From Planctomycetaceae bacterium (lineage in GTDB: Bacteria > Planctomycetota > Planctomycetia > Planctomycetales > Planctomycetaceae), in the NCBI GenBank assembly GCA_028284885.1, contig JANQQW010000352.1:1-48898 (forward strand): a stretch of DNA of 48,898 nt, in the 5' to 3' direction. The notes under the pieces were generated by a model that was not told the origin of the DNA, ran no database searches, and worked only from the letters and a program-made list of their open reading frames with translations. Made by a program: the position numbers and the translations under genes. This document shows positions 1 through 48,898 of this stretch, piece after piece (the stretch's first letter is position 1; each line of letters opens with the position of its first letter).

Positions 1-2
1 AT

Positions 3-1769
3 CAGTTCCACGACGACGCGGACGCCGAGGCGACCGGCCGGCGGAGGTCCACGGCGGAGCACGCCGGCGAGTTGACTGCCGTACTACTCGCCGTCCCGAC
101 GGAGCAGTCCGCCGCGACGATCGCTGCACTCGCCCTGAACGAGACGCAGCCGACCGACCGGACTCGTGAGTTCCTCGCCCACGTCGCCCGTTACGGGTCC
201 GTCGAGACGCTCGAGTCGGCCGTCGGTTCGGCTGTCGCCGCACAAGACGGCGAGCCGCAACTCCAGCTGGAGATCCTGCTCGCAACCGCGGACGGCCTAC
301 GCCGACGGGGAAGCAAGGGGTCGGTCGGGCTTCGCAGCCTCGTCGCGAAACGGACAAGGTCGCTTCTCGGCTCGGAGTTCGAACGGGTCCGCTGGACGAA
401 CGACGGCAGCAGGGCGTGGACCGTCGAGAGTCGCCGTTCGTCGGACGGAAACACCGGTTCGTTCTTCAGTACCCTTCCCAGCGGCGAACAGGCGACCGGC
501 GTGTTCCGCTCGGGCCCGTTCGAGCTGCCGGAGAAGCTGTCGTTCTTCGTCGCCGGTCACGCCGGTCCGCCGGACCGCGACCACCACGGGCGGAACGTCG
601 TCCGACTGCGGGACGCGAAGACCGGATCGGTCGTCGCGACGGCCGAGGCTCCGCGGAACGACGTCGCACAGCGTGTCGAGTGGGACCTGTCAGGCCACGC
701 GGTGAGGCGTGCGTACCTCGAACTCGTCGACGGCGACGCGACCCGCGCGTACGCGTGGCTGTCGGTCGGGCGATTCTCGGTGGACGCCCTCGACCCCACG
801 GCGTTCGACCCGTACGACGCCGCGACGCAACTGGTCGAGGCGTTCGACCTCGACGAGGTCTCGTTGCACCTCTCGGACCTCCTCGGCGACGAACGTGCGT
901 CACTCGCACGACGGCAGGCGGCAGGCCGGGCAGTCGTGGCGATCCGTCCGGACGGCCGTGTGGCCGCGTTGCTGACGAGTGCCGCCAACCCGAGACTTCC
1001 GGCCGAACTCCGCTCGCGGATGCTGACCGTCGTCGCGGAGCGGAACCCCGGTCGCCTCACGGAGACGTTGACCGCCGCGTCGCGGCTGTTGCCGGCGACG
1101 GAGCAACCGGCGTTCGTCGAAGCGCTCTCGACCGATCGCGACGGTGGCGAGGCGTTGCTCCGTCTCGTCGAGGGTGGGCACCTCCCGGCACGCCTTCTGG
1201 TCGGTCCCGGCGTGCGCGAGCGACTCCGGGCGGCGGGCGTCGACTCCGCCGACACTCGCGTGGCCGCGCTGACCAAGGACCTTCCGACGACCGACGAGAA
1301 GGTCGCGGCGACGATCGCCGCGCACCGCTCCTCGTTCTCCACGGCGGAGGCCTCGTCCGATCGCGGGCGGGTCGTCTTCGAGAAGACCTGTGCCACGTGC
1401 CACCGCATCGCCGGGAAGGGAGCCCTCGTCGGACCACAGCTCGACGGCGTCGGCGTCCGGGGTCTCGATCGTCTGCTGGAGGACGTCCTCGACCCGAACC
1501 GCAACGCCGACGCCGCCTTCCGCACGACGACACTCGTGCTCGCCGACGGCAAGGTGCGAACAGGTCTGCTTCGCCGCGAGGAGGGTCGGACGCTCGTTCT
1601 CGCCGACGCGAAGGGGAAGGAGTTCACCGTCGACTCGGACGCCGTCGAGGAGCGTGTCCGGTCGTCGACGTCGCTGATGCCGGCCAACCTTCACGAGGTG
1701 CTGTCATCCCAGCAGATCGACGACCTGATGGCGTACCTTCTCGGGCAGCGGACGCAGGCGAAGCCCTAG
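3..1769 (+). CDS. C-terminal part of a PVC-type haem-binding (CxxCH) protein, 5' truncated
   Basis: The frame is open back to the window edge with no stop, so this is the 3' part of a longer gene; the TTG at 72 is not a convincing start. The last 130 or so residues form the Planctomycetes/Verrucomicrobia haem-binding domain. It has a CATCH haem site near 1389, a PQLDGVG stretch, a leucine-rich 'LEDVLDPN' segment and a terminal 'LMPANL...LMAYLL' motif. Upstream lies a beta-rich segment with many Trp and Phe residues, possibly carbohydrate-binding-like, then a helical region. Relatives are large secreted proteins, often with a sugar-dehydrogenase-like propeller in front; that part is outside the window. 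The likely role is periplasmic electron transfer coupled to oxidation of an organic substrate. The stop overlaps the stop of the convergent neighbour. Confidence 0.85.
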   Translation, partial: QFHDDADAEATGRRRSTAEHAGELTAVLLAVPTEQSAATIAALALNETQPTDRTREFLAHVARYGSVETLESAVGSAVAAQDGEPQLQLEILLATADGLRRRGSKGSVGLRSLVAKRTRSLLGSEFERVRWTNDGSRAWTVESRRSSDGNTGSFFSTLPSGEQATGVFRSGPFELPEKLSFFVAGHAGPPDRDHHGRNVVRLRDAKTGSVVATAEAPRNDVAQRVEWDLSGHAVRRAYLELVDGDATRAYAWLSVGRFSVDALDPTAFDPYDAATQLVEAFDLDEVSLHLSDLLGDERASLARRQAAGRAVVAIRPDGRVAALLTSAANPRLPAELRSRMLTVVAERNPGRLTETLTAASRLLPATEQPAFVEALSTDRDGGEALLRLVEGGHLPARLLVGPGVRERLRAAGVDSADTRVAALTKDLPTTDEKVAATIAAHRSSFSTAEASSDRGRVVFEKTCATCHRIAGKGALVGPQLDGVGVRGLDRLLEDVLDPNRNADAAFRTTTLVLADGKVRTGLLRREEGRTLVLADAKGKEFTVDSDAVEERVRSSTSLMPANLHEVLSSQQIDDLMAYLLGQRTQAKP

Positions 1770-2223
1770 GACTCGGTTCGCAGCTTGTAGAAGAACTCGC
1801 CGTCCCCCTCGAGTTCGACGACCGACTCGAGCGACGACCGGGCGTTGTACGTGTCGGGGACGTACTGTTCGGAGCCCGCGGTCATGGAGACGCCGTCGGG
1901 TCCGAGGACTCTGGCGTCGTGCACGTCGCGATACGCCTCGATGCGGACCCGCTTCGCTCCGGCGGTGCTGTCGAACGAGAACTCTCCGTCCTCGATGGTC
2001 CCGCCGTACGATCTCGTCTTCCCGTCCGCGGACTCGAAGACGATGACGCCGTGCTTCACCGGGACGCCGTCGAGAACGACCTCGCCGGAGACGCCGACCA
2101 GCGGCGGGCCGTCCGCTCCGCCGTTGCAGCCGGAGACGGCGAACGACAGGGCCAGTCCGACGACGGCCGTCAGGCCGCCGACGACGACGGTGCGTGACGC
2201 GATGACCTCGTGGTGTTCGTGGT

Positions 2224-2227
<4 letters not shown>
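1766..2227 (-). CDS. Small lipoprotein with carboxypeptidase-regulatory-like (transthyretin-like) fold
   Basis: 153 residues. The N-terminal hydrophobic stretch ends in VSGC, a good lipobox, so this is probably a lipoprotein. The remainder ('[21 protein letters not shown]...') has the pattern of the small beta-sandwich annotated as carboxypeptidase regulatory-like in planctomycetes. The GTG start overlaps the TGA of the upstream DUF1559 gene (GTGA, 2224-2227), which implies translational coupling and is the reason for choosing this start. An open frame continues further upstream, but there it only shadows the DUF1559 gene. Proteins of this kind commonly sit directly after DUF1559 genes; their biochemical role is unknown. 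Confidence 0.85.
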
Positions 2228-3159
<932 letters not shown>

Positions 3160-3462
3160 CTCGATTACCGGGAGGGCTGGTGGACCGCCTGAGCGAGCGG
3201 TCCGGTGGGTCGTCACAACTCATCAACATGTGCAGCAACCCGCGGGCCAATCCGAGCGCTTCCAACGGTTGACAGCGAATTCACACGTTTCGGGCCGCTC
3301 TCGGGACGGATTCGAAACTGTTTGACCATGCTGCGGGCACGCGTGACGCTCGGACGGGCAGCTTGGTCCTTGAACGCACCAGCCTCGCCCGATCCAATTG
3401 AACGCAGCTGCAACGAATTCCCTCACCGACGCCGCGCTTCGTGGCGACCGACGGAGAACACC
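3160..3462. other. Divergent intergenic region without a gene
   Basis: This 303-base stretch separates the DUF1559 gene (minus) from the DUF1080/ThuA gene (plus) and should hold both promoters. A TTGACA hexamer lies at 3269-3274 on the plus strand, but no acceptable -10 box follows at 16-18 bases. A purine-rich GGAG at 3453-3456 is the ribosome binding site of the next gene. I see no RNA gene, repeat or conserved small frame. Confidence 0.5.
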
Positions 3463-5610
3463 ATGCACGTGAGACTCACGCTCGCCTCGCTTCTCGTGCT
3501 GCTCGGCACGTCGCTGCTGCCCGCCCAGGACGGGTTCGTCGAGATCTTCGACGGCAAGACACTCGACGGCTGGGACGGCGACCCGAAGTTCTGGTCCGTC
3601 GAGGACGGTGCCATCACCGGCCGCACCACCAAGGAGAACCCGACGAAGGGGAACACGTTCATCGTCTGGGACGGCGAGGTCGGCGACTTCGAGCTCGTGC
3701 TCGACTACAAGATCGTCGGCGGCAACAGCGGCATCCAGTACCGCAGCTTCCGGCTGAAGAACGCTGCCGACAAGTGGCGGATCGGCGGCTACCAGGCCGA
3801 CATCGATTCAAAGGACACCTACAGCGGCATCGTCTACGGCGAACGGGCTCGCGGCATCCTCGTCGGCCGGGGCCAGAAGGGCGTCATCGGCGAGGACGGC
3901 AAGAAGAAGGCCGAGCGGTTCGCCGAGTCCGCCGCCATCCAGGCGAAGATCAAGAAGGAGGACTGGAACACCTACCGCATCGTCGCGGAGGGGAACCACT
4001 TCGTGCAGTACATCAACGGCGTGAAGACGTCCGAGCTGACCGACAACGACGCCGAGGGCGTGGGCAAGCGGATGGCCAAGGGGCTCCTCGCCCTGCAACT
4101 GCACGCCGGCCCGCCGATGGTCGTGCAGTTCAAGAACGTCAAGCTGAAGAAGCTCGACGGCGAGAAGGCGGCCGCCCTGCCGGCGGCGAGGCCCGTTCCC
4201 GGCGTCGCTCCGAATCCGGCACTCGTCGTCCGGATGGACGCCCAAGGCCGGGCGACGGTGGACGGCCGCCTGTTCCGCAACCTGGCCTTCGCCCTCGCCC
4301 CGGTCGCCAACGACGTGCTCGCCAACGGGGTCGTCCTGGAGATCGACCGCAACTGCCCGCACAGCCACGCTGTCGAGGCCGTCAACGCGTGCCGGAAGCG
4401 GGGCGTCGAGAACATCAGGATGACGCTGCTCAACTCCGGTCTCACCGTCGAGTCGGAACAGGGCCGGATCGACGTCTCGCGTGACGGTGCGATCTCCGCC
4501 CGCACCCGCCGAGTCGGCTTCGACTACGCCGACGGCCGTGGCCGCATCTCGCTGCTCGGGATTCCGGTCTTCCGCTTCGGCGGCGAGGAACCGACCGACG
4601 CCGTCGAGGTGCCGGAGGTCGATCTCGGAGCGCCCGCCGAACTCGACCTCGGTGCCGAGGGCTCGTTGGAGGAGTCGTCGATCGAGACCGAGTCGAGCAC
4701 GACGTTCGTCGCGGCCGACGCCCCGAGGAAGATCGTCTTCGTCGCCGGCCGGCAGAGCCACGGGTACGGGGCCCACGAGCACAAGGCGGGCTGCATGCTG
4801 CTGGCCGACCAGCTCGAGAAGTCCGGCCTTCCCGTCGAGACGAAGGTCGTCACCAACGGCTGGCCGGAGGACACGAGCGTCTTCGACGGCGCGAACTGCA
4901 TCGTCGTCTACGCCGACGGCGGCGGCCGGCATCCGTTCCACGCCCACGTCGACGAGGTGGACGCCCTCGCCAAGAAGGGGGTCGGCATCGTCTGCATCCA
5001 CTACGGCGTCGAGGTCCCCAAGGGCAAGTCCGGCGACGCCTTCCTCGAGTGGACCGGCGGGTTCTTCGAGACGAACTGGTCCGTGAACCCCCACTGGGAG
5101 GCCGAGTTCGACGACCTGCCCGACCACCCCACCACGAGCGGCGTGAAGCCGTTCAAGGTCAACGACGAGTGGTACTACCACATGCGGTTCCGGGAGGAAG
5201 GCGTCACGCCGATCCTCACCGACCTCCCGCCGAAGAGCACGCTGGTGAAGCCGGACGGCTCGCTGGCCCGGCCCGACAACGCCCACAACAACAACCCGCA
5301 CGTCCGCAAGGCGATCCTGGAGCGGATGGAGCCACAACACGTCGCGTGGGCCCGCGAGCGGGAGGACGGCGGCCGCGGCTTCGGCATCACCGGCGGTCAC
5401 TTCCACTGGAACTGGGGCAACGACCAGATGCGGAAGCTGATGCTCAACGCGATCGTCTGGTCGGCCGGCATGGACGTCCCGGCCGAGGGCGTCCCCACGC
5501 AGCCCGTCAGCGTGGAGAACCTGATGGCCAACCAGGACTACGACGTGCCGAAGAGCTTCAACCCGGTCCGCTACGAGATGCTGCTCAAGCAGTGGAACGG
5601 GGCGAACTGA
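3463..5610 (+). CDS. Secreted DUF1080 (3-keto-disaccharide hydrolase-like) - ExbD-like - ThuA fusion
   Basis: 715 residues from the ATG at 3463, with GGAG six bases upstream and a Sec signal peptide (residues 1 to about 20, ending LLPAQ). Residues about 22-235 are DUF1080, starting 'FVEIFDGKTLDGW'; this is a concanavalin-like fold found in 3-keto-glycoside hydrolases. Residues about 250-330 match the periplasmic ExbD/TolR pattern: beta strand, 'VVLEIDRNCPHSHAVEAV', then a G-V-E-N-I turn. Residues about 420-670 are ThuA, a glutamine-amidotransferase-like fold ('RKIVFVAGRQSHGYG', 'ITGGHFHWNW'), a family linked to trehalose and keto-sugar use. The expected role is periplasmic sugar catabolism. 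DUF1080 and ThuA are often partners, but the middle domain is unexpected. Domain calls are from motif reading only. Confidence 0.9.
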   Translation: MHVRLTLASLLVLLGTSLLPAQDGFVEIFDGKTLDGWDGDPKFWSVEDGAITGRTTKENPTKGNTFIVWDGEVGDFELVLDYKIVGGNSGIQYRSFRLKNAADKWRIGGYQADIDSKDTYSGIVYGERARGILVGRGQKGVIGEDGKKKAERFAESAAIQAKIKKEDWNTYRIVAEGNHFVQYINGVKTSELTDNDAEGVGKRMAKGLLALQLHAGPPMVVQFKNVKLKKLDGEKAAALPAARPVPGVAPNPALVVRMDAQGRATVDGRLFRNLAFALAPVANDVLANGVVLEIDRNCPHSHAVEAVNACRKRGVENIRMTLLNSGLTVESEQGRIDVSRDGAISARTRRVGFDYADGRGRISLLGIPVFRFGGEEPTDAVEVPEVDLGAPAELDLGAEGSLEESSIETESSTTFVAADAPRKIVFVAGRQSHGYGAHEHKAGCMLLADQLEKSGLPVETKVVTNGWPEDTSVFDGANCIVVYADGGGRHPFHAHVDEVDALAKKGVGIVCIHYGVEVPKGKSGDAFLEWTGGFFETNWSVNPHWEAEFDDLPDHPTTSGVKPFKVNDEWYYHMRFREEGVTPILTDLPPKSTLVKPDGSLARPDNAHNNNPHVRKAILERMEPQHVAWAREREDGGRGFGITGGHFHWNWGNDQMRKLMLNAIVWSAGMDVPAEGVPTQPVSVENLMANQDYDVPKSFNPVRYEMLLKQWNGAN

Positions 5611-5636
5611 CGCCGTCGTTCGTTCAAGCGAACCGC

Positions 5637-5675
5637 GAGCCCCGTTCCGCCGAGTGCGATCGGGGCTCTTCTCTT
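5637..5675 (+). terminator. Intrinsic terminator after the DUF1080/ThuA gene
   Basis: An eight-base perfect stem, GAGCCCCG (5637-5644) with CGGGGCTC (5661-5668), closes a 16-base loop and is followed by TTCTCTT. It lies 26 bases after the stop and ends just before the ribosome binding site of the next gene, so the two genes are probably separate transcripts or are separated by partial termination. Confidence 0.6.
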
Positions 5676-5688
5676 GCCGGAGACCATC

Positions 5689-8676
5689 GTGCCGCGCTCG
5701 ACCGTGCTTCTCTGCCTGTGTCTCGCGACGACGTTCGCCCGAGCCGAGGACGAACCGGCGTCCCAGCGTGTCCCGTGGACGACCTCGCGGATCGTCGGCT
5801 CGCCGGAACCGCCGCCGCCGTACGTCACGGAGCGGATCTGGCCGAAGCTCGCCTTCCAGCAGCCGGTCGAGATGGTCGTCGCCCCGGGAGAGGCCCGTCC
5901 GTACGTCGTCGAGCGGAAAGGCCGCATCCTGCGTCTTCCCGCCGACCGGACGAGCGACGCCACCGAGGTCGTGATGGAGGGGGCCAAGGAGATCGCGGGG
6001 CTGACGGCAACGTACGGGCTCGCCTTCCATCCGAACTTCGAGGAGAACCGGCTCTGCTACGTCTGCTACATCCTCAAGCCGGAGCTCCCGAACGGCACGC
6101 GGGTGTCGCGGTTCCGGATGACCGAGCCGCAGGAGGGCCGGCCCGCCCGGATCGACGTTTCCAGCGAGACGATTCTGCTGGAGTGGAAGTCCGGCGGGCA
6201 CAACGGCGGATCGCTCAAATTCGGGCCGGACGGATTCTTGTACGTCTCCACCGGCGACGCCGCTGCGCCCAGTCCGCCCGACGGACTCGACACGGGGCAG
6301 GACGTCTCCGACCTGCTCGCGAGCATCCTCCGCATCGACGTCGACCGTGAGGAGAACGGCAAGCCGTACGCGATCCCCGACGACAACCCGTTCGTCGATC
6401 TCGACGGGGCTCGCCCGGAGGTCTGGGCCTACGGGTTGCGAAACCCGTGGCGAATGAGCTTCGACCGCAAGACCGGCGACCTCTGGCTGGGCGACGTCGG
6501 CTGGCAGCTGTGGGAGACGGTGCACCGCGTCGAGCGCGGTGGCAACTACGGCTGGAGCGTGAAGGAGGGCCCGCAGCAGGTTCGGCCGACCGCGATGCAC
6601 GGCCCCACGCCCGTTCTCCCGGCCGTGAAGTCGCTGCCGCGGTCGGAGGCCGCGTCCGTGACCGGGGGCTTCGTCTACCACGGCGACCGGCTGCCCGACC
6701 TTCGCGGGACCTACGTCTACGGCGACTACGTCACCGGCAAGATCTGGTCGCTGTCGCACGACGACGGCGAGCTGACCGCCCACCGCGAACTGACCGACAC
6801 GCGGGCCGCCGTCATCTGCTTCTTCGAGGACCACGACGGCGAGATCGCCTTCCTCGACTACAACGCCGGCACCGTCCACCGCCTCGTCCCGAACGAGTCC
6901 GCCGGCCAGCCCTCCGACTTCCCGAGGAAGCTCAGCGAGACCGGGCTGTTCGCCGACGTTCCGAAGGGGAAGCCCGCGGACGGCGTGTACCCGTTCGAGG
7001 TCAACGTCGCCCGGTGGATGGACGGCGCGAAGGCCGAGCGGCTCGTCGCGATCCCCGGCCACGGCACGATGACGCTCCGCGAGCCGACCGAACGGGTCCC
7101 GAGGAACTGGGGCAAGTTCCCGGAGAACACGGTGCTCGCCAAGACGATCTCCGTGGAGCACGGCGACGAACGGCGAAAGCTGGAGACGCAGATCCTGCAC
7201 TACAACGCGGAGGACTGGCGAGGAAACTCCGGCGAGTGGATCGGCTACACGTACGTCTGGAACGACGAACAGACCGACGCCACGCTCGCCCCGGCCGAGG
7301 GTCGCGACCTGACGGTCGAGTTCGGCGACCGAACACTCCGCTGGCACGTCGCCAGCCGCGCCGAGTGCTACGCCTGCCACAACCCCTGGTCCGGTTACCG
7401 TCTGGGGTTCACGATTCCGCAGCTGAATCGCGAAGTCCGAGGCCACGAGCAGTTGGACAGTCTCGAGCAAGACCTTCGGCTGGTCTCGCTCGAAGAACCG
7501 AAGAACGATTCCGCGAAGTGGCCACCGGCATTCCCGAGTTGGGACGAGGGGGGACCGGCCCTCCACGTCGCCGGGACACGCGATGACGCCGCCGCAGTTC
7601 GCGCGTACCTCCACGTCAACTGCGCTCACTGCCATCGGTTCGGCGGAGGCGGAACCGCGACCATCCAGCTGCGGTACGACCTCGAGCTCGAGAGAACCGG
7701 ACTGGTCAACGGCCGGGCGACGCAGGGCACGTTCGGAATCGACGGGGCGGGAATCGTCGTCCCAGAGGATCCGGCGCGATCGCTACTCCTCTATCGGATG
7801 GGGAAGACGGGACGCGGACGGATGCCCCACATCGGCTCGCAAGAAGTGGACTCGGCCGCGCTGCTGCGCGTCGCGGGCTGGATCGCGGCGCTCGATCGGG
7901 ACGACGAGTCGGCCGCCGACCCGCAGAGCGGTCTGAAGGACGTCCTGCGGCTGCACGACCTTCGACTCTCGGAGAACGAACGGCAGAAGGTCGAGCGAAC
8001 GCTCCTCGGTTCGACGCGGACCGCCCACGCGACGGCCCTCTCGCTGTGGGGAGCGCCGCCGGCGACCCGGCCGACGTCCATCGTCGCCCGAGCTTCGGCC
8101 GATCCGCGTCCCGAGATTCGCGACTTGTTCGAGCCGTTCCTCCCGCCCGAGAAGCGCATTCAACGCCTCGGCACCTCGGTCGCACCGGAGACGATTCTCG
8201 CGAAGAGCGGCGACGTCGAGGCGGGGCGGCGGCTGTTCCTCGAGTCCAAGACGCTGCAGTGCCGGCAGTGCCATCGCGGCGGGGACGAGGGCGGGCGCGT
8301 CGGGCCGGACCTGCTCGGAATCGGGAAGCGAAGCAAGCCGCGCGAGATTCTGACGGCGATTCTCGAACCCTCGGCGTCGATCGACCCGAAGTGGCGGGCG
8401 TACGTCGTCGAGACGAAGAAGGGCCGCGTGCACTCCGGGCTGCTCGTCGAACGGGGCGAGAACGGCGTGGTGGTTCGAGGAGCCGACGGAAAGGACGTGC
8501 GGATCGCGGCTTCTGACGTGGAGGAGGTGACCCCGCAGGCCCGGTCGCTGATGCCGGACCTCCAGTTCCGGGACATGACGGCTGCCGAACTCGCCGATCT
8601 GCTCGCGTACCTCGTGTCGCTCGACGAGGAGCCGGACGCCCCGGCTGGCGCTGGCAAACCCTCAGTTCCACGGTAA
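5689..8676 (+). CDS. Secreted sugar (glucose/sorbosone-type) dehydrogenase fused to multi-haem cytochrome c domains
   Basis: 995 residues. I chose the GTG at 5689, which has GGAGA at 5679-5683 and gives a clean signal peptide ending ARA; the in-frame TTG at 5674 lies before that site. Residues about 40-395 are the PQQ-type glucose/sorbosone dehydrogenase propeller ('GGHNGGSLKFGPDGFLYVSTGD', 'VWAYGLRNPWRMSFD'). A second segment carries CYACH (560-564) and CAHCH (645-649). The end is the PVC haem domain with CRQCH (858-862) and 'SLMPDLQFRDMT'. The protein should oxidise a sugar or alcohol in the periplasm and pass electrons through covalently bound haems. The two proteins encoded downstream belong to the same secreted cytochrome repertoire. 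Confidence 0.9.
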   Translation: MPRSTVLLCLCLATTFARAEDEPASQRVPWTTSRIVGSPEPPPPYVTERIWPKLAFQQPVEMVVAPGEARPYVVERKGRILRLPADRTSDATEVVMEGAKEIAGLTATYGLAFHPNFEENRLCYVCYILKPELPNGTRVSRFRMTEPQEGRPARIDVSSETILLEWKSGGHNGGSLKFGPDGFLYVSTGDAAAPSPPDGLDTGQDVSDLLASILRIDVDREENGKPYAIPDDNPFVDLDGARPEVWAYGLRNPWRMSFDRKTGDLWLGDVGWQLWETVHRVERGGNYGWSVKEGPQQVRPTAMHGPTPVLPAVKSLPRSEAASVTGGFVYHGDRLPDLRGTYVYGDYVTGKIWSLSHDDGELTAHRELTDTRAAVICFFEDHDGEIAFLDYNAGTVHRLVPNESAGQPSDFPRKLSETGLFADVPKGKPADGVYPFEVNVARWMDGAKAERLVAIPGHGTMTLREPTERVPRNWGKFPENTVLAKTISVEHGDERRKLETQILHYNAEDWRGNSGEWIGYTYVWNDEQTDATLAPAEGRDLTVEFGDRTLRWHVASRAECYACHNPWSGYRLGFTIPQLNREVRGHEQLDSLEQDLRLVSLEEPKNDSAKWPPAFPSWDEGGPALHVAGTRDDAAAVRAYLHVNCAHCHRFGGGGTATIQLRYDLELERTGLVNGRATQGTFGIDGAGIVVPEDPARSLLLYRMGKTGRGRMPHIGSQEVDSAALLRVAGWIAALDRDDESAADPQSGLKDVLRLHDLRLSENERQKVERTLLGSTRTAHATALSLWGAPPATRPTSIVARASADPRPEIRDLFEPFLPPEKRIQRLGTSVAPETILAKSGDVEAGRRLFLESKTLQCRQCHRGGDEGGRVGPDLLGIGKRSKPREILTAILEPSASIDPKWRAYVVETKKGRVHSGLLVERGENGVVVRGADGKDVRIAASDVEEVTPQARSLMPDLQFRDMTAAELADLLAYLVSLDEEPDAPAGAGKPSVPR

Positions 8677-8736
8677 GATCGAGTGGTTGCGATTCGTGAC
8701 TCCCGCTGCCTCTCTCCGAGCAACCAGGATCGACCG

Positions 8737-10764
8737 ATGCGGTTCGTCGCGCTTGCCTTGTCGGCCACTCTCCTCGTCTCGCACGCGTCCGACTCGTTCG
8801 GCCAGAAGCTGACTCCGGCCCAGATTCGGGCCCGGCAGCGGGCGGCTCAACAACGGGCCGCCCAGCAGCGGGCGAACCAGTCGAAGCGACCCGGTCAGCA
8901 GAGCGGCAAGAAGCCGGCCCCGAAACCGCCGAAGAGCAACCTGCCCTCCTTCGAGGGGGCACGCCAGAAGATCGTCGTCCCGCCACTGTCCGGCGAGGGC
9001 CGGTTGTCGGCCAAGTCCCGTGCCGAGCGGATCGACCGGCTGATCGACACGCAGCTCGGCCAGCTCGGCATCGAGCCGAACCCGCCGTCAACCGACGAAC
9101 AGTTCGTCCGCCGCGTCTACCTCGACGTCGTCGGCCGCATTCCGACCGCGAAGGAGACCGAGTTCTTCCTGCGGTCTCGCGACCCACAAAAGCGAGAACG
9201 GCTGATCGACCGGCTGCTGGCGAACCCCGGCTACTCCAGCCACTTCTACAACTACTGGGCCGACGTGCTCCGCCTCGTGGACCGGGCCGACAACAACACC
9301 TACCTCCGACCGTACTCCGACTGGGTGAAGCAGCAGCTCCGGGAGAACCGCCCGTACGACGAGATGGTCCACGAGATGCTGACCGGCACCGGCAAGCCGT
9401 GGGAGAACCCGGCGGCCGGCTACGTGCTGCGTGACGCGGGCATGCCACTCGACAACCTGAACAACACGGTCCGCGTGTTCCTCGGCACCCGCATCGGCTG
9501 CGCCCAGTGCCACGACCACCCGTTCGACCGCTGGACGCAGAAGGACTTCTACCAGCTGGCCGCGCTCACCGGGGGGCTCTCCGACCGCGTGCCGAGCAAG
9601 CCGCCCAAGGGCGTAAAGGGTCTGCCGACGACCGTGAAGGTCGGCTACAACAAGGTCCCGGCCGACACCGCCGAGGGCCGCACGGCACGCCGTCTGATGC
9701 GGATGAACCGCATGGCCGTCTGGGAGAACCCGTACCGACGGCTGAAGTTCCCGTCCGACTACGCCTACGACAACGGGGACGCGAACGGCGTCGTCCAGCC
9801 GGGCGTGCTCTTCGGCGACATGCCCTCGCTCGGCCCGAAGGACTCGCGGCGCGAGGCCCTCGCCGGCTGGGTGACGGCTCCCGACAACCCGCGCTTCGCG
9901 AAGACGATCGCCAACCGGCTCTGGAAACGGGCCTTCGGCATCGGCCTGATCGAACCGGTCGACGACATGCAGGACGACACCGTCGCCTCGAACCCGGAGC
10001 TGATGCGGTACCTCGAGGAGCAGATGCGGGCGGTCGACTTCGACCTCCGTGAGTTCCAACGGATGATCTACAACACCCGCGCGTACCAGCGGTCCGCGAC
10101 GATGACCGAAGTCGATCTCGAGAAGCCGTACGGCTTCCCCGGCCCGGTCCTCCGCCGCATGACGGCCGAACAGGCGTGGGACTCGCTCATGACGCTGACC
10201 GTCGCCGACCCCGACACGATCGTCCGCGAGAGCGACGAGGAGTACGTCTCCGTCGTCGATCTCGACCAGCAGACGACCGTCGACCAGTTGATGCAGAAGG
10301 CGAAGCGGTTCAACACGCTGAACCGCGAACGGAACAAGCGGAAGAAGAACCGCGTCTACCGGAACCCGAAGCAGATCGGGAACGTCAGCATCGAGCTCGC
10401 CCGGGCGTCCGAGCTGCCGCAGCCCGTGCCGGGCAACCACTTCCTCCGCCAGTTCGGCCAGAGCGACCGCCAGATCATCGGCGACAGCACGACGGACGGC
10501 ACCGTCCCGCAGCTGCTGACGATGTTCAACGGCCCGGTCACCCACATGATGCTGGAGTACGGCTCGGTCCTCTACGACGAGGTCGCCTCGCAGAAGGACG
10601 TGGACGACGCAATCGACGCGATCTTCCTCAGCCTGCTGAACCGGCACCCGACGACCGCGGAGCGGAAAGTCGCCCGCGAGGAGTTCAAGAAGAACGGGGC
10701 GGCCGGCATCGGCGACGTCGTCTGGGCCCTGCTCAACACCCGCGAGTTCCTGTTCGTCCAGTAG
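8737..10764 (+). CDS. DUF1549/DUF1553 secreted cytochrome-associated protein
   Basis: 675 residues from the ATG at 8737, with AGGA seven bases upstream. The signal peptide ends near SFGQ and is followed by a Gln/Arg-rich low-complexity stretch (residues about 30-65). DUF1549 then begins at 'RIDRLIDTQLGQLGI' and includes 'RRVYLDVVGRIPT'. The CAQCHDHPFDRW motif (Cys at residue 255) is the family's haem-like CxxCH. DUF1553 follows ('ADNPRFAKTIANRLWKRAFGIGLIEPVDDM' in part) to the end. These proteins are abundant in planctomycetes and almost always precede a DUF1501 gene, as here 56 bases away. They are thought to belong to a periplasmic redox or glycan-degrading apparatus; no enzymatic activity is established. 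Confidence 0.95.
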   Translation: MRFVALALSATLLVSHASDSFGQKLTPAQIRARQRAAQQRAAQQRANQSKRPGQQSGKKPAPKPPKSNLPSFEGARQKIVVPPLSGEGRLSAKSRAERIDRLIDTQLGQLGIEPNPPSTDEQFVRRVYLDVVGRIPTAKETEFFLRSRDPQKRERLIDRLLANPGYSSHFYNYWADVLRLVDRADNNTYLRPYSDWVKQQLRENRPYDEMVHEMLTGTGKPWENPAAGYVLRDAGMPLDNLNNTVRVFLGTRIGCAQCHDHPFDRWTQKDFYQLAALTGGLSDRVPSKPPKGVKGLPTTVKVGYNKVPADTAEGRTARRLMRMNRMAVWENPYRRLKFPSDYAYDNGDANGVVQPGVLFGDMPSLGPKDSRREALAGWVTAPDNPRFAKTIANRLWKRAFGIGLIEPVDDMQDDTVASNPELMRYLEEQMRAVDFDLREFQRMIYNTRAYQRSATMTEVDLEKPYGFPGPVLRRMTAEQAWDSLMTLTVADPDTIVRESDEEYVSVVDLDQQTTVDQLMQKAKRFNTLNRERNKRKKNRVYRNPKQIGNVSIELARASELPQPVPGNHFLRQFGQSDRQIIGDSTTDGTVPQLLTMFNGPVTHMMLEYGSVLYDEVASQKDVDDAIDAIFLSLLNRHPTTAERKVAREEFKKNGAAGIGDVVWALLNTREFLFVQ

Positions 10765-10820
10765 ACGCCGACCGCTCGGCCCTTCACACAACCGCCCAGT
10801 CAACGACCGATCGGACCGAC

Positions 10821-12092
10821 ATGCTCGACCTCACCGCGTTTCTCCGAGACGACTCCCGCAGCCGTCGTGAGATGATGGGCCTCGTCGCCAAGTCGGCGTT
10901 CGGGGTCTCGCTGTTGCCCTTCGTCGGAGCCGGGACGGCGTCCGCTCAGTCCGGCGGCCGGGCGAAGCGGTGCGTCTACCTGTACATGAACGGGGCGATG
11001 AGCCACATCGACACGTTCGACCCGAAGCCGAAGAGCGAGAACCAGGGAGAGACCGGCGTCATCGGGACGAAGGTCGCCGGCGTGCAGTTCGGCGAGAACC
11101 TGCCGAAGCTAGCCGGCATGGCGAACGAGCTCGCCGTCGTCCGCTCGCTCAACACCTCGACCGGGGCCCACGAACCGGGCCGCTACCTGATGCGGACGAA
11201 CTACAAGAAGATCGCCTCGACCCGGCACCCGGGCCTGGGCTCGTGGCTGCACCGCATGAACGGGAAGCCGCACCGCGAGCTGCCGGCCACCGTTCAAATC
11301 GGAGGCGGCGTCGGCCCCGGTTACCTCGGCGCGAAGTTCGCCCCGGTGCCGATCGGCGACCCGAACAAGGGGCTGGAGAACACCACGGGTCCGGACTACA
11401 TCACGGACACCGCCTTCAACCGCCGCATGCAGCTCTCCGCCAAGTTCGACACCGGCTTCAAGGCGAAGGCCGACAACGCCGCCGTCCGCTCGTACGACGA
11501 ACTGTACGGCGACGCCATCCGTCTGCTGAAGAGCAAGGACCTCGCTGCGTTCGACATCACCAAGGAGCCCGAGGCCGCCCGCACCGCCTACGGCGACACC
11601 CGCCTCGGCCGCGGCGCCCTGCTCGCCCGCCGGCTCCTCGAGCACGGCGTCCAGTGGGTCGAGGTCGGCTACGGCGGCTGGGACCACCACCAGGATCTCT
11701 GGGACCGCCTGCCCGACATGGCCTCCACGCTCGACAACGTGCTCGCCACGCTGCTCGGCGACCTCAAGCAGCGGGGCATGCTCGACGACACGCTCGTCGT
11801 GCTCGCCACGGAGTTCGGCCGCAAGCCGAAGATCAACCAGCGGGCCGGCCGCGACCACCACCCGGCCGCCTACTCCTGCGTGCTCGCCGGCGGCGGCGTC
11901 AAGGGGGGACAGGTCTACGGCGGCACGGACGAGGACGGCTTCTACGCCGACACCGACCCCTGCACCCCGCAGGACTTCAACGCCACCATCGCCTCGGCCC
12001 TCGGGCTGCCGCTGGAGAAGGAGATCTTCTCCCCCACCGGCCGTCCCTTCACCATCGCCAACGGCGGAACGCCGATCGCGTCCTTCCTCTGA
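10821..12092 (+). CDS. DUF1501 exported protein (sulfatase-like fold) with Tat-like signal
   Basis: 423 residues from the ATG at 10821. The N-terminus has a twin-arginine-like 'SRREMMG' followed by a hydrophobic stretch ending TASAQ, so Tat export is likely. The body has the DUF1501 hallmarks: 'CVYLYMNGAMSHIDTFDPKP' near the start, 'WVEVGYGGWDHHQDLWDRLP', 'VVLATEFGRKP' and 'GRDHHPAAYSCVLAGGGV'. The family is related to alkaline-phosphatase/sulfatase-fold enzymes, and the conserved Asp/His pairs suggest metal binding. Pairing with the upstream DUF1549/1553 gene is the standard planctomycete arrangement and implies a joint function. Substrate unknown. Confidence 0.95.
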   Translation: MLDLTAFLRDDSRSRREMMGLVAKSAFGVSLLPFVGAGTASAQSGGRAKRCVYLYMNGAMSHIDTFDPKPKSENQGETGVIGTKVAGVQFGENLPKLAGMANELAVVRSLNTSTGAHEPGRYLMRTNYKKIASTRHPGLGSWLHRMNGKPHRELPATVQIGGGVGPGYLGAKFAPVPIGDPNKGLENTTGPDYITDTAFNRRMQLSAKFDTGFKAKADNAAVRSYDELYGDAIRLLKSKDLAAFDITKEPEAARTAYGDTRLGRGALLARRLLEHGVQWVEVGYGGWDHHQDLWDRLPDMASTLDNVLATLLGDLKQRGMLDDTLVVLATEFGRKPKINQRAGRDHHPAAYSCVLAGGGVKGGQVYGGTDEDGFYADTDPCTPQDFNATIASALGLPLEKEIFSPTGRPFTIANGGTPIASFL

Positions 12093-12177
12093 CCGAGGCG
12101 TCGGCACGGAGTGTCGCAACGGCGGAACTCGGCCGCCTGTTCGACTCGCTGCGAACCGGCCTCACTGCGCTCGCTCG

Positions 12178-13464
12178 ATGACCTCGTCCGCCACCATCGT
12201 TCCGTCCTTGGACGAGGTGCCGGCGACGGACCTCGACCGGGTCGCCGCGTCGGCCCGGACCTACAACTCGCCCGCGTGGTGGCGTGCCCACGAACGCGTG
12301 CCGACCAGCGAGATCACCGGCGGAACGGTCGAGACCCGCTACCTGGTCGTCCGGGAGTCCGACAACGTCACCGCGATCGCCCCCCTGCTCCACGTGCGTG
12401 ACGCGACCGAGTTCTTCGCCTACAACCTGAGACGCCACTACTTCGAGCACTTCTTCGACAACGCCGGCGACGTCGGTCCGAGAACCAGGCGGCTGTTCGG
12501 CCTCGCCCGCGGGTACGGTCGGCTGCTCAGGGGGCTCGGCTGTCCGATGAACGAGATGCTCCTCGTCACGAGCCCGATGGCCTACGGCAGCGGAGTCGCG
12601 TTCGCCGTCGACGACCGGCCCGCCCGCGCGAGAGCCCTGGCCGCCGTCGCCGCAGCGGCCCGTGAGGAGAGACGCCGCCTACGTCGGCCCGTGCTCCTCC
12701 CCTTCCTGCCGCCCAACCTGGAGACCCTCTGCTCGGCCGGGTTCCGCGAGGTCTTCCAGTGCTACGACAACCGGATCCCGCTCGACGGCCTCGGGGCGCT
12801 GGACGACTACTTCGCGACGTTTCCGAAGAGCAGCCGGCAGAACATGCGGCGGGAGACGAGACGCACGGCGGACTCGGGCATCGTGTTCGAGGACGTCTCC
12901 GATCCTGCTCCGATCGCGGACCGGCTGACCACGATGTACGAGGAGACCTCGCGACAACACACCGACCGCTTCCCGCGGTTCCCGGCCGAGTACTGGGTCG
13001 CGTTGAAGGAGTCGCTCGCCGGTCGCCTGCACCTCGTGGTCGCCCGGCGTGACGACGAGGTCGTCGGCTTCCACACGCTCGTGGAGTGCCCGGCGACCGG
13101 TGACCTCTGTTCTCACCGCGTCGGCCGGGACTACTCGGGCGACCTCGGCAAGGTGCCGTTCTACTTCGCCATGTGCTTCTACGAGCCGGTCCGTCGGGCG
13201 GTCGAGTCCGGGTTCCGCGGGCTGCGACTCGGACCCGGTGCCGAGAACGGCAAGCGGCGAAGGCATGCCCAGCAGATCCCCCAGCACGGCTACGTCTGGT
13301 TTCCGCGGACGGTCGACCGCTTTCTGATGGGCCGGTACGCGCTCCGATTCGGCCGACTGGTCCAGAAGACGATCGCCGATTCGTGCGACGTCCCGCTCGA
13401 CGTCGTGCCGGAACTCGAGCCACACTCGGCCGGACCGAATTCGGTCGACACGAAGTCCGAGTGA
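12178..13464 (+). CDS. FemAB/GNAT-like N-acyltransferase
   Basis: 428 residues with no signal peptide, so cytoplasmic. The sequence fits the double-GNAT-fold 'peptidogalycan recognition'/FemAB-like group. It has an N-terminal substrate half ('YNSPAWWRAHE'), a central 'LPPNLETLCSAGFREVFQCY' and 'FPKSSRQNMRRE' segment, and a C-terminal GNAT-like half with 'VVGFHTLVECPATGDLCSHRVG' in part and 'LRLGPGAENGKRRRHA'. Members transfer amino acids or acyl groups onto peptidoglycan precursors, lipids or peptides; the substrate here cannot be inferred. No clear ribosome binding site precedes the ATG. The gene is followed after 43 bases by a small membrane-protein gene with its own GGAGA site. Confidence 0.8.
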   Translation: MTSSATIVPSLDEVPATDLDRVAASARTYNSPAWWRAHERVPTSEITGGTVETRYLVVRESDNVTAIAPLLHVRDATEFFAYNLRRHYFEHFFDNAGDVGPRTRRLFGLARGYGRLLRGLGCPMNEMLLVTSPMAYGSGVAFAVDDRPARARALAAVAAAAREERRRLRRPVLLPFLPPNLETLCSAGFREVFQCYDNRIPLDGLGALDDYFATFPKSSRQNMRRETRRTADSGIVFEDVSDPAPIADRLTTMYEETSRQHTDRFPRFPAEYWVALKESLAGRLHLVVARRDDEVVGFHTLVECPATGDLCSHRVGRDYSGDLGKVPFYFAMCFYEPVRRAVESGFRGLRLGPGAENGKRRRHAQQIPQHGYVWFPRTVDRFLMGRYALRFGRLVQKTIADSCDVPLDVVPELEPHSAGPNSVDTKSE

Positions 13465-13507
13465 AGGCAGAATACGACCGCCCGAGGATCCGACTGGAGA
13501 GACCGAC

Positions 13508-13744
13508 GTGAGCGAAGCCACCGCCGCCCCGACCGCCGAAGCGGACGAGAAGCCGCTGTTCACGCGCGAGGAGATCGCCCAGTTCGAGGCCGACGACGCA
13601 CAGGCCGGGCAGGCGATCGGGCGGATGCTCGCCACGATCTTCCTCTACACGGCGCTCGTCATGTCGTTCGCCGCCTGGTGGACGTACTCGTCGATCGCGG
13701 CCGCCGACGCCGAGAACGAGGCCGGGACGACCGCCGCCGAGTAG
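13508..13744 (+). CDS. Small single-pass membrane protein, unknown function
   Basis: 78 residues from a GTG start that has GGAGA seven bases upstream (13496-13500). The first 45 residues are acidic and soluble ('FTREEIAQFEADDAQAG'), residues about 47-65 form one transmembrane helix ('ATIFLYTALVMSFAAWW'), and the short tail is acidic. It has no recognisable family. The good ribosome binding site, codon bias like its neighbours and a sensible topology support a real gene. It is convergent with the next gene across 12 bases. Confidence 0.7.
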   Translation: MSEATAAPTAEADEKPLFTREEIAQFEADDAQAGQAIGRMLATIFLYTALVMSFAAWWTYSSIAAADAENEAGTTAAE

Positions 13745-13756
13745 TGCCGCGGTGAC

Positions 13757-14833
13757 TCAGCTCGAAGCGAGTTCGTCGCTGAGCCCCTCGAGCCGGGTGA
13801 GGACCGCGGTCGCCGCGGCGGTCGCGTCGTCGACGGTCGGCTCCTCGGCCGCCTCGAAGTCTTCGCCCGCGTCGGTGGTCTGCTCGAGGTCCGACTCCTG
13901 GTCCGACGGCTGTTGCCCGTCGTCGGTCTCCTCGACGGCCGGTTCGTCGCGTCGGCGGACGGCCGGACGGATCTCGCGGTCGGAGAAGTCGAATCCGTGG
14001 TGGGTCAGGAGCACGTGCAGTTCGGCGACGAACTGCCGGACCCGTTCCCGCTCCGTGTCGACGCCCGCGAGGCGGGACTCGAGCACGTGTCGTTCCCGCT
14101 CGATCTCCTCGCGGGCCTGTTCGATCTCGTTCCGCTCGGCCTCGAACCCCGCGGACTTCTTGTCGATCTCGCGACGCTGGTTCTCGAGTTCGGCCCGGTC
14201 CGCCTGAATGGCGTCACGGAGCCGGAGGATTTCGAGCAGGTCGGCCTCACTCGGTGCTGCGGCGGCTTCTCCCCCCGGTGCCTTGCCGGCCCCCTTGCTC
14301 AACGGGCCGCCCGGACCGAGATCGACGGCACGGCCGAGTTCCGGGAACGGGCACCGCGCGCGGGTGGCGAGGGTCTGGTAGTCGCGAGCGAGTCCGTGCC
14401 GGGCGTGCGAGTTCGCGGCGACGGCCGCCTCGGCAGCGGTTCGGGCCGCGTTCACCACGCGGGTGCCGGTCTGCTGCGGGCTCTTCGACTCCACGGTCTC
14501 GGCCGCAGCCAACGCGGCGTCCACGGCCGCGTAGGCGGCGTTCGCCGCGAGGGCGCTCGGCTTGTTTCCCCGCTCCGGGTCCCCCGCCAGCATCACCGCC
14601 TTGATGACGCCTTCCTCGGCGGCCTTCGCGGCCGCCATCTCGAAGCCGTCGTCGGCTGCGAAGGAGCGGGCCACGTCGATCGCCGCGTCCACGGCCTTCT
14701 CGGCCGCGCGGGACAGGTCGTCCGCCTTCGCGATGCCGTACCGGGAACGAACGCGCATCGCGGCACGCACGGCGTACGCCACGATGGAGCGCAGAGGAAG
14801 CTGTCGGAGATCGTCGTCGGAAGGTGTACTCAC
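13757..14833 (-). CDS. Alanine-rich coiled-coil protein, unknown function
   Basis: 358 residues from a GTG start. The first 160 residues are an alanine-rich, all-helical domain ('AEKAVDAAIDVARSFA', 'AANAAYAAVDAALAAAETV') that may be an internally repeated helical bundle. After a Gly/Pro linker, residues about 195-280 form a strongly predicted coiled coil with heptads of Leu, Ile, Glu and Arg ('RAELENQRREIDKKSAGFE'). The C-terminal 70 residues are acidic and probably disordered. There is no signal peptide or TM segment, so it is cytoplasmic. I do not recognise a family; a structural or scaffolding role is a guess. It lies 103 bases downstream of nagB on the same strand and could be read from it. 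Confidence 0.75.
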   Translation of the reverse strand: MSTPSDDDLRQLPLRSIVAYAVRAAMRVRSRYGIAKADDLSRAAEKAVDAAIDVARSFAADDGFEMAAAKAAEEGVIKAVMLAGDPERGNKPSALAANAAYAAVDAALAAAETVESKSPQQTGTRVVNAARTAAEAAVAANSHARHGLARDYQTLATRARCPFPELGRAVDLGPGGPLSKGAGKAPGGEAAAAPSEADLLEILRLRDAIQADRAELENQRREIDKKSAGFEAERNEIEQAREEIERERHVLESRLAGVDTERERVRQFVAELHVLLTHHGFDFSDREIRPAVRRRDEPAVEETDDGQQPSDQESDLEQTTDAGEDFEAAEEPTVDDATAAATAVLTRLEGLSDELASS

Positions 14834-14936
14834 GGCCGAACGGCACCCATGGTTCGAGAGAACGGCCCGCCTGAAAGGCTAGCTCGCACTTCGGACCACG
14901 CGTGGTCGCATCCGGGCGATTCCGCGGCGGCGACCG

Positions 14937-16838
14937 CTACAGCTGCCCCTGGAACCGGACGAATCCCTCCAACGCGTAGAACTCCGGCAGGCCAAGTTCG
15001 TTGTACACGCGGGCCGTGTTCTTCGTGCGGTGCTCGGCCCGTACCCAGAACTCGCGGGGGTCGTGCCCCGGGAACAGCGCCCGGTCCTTCTGCGACTCGT
15101 GCTTGAAGATCGCCATCTTCTTCTTCAGCAGCACCTCCGGGCTCAGCGGCACGGCTCGCTCGATCTCGTGCGGCTCGTACTCCTGCCAGGCCCCGCGGTA
15201 CAGCCAGGTCTCCGGCTCGATCCCCTGCTCCTCGACGACGCGGAGGGCCTTGATGATCGCCTCGGCACACATGCGGTGCGTGCCGTGCGGGTCGGAGAGG
15301 TCGCCCGCCACGTAGATCTGGGCCGGGTTCAGCTCGCGAAGCAGGTCGGCGACGATCGCGACGTCCTCCTCGCCGATCGGCTTCTTCTTCACCTCCCCGG
15401 TGCGGTAGAACGGCAGGTCCAGGAAGCGGAGTTTCTCGGCGGGCACGCCCGCGGCCACGGCCCCGGCGGTCGCCTCGGTCTTCCGGATCAGCCCCTTGAT
15501 CTTCAGCACCTCCGGGTCGTCCGGCTCGCCGGGGCCCCGCGAGGCCATCGCCAAACGGATTCGCTCGTCGAGGGCCCGGCTCTCCTCGCTGTCGAGACCG
15601 AACATCTCCAGGAACTCGCGGACGTAGTCGGTGTGCCGCATCGCGTCGTGGTCGAAGACGGCGATGTTGCCGCTCGTCACGTAGGCGACGTACACGTCGT
15701 GGCCCTGCTCGGCCATCTTGATCAACGTCCCGCCCATCGAGATCACGTCGTCGTCCGGGTGCGGGCTGAAGACGATCACCGTCTTCCGCTCGTCGGTCCC
15801 GGCCGGCGTGCTGCAGATCGTCTCCTGCATCGCGTCGAAGACGCGCTCGCGAATCCGCTCCGGCCCGCCGTGCCGTCGGACGAGGTCGTGCATGCGGTAC
15901 TCGAAGAAGTCACGGGACTCCAGCTTCGACAGCGGCTTCCCCTCGAGCTGCGACAGCCAGATGACGGCCTTCTTCTCGAGCGCCGGCGTCCACTCGACCC
16001 GCCCCACCAGCCACGGCGTCTTCACGGCGGTCAGCTCGCTCGCGGACGCCGAGTCGACGACGAACGTCGCCTGCGGGTGCGACTGCAGGAAACTCGCCGT
16101 CACCTCCGGCGTGATCTCCTCCTCGACGGCTCGCCGCACGATCGGCGCCTTGTGCTCGCCGAGCGCCATCAGGATCACCTTGCGGGCCCGCAGGATCGTT
16201 CCCACGCCCATCGTGATCGCCTGGAACGGCACGTTCTCCTCGCCGAAGAATCCGCTCGCCGCGTCCATCCGCGTGACCGGGTCGAGCATGACCATGCGGG
16301 TGGGGCTGCGGCGGTCGCTGCCCGGCTCGTTGAAGCCGATGTGCCCGGTCCGGCCGATGCCGAGCAGCTGGACGTCGATCCCGCCGGCCCGCTCGATCTC
16401 CCGCTCGTACTCGTCGCAGAACTTGTCCACGTCCTCGATCGGGATGTCCCCGCGGGGAATGTGGATGTTCTCCTCCGGCACGTTCACGTGGTCGAAGAAG
16501 TTCTCCCGCATGAACCGGTTGTAGCTGTGAATACTGTCCGGGGGCATCGGCCAGTACTCGTCGAGGTTGAACGTGATCACGTTCGAGAAGTCGAGCCCCT
16601 CCTCGCGGTGCAGGCGGATCAACTCCCGGTAGACGCCGATCGGCGTGGAGCCGGTCGGCAGGCCGAGCACGGTCGGCGCGCCGGCCGAGTTGTTCTCCCG
16701 GATCAGGCTCTCGACGACGATCGCGACGTGTCGGTCGACCTGCCGGCTGTTCTCGAAGACGACCGTCGGGATCTTCGTGTTGCGGATCGCCTGGCCGGCC
16801 TGGTCGGTCCGGGGGCGGGAGAGCGTTTCGGTGGTCAT
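14937..16838 (-). CDS. nagB: Glucosamine-6-phosphate deaminase (NagB) fused to a PIG-L/LmbE deacetylase-like domain
   Basis: 633 residues from the ATG at 16838. Residues about 20-290 are NagB-like: 'LGLPTGSTPIGVYREL' binds phosphate, 'NLDEYW' holds Asp93 (E. coli Asp72), and 'GIGRTGHIGFNEPGS' holds His166 and Glu171. Residues about 350-630 are a PIG-L zinc-deacetylase-like domain with HPDDD near residue 360 and 'DPHGTHRMC'. E. coli NagB is about 266 residues, so this is the long two-domain form known in Bacteroidetes and planctomycetes. It should convert glucosamine 6-phosphate to fructose 6-phosphate plus ammonia in the cytoplasm, perhaps with deacetylation in the same chain. The position of E. 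coli Asp141 is Thr164 here, so activity may differ. It is divergent from a second PIG-L gene. Confidence 0.9.
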   Translation of the reverse strand: MTTETLSRPRTDQAGQAIRNTKIPTVVFENSRQVDRHVAIVVESLIRENNSAGAPTVLGLPTGSTPIGVYRELIRLHREEGLDFSNVITFNLDEYWPMPPDSIHSYNRFMRENFFDHVNVPEENIHIPRGDIPIEDVDKFCDEYEREIERAGGIDVQLLGIGRTGHIGFNEPGSDRRSPTRMVMLDPVTRMDAASGFFGEENVPFQAITMGVGTILRARKVILMALGEHKAPIVRRAVEEEITPEVTASFLQSHPQATFVVDSASASELTAVKTPWLVGRVEWTPALEKKAVIWLSQLEGKPLSKLESRDFFEYRMHDLVRRHGGPERIRERVFDAMQETICSTPAGTDERKTVIVFSPHPDDDVISMGGTLIKMAEQGHDVYVAYVTSGNIAVFDHDAMRHTDYVREFLEMFGLDSEESRALDERIRLAMASRGPGEPDDPEVLKIKGLIRKTEATAGAVAAGVPAEKLRFLDLPFYRTGEVKKKPIGEEDVAIVADLLRELNPAQIYVAGDLSDPHGTHRMCAEAIIKALRVVEEQGIEPETWLYRGAWQEYEPHEIERAVPLSPEVLLKKKMAIFKHESQKDRALFPGHDPREFWVRAEHRTKNTARVYNELGLPEFYALEGFVRFQGQL

Positions 16839-16972
16839 GGCAGTGCGTCGAGACGGGGTTCGGGCGCGGCAGAGGCGGGAGACCGGGAACTCGCGGACGG
16901 CTCGCTCCGCGGGTGAGAGAGCGGCTACAATCCGGCCTTACTCCATCTCACCCTCTGCCGCCCGCGATTGCA

Positions 16973-17743
16973 ATGTCCGCTGAAGACGCCCCGCCCCGGA
17001 TTCTCGCCATTCACGCCCACCCGGACGACGTGGAGCTGCAGTGCTTCGGCACGCTCGCCCTGCTCCGCCGCCGTGGGTGCGAGGTGACGATCGCCACGAT
17101 GACCCCCGGCGACAAGGGGAGCGACGAGCACAGCCGGGCCGAGATTTCCGAGATCCGCCGCGGCGAGGGAAAGGCGGCCGCCGACCTGATCGGGGCCGAG
17201 TACGTCTGCCTCGAGTTCAGCGACCTCGAGATCGTCGTCGACAACCTCTCCCGCCGCCGGGTGACCGAGGCGGTCCGACGGGCACGGCCGGACGTCGTGC
17301 TGACGGCCCCGCCGGTCGACTACATGTCCGACCACGAGGCGACCAGCCGGCTCGTCCGGGACGCCTGCTTCGCAGCACCCGCGAAGAACTTCGACACCGA
17401 GGTTCCCGACCCGGCCCCCCTGCTGCCCCGTATTCCGCACCTCTACTACGTGGATGCGGTCGAGCACGCGGATCTCTTCGGCAACCCGATCCCGTGCGAC
17501 TTCGTCGTCGACGTCGGCGCGACGTACGAGTTGAAGTGGCAGTCGTTCGCCTGCCACGAGAGCCAGCGGGCCTGGCTGCTCAAGCAGCACGGCATGGACG
17601 ACTACATGAACGCCCTGGAGAAGTGGACACGCAAGCGGGGCGAAGAGGCCGGCTGCGAGTTCGGCGAGGGCTTCCGGCAGCACGTCGGCCACCCCTACCC
17701 GCACGACAACCGGTTGCTCGACCTCCTCGCAGGCGGCGAGTAG
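16973..17743 (+). CDS. PIG-L family (LmbE-like) N-deacetylase
   Basis: 256 residues from the ATG at 16973. The N-terminal 'AIHAHPDDVELQCFGTLALL' is the PIG-L zinc site (His, Asp, Asp), and 'PPVDYMSDHEATSRLVRDA' carries the third ligand region. 'TMTPGDKGSDEHSRAEISEIRRGEG' in part is the usual substrate loop. Family members remove acetyl groups from GlcNAc-containing substrates; neighbours such as BshB and MshB act on thiol precursors. Divergence from NagB-PIG-L across 134 bases suggests amino-sugar metabolism, but the substrate is not determined. It has no signal peptide, so it is cytoplasmic. It is convergent with the next gene, six bases apart. Confidence 0.9.
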   Translation: MSAEDAPPRILAIHAHPDDVELQCFGTLALLRRRGCEVTIATMTPGDKGSDEHSRAEISEIRRGEGKAAADLIGAEYVCLEFSDLEIVVDNLSRRRVTEAVRRARPDVVLTAPPVDYMSDHEATSRLVRDACFAAPAKNFDTEVPDPAPLLPRIPHLYYVDAVEHADLFGNPIPCDFVVDVGATYELKWQSFACHESQRAWLLKQHGMDDYMNALEKWTRKRGEEAGCEFGEGFRQHVGHPYPHDNRLLDLLAGGE

Positions 17744-17749
17744 TGGCCG

Positions 17750-19444
17750 TCAACGCCTCGTCGCATCGTCGGCGGCCGCCGCCGTCGTCGCAGGCGACAG
17801 GCGCACCAGTCGGAAGTCGCCCTCGATCCGTGGCGTGAACTCGTGGAGTTCCTCGACTCTTCGACCCGCGACGACGCCGCTCGCCTCGACCGCTTCGAGA
17901 TCGCTGCGGCGGACGGCGAGGTACTCGACCGACTCGTCGATCTCCTCCGGCGTGAAGACGTAGCCGAGCGGTCGCTCGACGTAGAACAGGAACTCCTGCG
18001 GCCCCGGGGCGTACAGGTTGACCGTCTTGCCGTCGGGCACCTCTCGGTTGATCGCCGCGGCCGTCGGACGGTACCGCTCTCGTTCGGCGAGCAGTTTCGT
18101 CGCGAACGTGGCGTACCCGAGTGACGCGACGACGGCAATGGTCGCCGTGCCCCACAATCGACCGACACGGAACTGGAGGCCAGCCGCCCACAGCCATCCG
18201 CCGACCGCCAGTACGACCGAGGACGTGGCGACCAGGAAGCCAGCCGGCGTCGGCGAGACGACGAGGTGCCCGGCGACCATCGCCACGGCGAGCACGGCGA
18301 GTCCCGTCTGCACGGCGAGTCGGCCGAGGGTCGTCTCCCACCGCCCGGCGGCCACTCGCTCGAACGCGACGCCCAGCAGCAACGCCGCCATCGGGAAGAC
18401 CGGCATGGTGTACCGGGCCGACGTCCCGGGCAGCAAGCCGATCAGCAGGAACGGGATCACCACGCCCCATCGGCACCCGACGAGAACCCGCCGCACACGG
18501 TCGTCGAGTCCGTCGAACGCCTCCCGCCGCCACAGCATCGGCACCACGAAGATCCACGGGGTGAAGTTCACGAAGGACATCAGTCCGATTCGGAGCCACT
18601 CGCCGAACGTCACCCGCGGGTCGATGAACCGGTTGAACGCCTCGTGGGCCAGCCCGTGCGACACGTCCCCGTGCGACACCTGTTTCGCGGACGTCGCGTA
18701 CCACAGCAGGAACGTCGCCCCGGCCAGCCCGGCACACACCAGGTGAGCCGGGTGAAAGAGGTCGCGAATCCGACGTTCGGCCAGCACGACACAGCCGACA
18801 AGCCCGTAGAAGAAGACGGGCATCGCCGGTCCCTTCAGCAGGAACCCGGCCGCCAGCAACAGGCACGGAACGGGCCACGTCGCCCAGGCGCTCCGGTCGT
18901 TCAGCCGGGCACACAGCCAGAACAGGCAGGCTGCCCCGTTGATGCAGACCAGCAGGGCCTCCATCTCGATGAGGCGTCCCTTCTCCCACATGCCGACGTT
19001 CGTCAGGAAGACCAGACCGGCGATCAGTCGTACCCGCCGCGAGAGTTGTTCGCACGGCACGTACGCGAGCGCCGCGAGAAAGCCGAGCATCGCGAGGATC
19101 GACGGCAGCCGGGCCGTGAACTCGCTGACGACACCCGTCGCCGTGAACGAGCCGGCGACGATCCAGTTGATGAGCGGCGGCTTCGTGTGGTACGGCTCGC
19201 CGCCCAACATCGGCTGCATCCAGTTGCCGGTCCGCATCATCTCGAGCCCGGGCAGAATGCGGCGTTCCTCCTCCCCCTTCAGCTCGGCCGCCCCGAGACC
19301 GGGCAGGTAGATCGCGAGGCACGTGAGTGCGAGCAAGGCGAACAGCACGTGCGCACTCGACGGATCACACGCCTCGCTCAAGACGCGACGCCAGCCGGTC
19401 ACGTCGACGTCGGGCCGTGGCCCTTCACTGGTCTCGTTCGCCAT
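17750..19444 (-). CDS. Family 39 (ArnT/PMT-like) membrane glycosyltransferase
   Basis: 564 residues from the ATG at 19444; an in-frame TTG at 19513 only adds Arg/Pro-rich sequence. About ten to twelve hydrophobic helices span residues 40-470. The first periplasmic loop has 'GEEERRILPGLEMMRTGNW' and 'GEPYHTKPPLINWI', matching the ArnT/PMT signature (acidic residues, then K-P-P-L). The C-terminal 120 residues are soluble ('ERPLGYVFTPEEIDES'). These enzymes move a sugar from a polyprenyl-phosphate carrier to lipid A, protein or another glycan at the outer face of the inner membrane. Donor and acceptor are unknown. The gene stands alone and is convergent with the PIG-L gene. Confidence 0.88.
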   Translation of the reverse strand: MANETSEGPRPDVDVTGWRRVLSEACDPSSAHVLFALLALTCLAIYLPGLGAAELKGEEERRILPGLEMMRTGNWMQPMLGGEPYHTKPPLINWIVAGSFTATGVVSEFTARLPSILAMLGFLAALAYVPCEQLSRRVRLIAGLVFLTNVGMWEKGRLIEMEALLVCINGAACLFWLCARLNDRSAWATWPVPCLLLAAGFLLKGPAMPVFFYGLVGCVVLAERRIRDLFHPAHLVCAGLAGATFLLWYATSAKQVSHGDVSHGLAHEAFNRFIDPRVTFGEWLRIGLMSFVNFTPWIFVVPMLWRREAFDGLDDRVRRVLVGCRWGVVIPFLLIGLLPGTSARYTMPVFPMAALLLGVAFERVAAGRWETTLGRLAVQTGLAVLAVAMVAGHLVVSPTPAGFLVATSSVVLAVGGWLWAAGLQFRVGRLWGTATIAVVASLGYATFATKLLAERERYRPTAAAINREVPDGKTVNLYAPGPQEFLFYVERPLGYVFTPEEIDESVEYLAVRRSDLEAVEASGVVAGRRVEELHEFTPRIEGDFRLVRLSPATTAAAADDATRR

Positions 19445-19573
19445 ACCGCGTCCGTGCGTACGACCCTGGGGAATTCGGGCCGGAACGGTAGACGAAGCCT
19501 CGCGTTCGGGCAAGATCGCCTGCTCTGACCGCCGCGCATTCCCAACGACAGAGGCGACTTGCGCGTCGCGTCG

Positions 19574-20683
19574 TCAGTCCACGACCGACGTCGGGGGCGG
19601 CTTCGGGCGGTTGGGATCCACGGGTTGCGGCGGACGCGGCGGCGGGATCTTGTATCCCGCGACGTAGACGTCCTTGTCGGACTTCAGGTTCACGCGGTAG
19701 GTGTCGTTGGGGTTGTACGGTTCCCACCCGGCCGTGAGGCCGAGGGTCGCCGCGACGTTTCGGGCCGCGATGTACGTCTCGAAACTGTCCGGCCAGACGC
19801 GGAAGCGGAAGTAGACCGGCTTGTCGCGGTACCGTCGGGCGATCGTGCCGAAGCTCCGTTCGATCTTCTCCGTCTCGATGCCGACGTCGTCGTCGCGCGG
19901 CACGAACGAGAACTGCGGCCGCCCGCCCGAGACGGCGATCTTCACGCGGAACTGCCGGTCGGCGACGGTCTTCTCCTCGAAGTACTCCTTCAACTTGTCC
20001 GCATCGACCCGCACGCGCTTGTCGCTGTCCGGGTCGGGGGCGAATCCGAGCTGCCGAGCGCTCCGGGAGATCTCCGCGAGCGCCCGGCTCTCGAGCTGGT
20101 CGAGCCCGTCCATCGGGATCAGTCGGCCCCCCTTCAGCATGAACTCGACCGCCTCCGCCTTCGGCGGGGCGGGCCGGGGGTCGGGCATGTTGACGATCTT
20201 CGCGTCCGGGTCCGGGCCCTGCGGCGTCTCCGCGAGCCGCGCCTTCAGCGAGGCGATTTCGTTCGACTTCGACTCGATCGACGCGAGCAAACTCTGCTCG
20301 GCCATCCGCTTCTCCTCGAGGTCCTTCTGCAGCCGGGCCGCGTCGATCTTCTCGTCGCGGAGCGCCGCCAGCTCCTTCTCGAGTTCGGCGATCAGCTCCT
20401 GCACCCGTTCGAAGTCGAGGTCGGCCGACTGGGCCTCGGCGGCCTTCAACTCCTGCTCGAGCTTCGTCTTCGCCAGCAGTTCCTCGATCTGCTCGGCCTC
20501 GGCCTTCGCGTCTTCGAGTTCCTCGACGGTGACGAGCCCCGTGATCCGCTTGACCGCCTGCCGCACGCCGAGCTGCGTCACGATGAGGATGATCACGAGG
20601 ATGCCGACGACGTTGGTCATCGTGTCGAGCAGCGAGTCGAGACTCGCGCCGCCGGACCCCGAGGACTTTCGCTTCCTGGCCAT
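19574..20683 (-). CDS. ExbD/MotB-like single-TM coiled-coil protein (second partner of the channel operon)
   Basis: 369 residues from the ATG at 20683, preceded by GGGGGAG. After a basic N-terminus comes one TM helix with an acidic residue at its mouth: 'SLDSLLDTMTNVVGILVIIL'. This resembles the ExbD/TolR/MotB helix in which Asp takes the proton. Residues about 55-165 form a long coiled coil. The C-terminal 180 residues are a separate periplasmic domain ending 'PVYFRFRVWPDSFETYIAAR' and 'AGWEPYN', followed by a proline-rich tail. No OmpA-type peptidoglycan motif is visible. It is the last gene of the operon, three bases after the other partner. I infer a stator-like subunit; the load it drives is unknown. 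Confidence 0.8.
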   Translation of the reverse strand: MARKRKSSGSGGASLDSLLDTMTNVVGILVIILIVTQLGVRQAVKRITGLVTVEELEDAKAEAEQIEELLAKTKLEQELKAAEAQSADLDFERVQELIAELEKELAALRDEKIDAARLQKDLEEKRMAEQSLLASIESKSNEIASLKARLAETPQGPDPDAKIVNMPDPRPAPPKAEAVEFMLKGGRLIPMDGLDQLESRALAEISRSARQLGFAPDPDSDKRVRVDADKLKEYFEEKTVADRQFRVKIAVSGGRPQFSFVPRDDDVGIETEKIERSFGTIARRYRDKPVYFRFRVWPDSFETYIAARNVAATLGLTAGWEPYNPNDTYRVNLKSDKDVYVAGYKIPPPRPPQPVDPNRPKPPPTSVVD

Positions 20684-20686
20684 GGC

Positions 20687-21490
20687 CTACTCCCCCCGGA
20701 AGAGGCTGAGGTCGATCTTGCCCTGCCCGACGATGGGCAGCTTGCCGTACTTGGCATAGCCGGCGGGGCCGTAGTGCGTTCGGCAGACGTACTTCGCCGT
20801 GCCGAACGTGCCGATGCCGTCCTCGCGGAGCAGGAAGATGATGATCCCCTTCGGCGTCGCGGCGACCTTCTCGACGAGGGCGTGGAACTCGCCCCCCTTG
20901 CGGTTGAGGTCGCCCCGCCGGACGACCTTCGGCTCCGGTCCGTCGTTGATGACGACGTCGCCGGCGCGGACCTCGACGAAGGTCGGCTCCATGTCGACGC
21001 CGCTGCCGCCCGGCCGCACGACGACCTCGGCCTCCTTCGGCTTGCCCGCGTCGGCCACCTGCTTCTTCAGGTTCGCGATCTCCTCGTCGAGACCGGGCAC
21101 GTCCATCTCCAACTCGGTGATGCGCTCCCGCAGGCGGTTGATCTCTGCGAGCTCGTCGGCGAACTCCCCGGCGGACTCGGCCTCCTCGGCCCGCTCCTCC
21201 TTGAGTCGCTCGATCTCGGCCTTCGCGTCCTCGAGCGTCTTCAGTCGGTCCTCGGCGTCGGCAAGCAGCGCCTTGAGTTCCTCGAGGCGTTCGAGGTCCT
21301 CCAGAACCTGCTCGTCGATCTCGGCGACTGCCTCCTTCCGATCCTGCGCCTCGGGCGACTCCCCTTCGTTGATCGCTCCGAGCGAGACGGCCATCACCAT
21401 CAGCGTGAGCGAGCCGATCAGACAGGCGAGAATGCTGAGGAACGGGAACAGCGAGACCGCCTCCCCGTCCTCCTTCCGTCGTCGTGCCAC
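20687..21490 (-). CDS. Single-TM coiled-coil partner protein of the channel operon (ExbD/MotB-like, no TM aspartate)
   Basis: 267 residues from a GTG start three bases after the Uma2 stop. The single TM helix near residues 12-37 ('SLFPFLSILACLIGSLTLMV') lacks the acidic residue seen in the next protein. A coiled coil follows to about residue 150, then a compact C-terminal domain with 'HALVEKVAATPKGIIIFLLR' and 'YGKLPIVGQGKIDLSLF', loosely like the ExbD periplasmic fold. Size and layout parallel the downstream protein but the sequences differ, so the two may form a heteromeric plug for the MotA-like channel. This is inferred from topology and operon position, not from a close family match. Confidence 0.78.
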   Translation of the reverse strand: MARRRKEDGEAVSLFPFLSILACLIGSLTLMVMAVSLGAINEGESPEAQDRKEAVAEIDEQVLEDLERLEELKALLADAEDRLKTLEDAKAEIERLKEERAEEAESAGEFADELAEINRLRERITELEMDVPGLDEEIANLKKQVADAGKPKEAEVVVRPGGSGVDMEPTFVEVRAGDVVINDGPEPKVVRRGDLNRKGGEFHALVEKVAATPKGIIIFLLREDGIGTFGTAKYVCRTHYGPAGYAKYGKLPIVGQGKIDLSLFRGE

Positions 21491-21493
21491 GGT

Positions 21494-22174
21494 TCAGTCC
21501 CCCGTACTCGAAGAGTCGTCCTCACCGAGCAACCGCTTCAGTCGGTCGATCTCCGCTTCCGCAACCTCTCGGGCACGTCGCTCCTTCTCCACCTGCCGTT
21601 GCTCCGCCTCCCAGCGCTCCAGCAAGACCTCACCGGTGACGGCATCACGCAGAACGAGTTCCCCCGCCTCACGGGCCAGCGTGACGCCGAGTTCCCGACA
21701 GTCGAGCCGCCCGTCTTCGTTCAGCGGGATCGGCTCGTAGGCGTCCCCGTCGAGACGGAACCCCTGCAGCGGCGGCAACAGGTAGTCGGACGTCGGGTCG
21801 AACAGGAAGTACTCCCGCACGCCGATCGCGGCGTAGACCTGCGGCTTCACCCCCTCGTCGCGTCTCTTCGTGCTCGAAGACGTCACCTCGAACACGACGT
21901 TCGGGGCGCCCTCCTCCCACGTCTTGTAGACGCGACGTCGGCCGGGGTCCTTGTCGAGGACGACGAAGGCGTCGGGCGAGACGTGCTTGTACGGGACGCC
22001 CTCCTCGTAGTAGAGCAGCAGGTTCCCGGAGACGTAGACGTGCTGGTCCCGGTACCGCTCCTTGAACAGCTCGATCAGGCGGATCATCAAGTCGCGGTGC
22101 AGATCCGTTTCGCCCATCGGCTCCCCGTCCGACTCGGGATACTCGACTTCGATCGACTTGGCCGACTCGACCAT
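21494..22174 (-). CDS. Uma2 family (DUF820, restriction-endonuclease-like fold) protein
   Basis: 226 residues from the ATG at 22174, with GGGAG upstream. Hallmarks are 'HVYVSGNLLLYY', 'VSPDAFVVLD', 'PNVVFEVTSSSTKRRD' and 'YAAIGVREYFLFDP'. The Asp of S-P-D, the Glu of F-E-V and the later Lys correspond to the PD-(D/E)xK-type core. The last 45 residues form a Glu/Arg-rich coiled tail, common in Uma2 proteins of planctomycetes and cyanobacteria. Function is uncertain; nuclease activity is predicted for the fold. It sits inside the channel operon, 13 bases after the MotA-like gene and 3 before the next, which is unusual. Confidence 0.9.
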   Translation of the reverse strand: MVESAKSIEVEYPESDGEPMGETDLHRDLMIRLIELFKERYRDQHVYVSGNLLLYYEEGVPYKHVSPDAFVVLDKDPGRRRVYKTWEEGAPNVVFEVTSSSTKRRDEGVKPQVYAAIGVREYFLFDPTSDYLLPPLQGFRLDGDAYEPIPLNEDGRLDCRELGVTLAREAGELVLRDAVTGEVLLERWEAEQRQVEKERRAREVAEAEIDRLKRLLGEDDSSSTGD

Positions 22175-22187
22175 CGCGACGCTCCCG

Positions 22188-23684
22188 TCAGTTGCCGTTC
22201 TTTCGGCCGAACAGTCCCCAGCCGCGGCGGGCGGGGGGGTGGACGTGCTGCTCGATCGTCACCTGCTGGCTGCCGAGGTCGACGAGCACCTTGTTGAGCG
22301 CGGAGAGCCCCTCCTGCAGTTCGGAGAGATACCCGGCGACCGCGTTGGCCGAGTGCTTCATCGACGAGGCAACCTCGCCCTGCACGGTCTCGGTCTTCTC
22401 GGCGAGCGTGGTCATCGTCTTGCCGAGTTCCTCGGCCGTTCGCGCGGCCTCCTGCTGCCGGTCCTTCACACCGCCGTCGATCTCGTTGAAGCCCTTGACG
22501 ACCTCCTTGGTGATCTTGCCGCCGATCGCCTCGAGCTTCTTCGACCAGGACGCGAGTTCCGCGTGGTGTCGGGCGAGTGCCGCGTCGATCGACCGGCGGA
22601 GCGCCGCGTCGTCGATGCCGTCCGACGACACGCCGACCGCGTCCGCCTTGCCGTCCTTCAGCCGCCGCAGCAGGTTCTCGTTGCAGTACTCGGAGACCCA
22701 GTTCAGCAGGTCCTCCTCGGCCTTCTGCATGCTGCTGGCGGGGAACATCACGAAGATGCTCATCACGAGGGCGACGAGCGTGGTGTCGAACGCGGTGCCG
22801 AGGCCGCCGGTGACCGCCGACAACGACTTCTTGAGTTCCTCGACGTCCGAGGCGTCCGCCGAGAAGCCGCCGACGGCCGCGCTGATGCCGATGACCGTGC
22901 CGATGAACCCGAGGATCGGGATCGCCCAGATGAACACCTTCAGCAGCGTGTAGCTCGACTCGACGGCGTTCTGGTCGATCTCGGACTGCGACTCCAGCCG
23001 CGAGCTGACCTCGCTGGAGTCCTTCAGCACGCGGAAGTGCTCGAGCCCCCGGAGCACGCGGTTCACGAGGAAGCTCTCGCTCGACTTGGCGGGCAACGAG
23101 CGGACGTGCTCCGCGAACCGGGCGGCGTTGTCCGCGGTGATCGACTTGTCGATGTCGGTCGGCAGCAGGTCGAACAACATCGAGTTCCGCTGCACGGACA
23201 GCTTCCGGAACTTCATGACGAGGATGGCCACCGACCAGGCCATGAAGAACACAAGCACGTACGGCACCCAGCCGCGGGCGACGAACAGGGCGGCGAGGTA
23301 CAGTTCCTGACCGTTCTCCCCGAGCGTCAGGTAGTACAGCGGGACGACGGCTGCGCAGAACAGAGCCGTGCCGATCGCGGCCCAGAGAGCCGAGAGTCCC
23401 AGGCCGACCTCGGTCCCGTCCGTGAAGCTGCCGGTGTCGTGAGACGCCTGCGAGGTGGCGGCGGGCGACGGAGTGGACGCCGGAGCCCCCTTGCGCTTCG
23501 CCTTCTCGACGGAGTCGTCACCGCCCGTGTCGATCTGGAACGGGACGTCGGCGTCCGGTTCGGGCTCCGGCACCTTGACCACCTGCGTTTGCTGGCAGTG
23601 CGGGCACTTCACCTTCTTGCCGGCGTGCTCCTCGCGGACCTTCAGCCGCTTGCCGCAACTCTCACAGACGATTTGGAAGTACAC
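22188..23684 (-). CDS. MotA/TolQ/ExbB family proton channel with N-terminal zinc ribbon
   Basis: 498 residues from a GTG start at 23684. Residues 7-30 form a zinc ribbon (C7xxC10, C27xxC30). Residues about 30-95 are a flexible linker. TM helices lie near 99-120 and 135-158, and the TolQ/ExbB pair near 250-273 ('IPILGFIGTVIGISAAVGGF') and 298-318 ('AFDTTLVALVMSIFVMF'). The conserved G-T-V-x-G and the A-F-D-T-T-L motif are those of MotA/TolQ/ExbB. The last 150 residues are helical and likely coiled ('GKITKEVVKGFNEIDGG'). It should form the proton-conducting ring of an inner-membrane motor with the two downstream TM proteins as partners. It is the first gene of the operon, divergent from the protease gene. 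Confidence 0.9.
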   Translation of the reverse strand: MYFQIVCESCGKRLKVREEHAGKKVKCPHCQQTQVVKVPEPEPDADVPFQIDTGGDDSVEKAKRKGAPASTPSPAATSQASHDTGSFTDGTEVGLGLSALWAAIGTALFCAAVVPLYYLTLGENGQELYLAALFVARGWVPYVLVFFMAWSVAILVMKFRKLSVQRNSMLFDLLPTDIDKSITADNAARFAEHVRSLPAKSSESFLVNRVLRGLEHFRVLKDSSEVSSRLESQSEIDQNAVESSYTLLKVFIWAIPILGFIGTVIGISAAVGGFSADASDVEELKKSLSAVTGGLGTAFDTTLVALVMSIFVMFPASSMQKAEEDLLNWVSEYCNENLLRRLKDGKADAVGVSSDGIDDAALRRSIDAALARHHAELASWSKKLEAIGGKITKEVVKGFNEIDGGVKDRQQEAARTAEELGKTMTTLAEKTETVQGEVASSMKHSANAVAGYLSELQEGLSALNKVLVDLGSQQVTIEQHVHPPARRGWGLFGRKNGN

Positions 23685-23888
23685 GCTGGCCCTCGGGGTC
23701 GAATCTCGGCGGTCGGTGGGTGCTCTCGTCGGTCGCGCACCACGTCGATGATAACGCCGCCGTCAGGCCCTTTCACGCACGTGCCGCGACGACTTTCCCT
23801 CATGCTTGCGACCGGAGGATTCCGATCAACTGGGCACGGACGGCTGCGCTCGACGCGGCCGCCGCGGGCGAGATCAAAACGGAACGGC

Positions 23889-24806
23889 ATGATGCACGCC
23901 CGAGGACGTCGCCAATTGACCACGCTGCTCGCCCTGTTGGTCGGGCTGAGCGTGGGGACCGGCTGCCGGACGTCCCAACGACAGTTCTCCCAGCGGCCCC
24001 CCGTCCGACCGATCGCGGACGGCCACTTCGAGGAGTTCGAGCGGCACGCCCCCGCCCCGCCGCCACCGGCCGAGGACCAACGCCTCCGCGAGCGGTGGGA
24101 CCTCTGGGCCGACTCGAACCTGCAGACGGGCGACGTCGTCTTCCGCCGCGAGTCCTGGCGCGTCGCCGGCGGCGCCTGGGACGTCACCAAGTTCATCTCG
24201 AAGCTCGCCGACAGCAACTTCTCCCACGTCGGCTTCGTCGTGGTGGAGGACGGGCACGCCTACGTCTACGACACGACACGCGTCGTCGGGCCGCGGCGGG
24301 TCCGGTTCCACGAGTTCCTGTTCGCCGGCGGCATGAACTTCGGCATCAAACGGCCCCGAGCGGAGGTCCAGCCGCACGTCCCCGCGGCGCTCGCCTTCGT
24401 CAAGAAGGTCTACGCCGACCGGGTGCCGTTCGACCCCGACTTCGACCACGGCCCCGAGACGATCTACTGCACGGAGATGATCGAACTCGCCTACCGGTCG
24501 GCCGGCGTCGAGCTCTCGAGCCGTCGGGCCTACGAGGACTTCCCCCGCTGGAAGGACTTCCCCATCCAGACCGCCGTGGCGGAGCGGGCAACCGGTTGGT
24601 CGCCGCAGCACGCCGTCTTCGCGCCGGGCAACGCGGACTTCGGACTGTGGAGCAGCCAGGCCCTGGAACTCGTTCTCGTCGCCCGCAGTCCGTACGACCC
24701 CGAGGTCGTCTCACGACTGCCGCCGGCACCGGCACCGCCTCGCGGATTCGGTCGCATGCCGCACGCCGAGTCCGACGGACCGTCCTACCTGCGGTTCGGG
24801 CTGTGA
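23889..24806 (+). CDS. YiiX/YebB-like permuted papain-fold cysteine peptidase, probably exported
   Basis: 305 residues from the ATG at 23889; the second codon is also ATG. The N-terminal hydrophobic stretch ends in GTGC, a weak lipobox, so it may be a lipoprotein. 'LQTGDVVFRRES', 'SNFSHVGFVVVEDG' (catalytic His) and 'IYCTEMIELAYRSAG' (catalytic Cys) follow in the order His then Cys, as expected for the permuted NlpC/P60 group (PF05708). Members cleave peptide or acyl amide bonds in the envelope; the substrate is unknown. The C-terminus is proline-rich. It is divergent from the channel operon across 204 bases, in which I saw no clear promoter. Confidence 0.85.
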   Translation: MMHARGRRQLTTLLALLVGLSVGTGCRTSQRQFSQRPPVRPIADGHFEEFERHAPAPPPPAEDQRLRERWDLWADSNLQTGDVVFRRESWRVAGGAWDVTKFISKLADSNFSHVGFVVVEDGHAYVYDTTRVVGPRRVRFHEFLFAGGMNFGIKRPRAEVQPHVPAALAFVKKVYADRVPFDPDFDHGPETIYCTEMIELAYRSAGVELSSRRAYEDFPRWKDFPIQTAVAERATGWSPQHAVFAPGNADFGLWSSQALELVLVARSPYDPEVVSRLPPAPAPPRGFGRMPHAESDGPSYLRFGL

Positions 24807-24816
24807 GGCGTGGCCG

Positions 24817-25182
24817 TCACGCACGCACCTCCTCGATGCCCAGCACGTTCCCCTCCGAGTCCGTGAAGTTCGCGTACCGGACGACGCCGTTCTCCCCGCC
24901 CTCCTGCTGAACCTCCCCCACCTCGACGCCCGCCACACGCAGATCGGCCAGGCAACCGTCGAGGTCTCGCGTCGCGAAGTACGGCATCGGCCCGTGCTGA
25001 ATCTCCGCCGGACCGCCCGTCGGGTGAAGGTCCAACCGGAACTCGAGGTCCGGATGCCACAACGACGCGAAGGCTCCCGGTGCGACGTACCGCACGGCGA
25101 ACCCCAGCTTGTCGCCGTACCACTTCAGGGCCCGGTCGAGATCGTGGACGTACAGCATCACGTGGGAGAATCGTTCCAGCAT
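24817..25182 (-). CDS. VOC (glyoxalase/bleomycin-resistance-like) metalloenzyme superfamily protein
   Basis: 121 residues from the ATG at 25182; the frame is open further upstream but without coding character. The beta-alpha-beta-beta-beta pattern is typical: 'HVMLYVHDLDRALKWYGDKL', 'LEFRLDLH', then 'YFATRDLDGCLADLRVAGVE' and 'YANFTDSEGNVLGIEEV'. His7, His near residue 52 and the last-strand Glu are candidate metal ligands. The function could be isomerase, dioxygenase or antibiotic binding; it cannot be told from sequence. It is convergent with the protease gene across 10 bases and divergent from the SnoaL-like gene. Confidence 0.88.
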   Translation of the reverse strand: MLERFSHVMLYVHDLDRALKWYGDKLGFAVRYVAPGAFASLWHPDLEFRLDLHPTGGPAEIQHGPMPYFATRDLDGCLADLRVAGVEVGEVQQEGGENGVVRYANFTDSEGNVLGIEEVRA

Positions 25183-25297
25183 CGGCGGCGCTCCGAGTCC
25201 TCGAGGACGCAGGGATCCTACGATTCTCGTCGGGCCGAGGCTATCATCACCGGGTGACCACCAAGTCGCTTCGCGGCCAAGACGGCTGCACGATCCG

Positions 25298-25807
25298 ATG
25301 AACGACCCGCAGGACAAGCGAGCCTTCGAGCACTTCCTCGAGAGCATCGAGCTCCGGTTCCACGATGGGGACGCGGACGCGGCGTCGAAGGAACGTGAGT
25401 CGCACGCGATCGACTGTATCCAGCGGATGTACGCCGGCGTCACCGCCGACCTGCTCGAGCACCCACGAACGGAACTGCAGCTCCCACGTCTCAAGGCGTG
25501 GCTGCACCCCGAAGTCGTCTACGAGTGGTTCAGCCCGGTCATGCCGCCGTTCGTCGGGCGACGCCACGGGCGAGAACAGGTCTACGCCCAGGTTCTCGAG
25601 AACTTCTCCGCTCTCGAGAACCAACGGCCCGAGATGCGGCGAATCATCGCCCAGGGGAACGACGTCGCCGTCTTCATCCACGAGTCCGGCAACTTCGTCC
25701 GCGGCGGCAACCCGTACGTCGTCGACGCCGTCCAGATCTTCACCCTTCGCGACGACCTCGTCGCGACCTTCCAGACCTTCGGGCACATGACGATCGAGAA
25801 CGGCTGA
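25298..25807 (+). CDS. SnoaL/NTF2-like fold protein
   Basis: 169 residues from the ATG at 25298. It has an N-terminal helical lead ('DKRAFEHFLESIELRFHD'), then the cone-shaped NTF2-like pattern: 'LKAWLHPEVVYEWFSPVMPP' with a following 'FVGRRHGREQVYAQVLENFS', and strands 'VAVFIHESGNFV' and 'VDAVQIFTLRDDLVATFQTF'. SnoaL-like proteins include polyketide cyclases, isomerases and binding proteins. No catalytic assignment is possible. It lies 36 bases before the dehydratase gene on the same strand and may be co-transcribed with it. Confidence 0.8.
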   Translation: MNDPQDKRAFEHFLESIELRFHDGDADAASKERESHAIDCIQRMYAGVTADLLEHPRTELQLPRLKAWLHPEVVYEWFSPVMPPFVGRRHGREQVYAQVLENFSALENQRPEMRRIIAQGNDVAVFIHESGNFVRGGNPYVVDAVQIFTLRDDLVATFQTFGHMTIENG

Positions 25808-25843
25808 CGCCTCCTCGCTCGACGGCTGCCCCCGGCCACTCCC

Positions 25844-27532
25844 ATGACTCGACTCAACTGGAACAGCCACCAGTTCACGCGTGGCTGGCAGAAGGGCGTC
25901 ACTGCCTTCTACCACGGCCTCGGCTTCTCCGAGGAGGACTTCGACAAGCCGCAGGTCGGCATCGGCGTGCCGCTGCTGGAGGGGAACCTCTGCAACGTCC
26001 ACGCCTACGAGCTCGGGCAGGCCGTCGCCGCGGGTTGCCGCGAGGCCGGGCTCATCGGCTTCCCGTTCGGCACGCCCGGCATCAGCGACAACATCACGCA
26101 GGGCATGGAGGGGGGGAACGCCAGCCTCGTCTCGCGGAACTTCATCGCGAACGACGCCGAACTCGTCGTCACCGCCCACGGGTACGACGCCCTCGTCGGC
26201 CTGCACCACTGCGACAAGAACGGGCCCGGTTTCGCCATGGCGCTCGCCCGCACCAACTTCCCCGGCCTCGTGCTCAGCGGTGGCAGCATCCACCCCGGCT
26301 GCCACGCGGGGAAGGACGTCACCATCCTCGACGTCTACGACTCCCAGGCCGCCGCCGCGACCGGCTCGATGACGCAGGAGGAGGCCGACGAGATCCTCAA
26401 GGTCGCCTGCCCCGGCCCCGGTGGCTGCGGCATCGCGGCCTCCTTCAACACCTGGGGCATCGCCCTCGAGGCGATGGGCCTCGCCCCGCCGAACTCGAGC
26501 TCGATTCCGGCGATCGACGACGCCAAGAAGGCCGAGTGCCAGTCCGCGGGCTCACTCGTCCGCGGCCTCCTCGAACGACAGCTCCGCCCCCGCGACATCC
26601 TCACCCGAACGGCCTTCGAGAACGCGGCCCGCGCCATCGCCGCCGCCGGCGGTTCGACCAACGGCGTCCTCCACCTCGTCGCCCTCGCCCGCGAGGCCGA
26701 GGTCGACTTCGGGCTGCGCGACCTGCAGCCCCTGCTCCGCGAGACCCCCGTCGTCTGCAGCTTCGCCCCCCGCGGCACGAAGACGATGGTCGACCTCCAC
26801 CACCTCGGTGGCACGTCGGTGCTGCTGAAGCGGCTCGTCGAACTCGGCCTCGTCGACGGCTCCGCGATCACCGTCACCGGCAAGAGCATCGCCGAGAACG
26901 TCGCCGACGCCCCCGCCCTGCCCGACGACCAGGAACTCATCGCGCCGAAGGAGGCCCCGTTCAAGACGTTCGCCGACATGCAAATCTGCTTCGGCAACCT
27001 CGCGCCGGAGGGGGTCGTCTTCAAGGTGAGCAGCATGAAGGAGCCGACCTTCACCGGCCGGGCACTCTGCTTCGAGGACTCGAAATCCGTCGCCGACGCC
27101 GTCGAGGCGGGCCGCGTCACGCCCGGCACGGTCATCGTCCTCCGCGGCCTCGGCCCGGTCGCCTCCGGCATGCCCGAGGTCCTCGTCGCCTCGGCCGCAC
27201 TGTCCGTCCCGGAACTGGACGGCAAGGTCGCCCTCGTCTCGGACACCCGCGTCTCCGGCGTCTCCCACGGCGCGATCGGCGTCCACTGCAGCCCCGAGGC
27301 GGCCGTCGGCGGCCCCATCGCCCTCGTCGAGGACGGCGACGAGATCACCTTCGACCTCACCGCCGGCGAACTCAACCTGCACGTCGACGACCCCACCCTT
27401 GCCGGCCGCCGCACGTCGTGGACGCCCCCGACCATCCAACACACCCGCGGCTACCTCGCCGACTTCGCCGCCACCGTCGCCCAAGCCCACCACGGCTGCG
27501 TCAGCCGGGCGCTGCATGCGGGCTGTGAGTGA
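25844..27532 (+). CDS. IlvD/Edd family Fe-S dehydratase (dihydroxy-acid or sugar-acid dehydratase)
   Basis: 562 residues, the usual length for the family. The three cluster-ligand positions are present: Cys50 in 'EGNLCNVH', Cys123 in 'HHCDKN' with the following Asp-Lys, and Cys195 in 'PGPGGCGIA'. 'GGPIALVEDGDEITFD' and 'SPEAAVGGP' are standard C-terminal motifs. Several signatures of true dihydroxy-acid dehydratase are altered: the usual D-G-R-F-S-G-G-T-R-G appears as 'DTRVSGVSHG', and the A-G-x-C-G-G-M segment is changed. The enzyme may act in branched-chain amino acid synthesis or on a sugar acid (aldonate). No other ilv or pentonate-pathway genes are in the window. Confidence 0.88.
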   Translation: MTRLNWNSHQFTRGWQKGVTAFYHGLGFSEEDFDKPQVGIGVPLLEGNLCNVHAYELGQAVAAGCREAGLIGFPFGTPGISDNITQGMEGGNASLVSRNFIANDAELVVTAHGYDALVGLHHCDKNGPGFAMALARTNFPGLVLSGGSIHPGCHAGKDVTILDVYDSQAAAATGSMTQEEADEILKVACPGPGGCGIAASFNTWGIALEAMGLAPPNSSSIPAIDDAKKAECQSAGSLVRGLLERQLRPRDILTRTAFENAARAIAAAGGSTNGVLHLVALAREAEVDFGLRDLQPLLRETPVVCSFAPRGTKTMVDLHHLGGTSVLLKRLVELGLVDGSAITVTGKSIAENVADAPALPDDQELIAPKEAPFKTFADMQICFGNLAPEGVVFKVSSMKEPTFTGRALCFEDSKSVADAVEAGRVTPGTVIVLRGLGPVASGMPEVLVASAALSVPELDGKVALVSDTRVSGVSHGAIGVHCSPEAAVGGPIALVEDGDEITFDLTAGELNLHVDDPTLAGRRTSWTPPTIQHTRGYLADFAATVAQAHHGCVSRALHAGCE

Positions 27533-27546
27533 GACCTCCCGCAGCT

Positions 27547-27882
27547 CTAGCGAGCTGGAAACACTTGGCCAATCAGCACGAAGAGCAGAGTCCAGCACCA
27601 GACGGGAACGTACAACACGTGTCCGCCAGTAGTCGGATCGAAGAGTCGCCCCCGTCCACTCAGGCGACGGTGTCGAGCGCGGAACGTCAGGTCGATCACG
27701 AAGACAGTGACACAGGCAACCCAGCCTCCGACGGCCGGGGCCGCACCGAACCAGCGGAAAGTGCCGCCGATCGAACACACGAGGACCATCAGTAGTAGCC
27801 CGAGAAGGTTGAAGACGATCAAACTGGAGCTGCCGATCCCGGACCATGAAGGCTGCACTCCCGTTGAACCTACTCCCACCAT
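27547..27882 (-). CDS. Small membrane protein with three predicted TM helices, unknown function
   Basis: 111 residues from the ATG at 27882; upstream AGGATGGAAG could serve as ribosome binding site. A GTG at 27981 would extend it by 33 residues. Hydrophobic helices are 'LIVFNLLGLLLMVLVCSIGG', 'GWVACVTVFVIDLTF' and 'VWCWTLLFVLIGQVF'. A basic loop ('RARHRRLSGRGR') lies between the last two, suggesting the cytoplasmic side. No family is recognised. GC and codon bias are lower than in the neighbours, so it may be a less conserved or acquired gene. It is convergent with the dehydratase gene. Confidence 0.65.
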   Translation of the reverse strand: MVGVGSTGVQPSWSGIGSSSLIVFNLLGLLLMVLVCSIGGTFRWFGAAPAVGGWVACVTVFVIDLTFRARHRRLSGRGRLFDPTTGGHVLYVPVWCWTLLFVLIGQVFPAR

Positions 27883-28217
27883 TGGCACGCTTCCATCCTG
27901 TTCGCTGATCGGCTTGGGCTGAGTGACGAAGGAACCAGGCCCGAGATCGTTGCGGGCAGAGTGCCAACGACCATCCAACACGATCGCCGGGTGCCGCTGG
28001 CCTCTGGCCAGTGCTCTTCCGCAACGGAGGCTTGCTCAGCCCACGGGTGCGGCCGAGCCGAGTGGGGGAGTCATCGGACAGCCACGTACAAGCCGCGATC
28101 GACCGGAGCACTGGCCGGAGGTCAGTGGCCCCCGGTCGCCGAATGGCATGTCCGCGACGACCGCACTACGCTTGAGGTGTTGGCCCGTGTCGAGCACGAC
28201 CGACGGGGAGACACCGC
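27883..28217. other. Divergent intergenic region with an 11-bp inverted repeat
   Basis: The 335-base stretch lies between the small membrane protein and the ethanolamine ammonia-lyase fusion. GGCCAGTGCTC at 28006-28016 is repeated inverted as GAGCACTGGCC at 28106-28116, and smaller stems lie near 28108-28130. This could be a structured leader or a protein-binding site. The cobalamin riboswitch core (B12 box) is not found. The last bases hold GGGGAG at 28205-28210, the ribosome binding site of the next gene. Confidence 0.5.
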
Positions 28218-30488
28218 ATGCTACTCAGCCGTCGACGATTCCTGGGCCGCTCCGCGGCGCTCGGCGTTGCCGGGATGGCGGCGACGGGGCGTGCTGACGG
28301 TCGTGTGCGGATCGGTGCCCCACGCGAGCGGGAGGATCTGCTCGCGTTCCTCGCCAGAACCCGGGGACGCGTGACGCGCGAGGGCATCGCCGGGGTGCTC
28401 GGGGCGGCGAATCCGTTCAAGGAGGGCGACGAGATCGTCGGCGTGGCCGCGGCCGACGAACGGTCACGAACGCACGCTCGTCAACTCCTCGCCAACACGC
28501 GGATGTCGTCGATCGACACCAACCCCGTCTTCGAGGACGACCTCTTCCGCCTGATTCGTCGCGATCAACGTGAGCGTGCCCGCGAGACGGACCGACTCAC
28601 CATCGGGCAGTTGCGAGCACGGCTACTGGAGAAGTCGGAGGCCGAGGTTCGGACGCTGACGGCCGGCCTCTCGAGCGACGTGATCGCGTGCGTCGTGAAG
28701 TTGATGAACAACCGCGAGTTGACCACGGTCGCTCGCAAGGTGTTCAACCCGCTGCCCGGCAGTCGGATCGGGTCACGCGGTTATCTCGGAGCGCGGATTC
28801 AGCCCAACTCGCCGACCGACAACCTCGACGACATCCGCTGGCAGGTCTTCAACGGCTGGGCGTTCGCCGTCGGCGACGTGCTGCTCGGCACGAACCCGGT
28901 CTCCAGCGAGCCGCGATCGGTCGCCGCCATCGAGCTGGCACTGGCGGACCTGCTCGACACGTTCGGCATCGCCCACCTGCTGCCGCACTGTGTTCTCTCC
29001 CACGTCGACGTGCAGGCCGAGGTCGAACGGCTGCACCCCGGCAGCACGGCACTCTGGTTCCAGAGCATCGCCGGCTGCGACTCCGCCAACGAGACGTTCG
29101 ACGTCGACGTCGAGAAGATGCTGCGGCACGCGGACACGCGGTCCGGCCGGTTCGGGCTGTACTTCGAGACTGGACAGGGGGCCGACTTCACCAACGGGCA
29201 CGGCCACGGCTTCGACATGGTACTCCACGAGTCCCGCAAGTACGGGTTCGCGAGAGTGCTGAAGCAGCGGATCGCGGAGTCCCAACGGAAGGCCGGCCGC
29301 CCCGTCGCCCCGTGGGTGCACCTCAACGACGTCGCCGGCTTCATCGGCCCCGAGGTGTTTCGCACCCGCGAGCAACTCGTGCGGTGCTGCCTCGAGGACA
29401 TCGTGATGGGCAAGCTGCACGGCCTCACGATCGGCCTCGACGTCTGCTCGACGCTGCACATGGAGGTCTCGCTCGACGACCTCGACTGGTGCCTCGACCG
29501 CATCGCCCCCGCGAACCCCGCCTACCTGATGGCACTGCCGACGAAGAACGACCCGATGCTGGGCTACCTGACGACCGGGTTCCAGGACCACGTGCGGCTC
29601 CGCGAACGCTTCGGCTACAAGGTCGACGACCGCCTCTGGGCGTTCTTCCAGTCGCTCGGCGTGATCGACGACGCCGGCCGGCCGACCGAGCACTTCGGCG
29701 ACCCGCTTTGGATCGACCTCCAGTACCGCCGTCGGAAGGGCGACCTGCGACCCGACGAGCGAATCCTTGCGGAGGGGGAGGCCCAGCTCTCGGCCGTCCG
29801 CAGCCGGGGCGTGTTCGTCGCCCGCGGGCACGGCGAACAGGTCTGGGACCTCGAACCGGCGCTCGACCGCGAGATCCGCCGGATCTACGAGGACGCCAAG
29901 CAGGGCATCTGGGCGACGCTCGACCCCGAGTTCGTCGCCCGAATCGACAACGTCGTCCGGCTCTCCACGCGCTCACGCGACCGACGGGACTACATCCTGC
30001 ACCCGACCACCGGCGAGGCCCTCTCCGACGAGTCGCGGCGCGTCGTGAGCGACCTCAAGCGGAGGCAGCGCGGCCGGTACGACGTCCAGATCGTGGTCTC
30101 CGACGGCCTCAACGCACTGTCGATCATGGAGGAACGACAGTTGGCGACGTTCCTCCGCGAGCTTCGCCGGAACCTCGACGAGGACTTCGACGCCGCCCCC
30201 GAGACGCTGGTCGTCACCAGCGGACGCGTGCGGGCCGGCTACCGTATCGGGGAGACGCTGTTCGCCTCTCTGAAGGGACGCCGGGCGATCGTGCACGTGA
30301 TCGGCGAGCGACCCGGCACGGGCCACCACACGTTCTCGGCGTACCTCACCGCCGTCCCGGGCGAGTCGTGGACGGAGCGCGGCCGCGTCGACCACAACGT
30401 CACCAAGGTCGTGGCGGGGATCGCCAACACGGCCCTCGACCCGACGAAGGCCGCCGGTCAAGTCGCCCGACTCCTCGCGCCGGCGTGA
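28218..30488 (+). CDS. eutB: Ethanolamine ammonia-lyase, EutB-EutC fusion with a Tat-type signal
   Basis: 756 residues from the ATG at 28218, with GGAG seven bases upstream. Residues 4-10 are SRRRFLG, a near-perfect twin-arginine motif, followed by a short hydrophobic stretch and 'GRADG'. Residues about 40-500 are EutB. Arg193 and Gln195 ('ARIQPN'), Asn226 ('GTNPV'), Glu317 ('YFETGQG') and Asp408 ('GLDVC') match the E. coli substrate residues Arg160, Gln162, Asn193, Glu287 and Asp362. Residues about 555-756 are EutC ('VQIVVSDGLNALSI', 'IGERPGTG'). The enzyme turns ethanolamine into acetaldehyde and ammonia with adenosylcobalamin. Normally the subunits are separate and cytoplasmic or in a microcompartment; no other eut gene is present here. 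Confidence 0.9.
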   Translation: MLLSRRRFLGRSAALGVAGMAATGRADGRVRIGAPREREDLLAFLARTRGRVTREGIAGVLGAANPFKEGDEIVGVAAADERSRTHARQLLANTRMSSIDTNPVFEDDLFRLIRRDQRERARETDRLTIGQLRARLLEKSEAEVRTLTAGLSSDVIACVVKLMNNRELTTVARKVFNPLPGSRIGSRGYLGARIQPNSPTDNLDDIRWQVFNGWAFAVGDVLLGTNPVSSEPRSVAAIELALADLLDTFGIAHLLPHCVLSHVDVQAEVERLHPGSTALWFQSIAGCDSANETFDVDVEKMLRHADTRSGRFGLYFETGQGADFTNGHGHGFDMVLHESRKYGFARVLKQRIAESQRKAGRPVAPWVHLNDVAGFIGPEVFRTREQLVRCCLEDIVMGKLHGLTIGLDVCSTLHMEVSLDDLDWCLDRIAPANPAYLMALPTKNDPMLGYLTTGFQDHVRLRERFGYKVDDRLWAFFQSLGVIDDAGRPTEHFGDPLWIDLQYRRRKGDLRPDERILAEGEAQLSAVRSRGVFVARGHGEQVWDLEPALDREIRRIYEDAKQGIWATLDPEFVARIDNVVRLSTRSRDRRDYILHPTTGEALSDESRRVVSDLKRRQRGRYDVQIVVSDGLNALSIMEERQLATFLRELRRNLDEDFDAAPETLVVTSGRVRAGYRIGETLFASLKGRRAIVHVIGERPGTGHHTFSAYLTAVPGESWTERGRVDHNVTKVVAGIANTALDPTKAAGQVARLLAPA

Positions 30489-30577
30489 GTGTGACCTGGC
30501 TCTCTCGGTCCAACTTGCTCGAAAGCCGACGCCGCGCCTGTGCTGGAGGACGACACGGGCCCCTCAGCCGTCGCTGA

Positions 30578-30988
30578 TCACCCCGCCTGTTTCTCCTTGA
30601 CCAACTCGATCCGCGCCCGGAGTCGGTCGGACCTTGCCTCCAACAGCAGGGCCCGCGGGGCGTCGCCCTGTTCGACGCGGGCCGCGATGACCTGCTCGTA
30701 CTCTTCGAGCAGCCTGACGTGCGCCTCACGGAGGGCGACGCGGGCCTTCGGCGTGGCCGCCATCTCGAGTTCCGCGTCGAGCAGGTTCCGGCGGGCCGTC
30801 ATCACCGACTCCCAAGTTCCTTCTCCCTGGTCGAAGCGAAGCGTCGCGAGCTTGACCAGTTCCTGCAGCACTTGCCTTCGCTCCGCACGAAGTCCTTGCA
30901 GCACGCGGTCCGCGTCGTCGGCTGCGGCGAACTGCGAGACGGCGAGCAGCAGGAGCAGCGGGGCAAGAGTCACGTGGTGAAGACGCAT
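30578..30988 (-). CDS. Small secreted helical protein, unknown function
   Basis: 136 residues from the ATG at 30988, with AGGAG (30996-31000 on the complementary strand) seven bases upstream. A signal peptide ends near FAAADD. The rest is all helical ('RAERRQVLQELVKLATLRF', 'ARVALREAHVRLLEEYEQVI') with heptad-like spacing, resembling one helical hairpin of TolC-like proteins, which planctomycetes encode in short versions. No enzyme motif is present. It follows the GH88/105-type gene 89 bases upstream of it on the opposite side of its stop, both on the minus strand, but each has its own strong ribosome binding site. Confidence 0.75.
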   Translation of the reverse strand: MRLHHVTLAPLLLLLAVSQFAAADDADRVLQGLRAERRQVLQELVKLATLRFDQGEGTWESVMTARRNLLDAELEMAATPKARVALREAHVRLLEEYEQVIAARVEQGDAPRALLLEARSDRLRARIELVKEKQAG

Positions 30989-31077
30989 GATCGATCTCCT
31001 CGGGTCCAGAGTGGCGAATTGGCGTGTTCTGCCGACAACGCAGAGGCGTCAGTCGGACACGTCCACTTCACATGACC

Positions 31078-32670
31078 CTACTTCCCGCGTTCCCAGGCCG
31101 CCATCTCCGTTGCGACGAGGAGGGCCATCGCACCGCCGCGCGCGTCCTTGCCGAGGATCGCCTTGCGGTCCAGGTAGGCCTGCAGCGACCGCTGCTTGCC
31201 GGTCCCGGTGCAGACGTCGACGAGCGTGCCGTCGCCGCCGATTCGCTGGTTGATCGCCGGCCACGCGCGGCGGACGAGCGGTGCGTACGTCTCCTCGTCG
31301 AGCCAGCCACGCCGAAGGCCGCGAATCATCGCGAACGTGATCATCGACGTGCTGCTCAGCTCGCGGTAGCTGCCGGGGTGATCGACGACCTGATGCCACA
31401 TTCCGGTGACGTCCTGGTGCTTCACGAGAGCGGCCATGTGCTCGCGGTAGACCTTCATCAGGTACGGCCGCTTCGGGTGGTCGTTCGGGAAGTCCTCCAG
31501 GATCAGGGCGAGGCCGAGCGCCGGGAACCCGTTGCCACGGCCCCAGGCGGCCTCGTCGAGTGGCGAGTGGCGGTGCAACCCGTCGTCGCGGACGTTGAGT
31601 TTCGTCATGAACTCGACGTGGCGGACGCAGAGGTCGAAGAACTTCGGCTGGCCGCTGACCTTCGCGTACTGGGAGAGCAGCGGCCCGCCCATGAAGACGG
31701 CGTCGCTCATCTCGTTGTGCGGCCGGAACACGGCCGGCTTGCCGGTCAGGTCGTACGCCGCGTCGACGACGACCGCGACCGGCACCTCCAGCTGCACGTT
31801 CGGCTTCCGCTTGGCCAGTTCGGTGAACACGAGATGCCCGGCCACGTTCGCGCCGCCGGGCGACTTGCCGAACGTCCCCTTCCCTTCGAGGTACGGCTGC
31901 ACGATCCTCCGCACGTCGGCAAGGTGCGAGTCGTCGCCCGTCAGCTCGCCGAGCCGCACGCGGCCCACGAGGGCGACCGCCGGGATGTAAGCGACGCTCC
32001 GCAGGTCGTGCCCGTAGTGCTTCGCGAGCAGCGTGGCCGTCTCGACCGGCGTACGTTTCACCCGCTGCTGCAGCTCGAGCCGCGCGGGTGACGGGCCGAG
32101 CCTCTGCTTCTCGATCTCGGCGAACTCGGCCCGCAAGAACCGACCTTCGGCGTCGAACTGCGACCGAATCGCCCGGACTTGCCCGGTGCCCGACGGCTTC
32201 GCCTTGCCGAGCGCGTCGGACACGAGGCCGACCGAGACGTCGCTCTCCAGTTCCACGACCGCGTCCGGAGCGTGCATGCCGATGAACCGCCAAACCGCAT
32301 GGGCCTCGCGCGGCTTGCCGGCGTACGCGTCCCCCTTCGGCGGATACGTCGCGTTCGCCGGGGCTCGCGGAACGGCCGAGAGGGCGAATCGGTCGCGGAA
32401 CGGCTTGCCGGCCTCGCCGTGGAACCACTGCAACACCCGGAGTATCGCCTTCTCCTCCAACTCGCCGTGCCCCACGAGCAGCACGCGGGTCTTCTTCGTC
32501 TGCAGGTCGAGATCGTCCTCCGTGATCCACGCGTCCATCGTCTCGCCGGACGAGTCGACGCCGATCGCGAACCGCATCACGCCGTCGGGCAGCTTCGGTT
32601 CCTCGGCCCCGGCGGTTGAGAGACCGAGCAACACGATGGCGGCGACGAGACGATCGGGACGTCGGTTCAT
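31078..32670 (-). CDS. Secreted GH88/GH105-like unsaturated uronyl hydrolase with M14-like N-terminal domain
   Basis: 530 residues from the ATG at 32670, with AGGAG upstream. The signal peptide ends STAGA. Residues about 30-160 look like a zinc-carboxypeptidase (M14) fold: 'RVLLVGHGELEEKAILRVLQ', 'YPPKGDAYAGKPREAHAVWR' and 'HAPDAVVELES'. The HxxE zinc pair is not intact, so it is probably inactive. Residues about 230-530 are an alpha/alpha barrel of the GH88/105 type with 'MSDAVFMGGPLLSQYA' (likely catalytic Asp) and 'AWGRGNGFPALGLALIL'. Such enzymes remove unsaturated uronic acid left by polysaccharide lyases on pectin- or ulvan-like glycans. Periplasmic location fits the sulfatase and sugar-oxidation genes nearby. 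Confidence 0.82.
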   Translation of the reverse strand: MNRRPDRLVAAIVLLGLSTAGAEEPKLPDGVMRFAIGVDSSGETMDAWITEDDLDLQTKKTRVLLVGHGELEEKAILRVLQWFHGEAGKPFRDRFALSAVPRAPANATYPPKGDAYAGKPREAHAVWRFIGMHAPDAVVELESDVSVGLVSDALGKAKPSGTGQVRAIRSQFDAEGRFLRAEFAEIEKQRLGPSPARLELQQRVKRTPVETATLLAKHYGHDLRSVAYIPAVALVGRVRLGELTGDDSHLADVRRIVQPYLEGKGTFGKSPGGANVAGHLVFTELAKRKPNVQLEVPVAVVVDAAYDLTGKPAVFRPHNEMSDAVFMGGPLLSQYAKVSGQPKFFDLCVRHVEFMTKLNVRDDGLHRHSPLDEAAWGRGNGFPALGLALILEDFPNDHPKRPYLMKVYREHMAALVKHQDVTGMWHQVVDHPGSYRELSSTSMITFAMIRGLRRGWLDEETYAPLVRRAWPAINQRIGGDGTLVDVCTGTGKQRSLQAYLDRKAILGKDARGGAMALLVATEMAAWERGK

Positions 32671-32712
32671 GGAGTGCTCCTGGTGAAGAGTCCGCTCCGG
32701 ACAGGCTAACCG

Positions 32713-32747
32713 ACCGTGGCCGCGTTGCCACGCAACGCGGCCACGGT
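32713..32747. repeat. Perfect 16-bp inverted repeat with 3-base loop between divergent genes
   Basis: ACCGTGGCCGCGTTGC (32713-32728) is followed by CAC and then the exact reverse complement (32732-32747). It lies upstream of both flanking genes, so it is not a terminator for either. It could be an operator or a mobile palindromic element. Confidence 0.7.
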
Positions 32748-32806
32748 TCCGGATCTCGATCGCATCGATCATCATCACGCGATCGCACTTGCCACAGGGA
32801 CGACGC

Positions 32807-34897
32807 ATGCCGAGCACGACGGATCGCGAGCGGGCACTCGAGGAACTGCTCGCGAAGCTCAACGACCAGCAGCGGGAGGCGGCCACGCACGGCAGCGGAC
32901 CACTGCTCACCGTCGCCGGTGCCGGCACCGGGAAGACGACCACGCTCGCCCACCGCGTCGCCTATCTCGTCGCGACCGGCGTCGATCCCGGGCGCATCCT
33001 GCTGCTCACGTTCACCCGCCGGGCGGCCTCCGAGATGCTCCGCCGCGTGGACTCCCTGTTGGCCGAACTCCACGCACGGCACGGCCAGGCCGACCCGCGA
33101 GCCGCCCGGGCCGCGACCCGCCGCATCTGGGGAGGCACGTTCCACTCCGTCGCCACCCGGCTACTGCGTGCGCACGGGCGGGCGATCAACCTGCCGCCGG
33201 AGTTCACCATCCTCGACCGCGGCGACTCCGAGGACCTGATGGGCGCCCTCCGCGGCGAGCTGGAGTTCGACGACACCGGCAAGCGGTTCCCGCAGAAGGG
33301 GACCTGCCTCGACGTCTACAGCCGCTGCGTGAACACCCAGAAGAAGCTCGGCCGCGTCATCGGCGAGAGCTTTCCGTGGCTGCTGGAGCACGGCGACGAC
33401 CTGAAGAAGCTGCTGGAGTCGTACGTCGACCGGAAGGAGCAGGAGGCGGTCGTCGACTACGACGACCTGCTGCTGTTCTGGGAGGCGCTCGTCGCCGACC
33501 GCGAGGCCGGCCCGCGGCTGCGGCAGAAGTTCGACGCGATCCTCGTCGACGAGTACCAGGACACGAACCTGCTGCAGGCGAGCATCCTGAAGCACCTCGC
33601 CCCGGACGGCGAGGGCGTCACCGTCGTCGGCGACGACGCCCAGTCGATCTACTCGTTCCGGGCGGCAACCGTCCGCAACATCCTCGACTTCCCGAAGCAG
33701 TACCCCGGCACCACGGTCGTCCCGCTCGAACGGAACTACCGCAGCACGCAGCCGGTGCTGAACGCGACGAACGCCGTCATCGCCCTCGCCGCCGAGCGGC
33801 ACGAGAAGCGACTGTGGACCGACATCGGTTCCGGGCCCAACCCGGTCCTGGTCGACTGCCGCGACGAAGACGAGCAGACCGACTGGGTCGTCGATCGCGT
33901 GCTCGAACTCCGCGAGTCGGGCCTGTTGCTCCGGCAGCAGGCCGTGCTGTTCCGGGCGTCGCATCACAGCCTCGCCCTCGAAGTCGAACTCGCCCGGCGG
34001 GACATCCCGTTCCACAAGTACGGCGGGCTGAAGTTCGTGGAGACGGCCCACGTGAAGGACCTGATGGCGTTCCTCAAACTGGCCGAGAATCCTCGGGACT
34101 CCGTCGCCGCGCGGCGAGTGTTCGAGTTGCTGCCCGGCATCGGCCCGAAGAACGCCCGCCGGCTGCACGCCGAGATGACCGAGGGGGGATTCGCCACGCT
34201 TCGCGAGACCCGACCCCCGGCCGCCGCGGCCGAGTACTGGGGGGACCTCGTCGGTCTGCTGGAGTTCCTCGCCGGCAACACGGGCGAGGACGAGGGGCAG
34301 GTGGCCAGCGACGTGCACCGCGTGCGGTCGTTCTACTCGCCTCTGCTGGAACTCAAGTACGACTACGCCCCGGCCCGGCTGCGGGACATCGAACAGCTCG
34401 AGATCGTCGCCGGCCGGTTCCCGAACCGTCAGACGTTCGTCGCCGAGCTTGTGCTCGACCCGCCGTCGTCGACGCAGGACTTCGCCGGCGACCCGCAGCT
34501 CGACGAGGACTACCTCGTGCTCAGCACCATCCACTCGGCGAAGGGGCTGGAGTGGGACGCCGTCACCGTGCTGCACGCGGCGGACGGCAACCTGCCGAGC
34601 GACATGGCGACCGGTTCGTCGGAGGAGATCGAGGAGGAACGCCGACTGTTCTACGTCGCCCTCTCCCGCGCGAAGACGCACCTCCACGTCTGCTACCCGC
34701 AGCGGTACTACTTCCAGGGCCGCGGCCGCAGCGACGCCCACGGCTACGCCAAACTCACCCGGTTCCTCCCCAAGAACTGCCTGACCCACTTCGACCGCCG
34801 CCCGGCGCGGATCGAGTCGGACGACGGTTCAACTGACGGCAGGGCGAACACGACGACGGCCGCGGTGCGGGCGGGACAGAAGCGGATGTTCGGGTAA
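32807..34897 (+). CDS. UvrD/PcrA/Rep-type superfamily 1A DNA helicase
   Basis: 696 residues from the ATG at 32807, with AGGGA six bases upstream. The full SF1A motif set is present. These are the Q-motif region 'LNDQQREAATHGSGPLLTVA', Walker A 'GAGTGKTTTL' (Lys43), 'TFTRRAA' (Ia), 'DEYQDTN' (II), 'GDDAQSIYSFRAA' (III), 'LERNYRST' (IV), 'STIHSAKGLEWDAV' (V) and 'RRLFYVALSRAK' (VI). It should unwind DNA 3' to 5' with ATP in repair, replication restart or recombination. The C-terminal tail is short and ends 'GQKRMFG', lacking the long UvrD tail. Planctomycetes encode several paralogues, so the exact role (UvrD, PcrA or Rep) is not assigned. It is divergent from the GH88/105 gene. Confidence 0.95.
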   Translation: MPSTTDRERALEELLAKLNDQQREAATHGSGPLLTVAGAGTGKTTTLAHRVAYLVATGVDPGRILLLTFTRRAASEMLRRVDSLLAELHARHGQADPRAARAATRRIWGGTFHSVATRLLRAHGRAINLPPEFTILDRGDSEDLMGALRGELEFDDTGKRFPQKGTCLDVYSRCVNTQKKLGRVIGESFPWLLEHGDDLKKLLESYVDRKEQEAVVDYDDLLLFWEALVADREAGPRLRQKFDAILVDEYQDTNLLQASILKHLAPDGEGVTVVGDDAQSIYSFRAATVRNILDFPKQYPGTTVVPLERNYRSTQPVLNATNAVIALAAERHEKRLWTDIGSGPNPVLVDCRDEDEQTDWVVDRVLELRESGLLLRQQAVLFRASHHSLALEVELARRDIPFHKYGGLKFVETAHVKDLMAFLKLAENPRDSVAARRVFELLPGIGPKNARRLHAEMTEGGFATLRETRPPAAAAEYWGDLVGLLEFLAGNTGEDEGQVASDVHRVRSFYSPLLELKYDYAPARLRDIEQLEIVAGRFPNRQTFVAELVLDPPSSTQDFAGDPQLDEDYLVLSTIHSAKGLEWDAVTVLHAADGNLPSDMATGSSEEIEEERRLFYVALSRAKTHLHVCYPQRYYFQGRGRSDAHGYAKLTRFLPKNCLTHFDRRPARIESDDGSTDGRANTTTAAVRAGQKRMFG

Positions 34898-34943
34898 GTT
34901 GGCGGGCCGTCGCGAAGTGCGACTCTCTGGTCACGAACCGGGG

Positions 34944-35444
34944 TCAATTCGTCCGAGAGGCCAAACGACCGGCGAGTGCAACAACGAGCAAGGCGGCGCA
35001 GACGAGGCCGATGCGCTGAATCCACACCCGTTTCGTCCCCGAGTCCGCGGGAGCGACGTCCGCTGCTTCCTTCGTTGTCGGCGAGTTCTCCGCGCGATCA
35101 GGCGGATCGCCGGGGACGACGAACGATCGCTTCGCCGAGTGGCCGGGGCCGGCGTCGACGGTGACGGCGTACTTCCCCGGAGGCGGCTTCGCGAACCGCC
35201 AGCGGCCGCCCCCGTCGAGTGTCCCCTCGGCGACGACGTCGTTCCGTTCGTTGGTCACGATCACGGTCGCATCGCGGGCCGGATCGTCCCCCTCGAAGTA
35301 CCCCTCGATCTCGACCTTCGTATCGAGCACCCGCACGGCCACCCCAATGGCGTGGGCGAACACGGACGAGGGCAGGAGGATCACGACCAGTGCGAGGCCG
35401 GTCGCGATTCGTCGGAGTCGTCGAGCCGGGCGTCGCCGGGTCAC
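34944..35444 (-). CDS. NikL-like membrane-anchored carboxypeptidase-regulatory-like protein
   Basis: 166 residues. The GTG start overlaps the stop of the upstream gene (GTGA at 35441-35444), implying coupling. A signal peptide ends VFAHA. A beta-sandwich domain follows ('VEIEGYFEGDDPARDATVIV', 'PPGKYAVTVDAG'), then a linker and one C-terminal TM helix ('IGLVCAALLVVALAGRL'). This layout resembles NikL, an accessory subunit of some nickel/cobalt ECF-type uptake systems, and the upstream gene resembles NikK. The core transporter genes (NikM/CbiM, Q, O) are not in the window, so the assignment is tentative. The end is convergent with the helicase gene. Confidence 0.72.
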   Translation of the reverse strand: MTRRRPARRLRRIATGLALVVILLPSSVFAHAIGVAVRVLDTKVEIEGYFEGDDPARDATVIVTNERNDVVAEGTLDGGGRWRFAKPPPGKYAVTVDAGPGHSAKRSFVVPGDPPDRAENSPTTKEAADVAPADSGTKRVWIQRIGLVCAALLVVALAGRLASRTN

Positions 35445-36244
35445 GGTCGCACCTCCAGCACGAGGGTCGTCGTCAGCGACTCGTAGTCGTACTCGTCGCG
35501 GACCTTCTCGTCGGCCAGCTCCTTCGCGTTCACCTTGAGAATCCAAGTCCCCGACCGGTTGGGGACGACGGTTGCCACACCGTCGTCGTCGGTCGAGGTG
35601 GCGTAGCACCAAGCGTTGGCCGGGGCGAAGCCGAGGTCGCGGGCGAGGAGCGTAGCGCGCGTCAGCGGCTGGCCGTCGACGAGGACGCGGAACCGCACCG
35701 GCGCGCCGCTCGTCCAATTCGAGGGCGCGTCGAGGGGGACGATCTCGATTGGCAGGCCGGCCGGGGTGAGCGGCTTGTTTGAGGGCTCGCCGACGACGGT
35801 GATCGCCTTGGCCGTCTGCCGGCTCCGCATGCCGTGGTCGATGCGGACGTCGGAGCCCGCCTCCGTCTTCGGACCGCGGAGGAACAGCCGGTTGCCGTCC
35901 GCGTCGTGGGCAATCGTGTAGACGCCGCTCCGGCGACGGGCCAGCACCTGATGGACGCCCGCGGTGTCGAACCGCACGGCGTTCGGCTGCATCGACCGCC
36001 CCTCGGCTTCGAGTGCGGTCGAGGAGCCGGACGGGGCGAGCAGGTCGTACCGCTCGAGGCTCGCGGCATCGACGAGTTCGTCGACCGGGACGCGATGGCC
36101 CCACGAGAGATAGACGGTGGCCGAGTCACCGACGTCGGCGACGAGCTGACTGACGAACACCTTCAACTCGTGCGCCTCGACGGACGCCGGGGCGAGCAGC
36201 AGAGCAGGCAGCAGGAGTAGGCCGCGGAGGGAGTTGGAGTTCAC
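35441..36244 (-). CDS. DUF4198 (NikK-like) exported protein
   Basis: 267 residues. The GTG at 36244 has a strong AAGGAG seven bases upstream, so the upstream ATG-containing extension is rejected. A signal peptide ends SVEAHE. Mature sequence begins 'HELKVFVSQLVADVGDSATV' with the early His typical of DUF4198; two Ig-like beta domains follow. 'YLSWGHRVPVDEL' and 'TWILKVNAKELADEKV' are family-like. DUF4198 proteins occur with Ni/Co ECF transporters as periplasmic NikK subunits, but also alone. It is coupled by GTGA overlap to the NikL-like gene and lies 85 bases after a DUF1559 gene on the same strand. Confidence 0.82.
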   Translation of the reverse strand: MNSNSLRGLLLLPALLLAPASVEAHELKVFVSQLVADVGDSATVYLSWGHRVPVDELVDAASLERYDLLAPSGSSTALEAEGRSMQPNAVRFDTAGVHQVLARRRSGVYTIAHDADGNRLFLRGPKTEAGSDVRIDHGMRSRQTAKAITVVGEPSNKPLTPAGLPIEIVPLDAPSNWTSGAPVRFRVLVDGQPLTRATLLARDLGFAPANAWCYATSTDDDGVATVVPNRSGTWILKVNAKELADEKVRDEYDYESLTTTLVLEVRP

Positions 36245-36328
36245 GGTGGTCTCCTTCGTATTGACAGTTCGATGTGCTTTGCAGTGGGCGTGCAATGCCG
36301 GGCTTCTACGCGAGCACGACGACGCGAG

Positions 36329-37354
36329 TCAGTACGGGCCGATCGTTTCTCCGTCGGCGCGGGCGGCGAGGTTGCGCCAGGTGTCGATGTTGACGTTCTC
36401 CCCGACGAAGCGGGCGGCCCCGTCGCCGAGCAGGACGTTCACGCCGCCCGTGTGCCGGCTGCGGGCCGCCTTCCACGCCGGGTTGCTGTGCCTGAGGCAG
36501 TCGAACTCGTCGGAGTTCGGCGTGAGGAAGGCGTTGAACAGGCCGGAGGGGAAGGCCCCGTCGGCCCAGCGGCGGCCGCGGTCGGTCTTGAAGGGGGCGG
36601 TGCCGCAGTTCGCCGCCGATAGCGAGTCGCCGGTCCCCAGGCTGCGGTAGTCGGTCGCGGGATCGGCCTCGGCCGCGGTCGCGGGAGCCGTCCCACCGGT
36701 TCCCTTCGTGCTCTCGGAGAAGAAGATCGTGTTGCTGGTGCCGTCGGTGACGTCGCGGAAGCGGGTCTCACTGTTGAGGTAGAAGGTCCCGTCCGCGTCA
36801 GCGGAGTCACCTCCGTTCAGCCCCGTGCCGGCACAGGAGACGTAGTTGACCGGCCCCCAGTCGTCGGAGACTCGCTCGCCGGGATCGCTCGGGCAGAGGA
36901 ACGTGGGAACGGCGAGCCGCACGTAGGGGGCGTTCTGGTTGAACACCGCGTACGGCGGCTCACCGGTCGGCTGGGCATCGGGACCACCGATCATCGGAAC
37001 GGTGAGATCGATCTTGTCGTAGATCACCGACTGTTCGAGGTACGGGGTCAGTTCGGCGAGCGTGGACCAGCGGAAGTGGCCGGCCGGAACGGTGCCGGTC
37101 GGGTCGTCGGCCCAGACCTTCGACTGGTAGCCGTAGGGGAAGCGGCCGCGGGCGTCGTGGTGGTTGTGGATCGCGATGCCGATCTGCTTGAGATTGTTCA
37201 GGCACTGTGACCGCCGGGCCGCCTCGCGGGCCTGTTGGACGGCGGGGAGCAGCAGGGCGATCAGGATCGCGATGATGGCGATCACGACGAGGAGTTCGAT
37301 CAGCGTGAATCCGCGGCGCGCACGCCGGGACCGGAGGTCTCGCAGGGAGAGCAT
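36329..37354 (-). CDS. DUF1559 protein with type IV pilin-like N-terminus (second copy)
   Basis: 341 residues from the ATG at 37354; a GTG at 37399 is in frame but gives a poor leader. The leader is basic ('[11 protein letters not shown]') and is cut before FTLIELLVV, with Glu at mature position 5. The hydrophobic helix and '[12 protein letters not shown]' are the same as in the copy at 2224-3159, while the globular part differs in length and sequence. It retains '[17 protein letters not shown]' and the H-x9-DG motif ('[13 protein letters not shown]') near residue 300. It is probably co-transcribed with the DUF4198 and NikL-like genes downstream. Confidence 0.93.
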
Positions 37355-37484
37355 GGGAAGGTTCCGCGCAGGTGGGTTGGGTGGGGAGACCCGATCCACG
37401 TCGAGCCGGAGTCGTGCGGATCGTCGACGAGAGCGACGATCGACGAACGGGAAGCCGGGGTCTTGGACCGAGTGCCGTGGTTCC

Positions 37485-38144
37485 TCAGACGCGCGGTGGT
37501 CTGGGAACGGGGGCGTCGCCGTCGAGGAGCGGCGACGTCGGCCATACGAGCTCGGCAGTGAACGCCTCGCCTGGCGCTGAGGCGGGGAGTACGACGCGGG
37601 CCGGGTTCAGGTAGCCGCCCCCGAACGCCACCAGTTCACCGCTGCCGGTTCGCGATGCAGGCCGCTCGACCGTGGGCACGAGGGGAGCCTTCGACTCTTC
37701 CTCGACGGCTCCAGTCGCGGGGGAGTCGTCAACGACGTCGGCAACGAGTGTGGTGTCGCGACCGCGCTCTGGGGCCACCGGCAACGTCACATCGAGGCCG
37801 AGAACCGAGTAGTGGACGTGGGGGTTGCGACCATCGTGGGTGTGCACGAAGCGTGCGTCGCCGCTCGACCCCGTCTCGTGGTGGGCAGTCTCCACGACCG
37901 TGCTCCGGCTCGTCATGGTGCCGACTGGAGTTCTCGACGGACGCTCCCGGCGATAGACGACAACGCCCTCGGGGTCCTCGGGCTCGACGACCGCGACGGT
38001 CTCTGCAACCACAGGAGTTGCTTCGACTTCGCCGTGCCGAACTCCCGGTGTGACCGTCAGGCCGAAGAGGACAAGGAGAACGGACGCCCAACAGACGGCT
38101 TGGGCGGGACGACGTCGGTTCCACGTGTTGCACCAGTCGGGCAT
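37485..38144 (-). CDS. Single-pass membrane or exported protein with a His-rich segment, unknown function
   Basis: 219 residues from the ATG at 38144; the frame is open upstream but that part is Arg/Pro-rich and unlikely coding. One hydrophobic segment lies near residues 17-34 ('[16 protein letters not shown]'). The following region is Pro/Val/Glu-rich and includes '[16 protein letters not shown]', with four His in 14 residues, which could bind metal. No family is recognised and there is no clear ribosome binding site. It lies 130 bases upstream of the DUF1559 gene on the same strand and is divergent from the sulfatase. Confidence 0.6.
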
Positions 38145-38289
38145 GGCCCAGATTGTGAGGCCGGTGCCGTCCCGATGCAATCGGTCGGGGGATGGCCGCG
38201 GAGGAATCGGGCCGGATCGAACGGCGGAAGTCGATACGATGCCGAGACGAGGCCGGTCGAGCCGACCCGGCCGTGCTCGGGAGTCGGTC

Positions 38290-39603
38290 ATGCGAAGTAG
38301 AACCGCGAGTGGTCCGATGGTAGCCGTGCTCTTGCTCGCCACGTGCTCGGCGACAGCCGCGTCGCCCCCGAACTTCGTGCTCGTGCTCGCGGACGATCTT
38401 GGCTACGGCGACCTCGGGTGCTTCGGGTCAGAGAAGATCGCGACGCCGCACGTGGACCGGTTGGCGGAGCGGGGAGTTCGGCTGACGAGCTTCTACGCGG
38501 CGGCGCCGATTTGTACGCCGACGCGGGCGGCGTTGATGACCGGGTGCCACGCGGCGCGGGTGGGGTTGCCGACGCCGCTGCACGTGTACGACGAGATTGG
38601 CCTGCACCCGGACGAGGTGACGCTGCCAGAGGCGCTGCGGAAGTTGGGGTACCGGACGGCCTGCATCGGGAAGTGGCACCTGGGGCACACACTGGACTTC
38701 TACCCCACGCGGCACGGGTTCGACGTCTACTTCGGCACGCCGTTGGGCCACATGTTCAACCGGCCGCCGGTCGGCAAGGCGAAGGGGGACACGTCCGACC
38801 TGTTCCTCGAAGGCGAGCGGTCGATCCCGATGCCGGCCGACGCGGACCTGACAGAACGACTGACCGAGGCCGCCGTCGACTTCATCGAGAAGCAGCGAAA
38901 GGACCGGCCGTTCTTCCTGTACTTGGCCCACACCATGCCGCACGAACCGCTCGCGGTCTCGCAGCGGTTTGCCGGGAAGAGCCGGGGCGGGTTGTACGGC
39001 GACGTGGTGGAGTGCCTCGACTGGAGCACGGGCCGCGTGCTGGCGGCTCTGGAGAAGCGCGGGCTGCTCGAGAACACGATCGTGGTGTTCACCTCGGACA
39101 ACGGGCCGAAGCGGGGCCACGGGGCGGCCGGGCCGTTGCGGGGCTTCAAGCACGAACCGTACGAGGGGGGCGTTCGCGTGCCGTGCGTGATGGCCGGGCC
39201 GGGGCTGCCGAGGGGCCGCGAGGTCACCAGCATCACGACGACGATGGACCTGTATCCGACGTTCGTCGCGCTCGCGGGTGGGAAGCCGGTTGCGGGGCAG
39301 GTGCTGGACGGCGAGAACGTGTGGTCGTTGCTGTCGAGTACACACGAGGACGAGTCGCCGCACGACGAGTTCGCCTACTTCGTCCGCCACGGCGTGCTCG
39401 CCGGCGTGCGGCAGGGTCGGTGGAAACTGCTGAGGCAGCGCGAGAACGTCGAGTTGTTCGACCTGCAGAGCGACGTCGGGGAACGTGCGAACGTTGCGGA
39501 ACGGCATCCGACGATCGTCGCCCGGCTCACGGAGCGAATGACGGCCATCGAGTCCGCCGTTCGACGGAGCCGGCGACCCGTCGGGAGGCCTCGCGAGCGG
39601 TGA
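38290..39603 (+). CDS. Cys-type (formylglycine) sulfatase, exported
   Basis: 437 residues from the ATG at 38290. The signal sequence ends near ATAAS. 'FVLVLADDLGYGDLGCFGS' supplies the metal-binding Asp pair. The active-site motif C75-T-P-T-R79, followed by 'AALMTG', is the C-x-P-x-R type that formylglycine-generating enzyme matures. 'IGKWHLG', 'FTSDNGP' and 'FKHEPYEGGVRVP' are the remaining conserved sites. The substrate is probably a sulfated polysaccharide, in line with planctomycete glycan use and the GH88/105-type hydrolase nearby; the specific ester cannot be inferred. No formylglycine-generating enzyme gene is in the window. Confidence 0.95.
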   Translation: MRSRTASGPMVAVLLLATCSATAASPPNFVLVLADDLGYGDLGCFGSEKIATPHVDRLAERGVRLTSFYAAAPICTPTRAALMTGCHAARVGLPTPLHVYDEIGLHPDEVTLPEALRKLGYRTACIGKWHLGHTLDFYPTRHGFDVYFGTPLGHMFNRPPVGKAKGDTSDLFLEGERSIPMPADADLTERLTEAAVDFIEKQRKDRPFFLYLAHTMPHEPLAVSQRFAGKSRGGLYGDVVECLDWSTGRVLAALEKRGLLENTIVVFTSDNGPKRGHGAAGPLRGFKHEPYEGGVRVPCVMAGPGLPRGREVTSITTTMDLYPTFVALAGGKPVAGQVLDGENVWSLLSSTHEDESPHDEFAYFVRHGVLAGVRQGRWKLLRQRENVELFDLQSDVGERANVAERHPTIVARLTERMTAIESAVRRSRRPVGRPRER

Positions 39604-39731
39604 TTCGTGCCGCCCGGTTCTTGCGGGTTGGGCAAGAGGCGACGGTGGTCGCAATCGGATGCTGTGAACGGGGCGCGGTTGGGCGATGGGTGACGCAGGG
39701 CGCTCACTCCACCATCACCAAATCGACGCTC

Positions 39732-41999
39732 GTGAATCTTCGCGCCCCAAGTCTCTTCGCCTTGATGTTCGCGGCGACCGTTCCGGCGGTCGCGGACGAC
39801 GACGACGTCTGGCGTGCCTACACGGAGCTCGGGGCGCGGACGCGGAACTCGACGCAGATCGGGCACGGCGACCTGTTCGTCCCGCTGTGGCAGGACGACT
39901 CCTCCCTGCTGTTCGCCGACCTCCGCGGGCATTGGACCGACGTGCAGGCGGCCGAGGGGAACTGGGGACTCGCGTACCGCCGCATCGTCGCCGGCGACTG
40001 GATCGTCGGGGCCCACGGCTTCTACGACATGCGGCACACCCGCTTCAACAACAACTTCCAGCAGTTCACGCTGGGGGCGGAGCTGCTCAACACCGAGTGG
40101 GGCTTCCGCGCGAACGGATACCTGCCGCAGGACCGCGTGCGGACCGTCCAGGGCGGCAACGTCGCCTTCCTCCGGAACGGGAACATCTTCCTGCAGCGAG
40201 CCGAGGAACGGGCCTACCACGGCTTCGACGTCGAGGCGGAACGGCTGCTGTGGAACATGGAACCGCGGTGTGACGAGGGTTGCACCGGCAGTTGGGTCTC
40301 CGGGCTGAACGCCCAGGTCTGGGCGGCGGCCGGGGTCTTCCACTTCGACAACACGGCGGCCGGCTTCGAGGACATCTCCGGCCCACGTGTCCGCACCGAA
40401 CTCCGGCTGTTCGACCTCCCCTACCTCGGCAACGACTCCCGCCTCGTGTTCGCCGGGCAGTACGAGCACGACCACGTCCGCGGTGCGGTGACGACCGGCT
40501 TCCTCAGCGTGCGAATCCCGCTCGGCCGCCGGAACCGCAGCCGACGACTCAGCCGACTCGAGCGGCGGATGGTCGCCCCGATCGTGCGGGACGTCGACAT
40601 CGTCACGAACGCCGCGCTCGGCTCGGTCGAGCAGGTCAAGAACGCCCGCACCGGCCAGCCGATCACCGGGGCGGCCGTCATCGACGCGAACACGCCGAAT
40701 CCCGAGGCGGTTGTCGCCGGGCTCGGTCCGAACAGCGTCGTCGTCGTCGACGGCTCGGCCGGCACGATCTCTCCGGCCGGGACGATCGTGATGAACAACG
40801 GGCAGGTGTTGATGGGGGGCGGTTCGAGCCTCACCGTCCAGGGCTGCGGCACGGGCGCGATCGCCGACTTCATCGGCCCCGGCACCCGGCCGACGATCAC
40901 GCAGGCCAGCAACGCCATCGACACCTTGATCATCACCGACAACGTCACCCTCCAGAGCATCGACTTCACCGGCGGACGAGACGGCGTCTACTCGAACGAA
41001 CTCGACGTCGCGAACGTGCTGGTCCAGGACACCAGCGTGAGCGGGGCCGCGGACGACGGATACGACTTCCTCGGCTTCGCCGGTCTGTTCACCGGAAACC
41101 GGGCCACGGGCAACGGCGACGACGGCATCGACTTCGACGGCACGATCAACGGCACGGTCTCGGGCAACACCGCCTCCGACAACGCGGACCACGGCTTCGA
41201 GTTCGTCGACGTCGGAGCGGCCGGTGTCGTCGTCGGGAACCTCGCCACCGGGAACGGCGACGCCGGCAGCGGAACGGGGAACGGCTTCGACTTCTTCGAC
41301 GTCTACGGCGTCTTCGCCGACAACACGGCCCGCGACAACCCGGGCAACGACGGATTCAACTTCGTCGACGTGAAGGCCGGGGGTCGCGTCACGGGGAACG
41401 TCGCCTCCGGCAACCGCGACGACGGGTTCGAGTTCGGCGACGTCGAGTCGGGCGGCGTGATGTCGAACAACTCGGCCACCGGCAACGGCGACGACGGGTT
41501 CGAGTTCTTCGACGTCGCGGGCACCTTCACCTCGAACACCGCCTCCGGCAACGGCGACGACGGATTCGTCTTCGAGGACGTCGAGGCCGGTGGGACGTTC
41601 TCCTCCAACACCGCCTCGGGCAACAGCGGCAACGGGATCGACTTCTTCGACGTCGAGGCGGGGGGCGTCGTCTCGGGCAACGTCGCCTCCGGCAACACCG
41701 GCGACGGTTTCAACTTCCGCGACGTGGCAGGCCTGTTCCTGAACAACACGGCCAACGGAAACCGCAACGGGTACTTCTTCAGGGCCGTCGCGAGCGGCGG
41801 GCAGGTGGTCGGCAACACGGCCACGGGCAACGACGTGGACGGCTTCAACTTCATCGTCAACACCGCGGGAGGCACGTTCTCCGGCAACACCGCCAACGAC
41901 AACGGCGACCAGGGTTACGAAGTCGTCGCCCCGAACGCGGGCACAGCGGAGAACAACGTTGGCAGCGGCAACACGAACGGCAACGACACGTTCCCGTGA
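39732..41999 (+). CDS. Inverse autotransporter barrel with right-handed beta-helix passenger
   Basis: 755 residues from a GTG start, giving a signal peptide ending PAVADDDD. Residues about 30-265 have the inverse autotransporter (intimin/invasin-type) barrel pattern: 'GLAYRRIVAGDWIVGAHGFY', 'NFQQFTLGAELLNTEWGFRA' and 'NGYLPQDRVRT', with a final strand 'GFLSVRIPLG'. A basic linker follows ('RSRRLSRLERR'). Residues about 290-755 are a beta-helix that ends in 13 tandem Asn/Gly/Asp-rich repeats. In this family the barrel sits N-terminally in the outer membrane and the passenger projects outside. The likely role is adhesion or surface binding. Planctomycete examples exist, but ligands are unknown. 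Confidence 0.85.
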   Translation: MNLRAPSLFALMFAATVPAVADDDDVWRAYTELGARTRNSTQIGHGDLFVPLWQDDSSLLFADLRGHWTDVQAAEGNWGLAYRRIVAGDWIVGAHGFYDMRHTRFNNNFQQFTLGAELLNTEWGFRANGYLPQDRVRTVQGGNVAFLRNGNIFLQRAEERAYHGFDVEAERLLWNMEPRCDEGCTGSWVSGLNAQVWAAAGVFHFDNTAAGFEDISGPRVRTELRLFDLPYLGNDSRLVFAGQYEHDHVRGAVTTGFLSVRIPLGRRNRSRRLSRLERRMVAPIVRDVDIVTNAALGSVEQVKNARTGQPITGAAVIDANTPNPEAVVAGLGPNSVVVVDGSAGTISPAGTIVMNNGQVLMGGGSSLTVQGCGTGAIADFIGPGTRPTITQASNAIDTLIITDNVTLQSIDFTGGRDGVYSNELDVANVLVQDTSVSGAADDGYDFLGFAGLFTGNRATGNGDDGIDFDGTINGTVSGNTASDNADHGFEFVDVGAAGVVVGNLATGNGDAGSGTGNGFDFFDVYGVFADNTARDNPGNDGFNFVDVKAGGRVTGNVASGNRDDGFEFGDVESGGVMSNNSATGNGDDGFEFFDVAGTFTSNTASGNGDDGFVFEDVEAGGTFSSNTASGNSGNGIDFFDVEAGGVVSGNVASGNTGDGFNFRDVAGLFLNNTANGNRNGYFFRAVASGGQVVGNTATGNDVDGFNFIVNTAGGTFSGNTANDNGDQGYEVVAPNAGTAENNVGSGNTNGNDTFP
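41082..41996 (+). repeat. Thirteen tandem beta-helix repeats inside the autotransporter passenger
   Basis: Each unit is 19-28 residues and follows G-x-F/V-x-x-N-T-A-S/T-G-N-x-D-D-G-F-x-F-x-D-V. Examples are 'GTFTSNTASGNGDDGFVFED' and 'GVVSGNVASGNTGDGFNFRD'. Units 5-9 are the most regular. The final unit is short and lacks the aromatic strand. Confidence 0.85.
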
Positions 42000-42010
42000 T
42001 CGAGTCCGCT

Positions 42011-42036
42011 GGTGGGTTTCTCGCCCACCGTCTCTC
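42011..42036 (+). terminator. Weak hairpin after the autotransporter gene, possible terminator
   Basis: GGTGGG (42011-42016) pairs with CCCACC (42024-42029) across a 7-base loop and is followed by GTCTCTCT, 12 bases after the stop. The same 15 bases also fit the TGGG-N7-CCCA motif seen twice before mraZ, so it may be an operator instead. Confidence 0.4.
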
Positions 42037-42129
42037 TGCACGCGCCATCGACATTTCCGGCAAATCCGAAGAAAGCGTGACGATTGCAATTGAAGTGCGA
42101 GATCCCGAGGGATAACTTCCGCCCTGTCG

Positions 42130-42185
42130 TGGGATTCACGCCCATGTCGATCTTTGAAAACAATTGAACGTGGGTTTTGAGCCCA
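42130..42185 (+). promoter_or_regulatory. Candidate MraZ operator sites and promoter upstream of mraZ
   Basis: TGGGATTCACGCCCA (42130-42144) and TGGGTTTTGAGCCCA (42171-42185) share TGGG-N7-CCCA and start 41 bases apart. The second copy fills the spacer between TTGAAC (42164-42169) and TACCCT (42187-42192), a weak -35/-10 pair with 17-base spacing. MraZ of E. coli recognises TGGG-containing repeats at its own promoter, so autoregulation is plausible. Confidence 0.5.
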
Positions 42186-42233
42186 GTACCCTGTTCGAGT
42201 AGGACTCGTTCAGGGAACTCCTCGGGCTGACTC

Positions 42234-42713
42234 GTGCCGCAGACGTTCATCACCGGAGAAGTTCGCCGCACGCTCGACGAGCGGTTCCGGGTCTCGGTGC
42301 CGCCGGAGATGGCAGCGGCCGTGACGGACGAGAACGGCGAGTCGATCCTCGCGAAGGAACGGGCCGGCTGCCTCAGCTTGTGGCCGGCCAGTGAGTGGCA
42401 GCGACGCCTCGACAACGGCGTCGACGTCATCCGTCGCAAGATCGAAGCCGGACTGGTCGAGCAGCGGTGGGGCGAGGTGCAGCGGCTGGGACGGTTGCTG
42501 AGCAGCCGTCACAAAACCGTGAAACTCGCCAACCGTTCGCGGCTGTTGATCCCCGACGAGGACCGCGAGTTCCTCGGCGTGGGACCAAACGAGGAGCTGG
42601 TGCTCGTGGGCGCGGTGGCGTGCGTCGAAATCTGGCAGCGCGGGGCCTGGTTGGACCTGCTCCGGGAGGACATGCCGGACTTCGGCGACCTTTTCCGCGA
42701 CCTCTCTGGTTGA
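42234..42713 (+). CDS. mraZ: MraZ-family transcriptional regulator (two SpoVT/AbrB-like half domains), orphan
   Basis: 159 residues from a GTG start. Two AbrB-like halves are visible: '[20 protein letters not shown]' near the N-terminus and '[20 protein letters not shown]' near residue 100. '[13 protein letters not shown]' and '[18 protein letters not shown]' are the MraZ-specific connectors. Family members are 140-155 residues long and form a ring that binds DNA repeats near their own promoter, repressing the division/cell-wall cluster. Here the usual neighbours (rsmH, fts, mur) are absent: the gene stands alone after the autotransporter, and the next plus-strand gene starts 3.2 kb away. Planctomycetes lack ftsZ, so the target may be its own gene or something else. 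Confidence 0.85.
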
Positions 42714-42980
42714 AGGCGAGAGACCCACGTTCGGATCGGACAGCAGCACACAGCGTTGCCGGCGACTTCACTCTTGGACGAGGCACGTGGGGATGGAATC
42801 CCACGCCGGACCGCTCGCTTCTGCCCCGGCATGCCCGGTTGGAGGAATCCGCGAAACGACCACTCGATACCCCAGGCACTCCGTACCCTCCACAGCCGGA
42901 CCCCAGGCAAGTCCAAGGAAGGCTCGATGGCACGGAAGCCGTTTCGAGGAGACCAAGGGCCGGGCATGCCGTTGCTACGG

Positions 42981-43024
42981 GAACGCCCCGCACGGAGAGA
43001 GCCGTGCGGGGCGTTCTTCGTTCG
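42981..43024 (+). terminator. Strong intrinsic terminator-like hairpin
   Basis: A 15-bp perfect stem pairs 42981-42995 (GAACGCCCCGCACGG) with 43002-43016 across the loop AGAGAG, followed by TTCGTTCG. It would end a plus-strand transcript coming from mraZ or from the putative RNA at 42780-42971. Confidence 0.75.
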
Positions 43025-43075
43025 AAGACGGCCTCTGCTGCGACAAGTTCGATTGCCACGACACGTTCGATCGAA

Positions 43076-43157
43076 GACCAGCCGCGACCGTCAGGGAGCG
43101 ATAGCGGCGCTGCACCGAGAGCCGCGTCGGAGCGCTCCCTGACGGTCGCGGCTGGTC
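43076..43157. repeat. Perfect 25-bp inverted repeat with 32-base loop
   Basis: The arm GACCAGCCGCGACCGTCAGG (first 20 of 25 bases, 43076-43100) is matched exactly in inverted form at 43133-43157. The 32-base spacer is also GC-rich and partly self-complementary. I recall similar AGCCGCGACCGT-type palindromes in planctomycete intergenic regions, so this may be a dispersed repetitive element; copy number cannot be checked here. Confidence 0.75.
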
Positions 43158-43276
43158 CGTGCCGACCTTGGAGAGGGAGGAGGTCACGCAGGGCGTTTTC
43201 TCGTCGGTGGCGCACACCTCCGGTGTGCGAACCAGCGTGGCCACCCGGAACTCGCACACCAGAGGTGTGCGTTACG

Positions 43277-44551
43277 TCAGTAGACCGTGAGGACGCGGTG
43301 GAGTTCCTCGACGGAGGTCTGGCCCTCGCGGACGAGCCGTTTGCCGGCTTCCTCGAGGGTCTCCATTCCCTTGTGCCGCGCGAGGTCCATCAGCTCCTGG
43401 TGGGACTTGCCGTGCAGGATCGCCTGCCGCATCTCGTCGTCGACCGGCATGATCTCGAAGGCCCCCATCCGGCCGGAGTAGCCGGTGTGGAAGTTCTCGT
43501 CGGCCGGGATGCCGCGGACGAGCTGGTTCTCGTGGGCGTGGGCCGGGTCGATGCCGAGCAGCTGGCACTGGGCCTCGTCCGGCGTGAAGAACTCGCGTGA
43601 GACGGGGCAGTTCTTGCGGAGCAGACGCTGGGAGATGATGCAGTTCAGGCTGTCGCCGATGAACATCGGCGGGACGCTGAACTCGCGGAAGACGTCGATG
43701 GTGGCGGCCGTGTCGTTGGCGTGCAGCGTACTGAGCACGGAGACGCCGGTGAGCCCCGCACGGCAGGCGATGTGGGCCGTCTCGGGGTCGCGGATCTCGC
43801 CGACCATCACGACGTTCGGGTCCTGTCGGAGCACCCCGCGGAGGGCGTCGACGAAGCCGAAGTTGATCTTGGAGTCGATCTGGATCTGGTTGACCCCCTC
43901 GATCCGCCGCTCGACGGGATCCTCGATGGTGACGACGCTCTTGTTGACGTCGTTGAGGACGTTGAGGCAGGCGTAGAGCGTGGTCGTCTTGCCGCAGCCG
44001 ACCGGCCCGACGGCGAGGAGCACGCCGTACGGCTTTCGCAGCTGGGCGAGGACCTTCTCGCGCTGCCAGTCGTTCAGTCCGAGTTCGTCGAACTTGCTGA
44101 AGTCGGTCGAGTCGGGCATCAGCCGCATGACGAGCCGCTCGCCGTGGATCGTCGGGCCGCTGCCGACGCGGACGTCCCGCTGGTGCTGCAGGACGGCGTT
44201 GGCGATGTGGCCGTCCTGGGCGACACGTCGTTCCGTGATGTCCATGCCGGCCATCAGCTTCACCCGCGAGACGACCTGCGAGGTCAACTCGGCCGGCAGT
44301 TCGAGCACGTCGTGCAGGAGGCCGTCGACGCGAAGGCGGACGCGGATCCCGGAGTCGGACGGGTCGAGGTGGACGTCGGTCGCCTTCAATTGGAAGGCCC
44401 GCTCGAGCAGGAGATCGACGAGGGGCCCGGGGCCGACGACGTCGAGGAGTTGCCGGAGTTCCTCCTGAAGGGCCTTCTGCCGGATCTCGGTCCCGTTCCC
44501 CTTCTCGGTCGGCGTTCCGGTGGTCTCCTCCGGGGACTGCAGGTCGGTCAT
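43277..44551 (-). CDS. GspE/PilB-type secretion or pilus assembly ATPase
   Basis: 424 residues from the ATG at 44551. Residues about 45-115 are the N2-type domain ('[20 protein letters not shown]'). Motor motifs follow: Walker A '[13 protein letters not shown]', Asp box '[20 protein letters not shown]', Walker B '[13 protein letters not shown]' and His box '[15 protein letters not shown]'. It is shorter than PilB or GspE because the N1 domain is missing. The tetracysteine zinc site between the His box and the GYxGR motif is reduced to single Cys residues, although '[11 protein letters not shown]' is kept. It should power pilus or type II-like assembly, perhaps for DUF1559-like pseudopilins. 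No other gsp/pil gene is nearby. Confidence 0.92.
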
Positions 44552-44601
44552 CTCGACTCTTCTCTTCCGGGGGTGCGAACGTGGTCGATCGAGAGATGTA
44601 G

Positions 44602-45315
44602 TCAGCCAGCCGGCACGGCCGGGTACAGGGCGAGGGCGAGAATGATGGCGAGGGCACTCAACGCGATTCCGATCCCGCCCACAACCTTGCGGCTCGGTCC
44701 GTCGGACAGGACCAGCAGCGTGCCGGTGACGAGTCCGGCGAGCGCGGCGACCGCCGTGATCCCGACCCCGACCGCCGGAGCGAGCAACGCCCTCGCCACC
44801 ACGACTGATCCGCAGACCGCGACGACACCGCTGACCACGGCTGCGACGAACAGAACGGGACTCTCCTGACCGGACGGCTCGGCCACGCTGTTGCCCTGTT
44901 GCGGGCCGGAGCCGGGCGTGCCGGACTTCGGCGCCTTCAGGCCGAGCACCTTCCGGGCCTCGGTGCGGGTCTCGGTGATCGTCCAGTACTCGGTCAGTCG
45001 GGCCAGTTCGAGCACTTCGAGCACGCCGTCGGCCCTGACGGCGACGACCATCTTGTGCCCCTTCTTGTCCTTGATCTGCTTCCAGAGCCGCACGATGAGG
45101 GCGACCATGGCGGAGCCCATGTACTCGAGCTCGGTGAGATCGACGACGAGGTTGGCGGGGTTCAGCGACCGGATTCGCTCGATGATGGCGTTGCCGGCCT
45201 CTTCGACCTGGGCGAGTGGCTGCTGGGCCATCTCGGCCTTCAGCGTGATCACCGGCGTCCGTCCCGACTCCTCGTACGCGTAGGAGAGGTCTCGTGACTC
45301 GGTCGTCGTGCTCAC
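44602..45315 (-). CDS. STAS-domain protein with C-terminal membrane helices
   Basis: 237 residues from a GTG start with GGGAG upstream; longer upstream starts add low-complexity sequence. Residues about 15-125 are a STAS/anti-sigma-antagonist domain: '[10 protein letters not shown]', '[20 protein letters not shown]', then '[20 protein letters not shown]'. The usual phosphorylatable Ser corresponds to the Ser of 'YMGSA'. Residues about 155-235 form three hydrophobic helices, a rare combination that would tether the STAS domain to the membrane. It may sense or recruit a kinase/phosphatase pair in a partner-switch pathway. It is 50 bases upstream of the GspE-type gene on the same strand, so it may regulate that motor. 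Confidence 0.82.
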
Positions 45316-45878
45316 GGGTCGGAAACTCCCGGTCGTTGGACTGGGCCCAGCCGTCGTCCGCTCGTCGAACTCGACTTTGCCCGCCTGGGGGACGAACGCA
45401 CGCTGCAGCCCGTCGGTAGGACGTTCAGAGAGGGAGCCGCGGAAACGGCCCGTCGCTGCGCGGCTGCACTCTATCGCAATCCCAACAGCGTCAACAGCGT
45501 CAGGCAACTCTTCGCGCAAGATTCACCTCGCACGGTCGAGTCCGGCCGAAGCCGTGCTCACACGCCAGCCGCGCGTCGTGCTTCTGAAGTGACTCCCCCT
45601 GACGGACGGGGTTGCGGTCGCACGGACTCTGGCGCTCACGAGGGGGGGACGGACGGGACGACCGACGTGGTTCGGAGGCAGCCGATAGGTGATTGACACC
45701 CGATTCTCGCCACCGGTAGACTCGATTTCGCACGGTTGATCGCGCCCGAAGGGATTGGTGGAACGCAGCCGGGTCCGGCACCTCGCCGAATTCTCGCCCC
45801 GCACCGTTCCCTCCAAGCCGTGCGGTCGAGTTGGTTTCCGTTTCCAAGACTCTCCCGAACAGCATCCCGGCACCGACC
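45316..45878. other. 563-base divergent intergenic region
   Basis: It separates the STAS gene (minus) from the envelope coiled-coil cluster (plus). No frame in it has coding character and I see no RNA gene. It contains a tandem CAACAGCGT (near 45484-45502), a CCCC/GGGG hairpin around 45595-45615 and a candidate promoter at 45693-45722. The long leader after that promoter (about 150 bases) shows no recognised riboswitch. Confidence 0.5.
45693..45722 (+). promoter_or_regulatory. Candidate sigma-70-type promoter for the coiled-coil/mreB cluster
   Basis: TTGACA (45693-45698) is followed after 18 bases by TAGACT (45717-45722), four of six matches to TATAAT. It points toward the gene starting at 45879. 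The spacing is slightly long, and no start-site data exist. Confidence 0.45.
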
Positions 45879-46550
45879 ATGACCAGCGTCAGCAAGGTGT
45901 TGGCCGTTCTCGTCGTGACGATGAGCTTGGCGTTCCTCGGGTTCGTCTCGGCCATGCTCGTCGGCGGCCCCAACTGGTTCGCCCAGCGGCGCGACGAGTT
46001 GCTCCTCCGCGAGGGGTACACCTTCAAGCGGTCCGAGGGCGAGGTCGTCTCCTGGTCGACCAGCCGGGGTGACGAACAGCTAGCCGGCGGCATGCTCTTC
46101 GAGGCCAAGGCGATCGTGAAGGCCCGGAGCGACCTGGAGAACCGGCAGAGGGCCGAGATCGGCGAGCTCTCGGACGAGACGAAGAAGCTGCAAGACCAAC
46201 TCGACCAGTTGCAGGCGTGGATCGAGGTCGATCGCCAGGCGCTCGAGAACAGGGCCGCCACGCTCCAGTACCTGCTCGACCAGCAGGCCGAGCAGATTGC
46301 CGCGATCGCCGTCGAGACCGCCAAGGTCAACGAGCAGGGAGTCCAGACGCAGGCCACGCTCAAGGCCCGCCGCGAGGACGCCCAACGGCTGCAGCAGCAG
46401 ATCGAGGAGCTGATCGCCGAGACCGAGCGGATCATCGCTCACGAAGAGCTGCTCGAAGACCGCTTGACGATCATGTTGGGCGAGATTTCCCGACTGAAGG
46501 CCCGCCGGGACCGCCTTCAGAGCCGAGTCGCGACCGCCCCGGCCGCCTGA
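45879..46550 (+). CDS. Membrane-anchored coiled-coil protein, unknown function
   Basis: 223 residues from the ATG at 45879; an upstream in-frame start gives 16 residues of weak leader. One TM helix near residues 6-27 ('VLAVLVVTMSLAFLGFVSAM') is followed by 'GGPNWFAQRRDELLLREGYT' and then an uninterrupted coiled coil (residues about 75-215), e.g. 'DETKKLQDQLDQLQAWIEVD'. It should be an inner-membrane protein with a long periplasmic rod. No family is recognised. The following gene, 51 bases on, has the same architecture, and mreB lies 1.3 kb downstream, suggesting an envelope or cell-shape role. Confidence 0.8.
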   Translation: MTSVSKVLAVLVVTMSLAFLGFVSAMLVGGPNWFAQRRDELLLREGYTFKRSEGEVVSWSTSRGDEQLAGGMLFEAKAIVKARSDLENRQRAEIGELSDETKKLQDQLDQLQAWIEVDRQALENRAATLQYLLDQQAEQIAAIAVETAKVNEQGVQTQATLKARREDAQRLQQQIEELIAETERIIAHEELLEDRLTIMLGEISRLKARRDRLQSRVATAPAA

Positions 46551-46601
46551 CGAGACGACGAGCCGAACGAACACGAGAGAACGGAACGAGGAGAAACGGT
46601 C

Positions 46602-47531
46602 ATGACCTTCGTCGGCAAGCTGCTCGTCGTCCTGCAATTGGTCCTCAGCATCTGCTTCATGGCGTTCGCCGGGGCCGTCTACACGTTCCAGACCAAGTGG
46701 CGGACCCAGTACGAGGCGACGCAGACCAAGCTGGAGGAGGTCACCCGGGAGAACGAGGCCCGCAAGGCGACCATCCGCAAGTACAACGACCTCGCGCGCA
46801 CGACCCTCGGCGTCGCCTCCAACGCCGACCCGGCCTTCGCCTTCGACCAGCAGGGCGACCTCGTCGAACAGGGGCTCGCCACCGCCGAGGCCAAGGTCGC
46901 CGAGGCCCAGACGCTGAAGACAGAACGGGACGACGCCATCCGCCAGATGGAGAACGAGCAGAAGCAGAACGCGAACCGCGAGAGTCAGTTGATCACCGCC
47001 GTCACGGAGACCGACCTCGCCACCCAGGCCCGCGAGGACGCCCAGACGACCAGCAGCCTCCTCAACGAGGTCTACCTCAGCGCTCAGGAACGGATCGACG
47101 ATCTCGAGGACGAGCGACGTAAGAAATCCGACGAGGCCTTCGCCCTCGAGCAGACCCTCAAGGAGGTCGAGCGGAAGTACAACGACCTGCTGACCGACAA
47201 CGCCCGCGTCCGACAACTCGTCCGTCAGCTCGGTGGCGACCCCGAGGCGAAGCCGCAGCGGAAGGACGCCCCGCCGCCGTCCGTCGAGGGGCTCGTGCTC
47301 AACACGCGGAAGACGCGCGCCTCCGTCCTCATCGAGGTCTCGATCGGCTCCGACGACGGACTCAAGGACGGCGACGAGCTCTTCGTCTTCCGCACCCGCG
47401 ACAGCAAGTACCTCGGCAAGATCGAACTCGTCCTCGTCACCCCGGACCGCGCCGTCGGTGCGGTCGTCGAGAAGGCGAAGAACGGCACCATCGAACGCGG
47501 CGACAACGTCGCCACCAAGCTGGGCACCTGA
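46602..47531 (+). CDS. Membrane-anchored coiled coil with C-terminal small beta-barrel (FlgT-C/MreC-like)
   Basis: 309 residues from the ATG at 46602, with GAGGAG upstream. One TM helix lies near residues 5-27 ('LLVVLQLVLSICFMAFAGAV'). A coiled coil runs from about 30 to 210. The last 80 residues form a compact beta domain: 'RASVLIEVSIGSDDGLKDGD', 'YLGKIELVLVTPDRAVGAVV' and 'IERGDNVATKL'. This pattern (I-G-S-D-D-G-L-x-x-G-D) is shared with the FlgT C-terminal domain and loosely with the MreC barrel. Position before mreB makes an MreC-like scaffold tempting, but the sequence is not a standard MreC. I infer an envelope-spanning structural protein. Confidence 0.82.
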   Translation: MTFVGKLLVVLQLVLSICFMAFAGAVYTFQTKWRTQYEATQTKLEEVTRENEARKATIRKYNDLARTTLGVASNADPAFAFDQQGDLVEQGLATAEAKVAEAQTLKTERDDAIRQMENEQKQNANRESQLITAVTETDLATQAREDAQTTSSLLNEVYLSAQERIDDLEDERRKKSDEAFALEQTLKEVERKYNDLLTDNARVRQLVRQLGGDPEAKPQRKDAPPPSVEGLVLNTRKTRASVLIEVSIGSDDGLKDGDELFVFRTRDSKYLGKIELVLVTPDRAVGAVVEKAKNGTIERGDNVATKLGT

Positions 47532-47577
47532 TCGACGCAGACCGCCAGCGAACGCAACCGCACATTCGAGAAGCCCG

Positions 47578-47712
47578 ATGGCCAAAGAGAAGCCGAAAGC
47601 CGACGTCTACGTCGCCCTGTTGTTCGTCGCCGTGGGGGCCCTGCTGACCGGGATCACCTTCCTCGCCGTCGAACTCTCCCGCTACGGCTGGGAGCTGCCG
47701 GCCGGAAGCTGA
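47578..47712 (+). CDS. 44-residue single-pass membrane protein
   Basis: The ATG at 47578 opens a 45-codon frame: a basic start 'MAKEKPKADVYV', a TM helix 'ALLFVAVGALLTGITFLAVE' and a short tail 'LSRYGWELPAGS'. It lies 46 bases after the previous gene in the same direction, uses the same codon bias, and has a topology consistent with a small subunit of the coiled-coil membrane cluster. No family is recognised. Confidence 0.75.
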   Translation: MAKEKPKADVYVALLFVAVGALLTGITFLAVELSRYGWELPAGS

Positions 47713-47857
47713 GCCGGTACCGCAGGCCAGACCACGTCTTGTGGCGTTTCCCGTTCGCCGCTACAACGCGGGCCGTTTGACGGTCCCGGGCCGGCGATCC
47801 CCTCTGCGCTCCGCCCGACTCGTCTGAAGTCCCAGTCGTCAACGGGTTTCGGCACGG

Positions 47858-48898
47858 ATGCTGAGCCGGCTCCGACAGGCCCTCTGCCCCGACCTCGCCA
47901 TCGACCTCGGCACGGCGAACACACTCGTCGCCGTGCAGGGTGAGGGAATCGTCGTCGACGAGCCCTCCGTCGTCGCGCTCGAGAAGGGGACCCGACGCGT
48001 CCTCGGCAAGGGGACGGCCGTCGGCAAGCTCGCCCGCCAGATGCTCGGCCGCACGCCCGACGGCATCACCGCCGTCCGCCCGCTCGAGAAGGGCGTCATC
48101 ACCGACTTCGAGCTCTGCGAGGCGATGCTGCGGTACTTCGTCCGCAAGGCCCGCCAGTCCACCCGCGGCCTTCGTCCCCGCGTCGTCGTCGCCGTCCCGG
48201 GCGGCATCACGCCGGTCGAACGCCGGGCCGTCTTCAACTCGGCCGAGCGCTCGGGGGCCGGTCGCGTTTACCTACTCGACGAGGCCAAGGCGGCCAGCAT
48301 CGGCGCTGGACTGCCCATCTCCGAGCCGGTCGCCAGCATGGTCTGCGACATCGGCGGCGGCACGACCGAGGTCGCCATCCTCTCCCTCGGCGACGTCGTC
48401 GTCGGAGACTCGATCCGCGTCGCCGGCGACGCCATGGACGCCGCCGTCGTCCGCTACCTGAAACAGCAGTTCTCGCTCCGCATCGGCGAGCAGACCGCCG
48501 AGCACCTCAAGCGACAGATCGGCAGCGCCTACCCGCTCGACGAGGAGTTGACCGCCTCCGTCAACGGGCTCGACACCGTCGCCGGCATCCCCCGCAAGGC
48601 GGTCGTCACCAGCGAGGACGTCCGCGAGGCACTCGCCGCCCCCCTCGAGGAGATCCTCGACTGCATCCGGACCGTCATCGAACGGTGCAAACCGGAACTC
48701 GTCGCCGACCTCGCCGACACGGGCGTCGTCCTCACGGGCGGCGGTGCCCTGCTCCGCGGCATCGACCGGCTCACCAGCGAACGACTCGGCATCCCGGTCC
48801 GCATCGCCGACGACCCGCTGACGACCGTCGCCCGCGGCACGGTCGTCTGCCTCGACCACCTCGCCCGCTGGCGCGACAGTCTCGACGACGGCAGCCGC
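47858..48898 (+). CDS. mreB: Rod-shape-determining actin-like protein MreB (3' truncated by window end)
   Basis: 347 codons are visible from the ATG at 47858 with no stop before the edge. Actin-fold motifs are present: phosphate-1 'AIDLGTANTLVAV', 'VVAVPGGITPVERRAV', the 'DEAKAASIGAGLPI' segment, phosphate-2 'CDIGGGTTEVAIL' and the adenosine loop 'VVLTGGGALLRGIDRL'. The usual MreB length is about 335-350, so nearly all of it is here. MreB polymerises with ATP under the inner membrane and guides peptidoglycan synthesis. It follows three same-strand envelope genes after a 145-base gap; mreC, mreD and pbp2 may follow beyond the edge. Confidence 0.96.
   Translation, partial: MLSRLRQALCPDLAIDLGTANTLVAVQGEGIVVDEPSVVALEKGTRRVLGKGTAVGKLARQMLGRTPDGITAVRPLEKGVITDFELCEAMLRYFVRKARQSTRGLRPRVVVAVPGGITPVERRAVFNSAERSGAGRVYLLDEAKAASIGAGLPISEPVASMVCDIGGGTTEVAILSLGDVVVGDSIRVAGDAMDAAVVRYLKQQFSLRIGEQTAEHLKRQIGSAYPLDEELTASVNGLDTVAGIPRKAVVTSEDVREALAAPLEEILDCIRTVIERCKPELVADLADTGVVLTGGGALLRGIDRLTSERLGIPVRIADDPLTTVARGTVVCLDHLARWRDSLDDGSR

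Follow-up and report, generated by a model that had tools for sequence, protein, structure and literature searches.

Current models of 5:2 motors of the ExbB-ExbD and TolQ-TolR type hold that the axle is made of two identical subunits, whose aspartates load in turn. Motors that combine one channel with two partners are also already known, namely AglRQS (PMC9389320, PMC3169522) and a tolQ system of PVC bacteria (PMC12204202). In the AglRQS gliding motor of Myxococcus, one channel and two single-transmembrane (TM) partners are encoded in one operon, and PF02472 is matched by each of the partners, AglQ and AglS (PMC3169522), for which a conserved Asp has been described in both cases (PMC9389320). 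The PVC system, described in 2025, consists of tolQ with paired heterologous tolR genes and TPR and vWA transducers (PMC12204202). The operon analysed here, from a Planctomycetaceae bacterium, likewise encodes one channel (A) and two partners (B and C), and its unusual part is a recurrent Asp/no-Asp asymmetry between the latter.

Organization and conservation of the operon

The window, that is the whole stretch of 48,898 nucleotides that was analysed, contains four tightly packed minus-strand ORFs in the order A, Uma2, B and C, with successive gaps of 13, 3 and 3 bases. Both coordinates and gaps agreed with the initial annotation when the ORFs were checked. The genes, and a candidate promoter, are as follows:

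23748 to 23776, minus strand: candidate promoter preceding A (a single sigma-70-like match where 0.1 would be expected, based on consensus only)
22188 to 23684, minus strand: gene A, MotA/TolQ/ExbB-type channel of 498 aa (PF01618 E 8e-13, orthologue alignment, TM prediction, pore alignment)
21494 to 22174, minus strand: Uma2-family (PF05685) gene between A and B, 226 aa (E 8.6e-19)
20687 to 21490, minus strand: gene B, single-TM partner without a TM Asp, 267 aa (family alignment, AlphaFold2 model)
19574 to 20683, minus strand: gene C, single-TM partner with a TM Asp, 369 aa (family alignment, AlphaFold2 model)

Purine-rich stretches of the GGGAG/GGGGGA type precede the starts of the Uma2, B and C genes. 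The neighbours in the window encode a glycosyltransferase, a glyoxalase, a PIG-L protein and others, and no TolA, TolB or Pal genes lie beside A-B-C. Elsewhere in the window, at 4174-4422, a weak match to an ExbD model falls in a frame of the plus strand that faces a longer ORF on the minus strand, and is probably an artefact.

A search with A retrieved at least 562 relatives in bacterial genomes. The best 80 of these were read as loci and come from Planctomycetota, Verrucomicrobiota, Lentisphaerota, Kiritimatiellota and unnamed bacteria. Nearly all of the long-enough loci among these best 80 of at least 562 carry A, B and C in this order, B being the next gene after A, the exceptions being Gimesia-type loci and locus L082, which have A and B without an adjacent C. 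The recurrence of this order across the fetched loci argues that the operon is not due to chance. Moreover, in genomes sampled across the phylum, close relatives of A (E <1e-80), B (E <1e-30) and C (E <1e-50), separated by a wide score gap from the next matches, were detected in the identical 17 out of 343 genomes at 18 copies each, a raw count in which kinship is ignored and several of the 17 genomes are closely related. Six of the 17, all of one genus (g39) with a Gimesia-like layout, retain C although it is unlinked from A-B, being located 0.66 to 1.4 Mb away or on another contig, among unrelated genes. The co-occurrence of both partners with the channel, a check proposed at the outset, is thus found even where C is unlinked, and such co-conservation without linkage constitutes the strongest evidence for joint action of the three proteins. 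A, B and C are a conserved module of planctomycetes and their relatives.

The initial annotation had treated all four genes as one set, with the Uma2 gene (PF05685) still unidentified, and this part did not hold. In the other loci A and B are separated by no Uma2 gene and, in every case in which B was read, by 248 bases or fewer, and 26 Uma2 places are scattered over the source genome. Because, of the loci examined, only that of the source genome has this gene, the four ORFs do not constitute one set; the Uma2 gene looks like a hitchhiker outside the conserved module, inserted in a manner that keeps the operon packing.

Neither a recurrent Tol-Pal-like neighbour among the best 80 of at least 562 loci nor a recurring vWA or TPR gene beside zinc-ribbon triads was found in the neighbour survey of fetched loci. 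Recurrent neighbours were limited to gene families widespread in these bacteria, among them PQQ propellers, sulfatases and oxidoreductase-like genes. In the loci of Gimesia type and of Roseibacillus type (L074-L078, L145-L153), which represent two distant lineages, the first gene past the operon, just downstream of B or C, is a convergent PQQ beta-propeller gene. A PQQ beta-propeller was considered as the load of an A-B-C motor, and the neighbour evidence was judged too weak.

The channel protein and its two partners

The following parts of A and residues of its partners are referred to below:

23595 to 23666, minus strand: C4 zinc ribbon of A, residues C7, C10, C27 and C30 (Cys alignment; codons checked)
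22896 to 22898, minus strand: A Thr263, aligned with pore Thr148 of E. coli ExbB (pore alignment; codon checked)
22779 to 22781, minus strand: A Thr302, aligned with pore Thr181 of E. coli ExbB (pore alignment; codon checked)
22188 to 22649, minus strand: cytoplasmic coiled tail of A, about residues 346-498 (Apolipoprotein-type coiled-coil match)
21434 to 21436, minus strand: B Ser19, at the position of C Asp20 and the ExbD Asp (hhalign of TM regions, residue counts, codon)
20624 to 20626, minus strand: C Asp20, predicted proton-binding residue (Asp conservation; codon checked)

The description of A as a TolQ/ExbB-type channel with a C4 zinc ribbon and a coiled tail was upheld on each count. 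The protein matches PF01618 with 48.7 bits (curated cut-off 22.9), the four cysteines of its CxxC-x16-CxxC motif are invariant in 10 relatives, and the tail, which varies in length between orthologues, gives a coiled-coil match. None of the Pfam zinc-ribbon models reached its cut-off on A, Zn_ribbon_4 coming below cut-off with E 0.0009. In an alignment of 20 triad channels to E. coli ExbB, both pore Thr positions are kept in 20 of 20; Pro256 of A is likewise kept. Hydropathy predicts four TM helices, which would place the zinc ribbon on the cytoplasmic side, provided that the pore helices are oriented like those of ExbB. A resembles ExbB and TolQ in being a PF01618 channel with two pore threonines and the proline, whereas its four predicted TM helices, its putatively cytoplasmic N-terminal zinc ribbon and its coiled tail set it apart. 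Sequence searches of solved structures with A returned mostly coiled-coil matches, and its profile hit 7zok, the match to GltJ/AgmX of Myxococcus, only at E 0.08. GltJ/AgmX likewise has an N-terminal zinc ribbon but is not known to be a PF01618 channel; its similarity to A does not extend beyond the ribbon and is not significant.

B and C each have one TM helix near the N-terminus, and, as first noted, both are single-TM coiled-coil proteins of which only C has an Asp at the start of the TM helix (D20, and also D16), with Ser19 in B. They had been presented as two unlike partners. This is true only superficially, as comparison of the family profiles with hhalign gave E 1.3e-18 over 243 columns, indicating that they are paralogues with matching layouts. 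This whole-length score may be inflated by coiled coil, but the TM regions by themselves, in which Ser19 of B is aligned to Asp20 of C, still gave E 1.1e-6, and the periplasmic domains by themselves E 3.5e-6. A correlation between the coil lengths of B and C (Spearman 0.64, 54 systems) vanished with phylogenetically independent pairs and was thus not used as evidence.

None of the Pfam and NCBIfam models searched gives B or C a name; they returned only weak coiled-coil and other unrelated matches. PF02472 matched neither protein up to E 1 and no B or C place in a six-frame search, and the family lists of 40 C proteins do not include it. Similarity of the B and C profiles to a local ExbD profile was undetectable by hhalign, and sequence searches of solved structures with the two proteins gave coiled-coil matches only.

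AlphaFold2 models of B and C (pLDDT 84.6 each) share a common plan of a TM helix, helices of 58 and 38 residues (46-103 and 110-147 in B, 53-110 and 115-152 in C) and an alpha/beta domain. For C, the best Foldseek match was TolR (5by4, E 0.014), and VIA-align placed TolR 5by4 first (Z 6.6) and ExbD 8vgd second (Z 5.9; superposition with rmsd 2.4 over 67 of 72 residues). For B, TolR 5by4 appeared at rank 39 (Z 7.4, rmsd 3.1 over 86 residues, on residues 159-254) in a list otherwise filled by helical-arm matches. All these Z values are below 8, a range that common arrangements can reach; they count for more here, as it is with TolR or ExbD that a PF01618 channel would be expected to pair. Among solved structures, the predicted periplasmic fold of C thus appears closest to TolR and ExbD, which holds more weakly for B. 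Together with its TM Asp, this would liken C to the axle subunits of ExbB-ExbD and TolQ-TolR; unlike those, B and C have diverged from each other, match no ExbD model and carry long helical arms.

The initial annotation had also set the operon apart from the standard Tol, Exb, Mot and Zorya systems, and the lack of PF02472 matches, of Tol-Pal genes and, among the neighbours scanned, of ZorB, ZorC and ZorD agrees with this. AglRQS follows the same scheme, its operon combining a channel gene with genes for two single-TM proteins, but differs in that its partners match PF02472 and both have the Asp that B usually lacks. The PVC tolQ/tolR pairs resemble A-B-C in comprising one channel and two unlike partners in PVC bacteria; the zinc-ribbon triads differ in having no recurrent vWA or TPR neighbour, and some of the tolR pairs may belong to the same family (PMC12204202).

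Distribution of the aspartate in B and C

It had been proposed to check whether the Asp of the protein encoded at 19574-20683 is invariant, and the alignment gave a TM Asp in 61 of 61 zinc-ribbon-type C proteins, two of which were missed by a regular expression and read by eye. At the aligned position, zinc-ribbon-type B proteins (n=76) have Ser in 70 cases, Ala in 1 and Asp in 5. In a long-B sister subfamily, present in many of the relatives examined, this position of B (n=18) is Ala in 15 and Thr in 3, and C has the Asp; here B measures 552-857 aa and C about 335-433 aa. In a short-A subfamily, by contrast, B has Asp in 4 of 4 systems and also in the copy of the source genome itself. A tree of the channel core divides the five zinc-ribbon systems with Asp in B into two separate, fully supported groups, with the short-A systems as a third; the B position changes twice within the zinc-ribbon rows, in a tree that gives no direction for these changes (gain versus loss). 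The presence of Asp in B of two small zinc-ribbon clades and of the short-A subfamily means that the one-Asp state is not universal. A DNA pattern search for the B motif gave noise only.

Most ordinary ExbB loci of 13 planctomycete genomes have two ExbD genes after ExbB. The Asp is present in each ExbD-like TM helix that was read there with the canonical motif, some loci yielding one call or none. Doubled partners are therefore common in these bacteria, and it is the absence of the Asp from one of them that marks the A-B-C family. The literature searched, which was incomplete, contained no account of a partner pair in which one member has the Asp and the other lacks it.

The short-A triad of the source genome (L221, G000:C114:9500-15000) has an A gene with an in-frame TAG and may be broken or reflect a sequencing error; its operon includes a GYF_2-TM-vWA protein. 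GYF_2-domain proteins also flank 4 of 4 other short-A triads read (L222, L223, L224, L227), and the GYF_2 protein is a possible cytoplasmic adaptor of this subfamily. A long-B triad (L051, G000:C347) is present in the source genome as well, so that all three subfamilies occur in one organism.

A proposed motor with a heterodimeric axle

We consider it somewhat better than an even bet that A-B-C is an inner-membrane motor of the MotA/TolQ/ExbB type, driven by the proton motive force, with a ring of five A subunits, a B:C axle and mainly one Asp. For such a motor we infer the 5:1:1 stoichiometry, proton flow, rotation and a load. Five A subunits would surround one B and one C, the latter two forming a heterodimer of ExbD/TolR-like paralogues in which C alone would normally offer a protonatable Asp. 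Passage of protons by way of C Asp20 and the ring threonines would make ring and axle turn relative to each other, a path rendered plausible by the conservation of Thr263, Thr302 and Pro256 of A. Compared with a two-Asp axle, proton passage would be about half as frequent per turn. The motion would reach a periplasmic or cell-wall target through B and C, by way of their helical arms and TolR-like domains, and a cytoplasmic target through the zinc ribbon and coiled tail of A.

The placement of B is what separates this proposal from the first alternative, in which the motor would be formed by A and a C homodimer, and B would never enter the pore but act as a side-bound load arm or regulator in the manner of TonB or TolA. 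The Asp is indeed absent from nearly all zinc-ribbon and all long-B B proteins, B but not C is greatly enlarged in the long-B subfamily, and in Gimesia-type genomes it is B that remains with A while C moves. Nevertheless, B is a paralogue of C across both TM and periplasmic domain, and in several lineages it carries an Asp at the corresponding position. A helix bound at the side would have no use for this residue; its occurrence argues that the TM helix of B sits inside the ring, where the Asp would be usable. Furthermore, the B TM consensus SLFPFLSILACVIGVLTLMI contains no His, so the SHLS-type signature of TonB and TolA (PMC12204202) is missing. On balance we regard this alternative as unlikely.

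Separate B and C homodimers on a common type of ring, with a conducting A-C and a silent or regulatory A-B complex, appear more improbable still. A possibility of this kind has been raised for AglRQ and AglRS (PMC9389320), and paralogues such as B and C would be able to fit the same ring; strict one-to-one co-occurrence of B and C at equal copy numbers speaks against it, as does the fact that an Asp-less B homodimer should not conduct. Finally, a single four-gene system with Uma2 as a working part, for instance the nuclease effector of a Zorya-like defence, is scarcely credible: the tight packing in the window and the weak match of A to ZorA models (PADLOC E 2.3e-9) would fit it, but the other loci lack Uma2 between A and B, Uma2 genes are scattered over the genome, and no MotB/OmpA-type ZorB, ZorC, ZorD or ZorE was found among the operon genes and scanned neighbours. 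A long cytoplasmic tail is a feature that A shares with the channel of Zorya ZorAB.

We therefore infer that the heteromeric B:C plug suggested in the initial annotation is the best reading. By extension, we tentatively propose, at slightly less than even confidence, that stator-type motors with an obligate heterodimeric axle exist PVC-wide, that one Asp has been replaced in them, with a change of state more than once, and that one- and two-Asp versions occur. A-B-C triads are present in many PVC genomes. With one working and one silent axle site, and with sister clades that have two sites, they would offer a natural experiment on whether a motor needs two sites, which also bears on step size relative to site number and on whether the asymmetry serves the regulation or the coupling of the motor.
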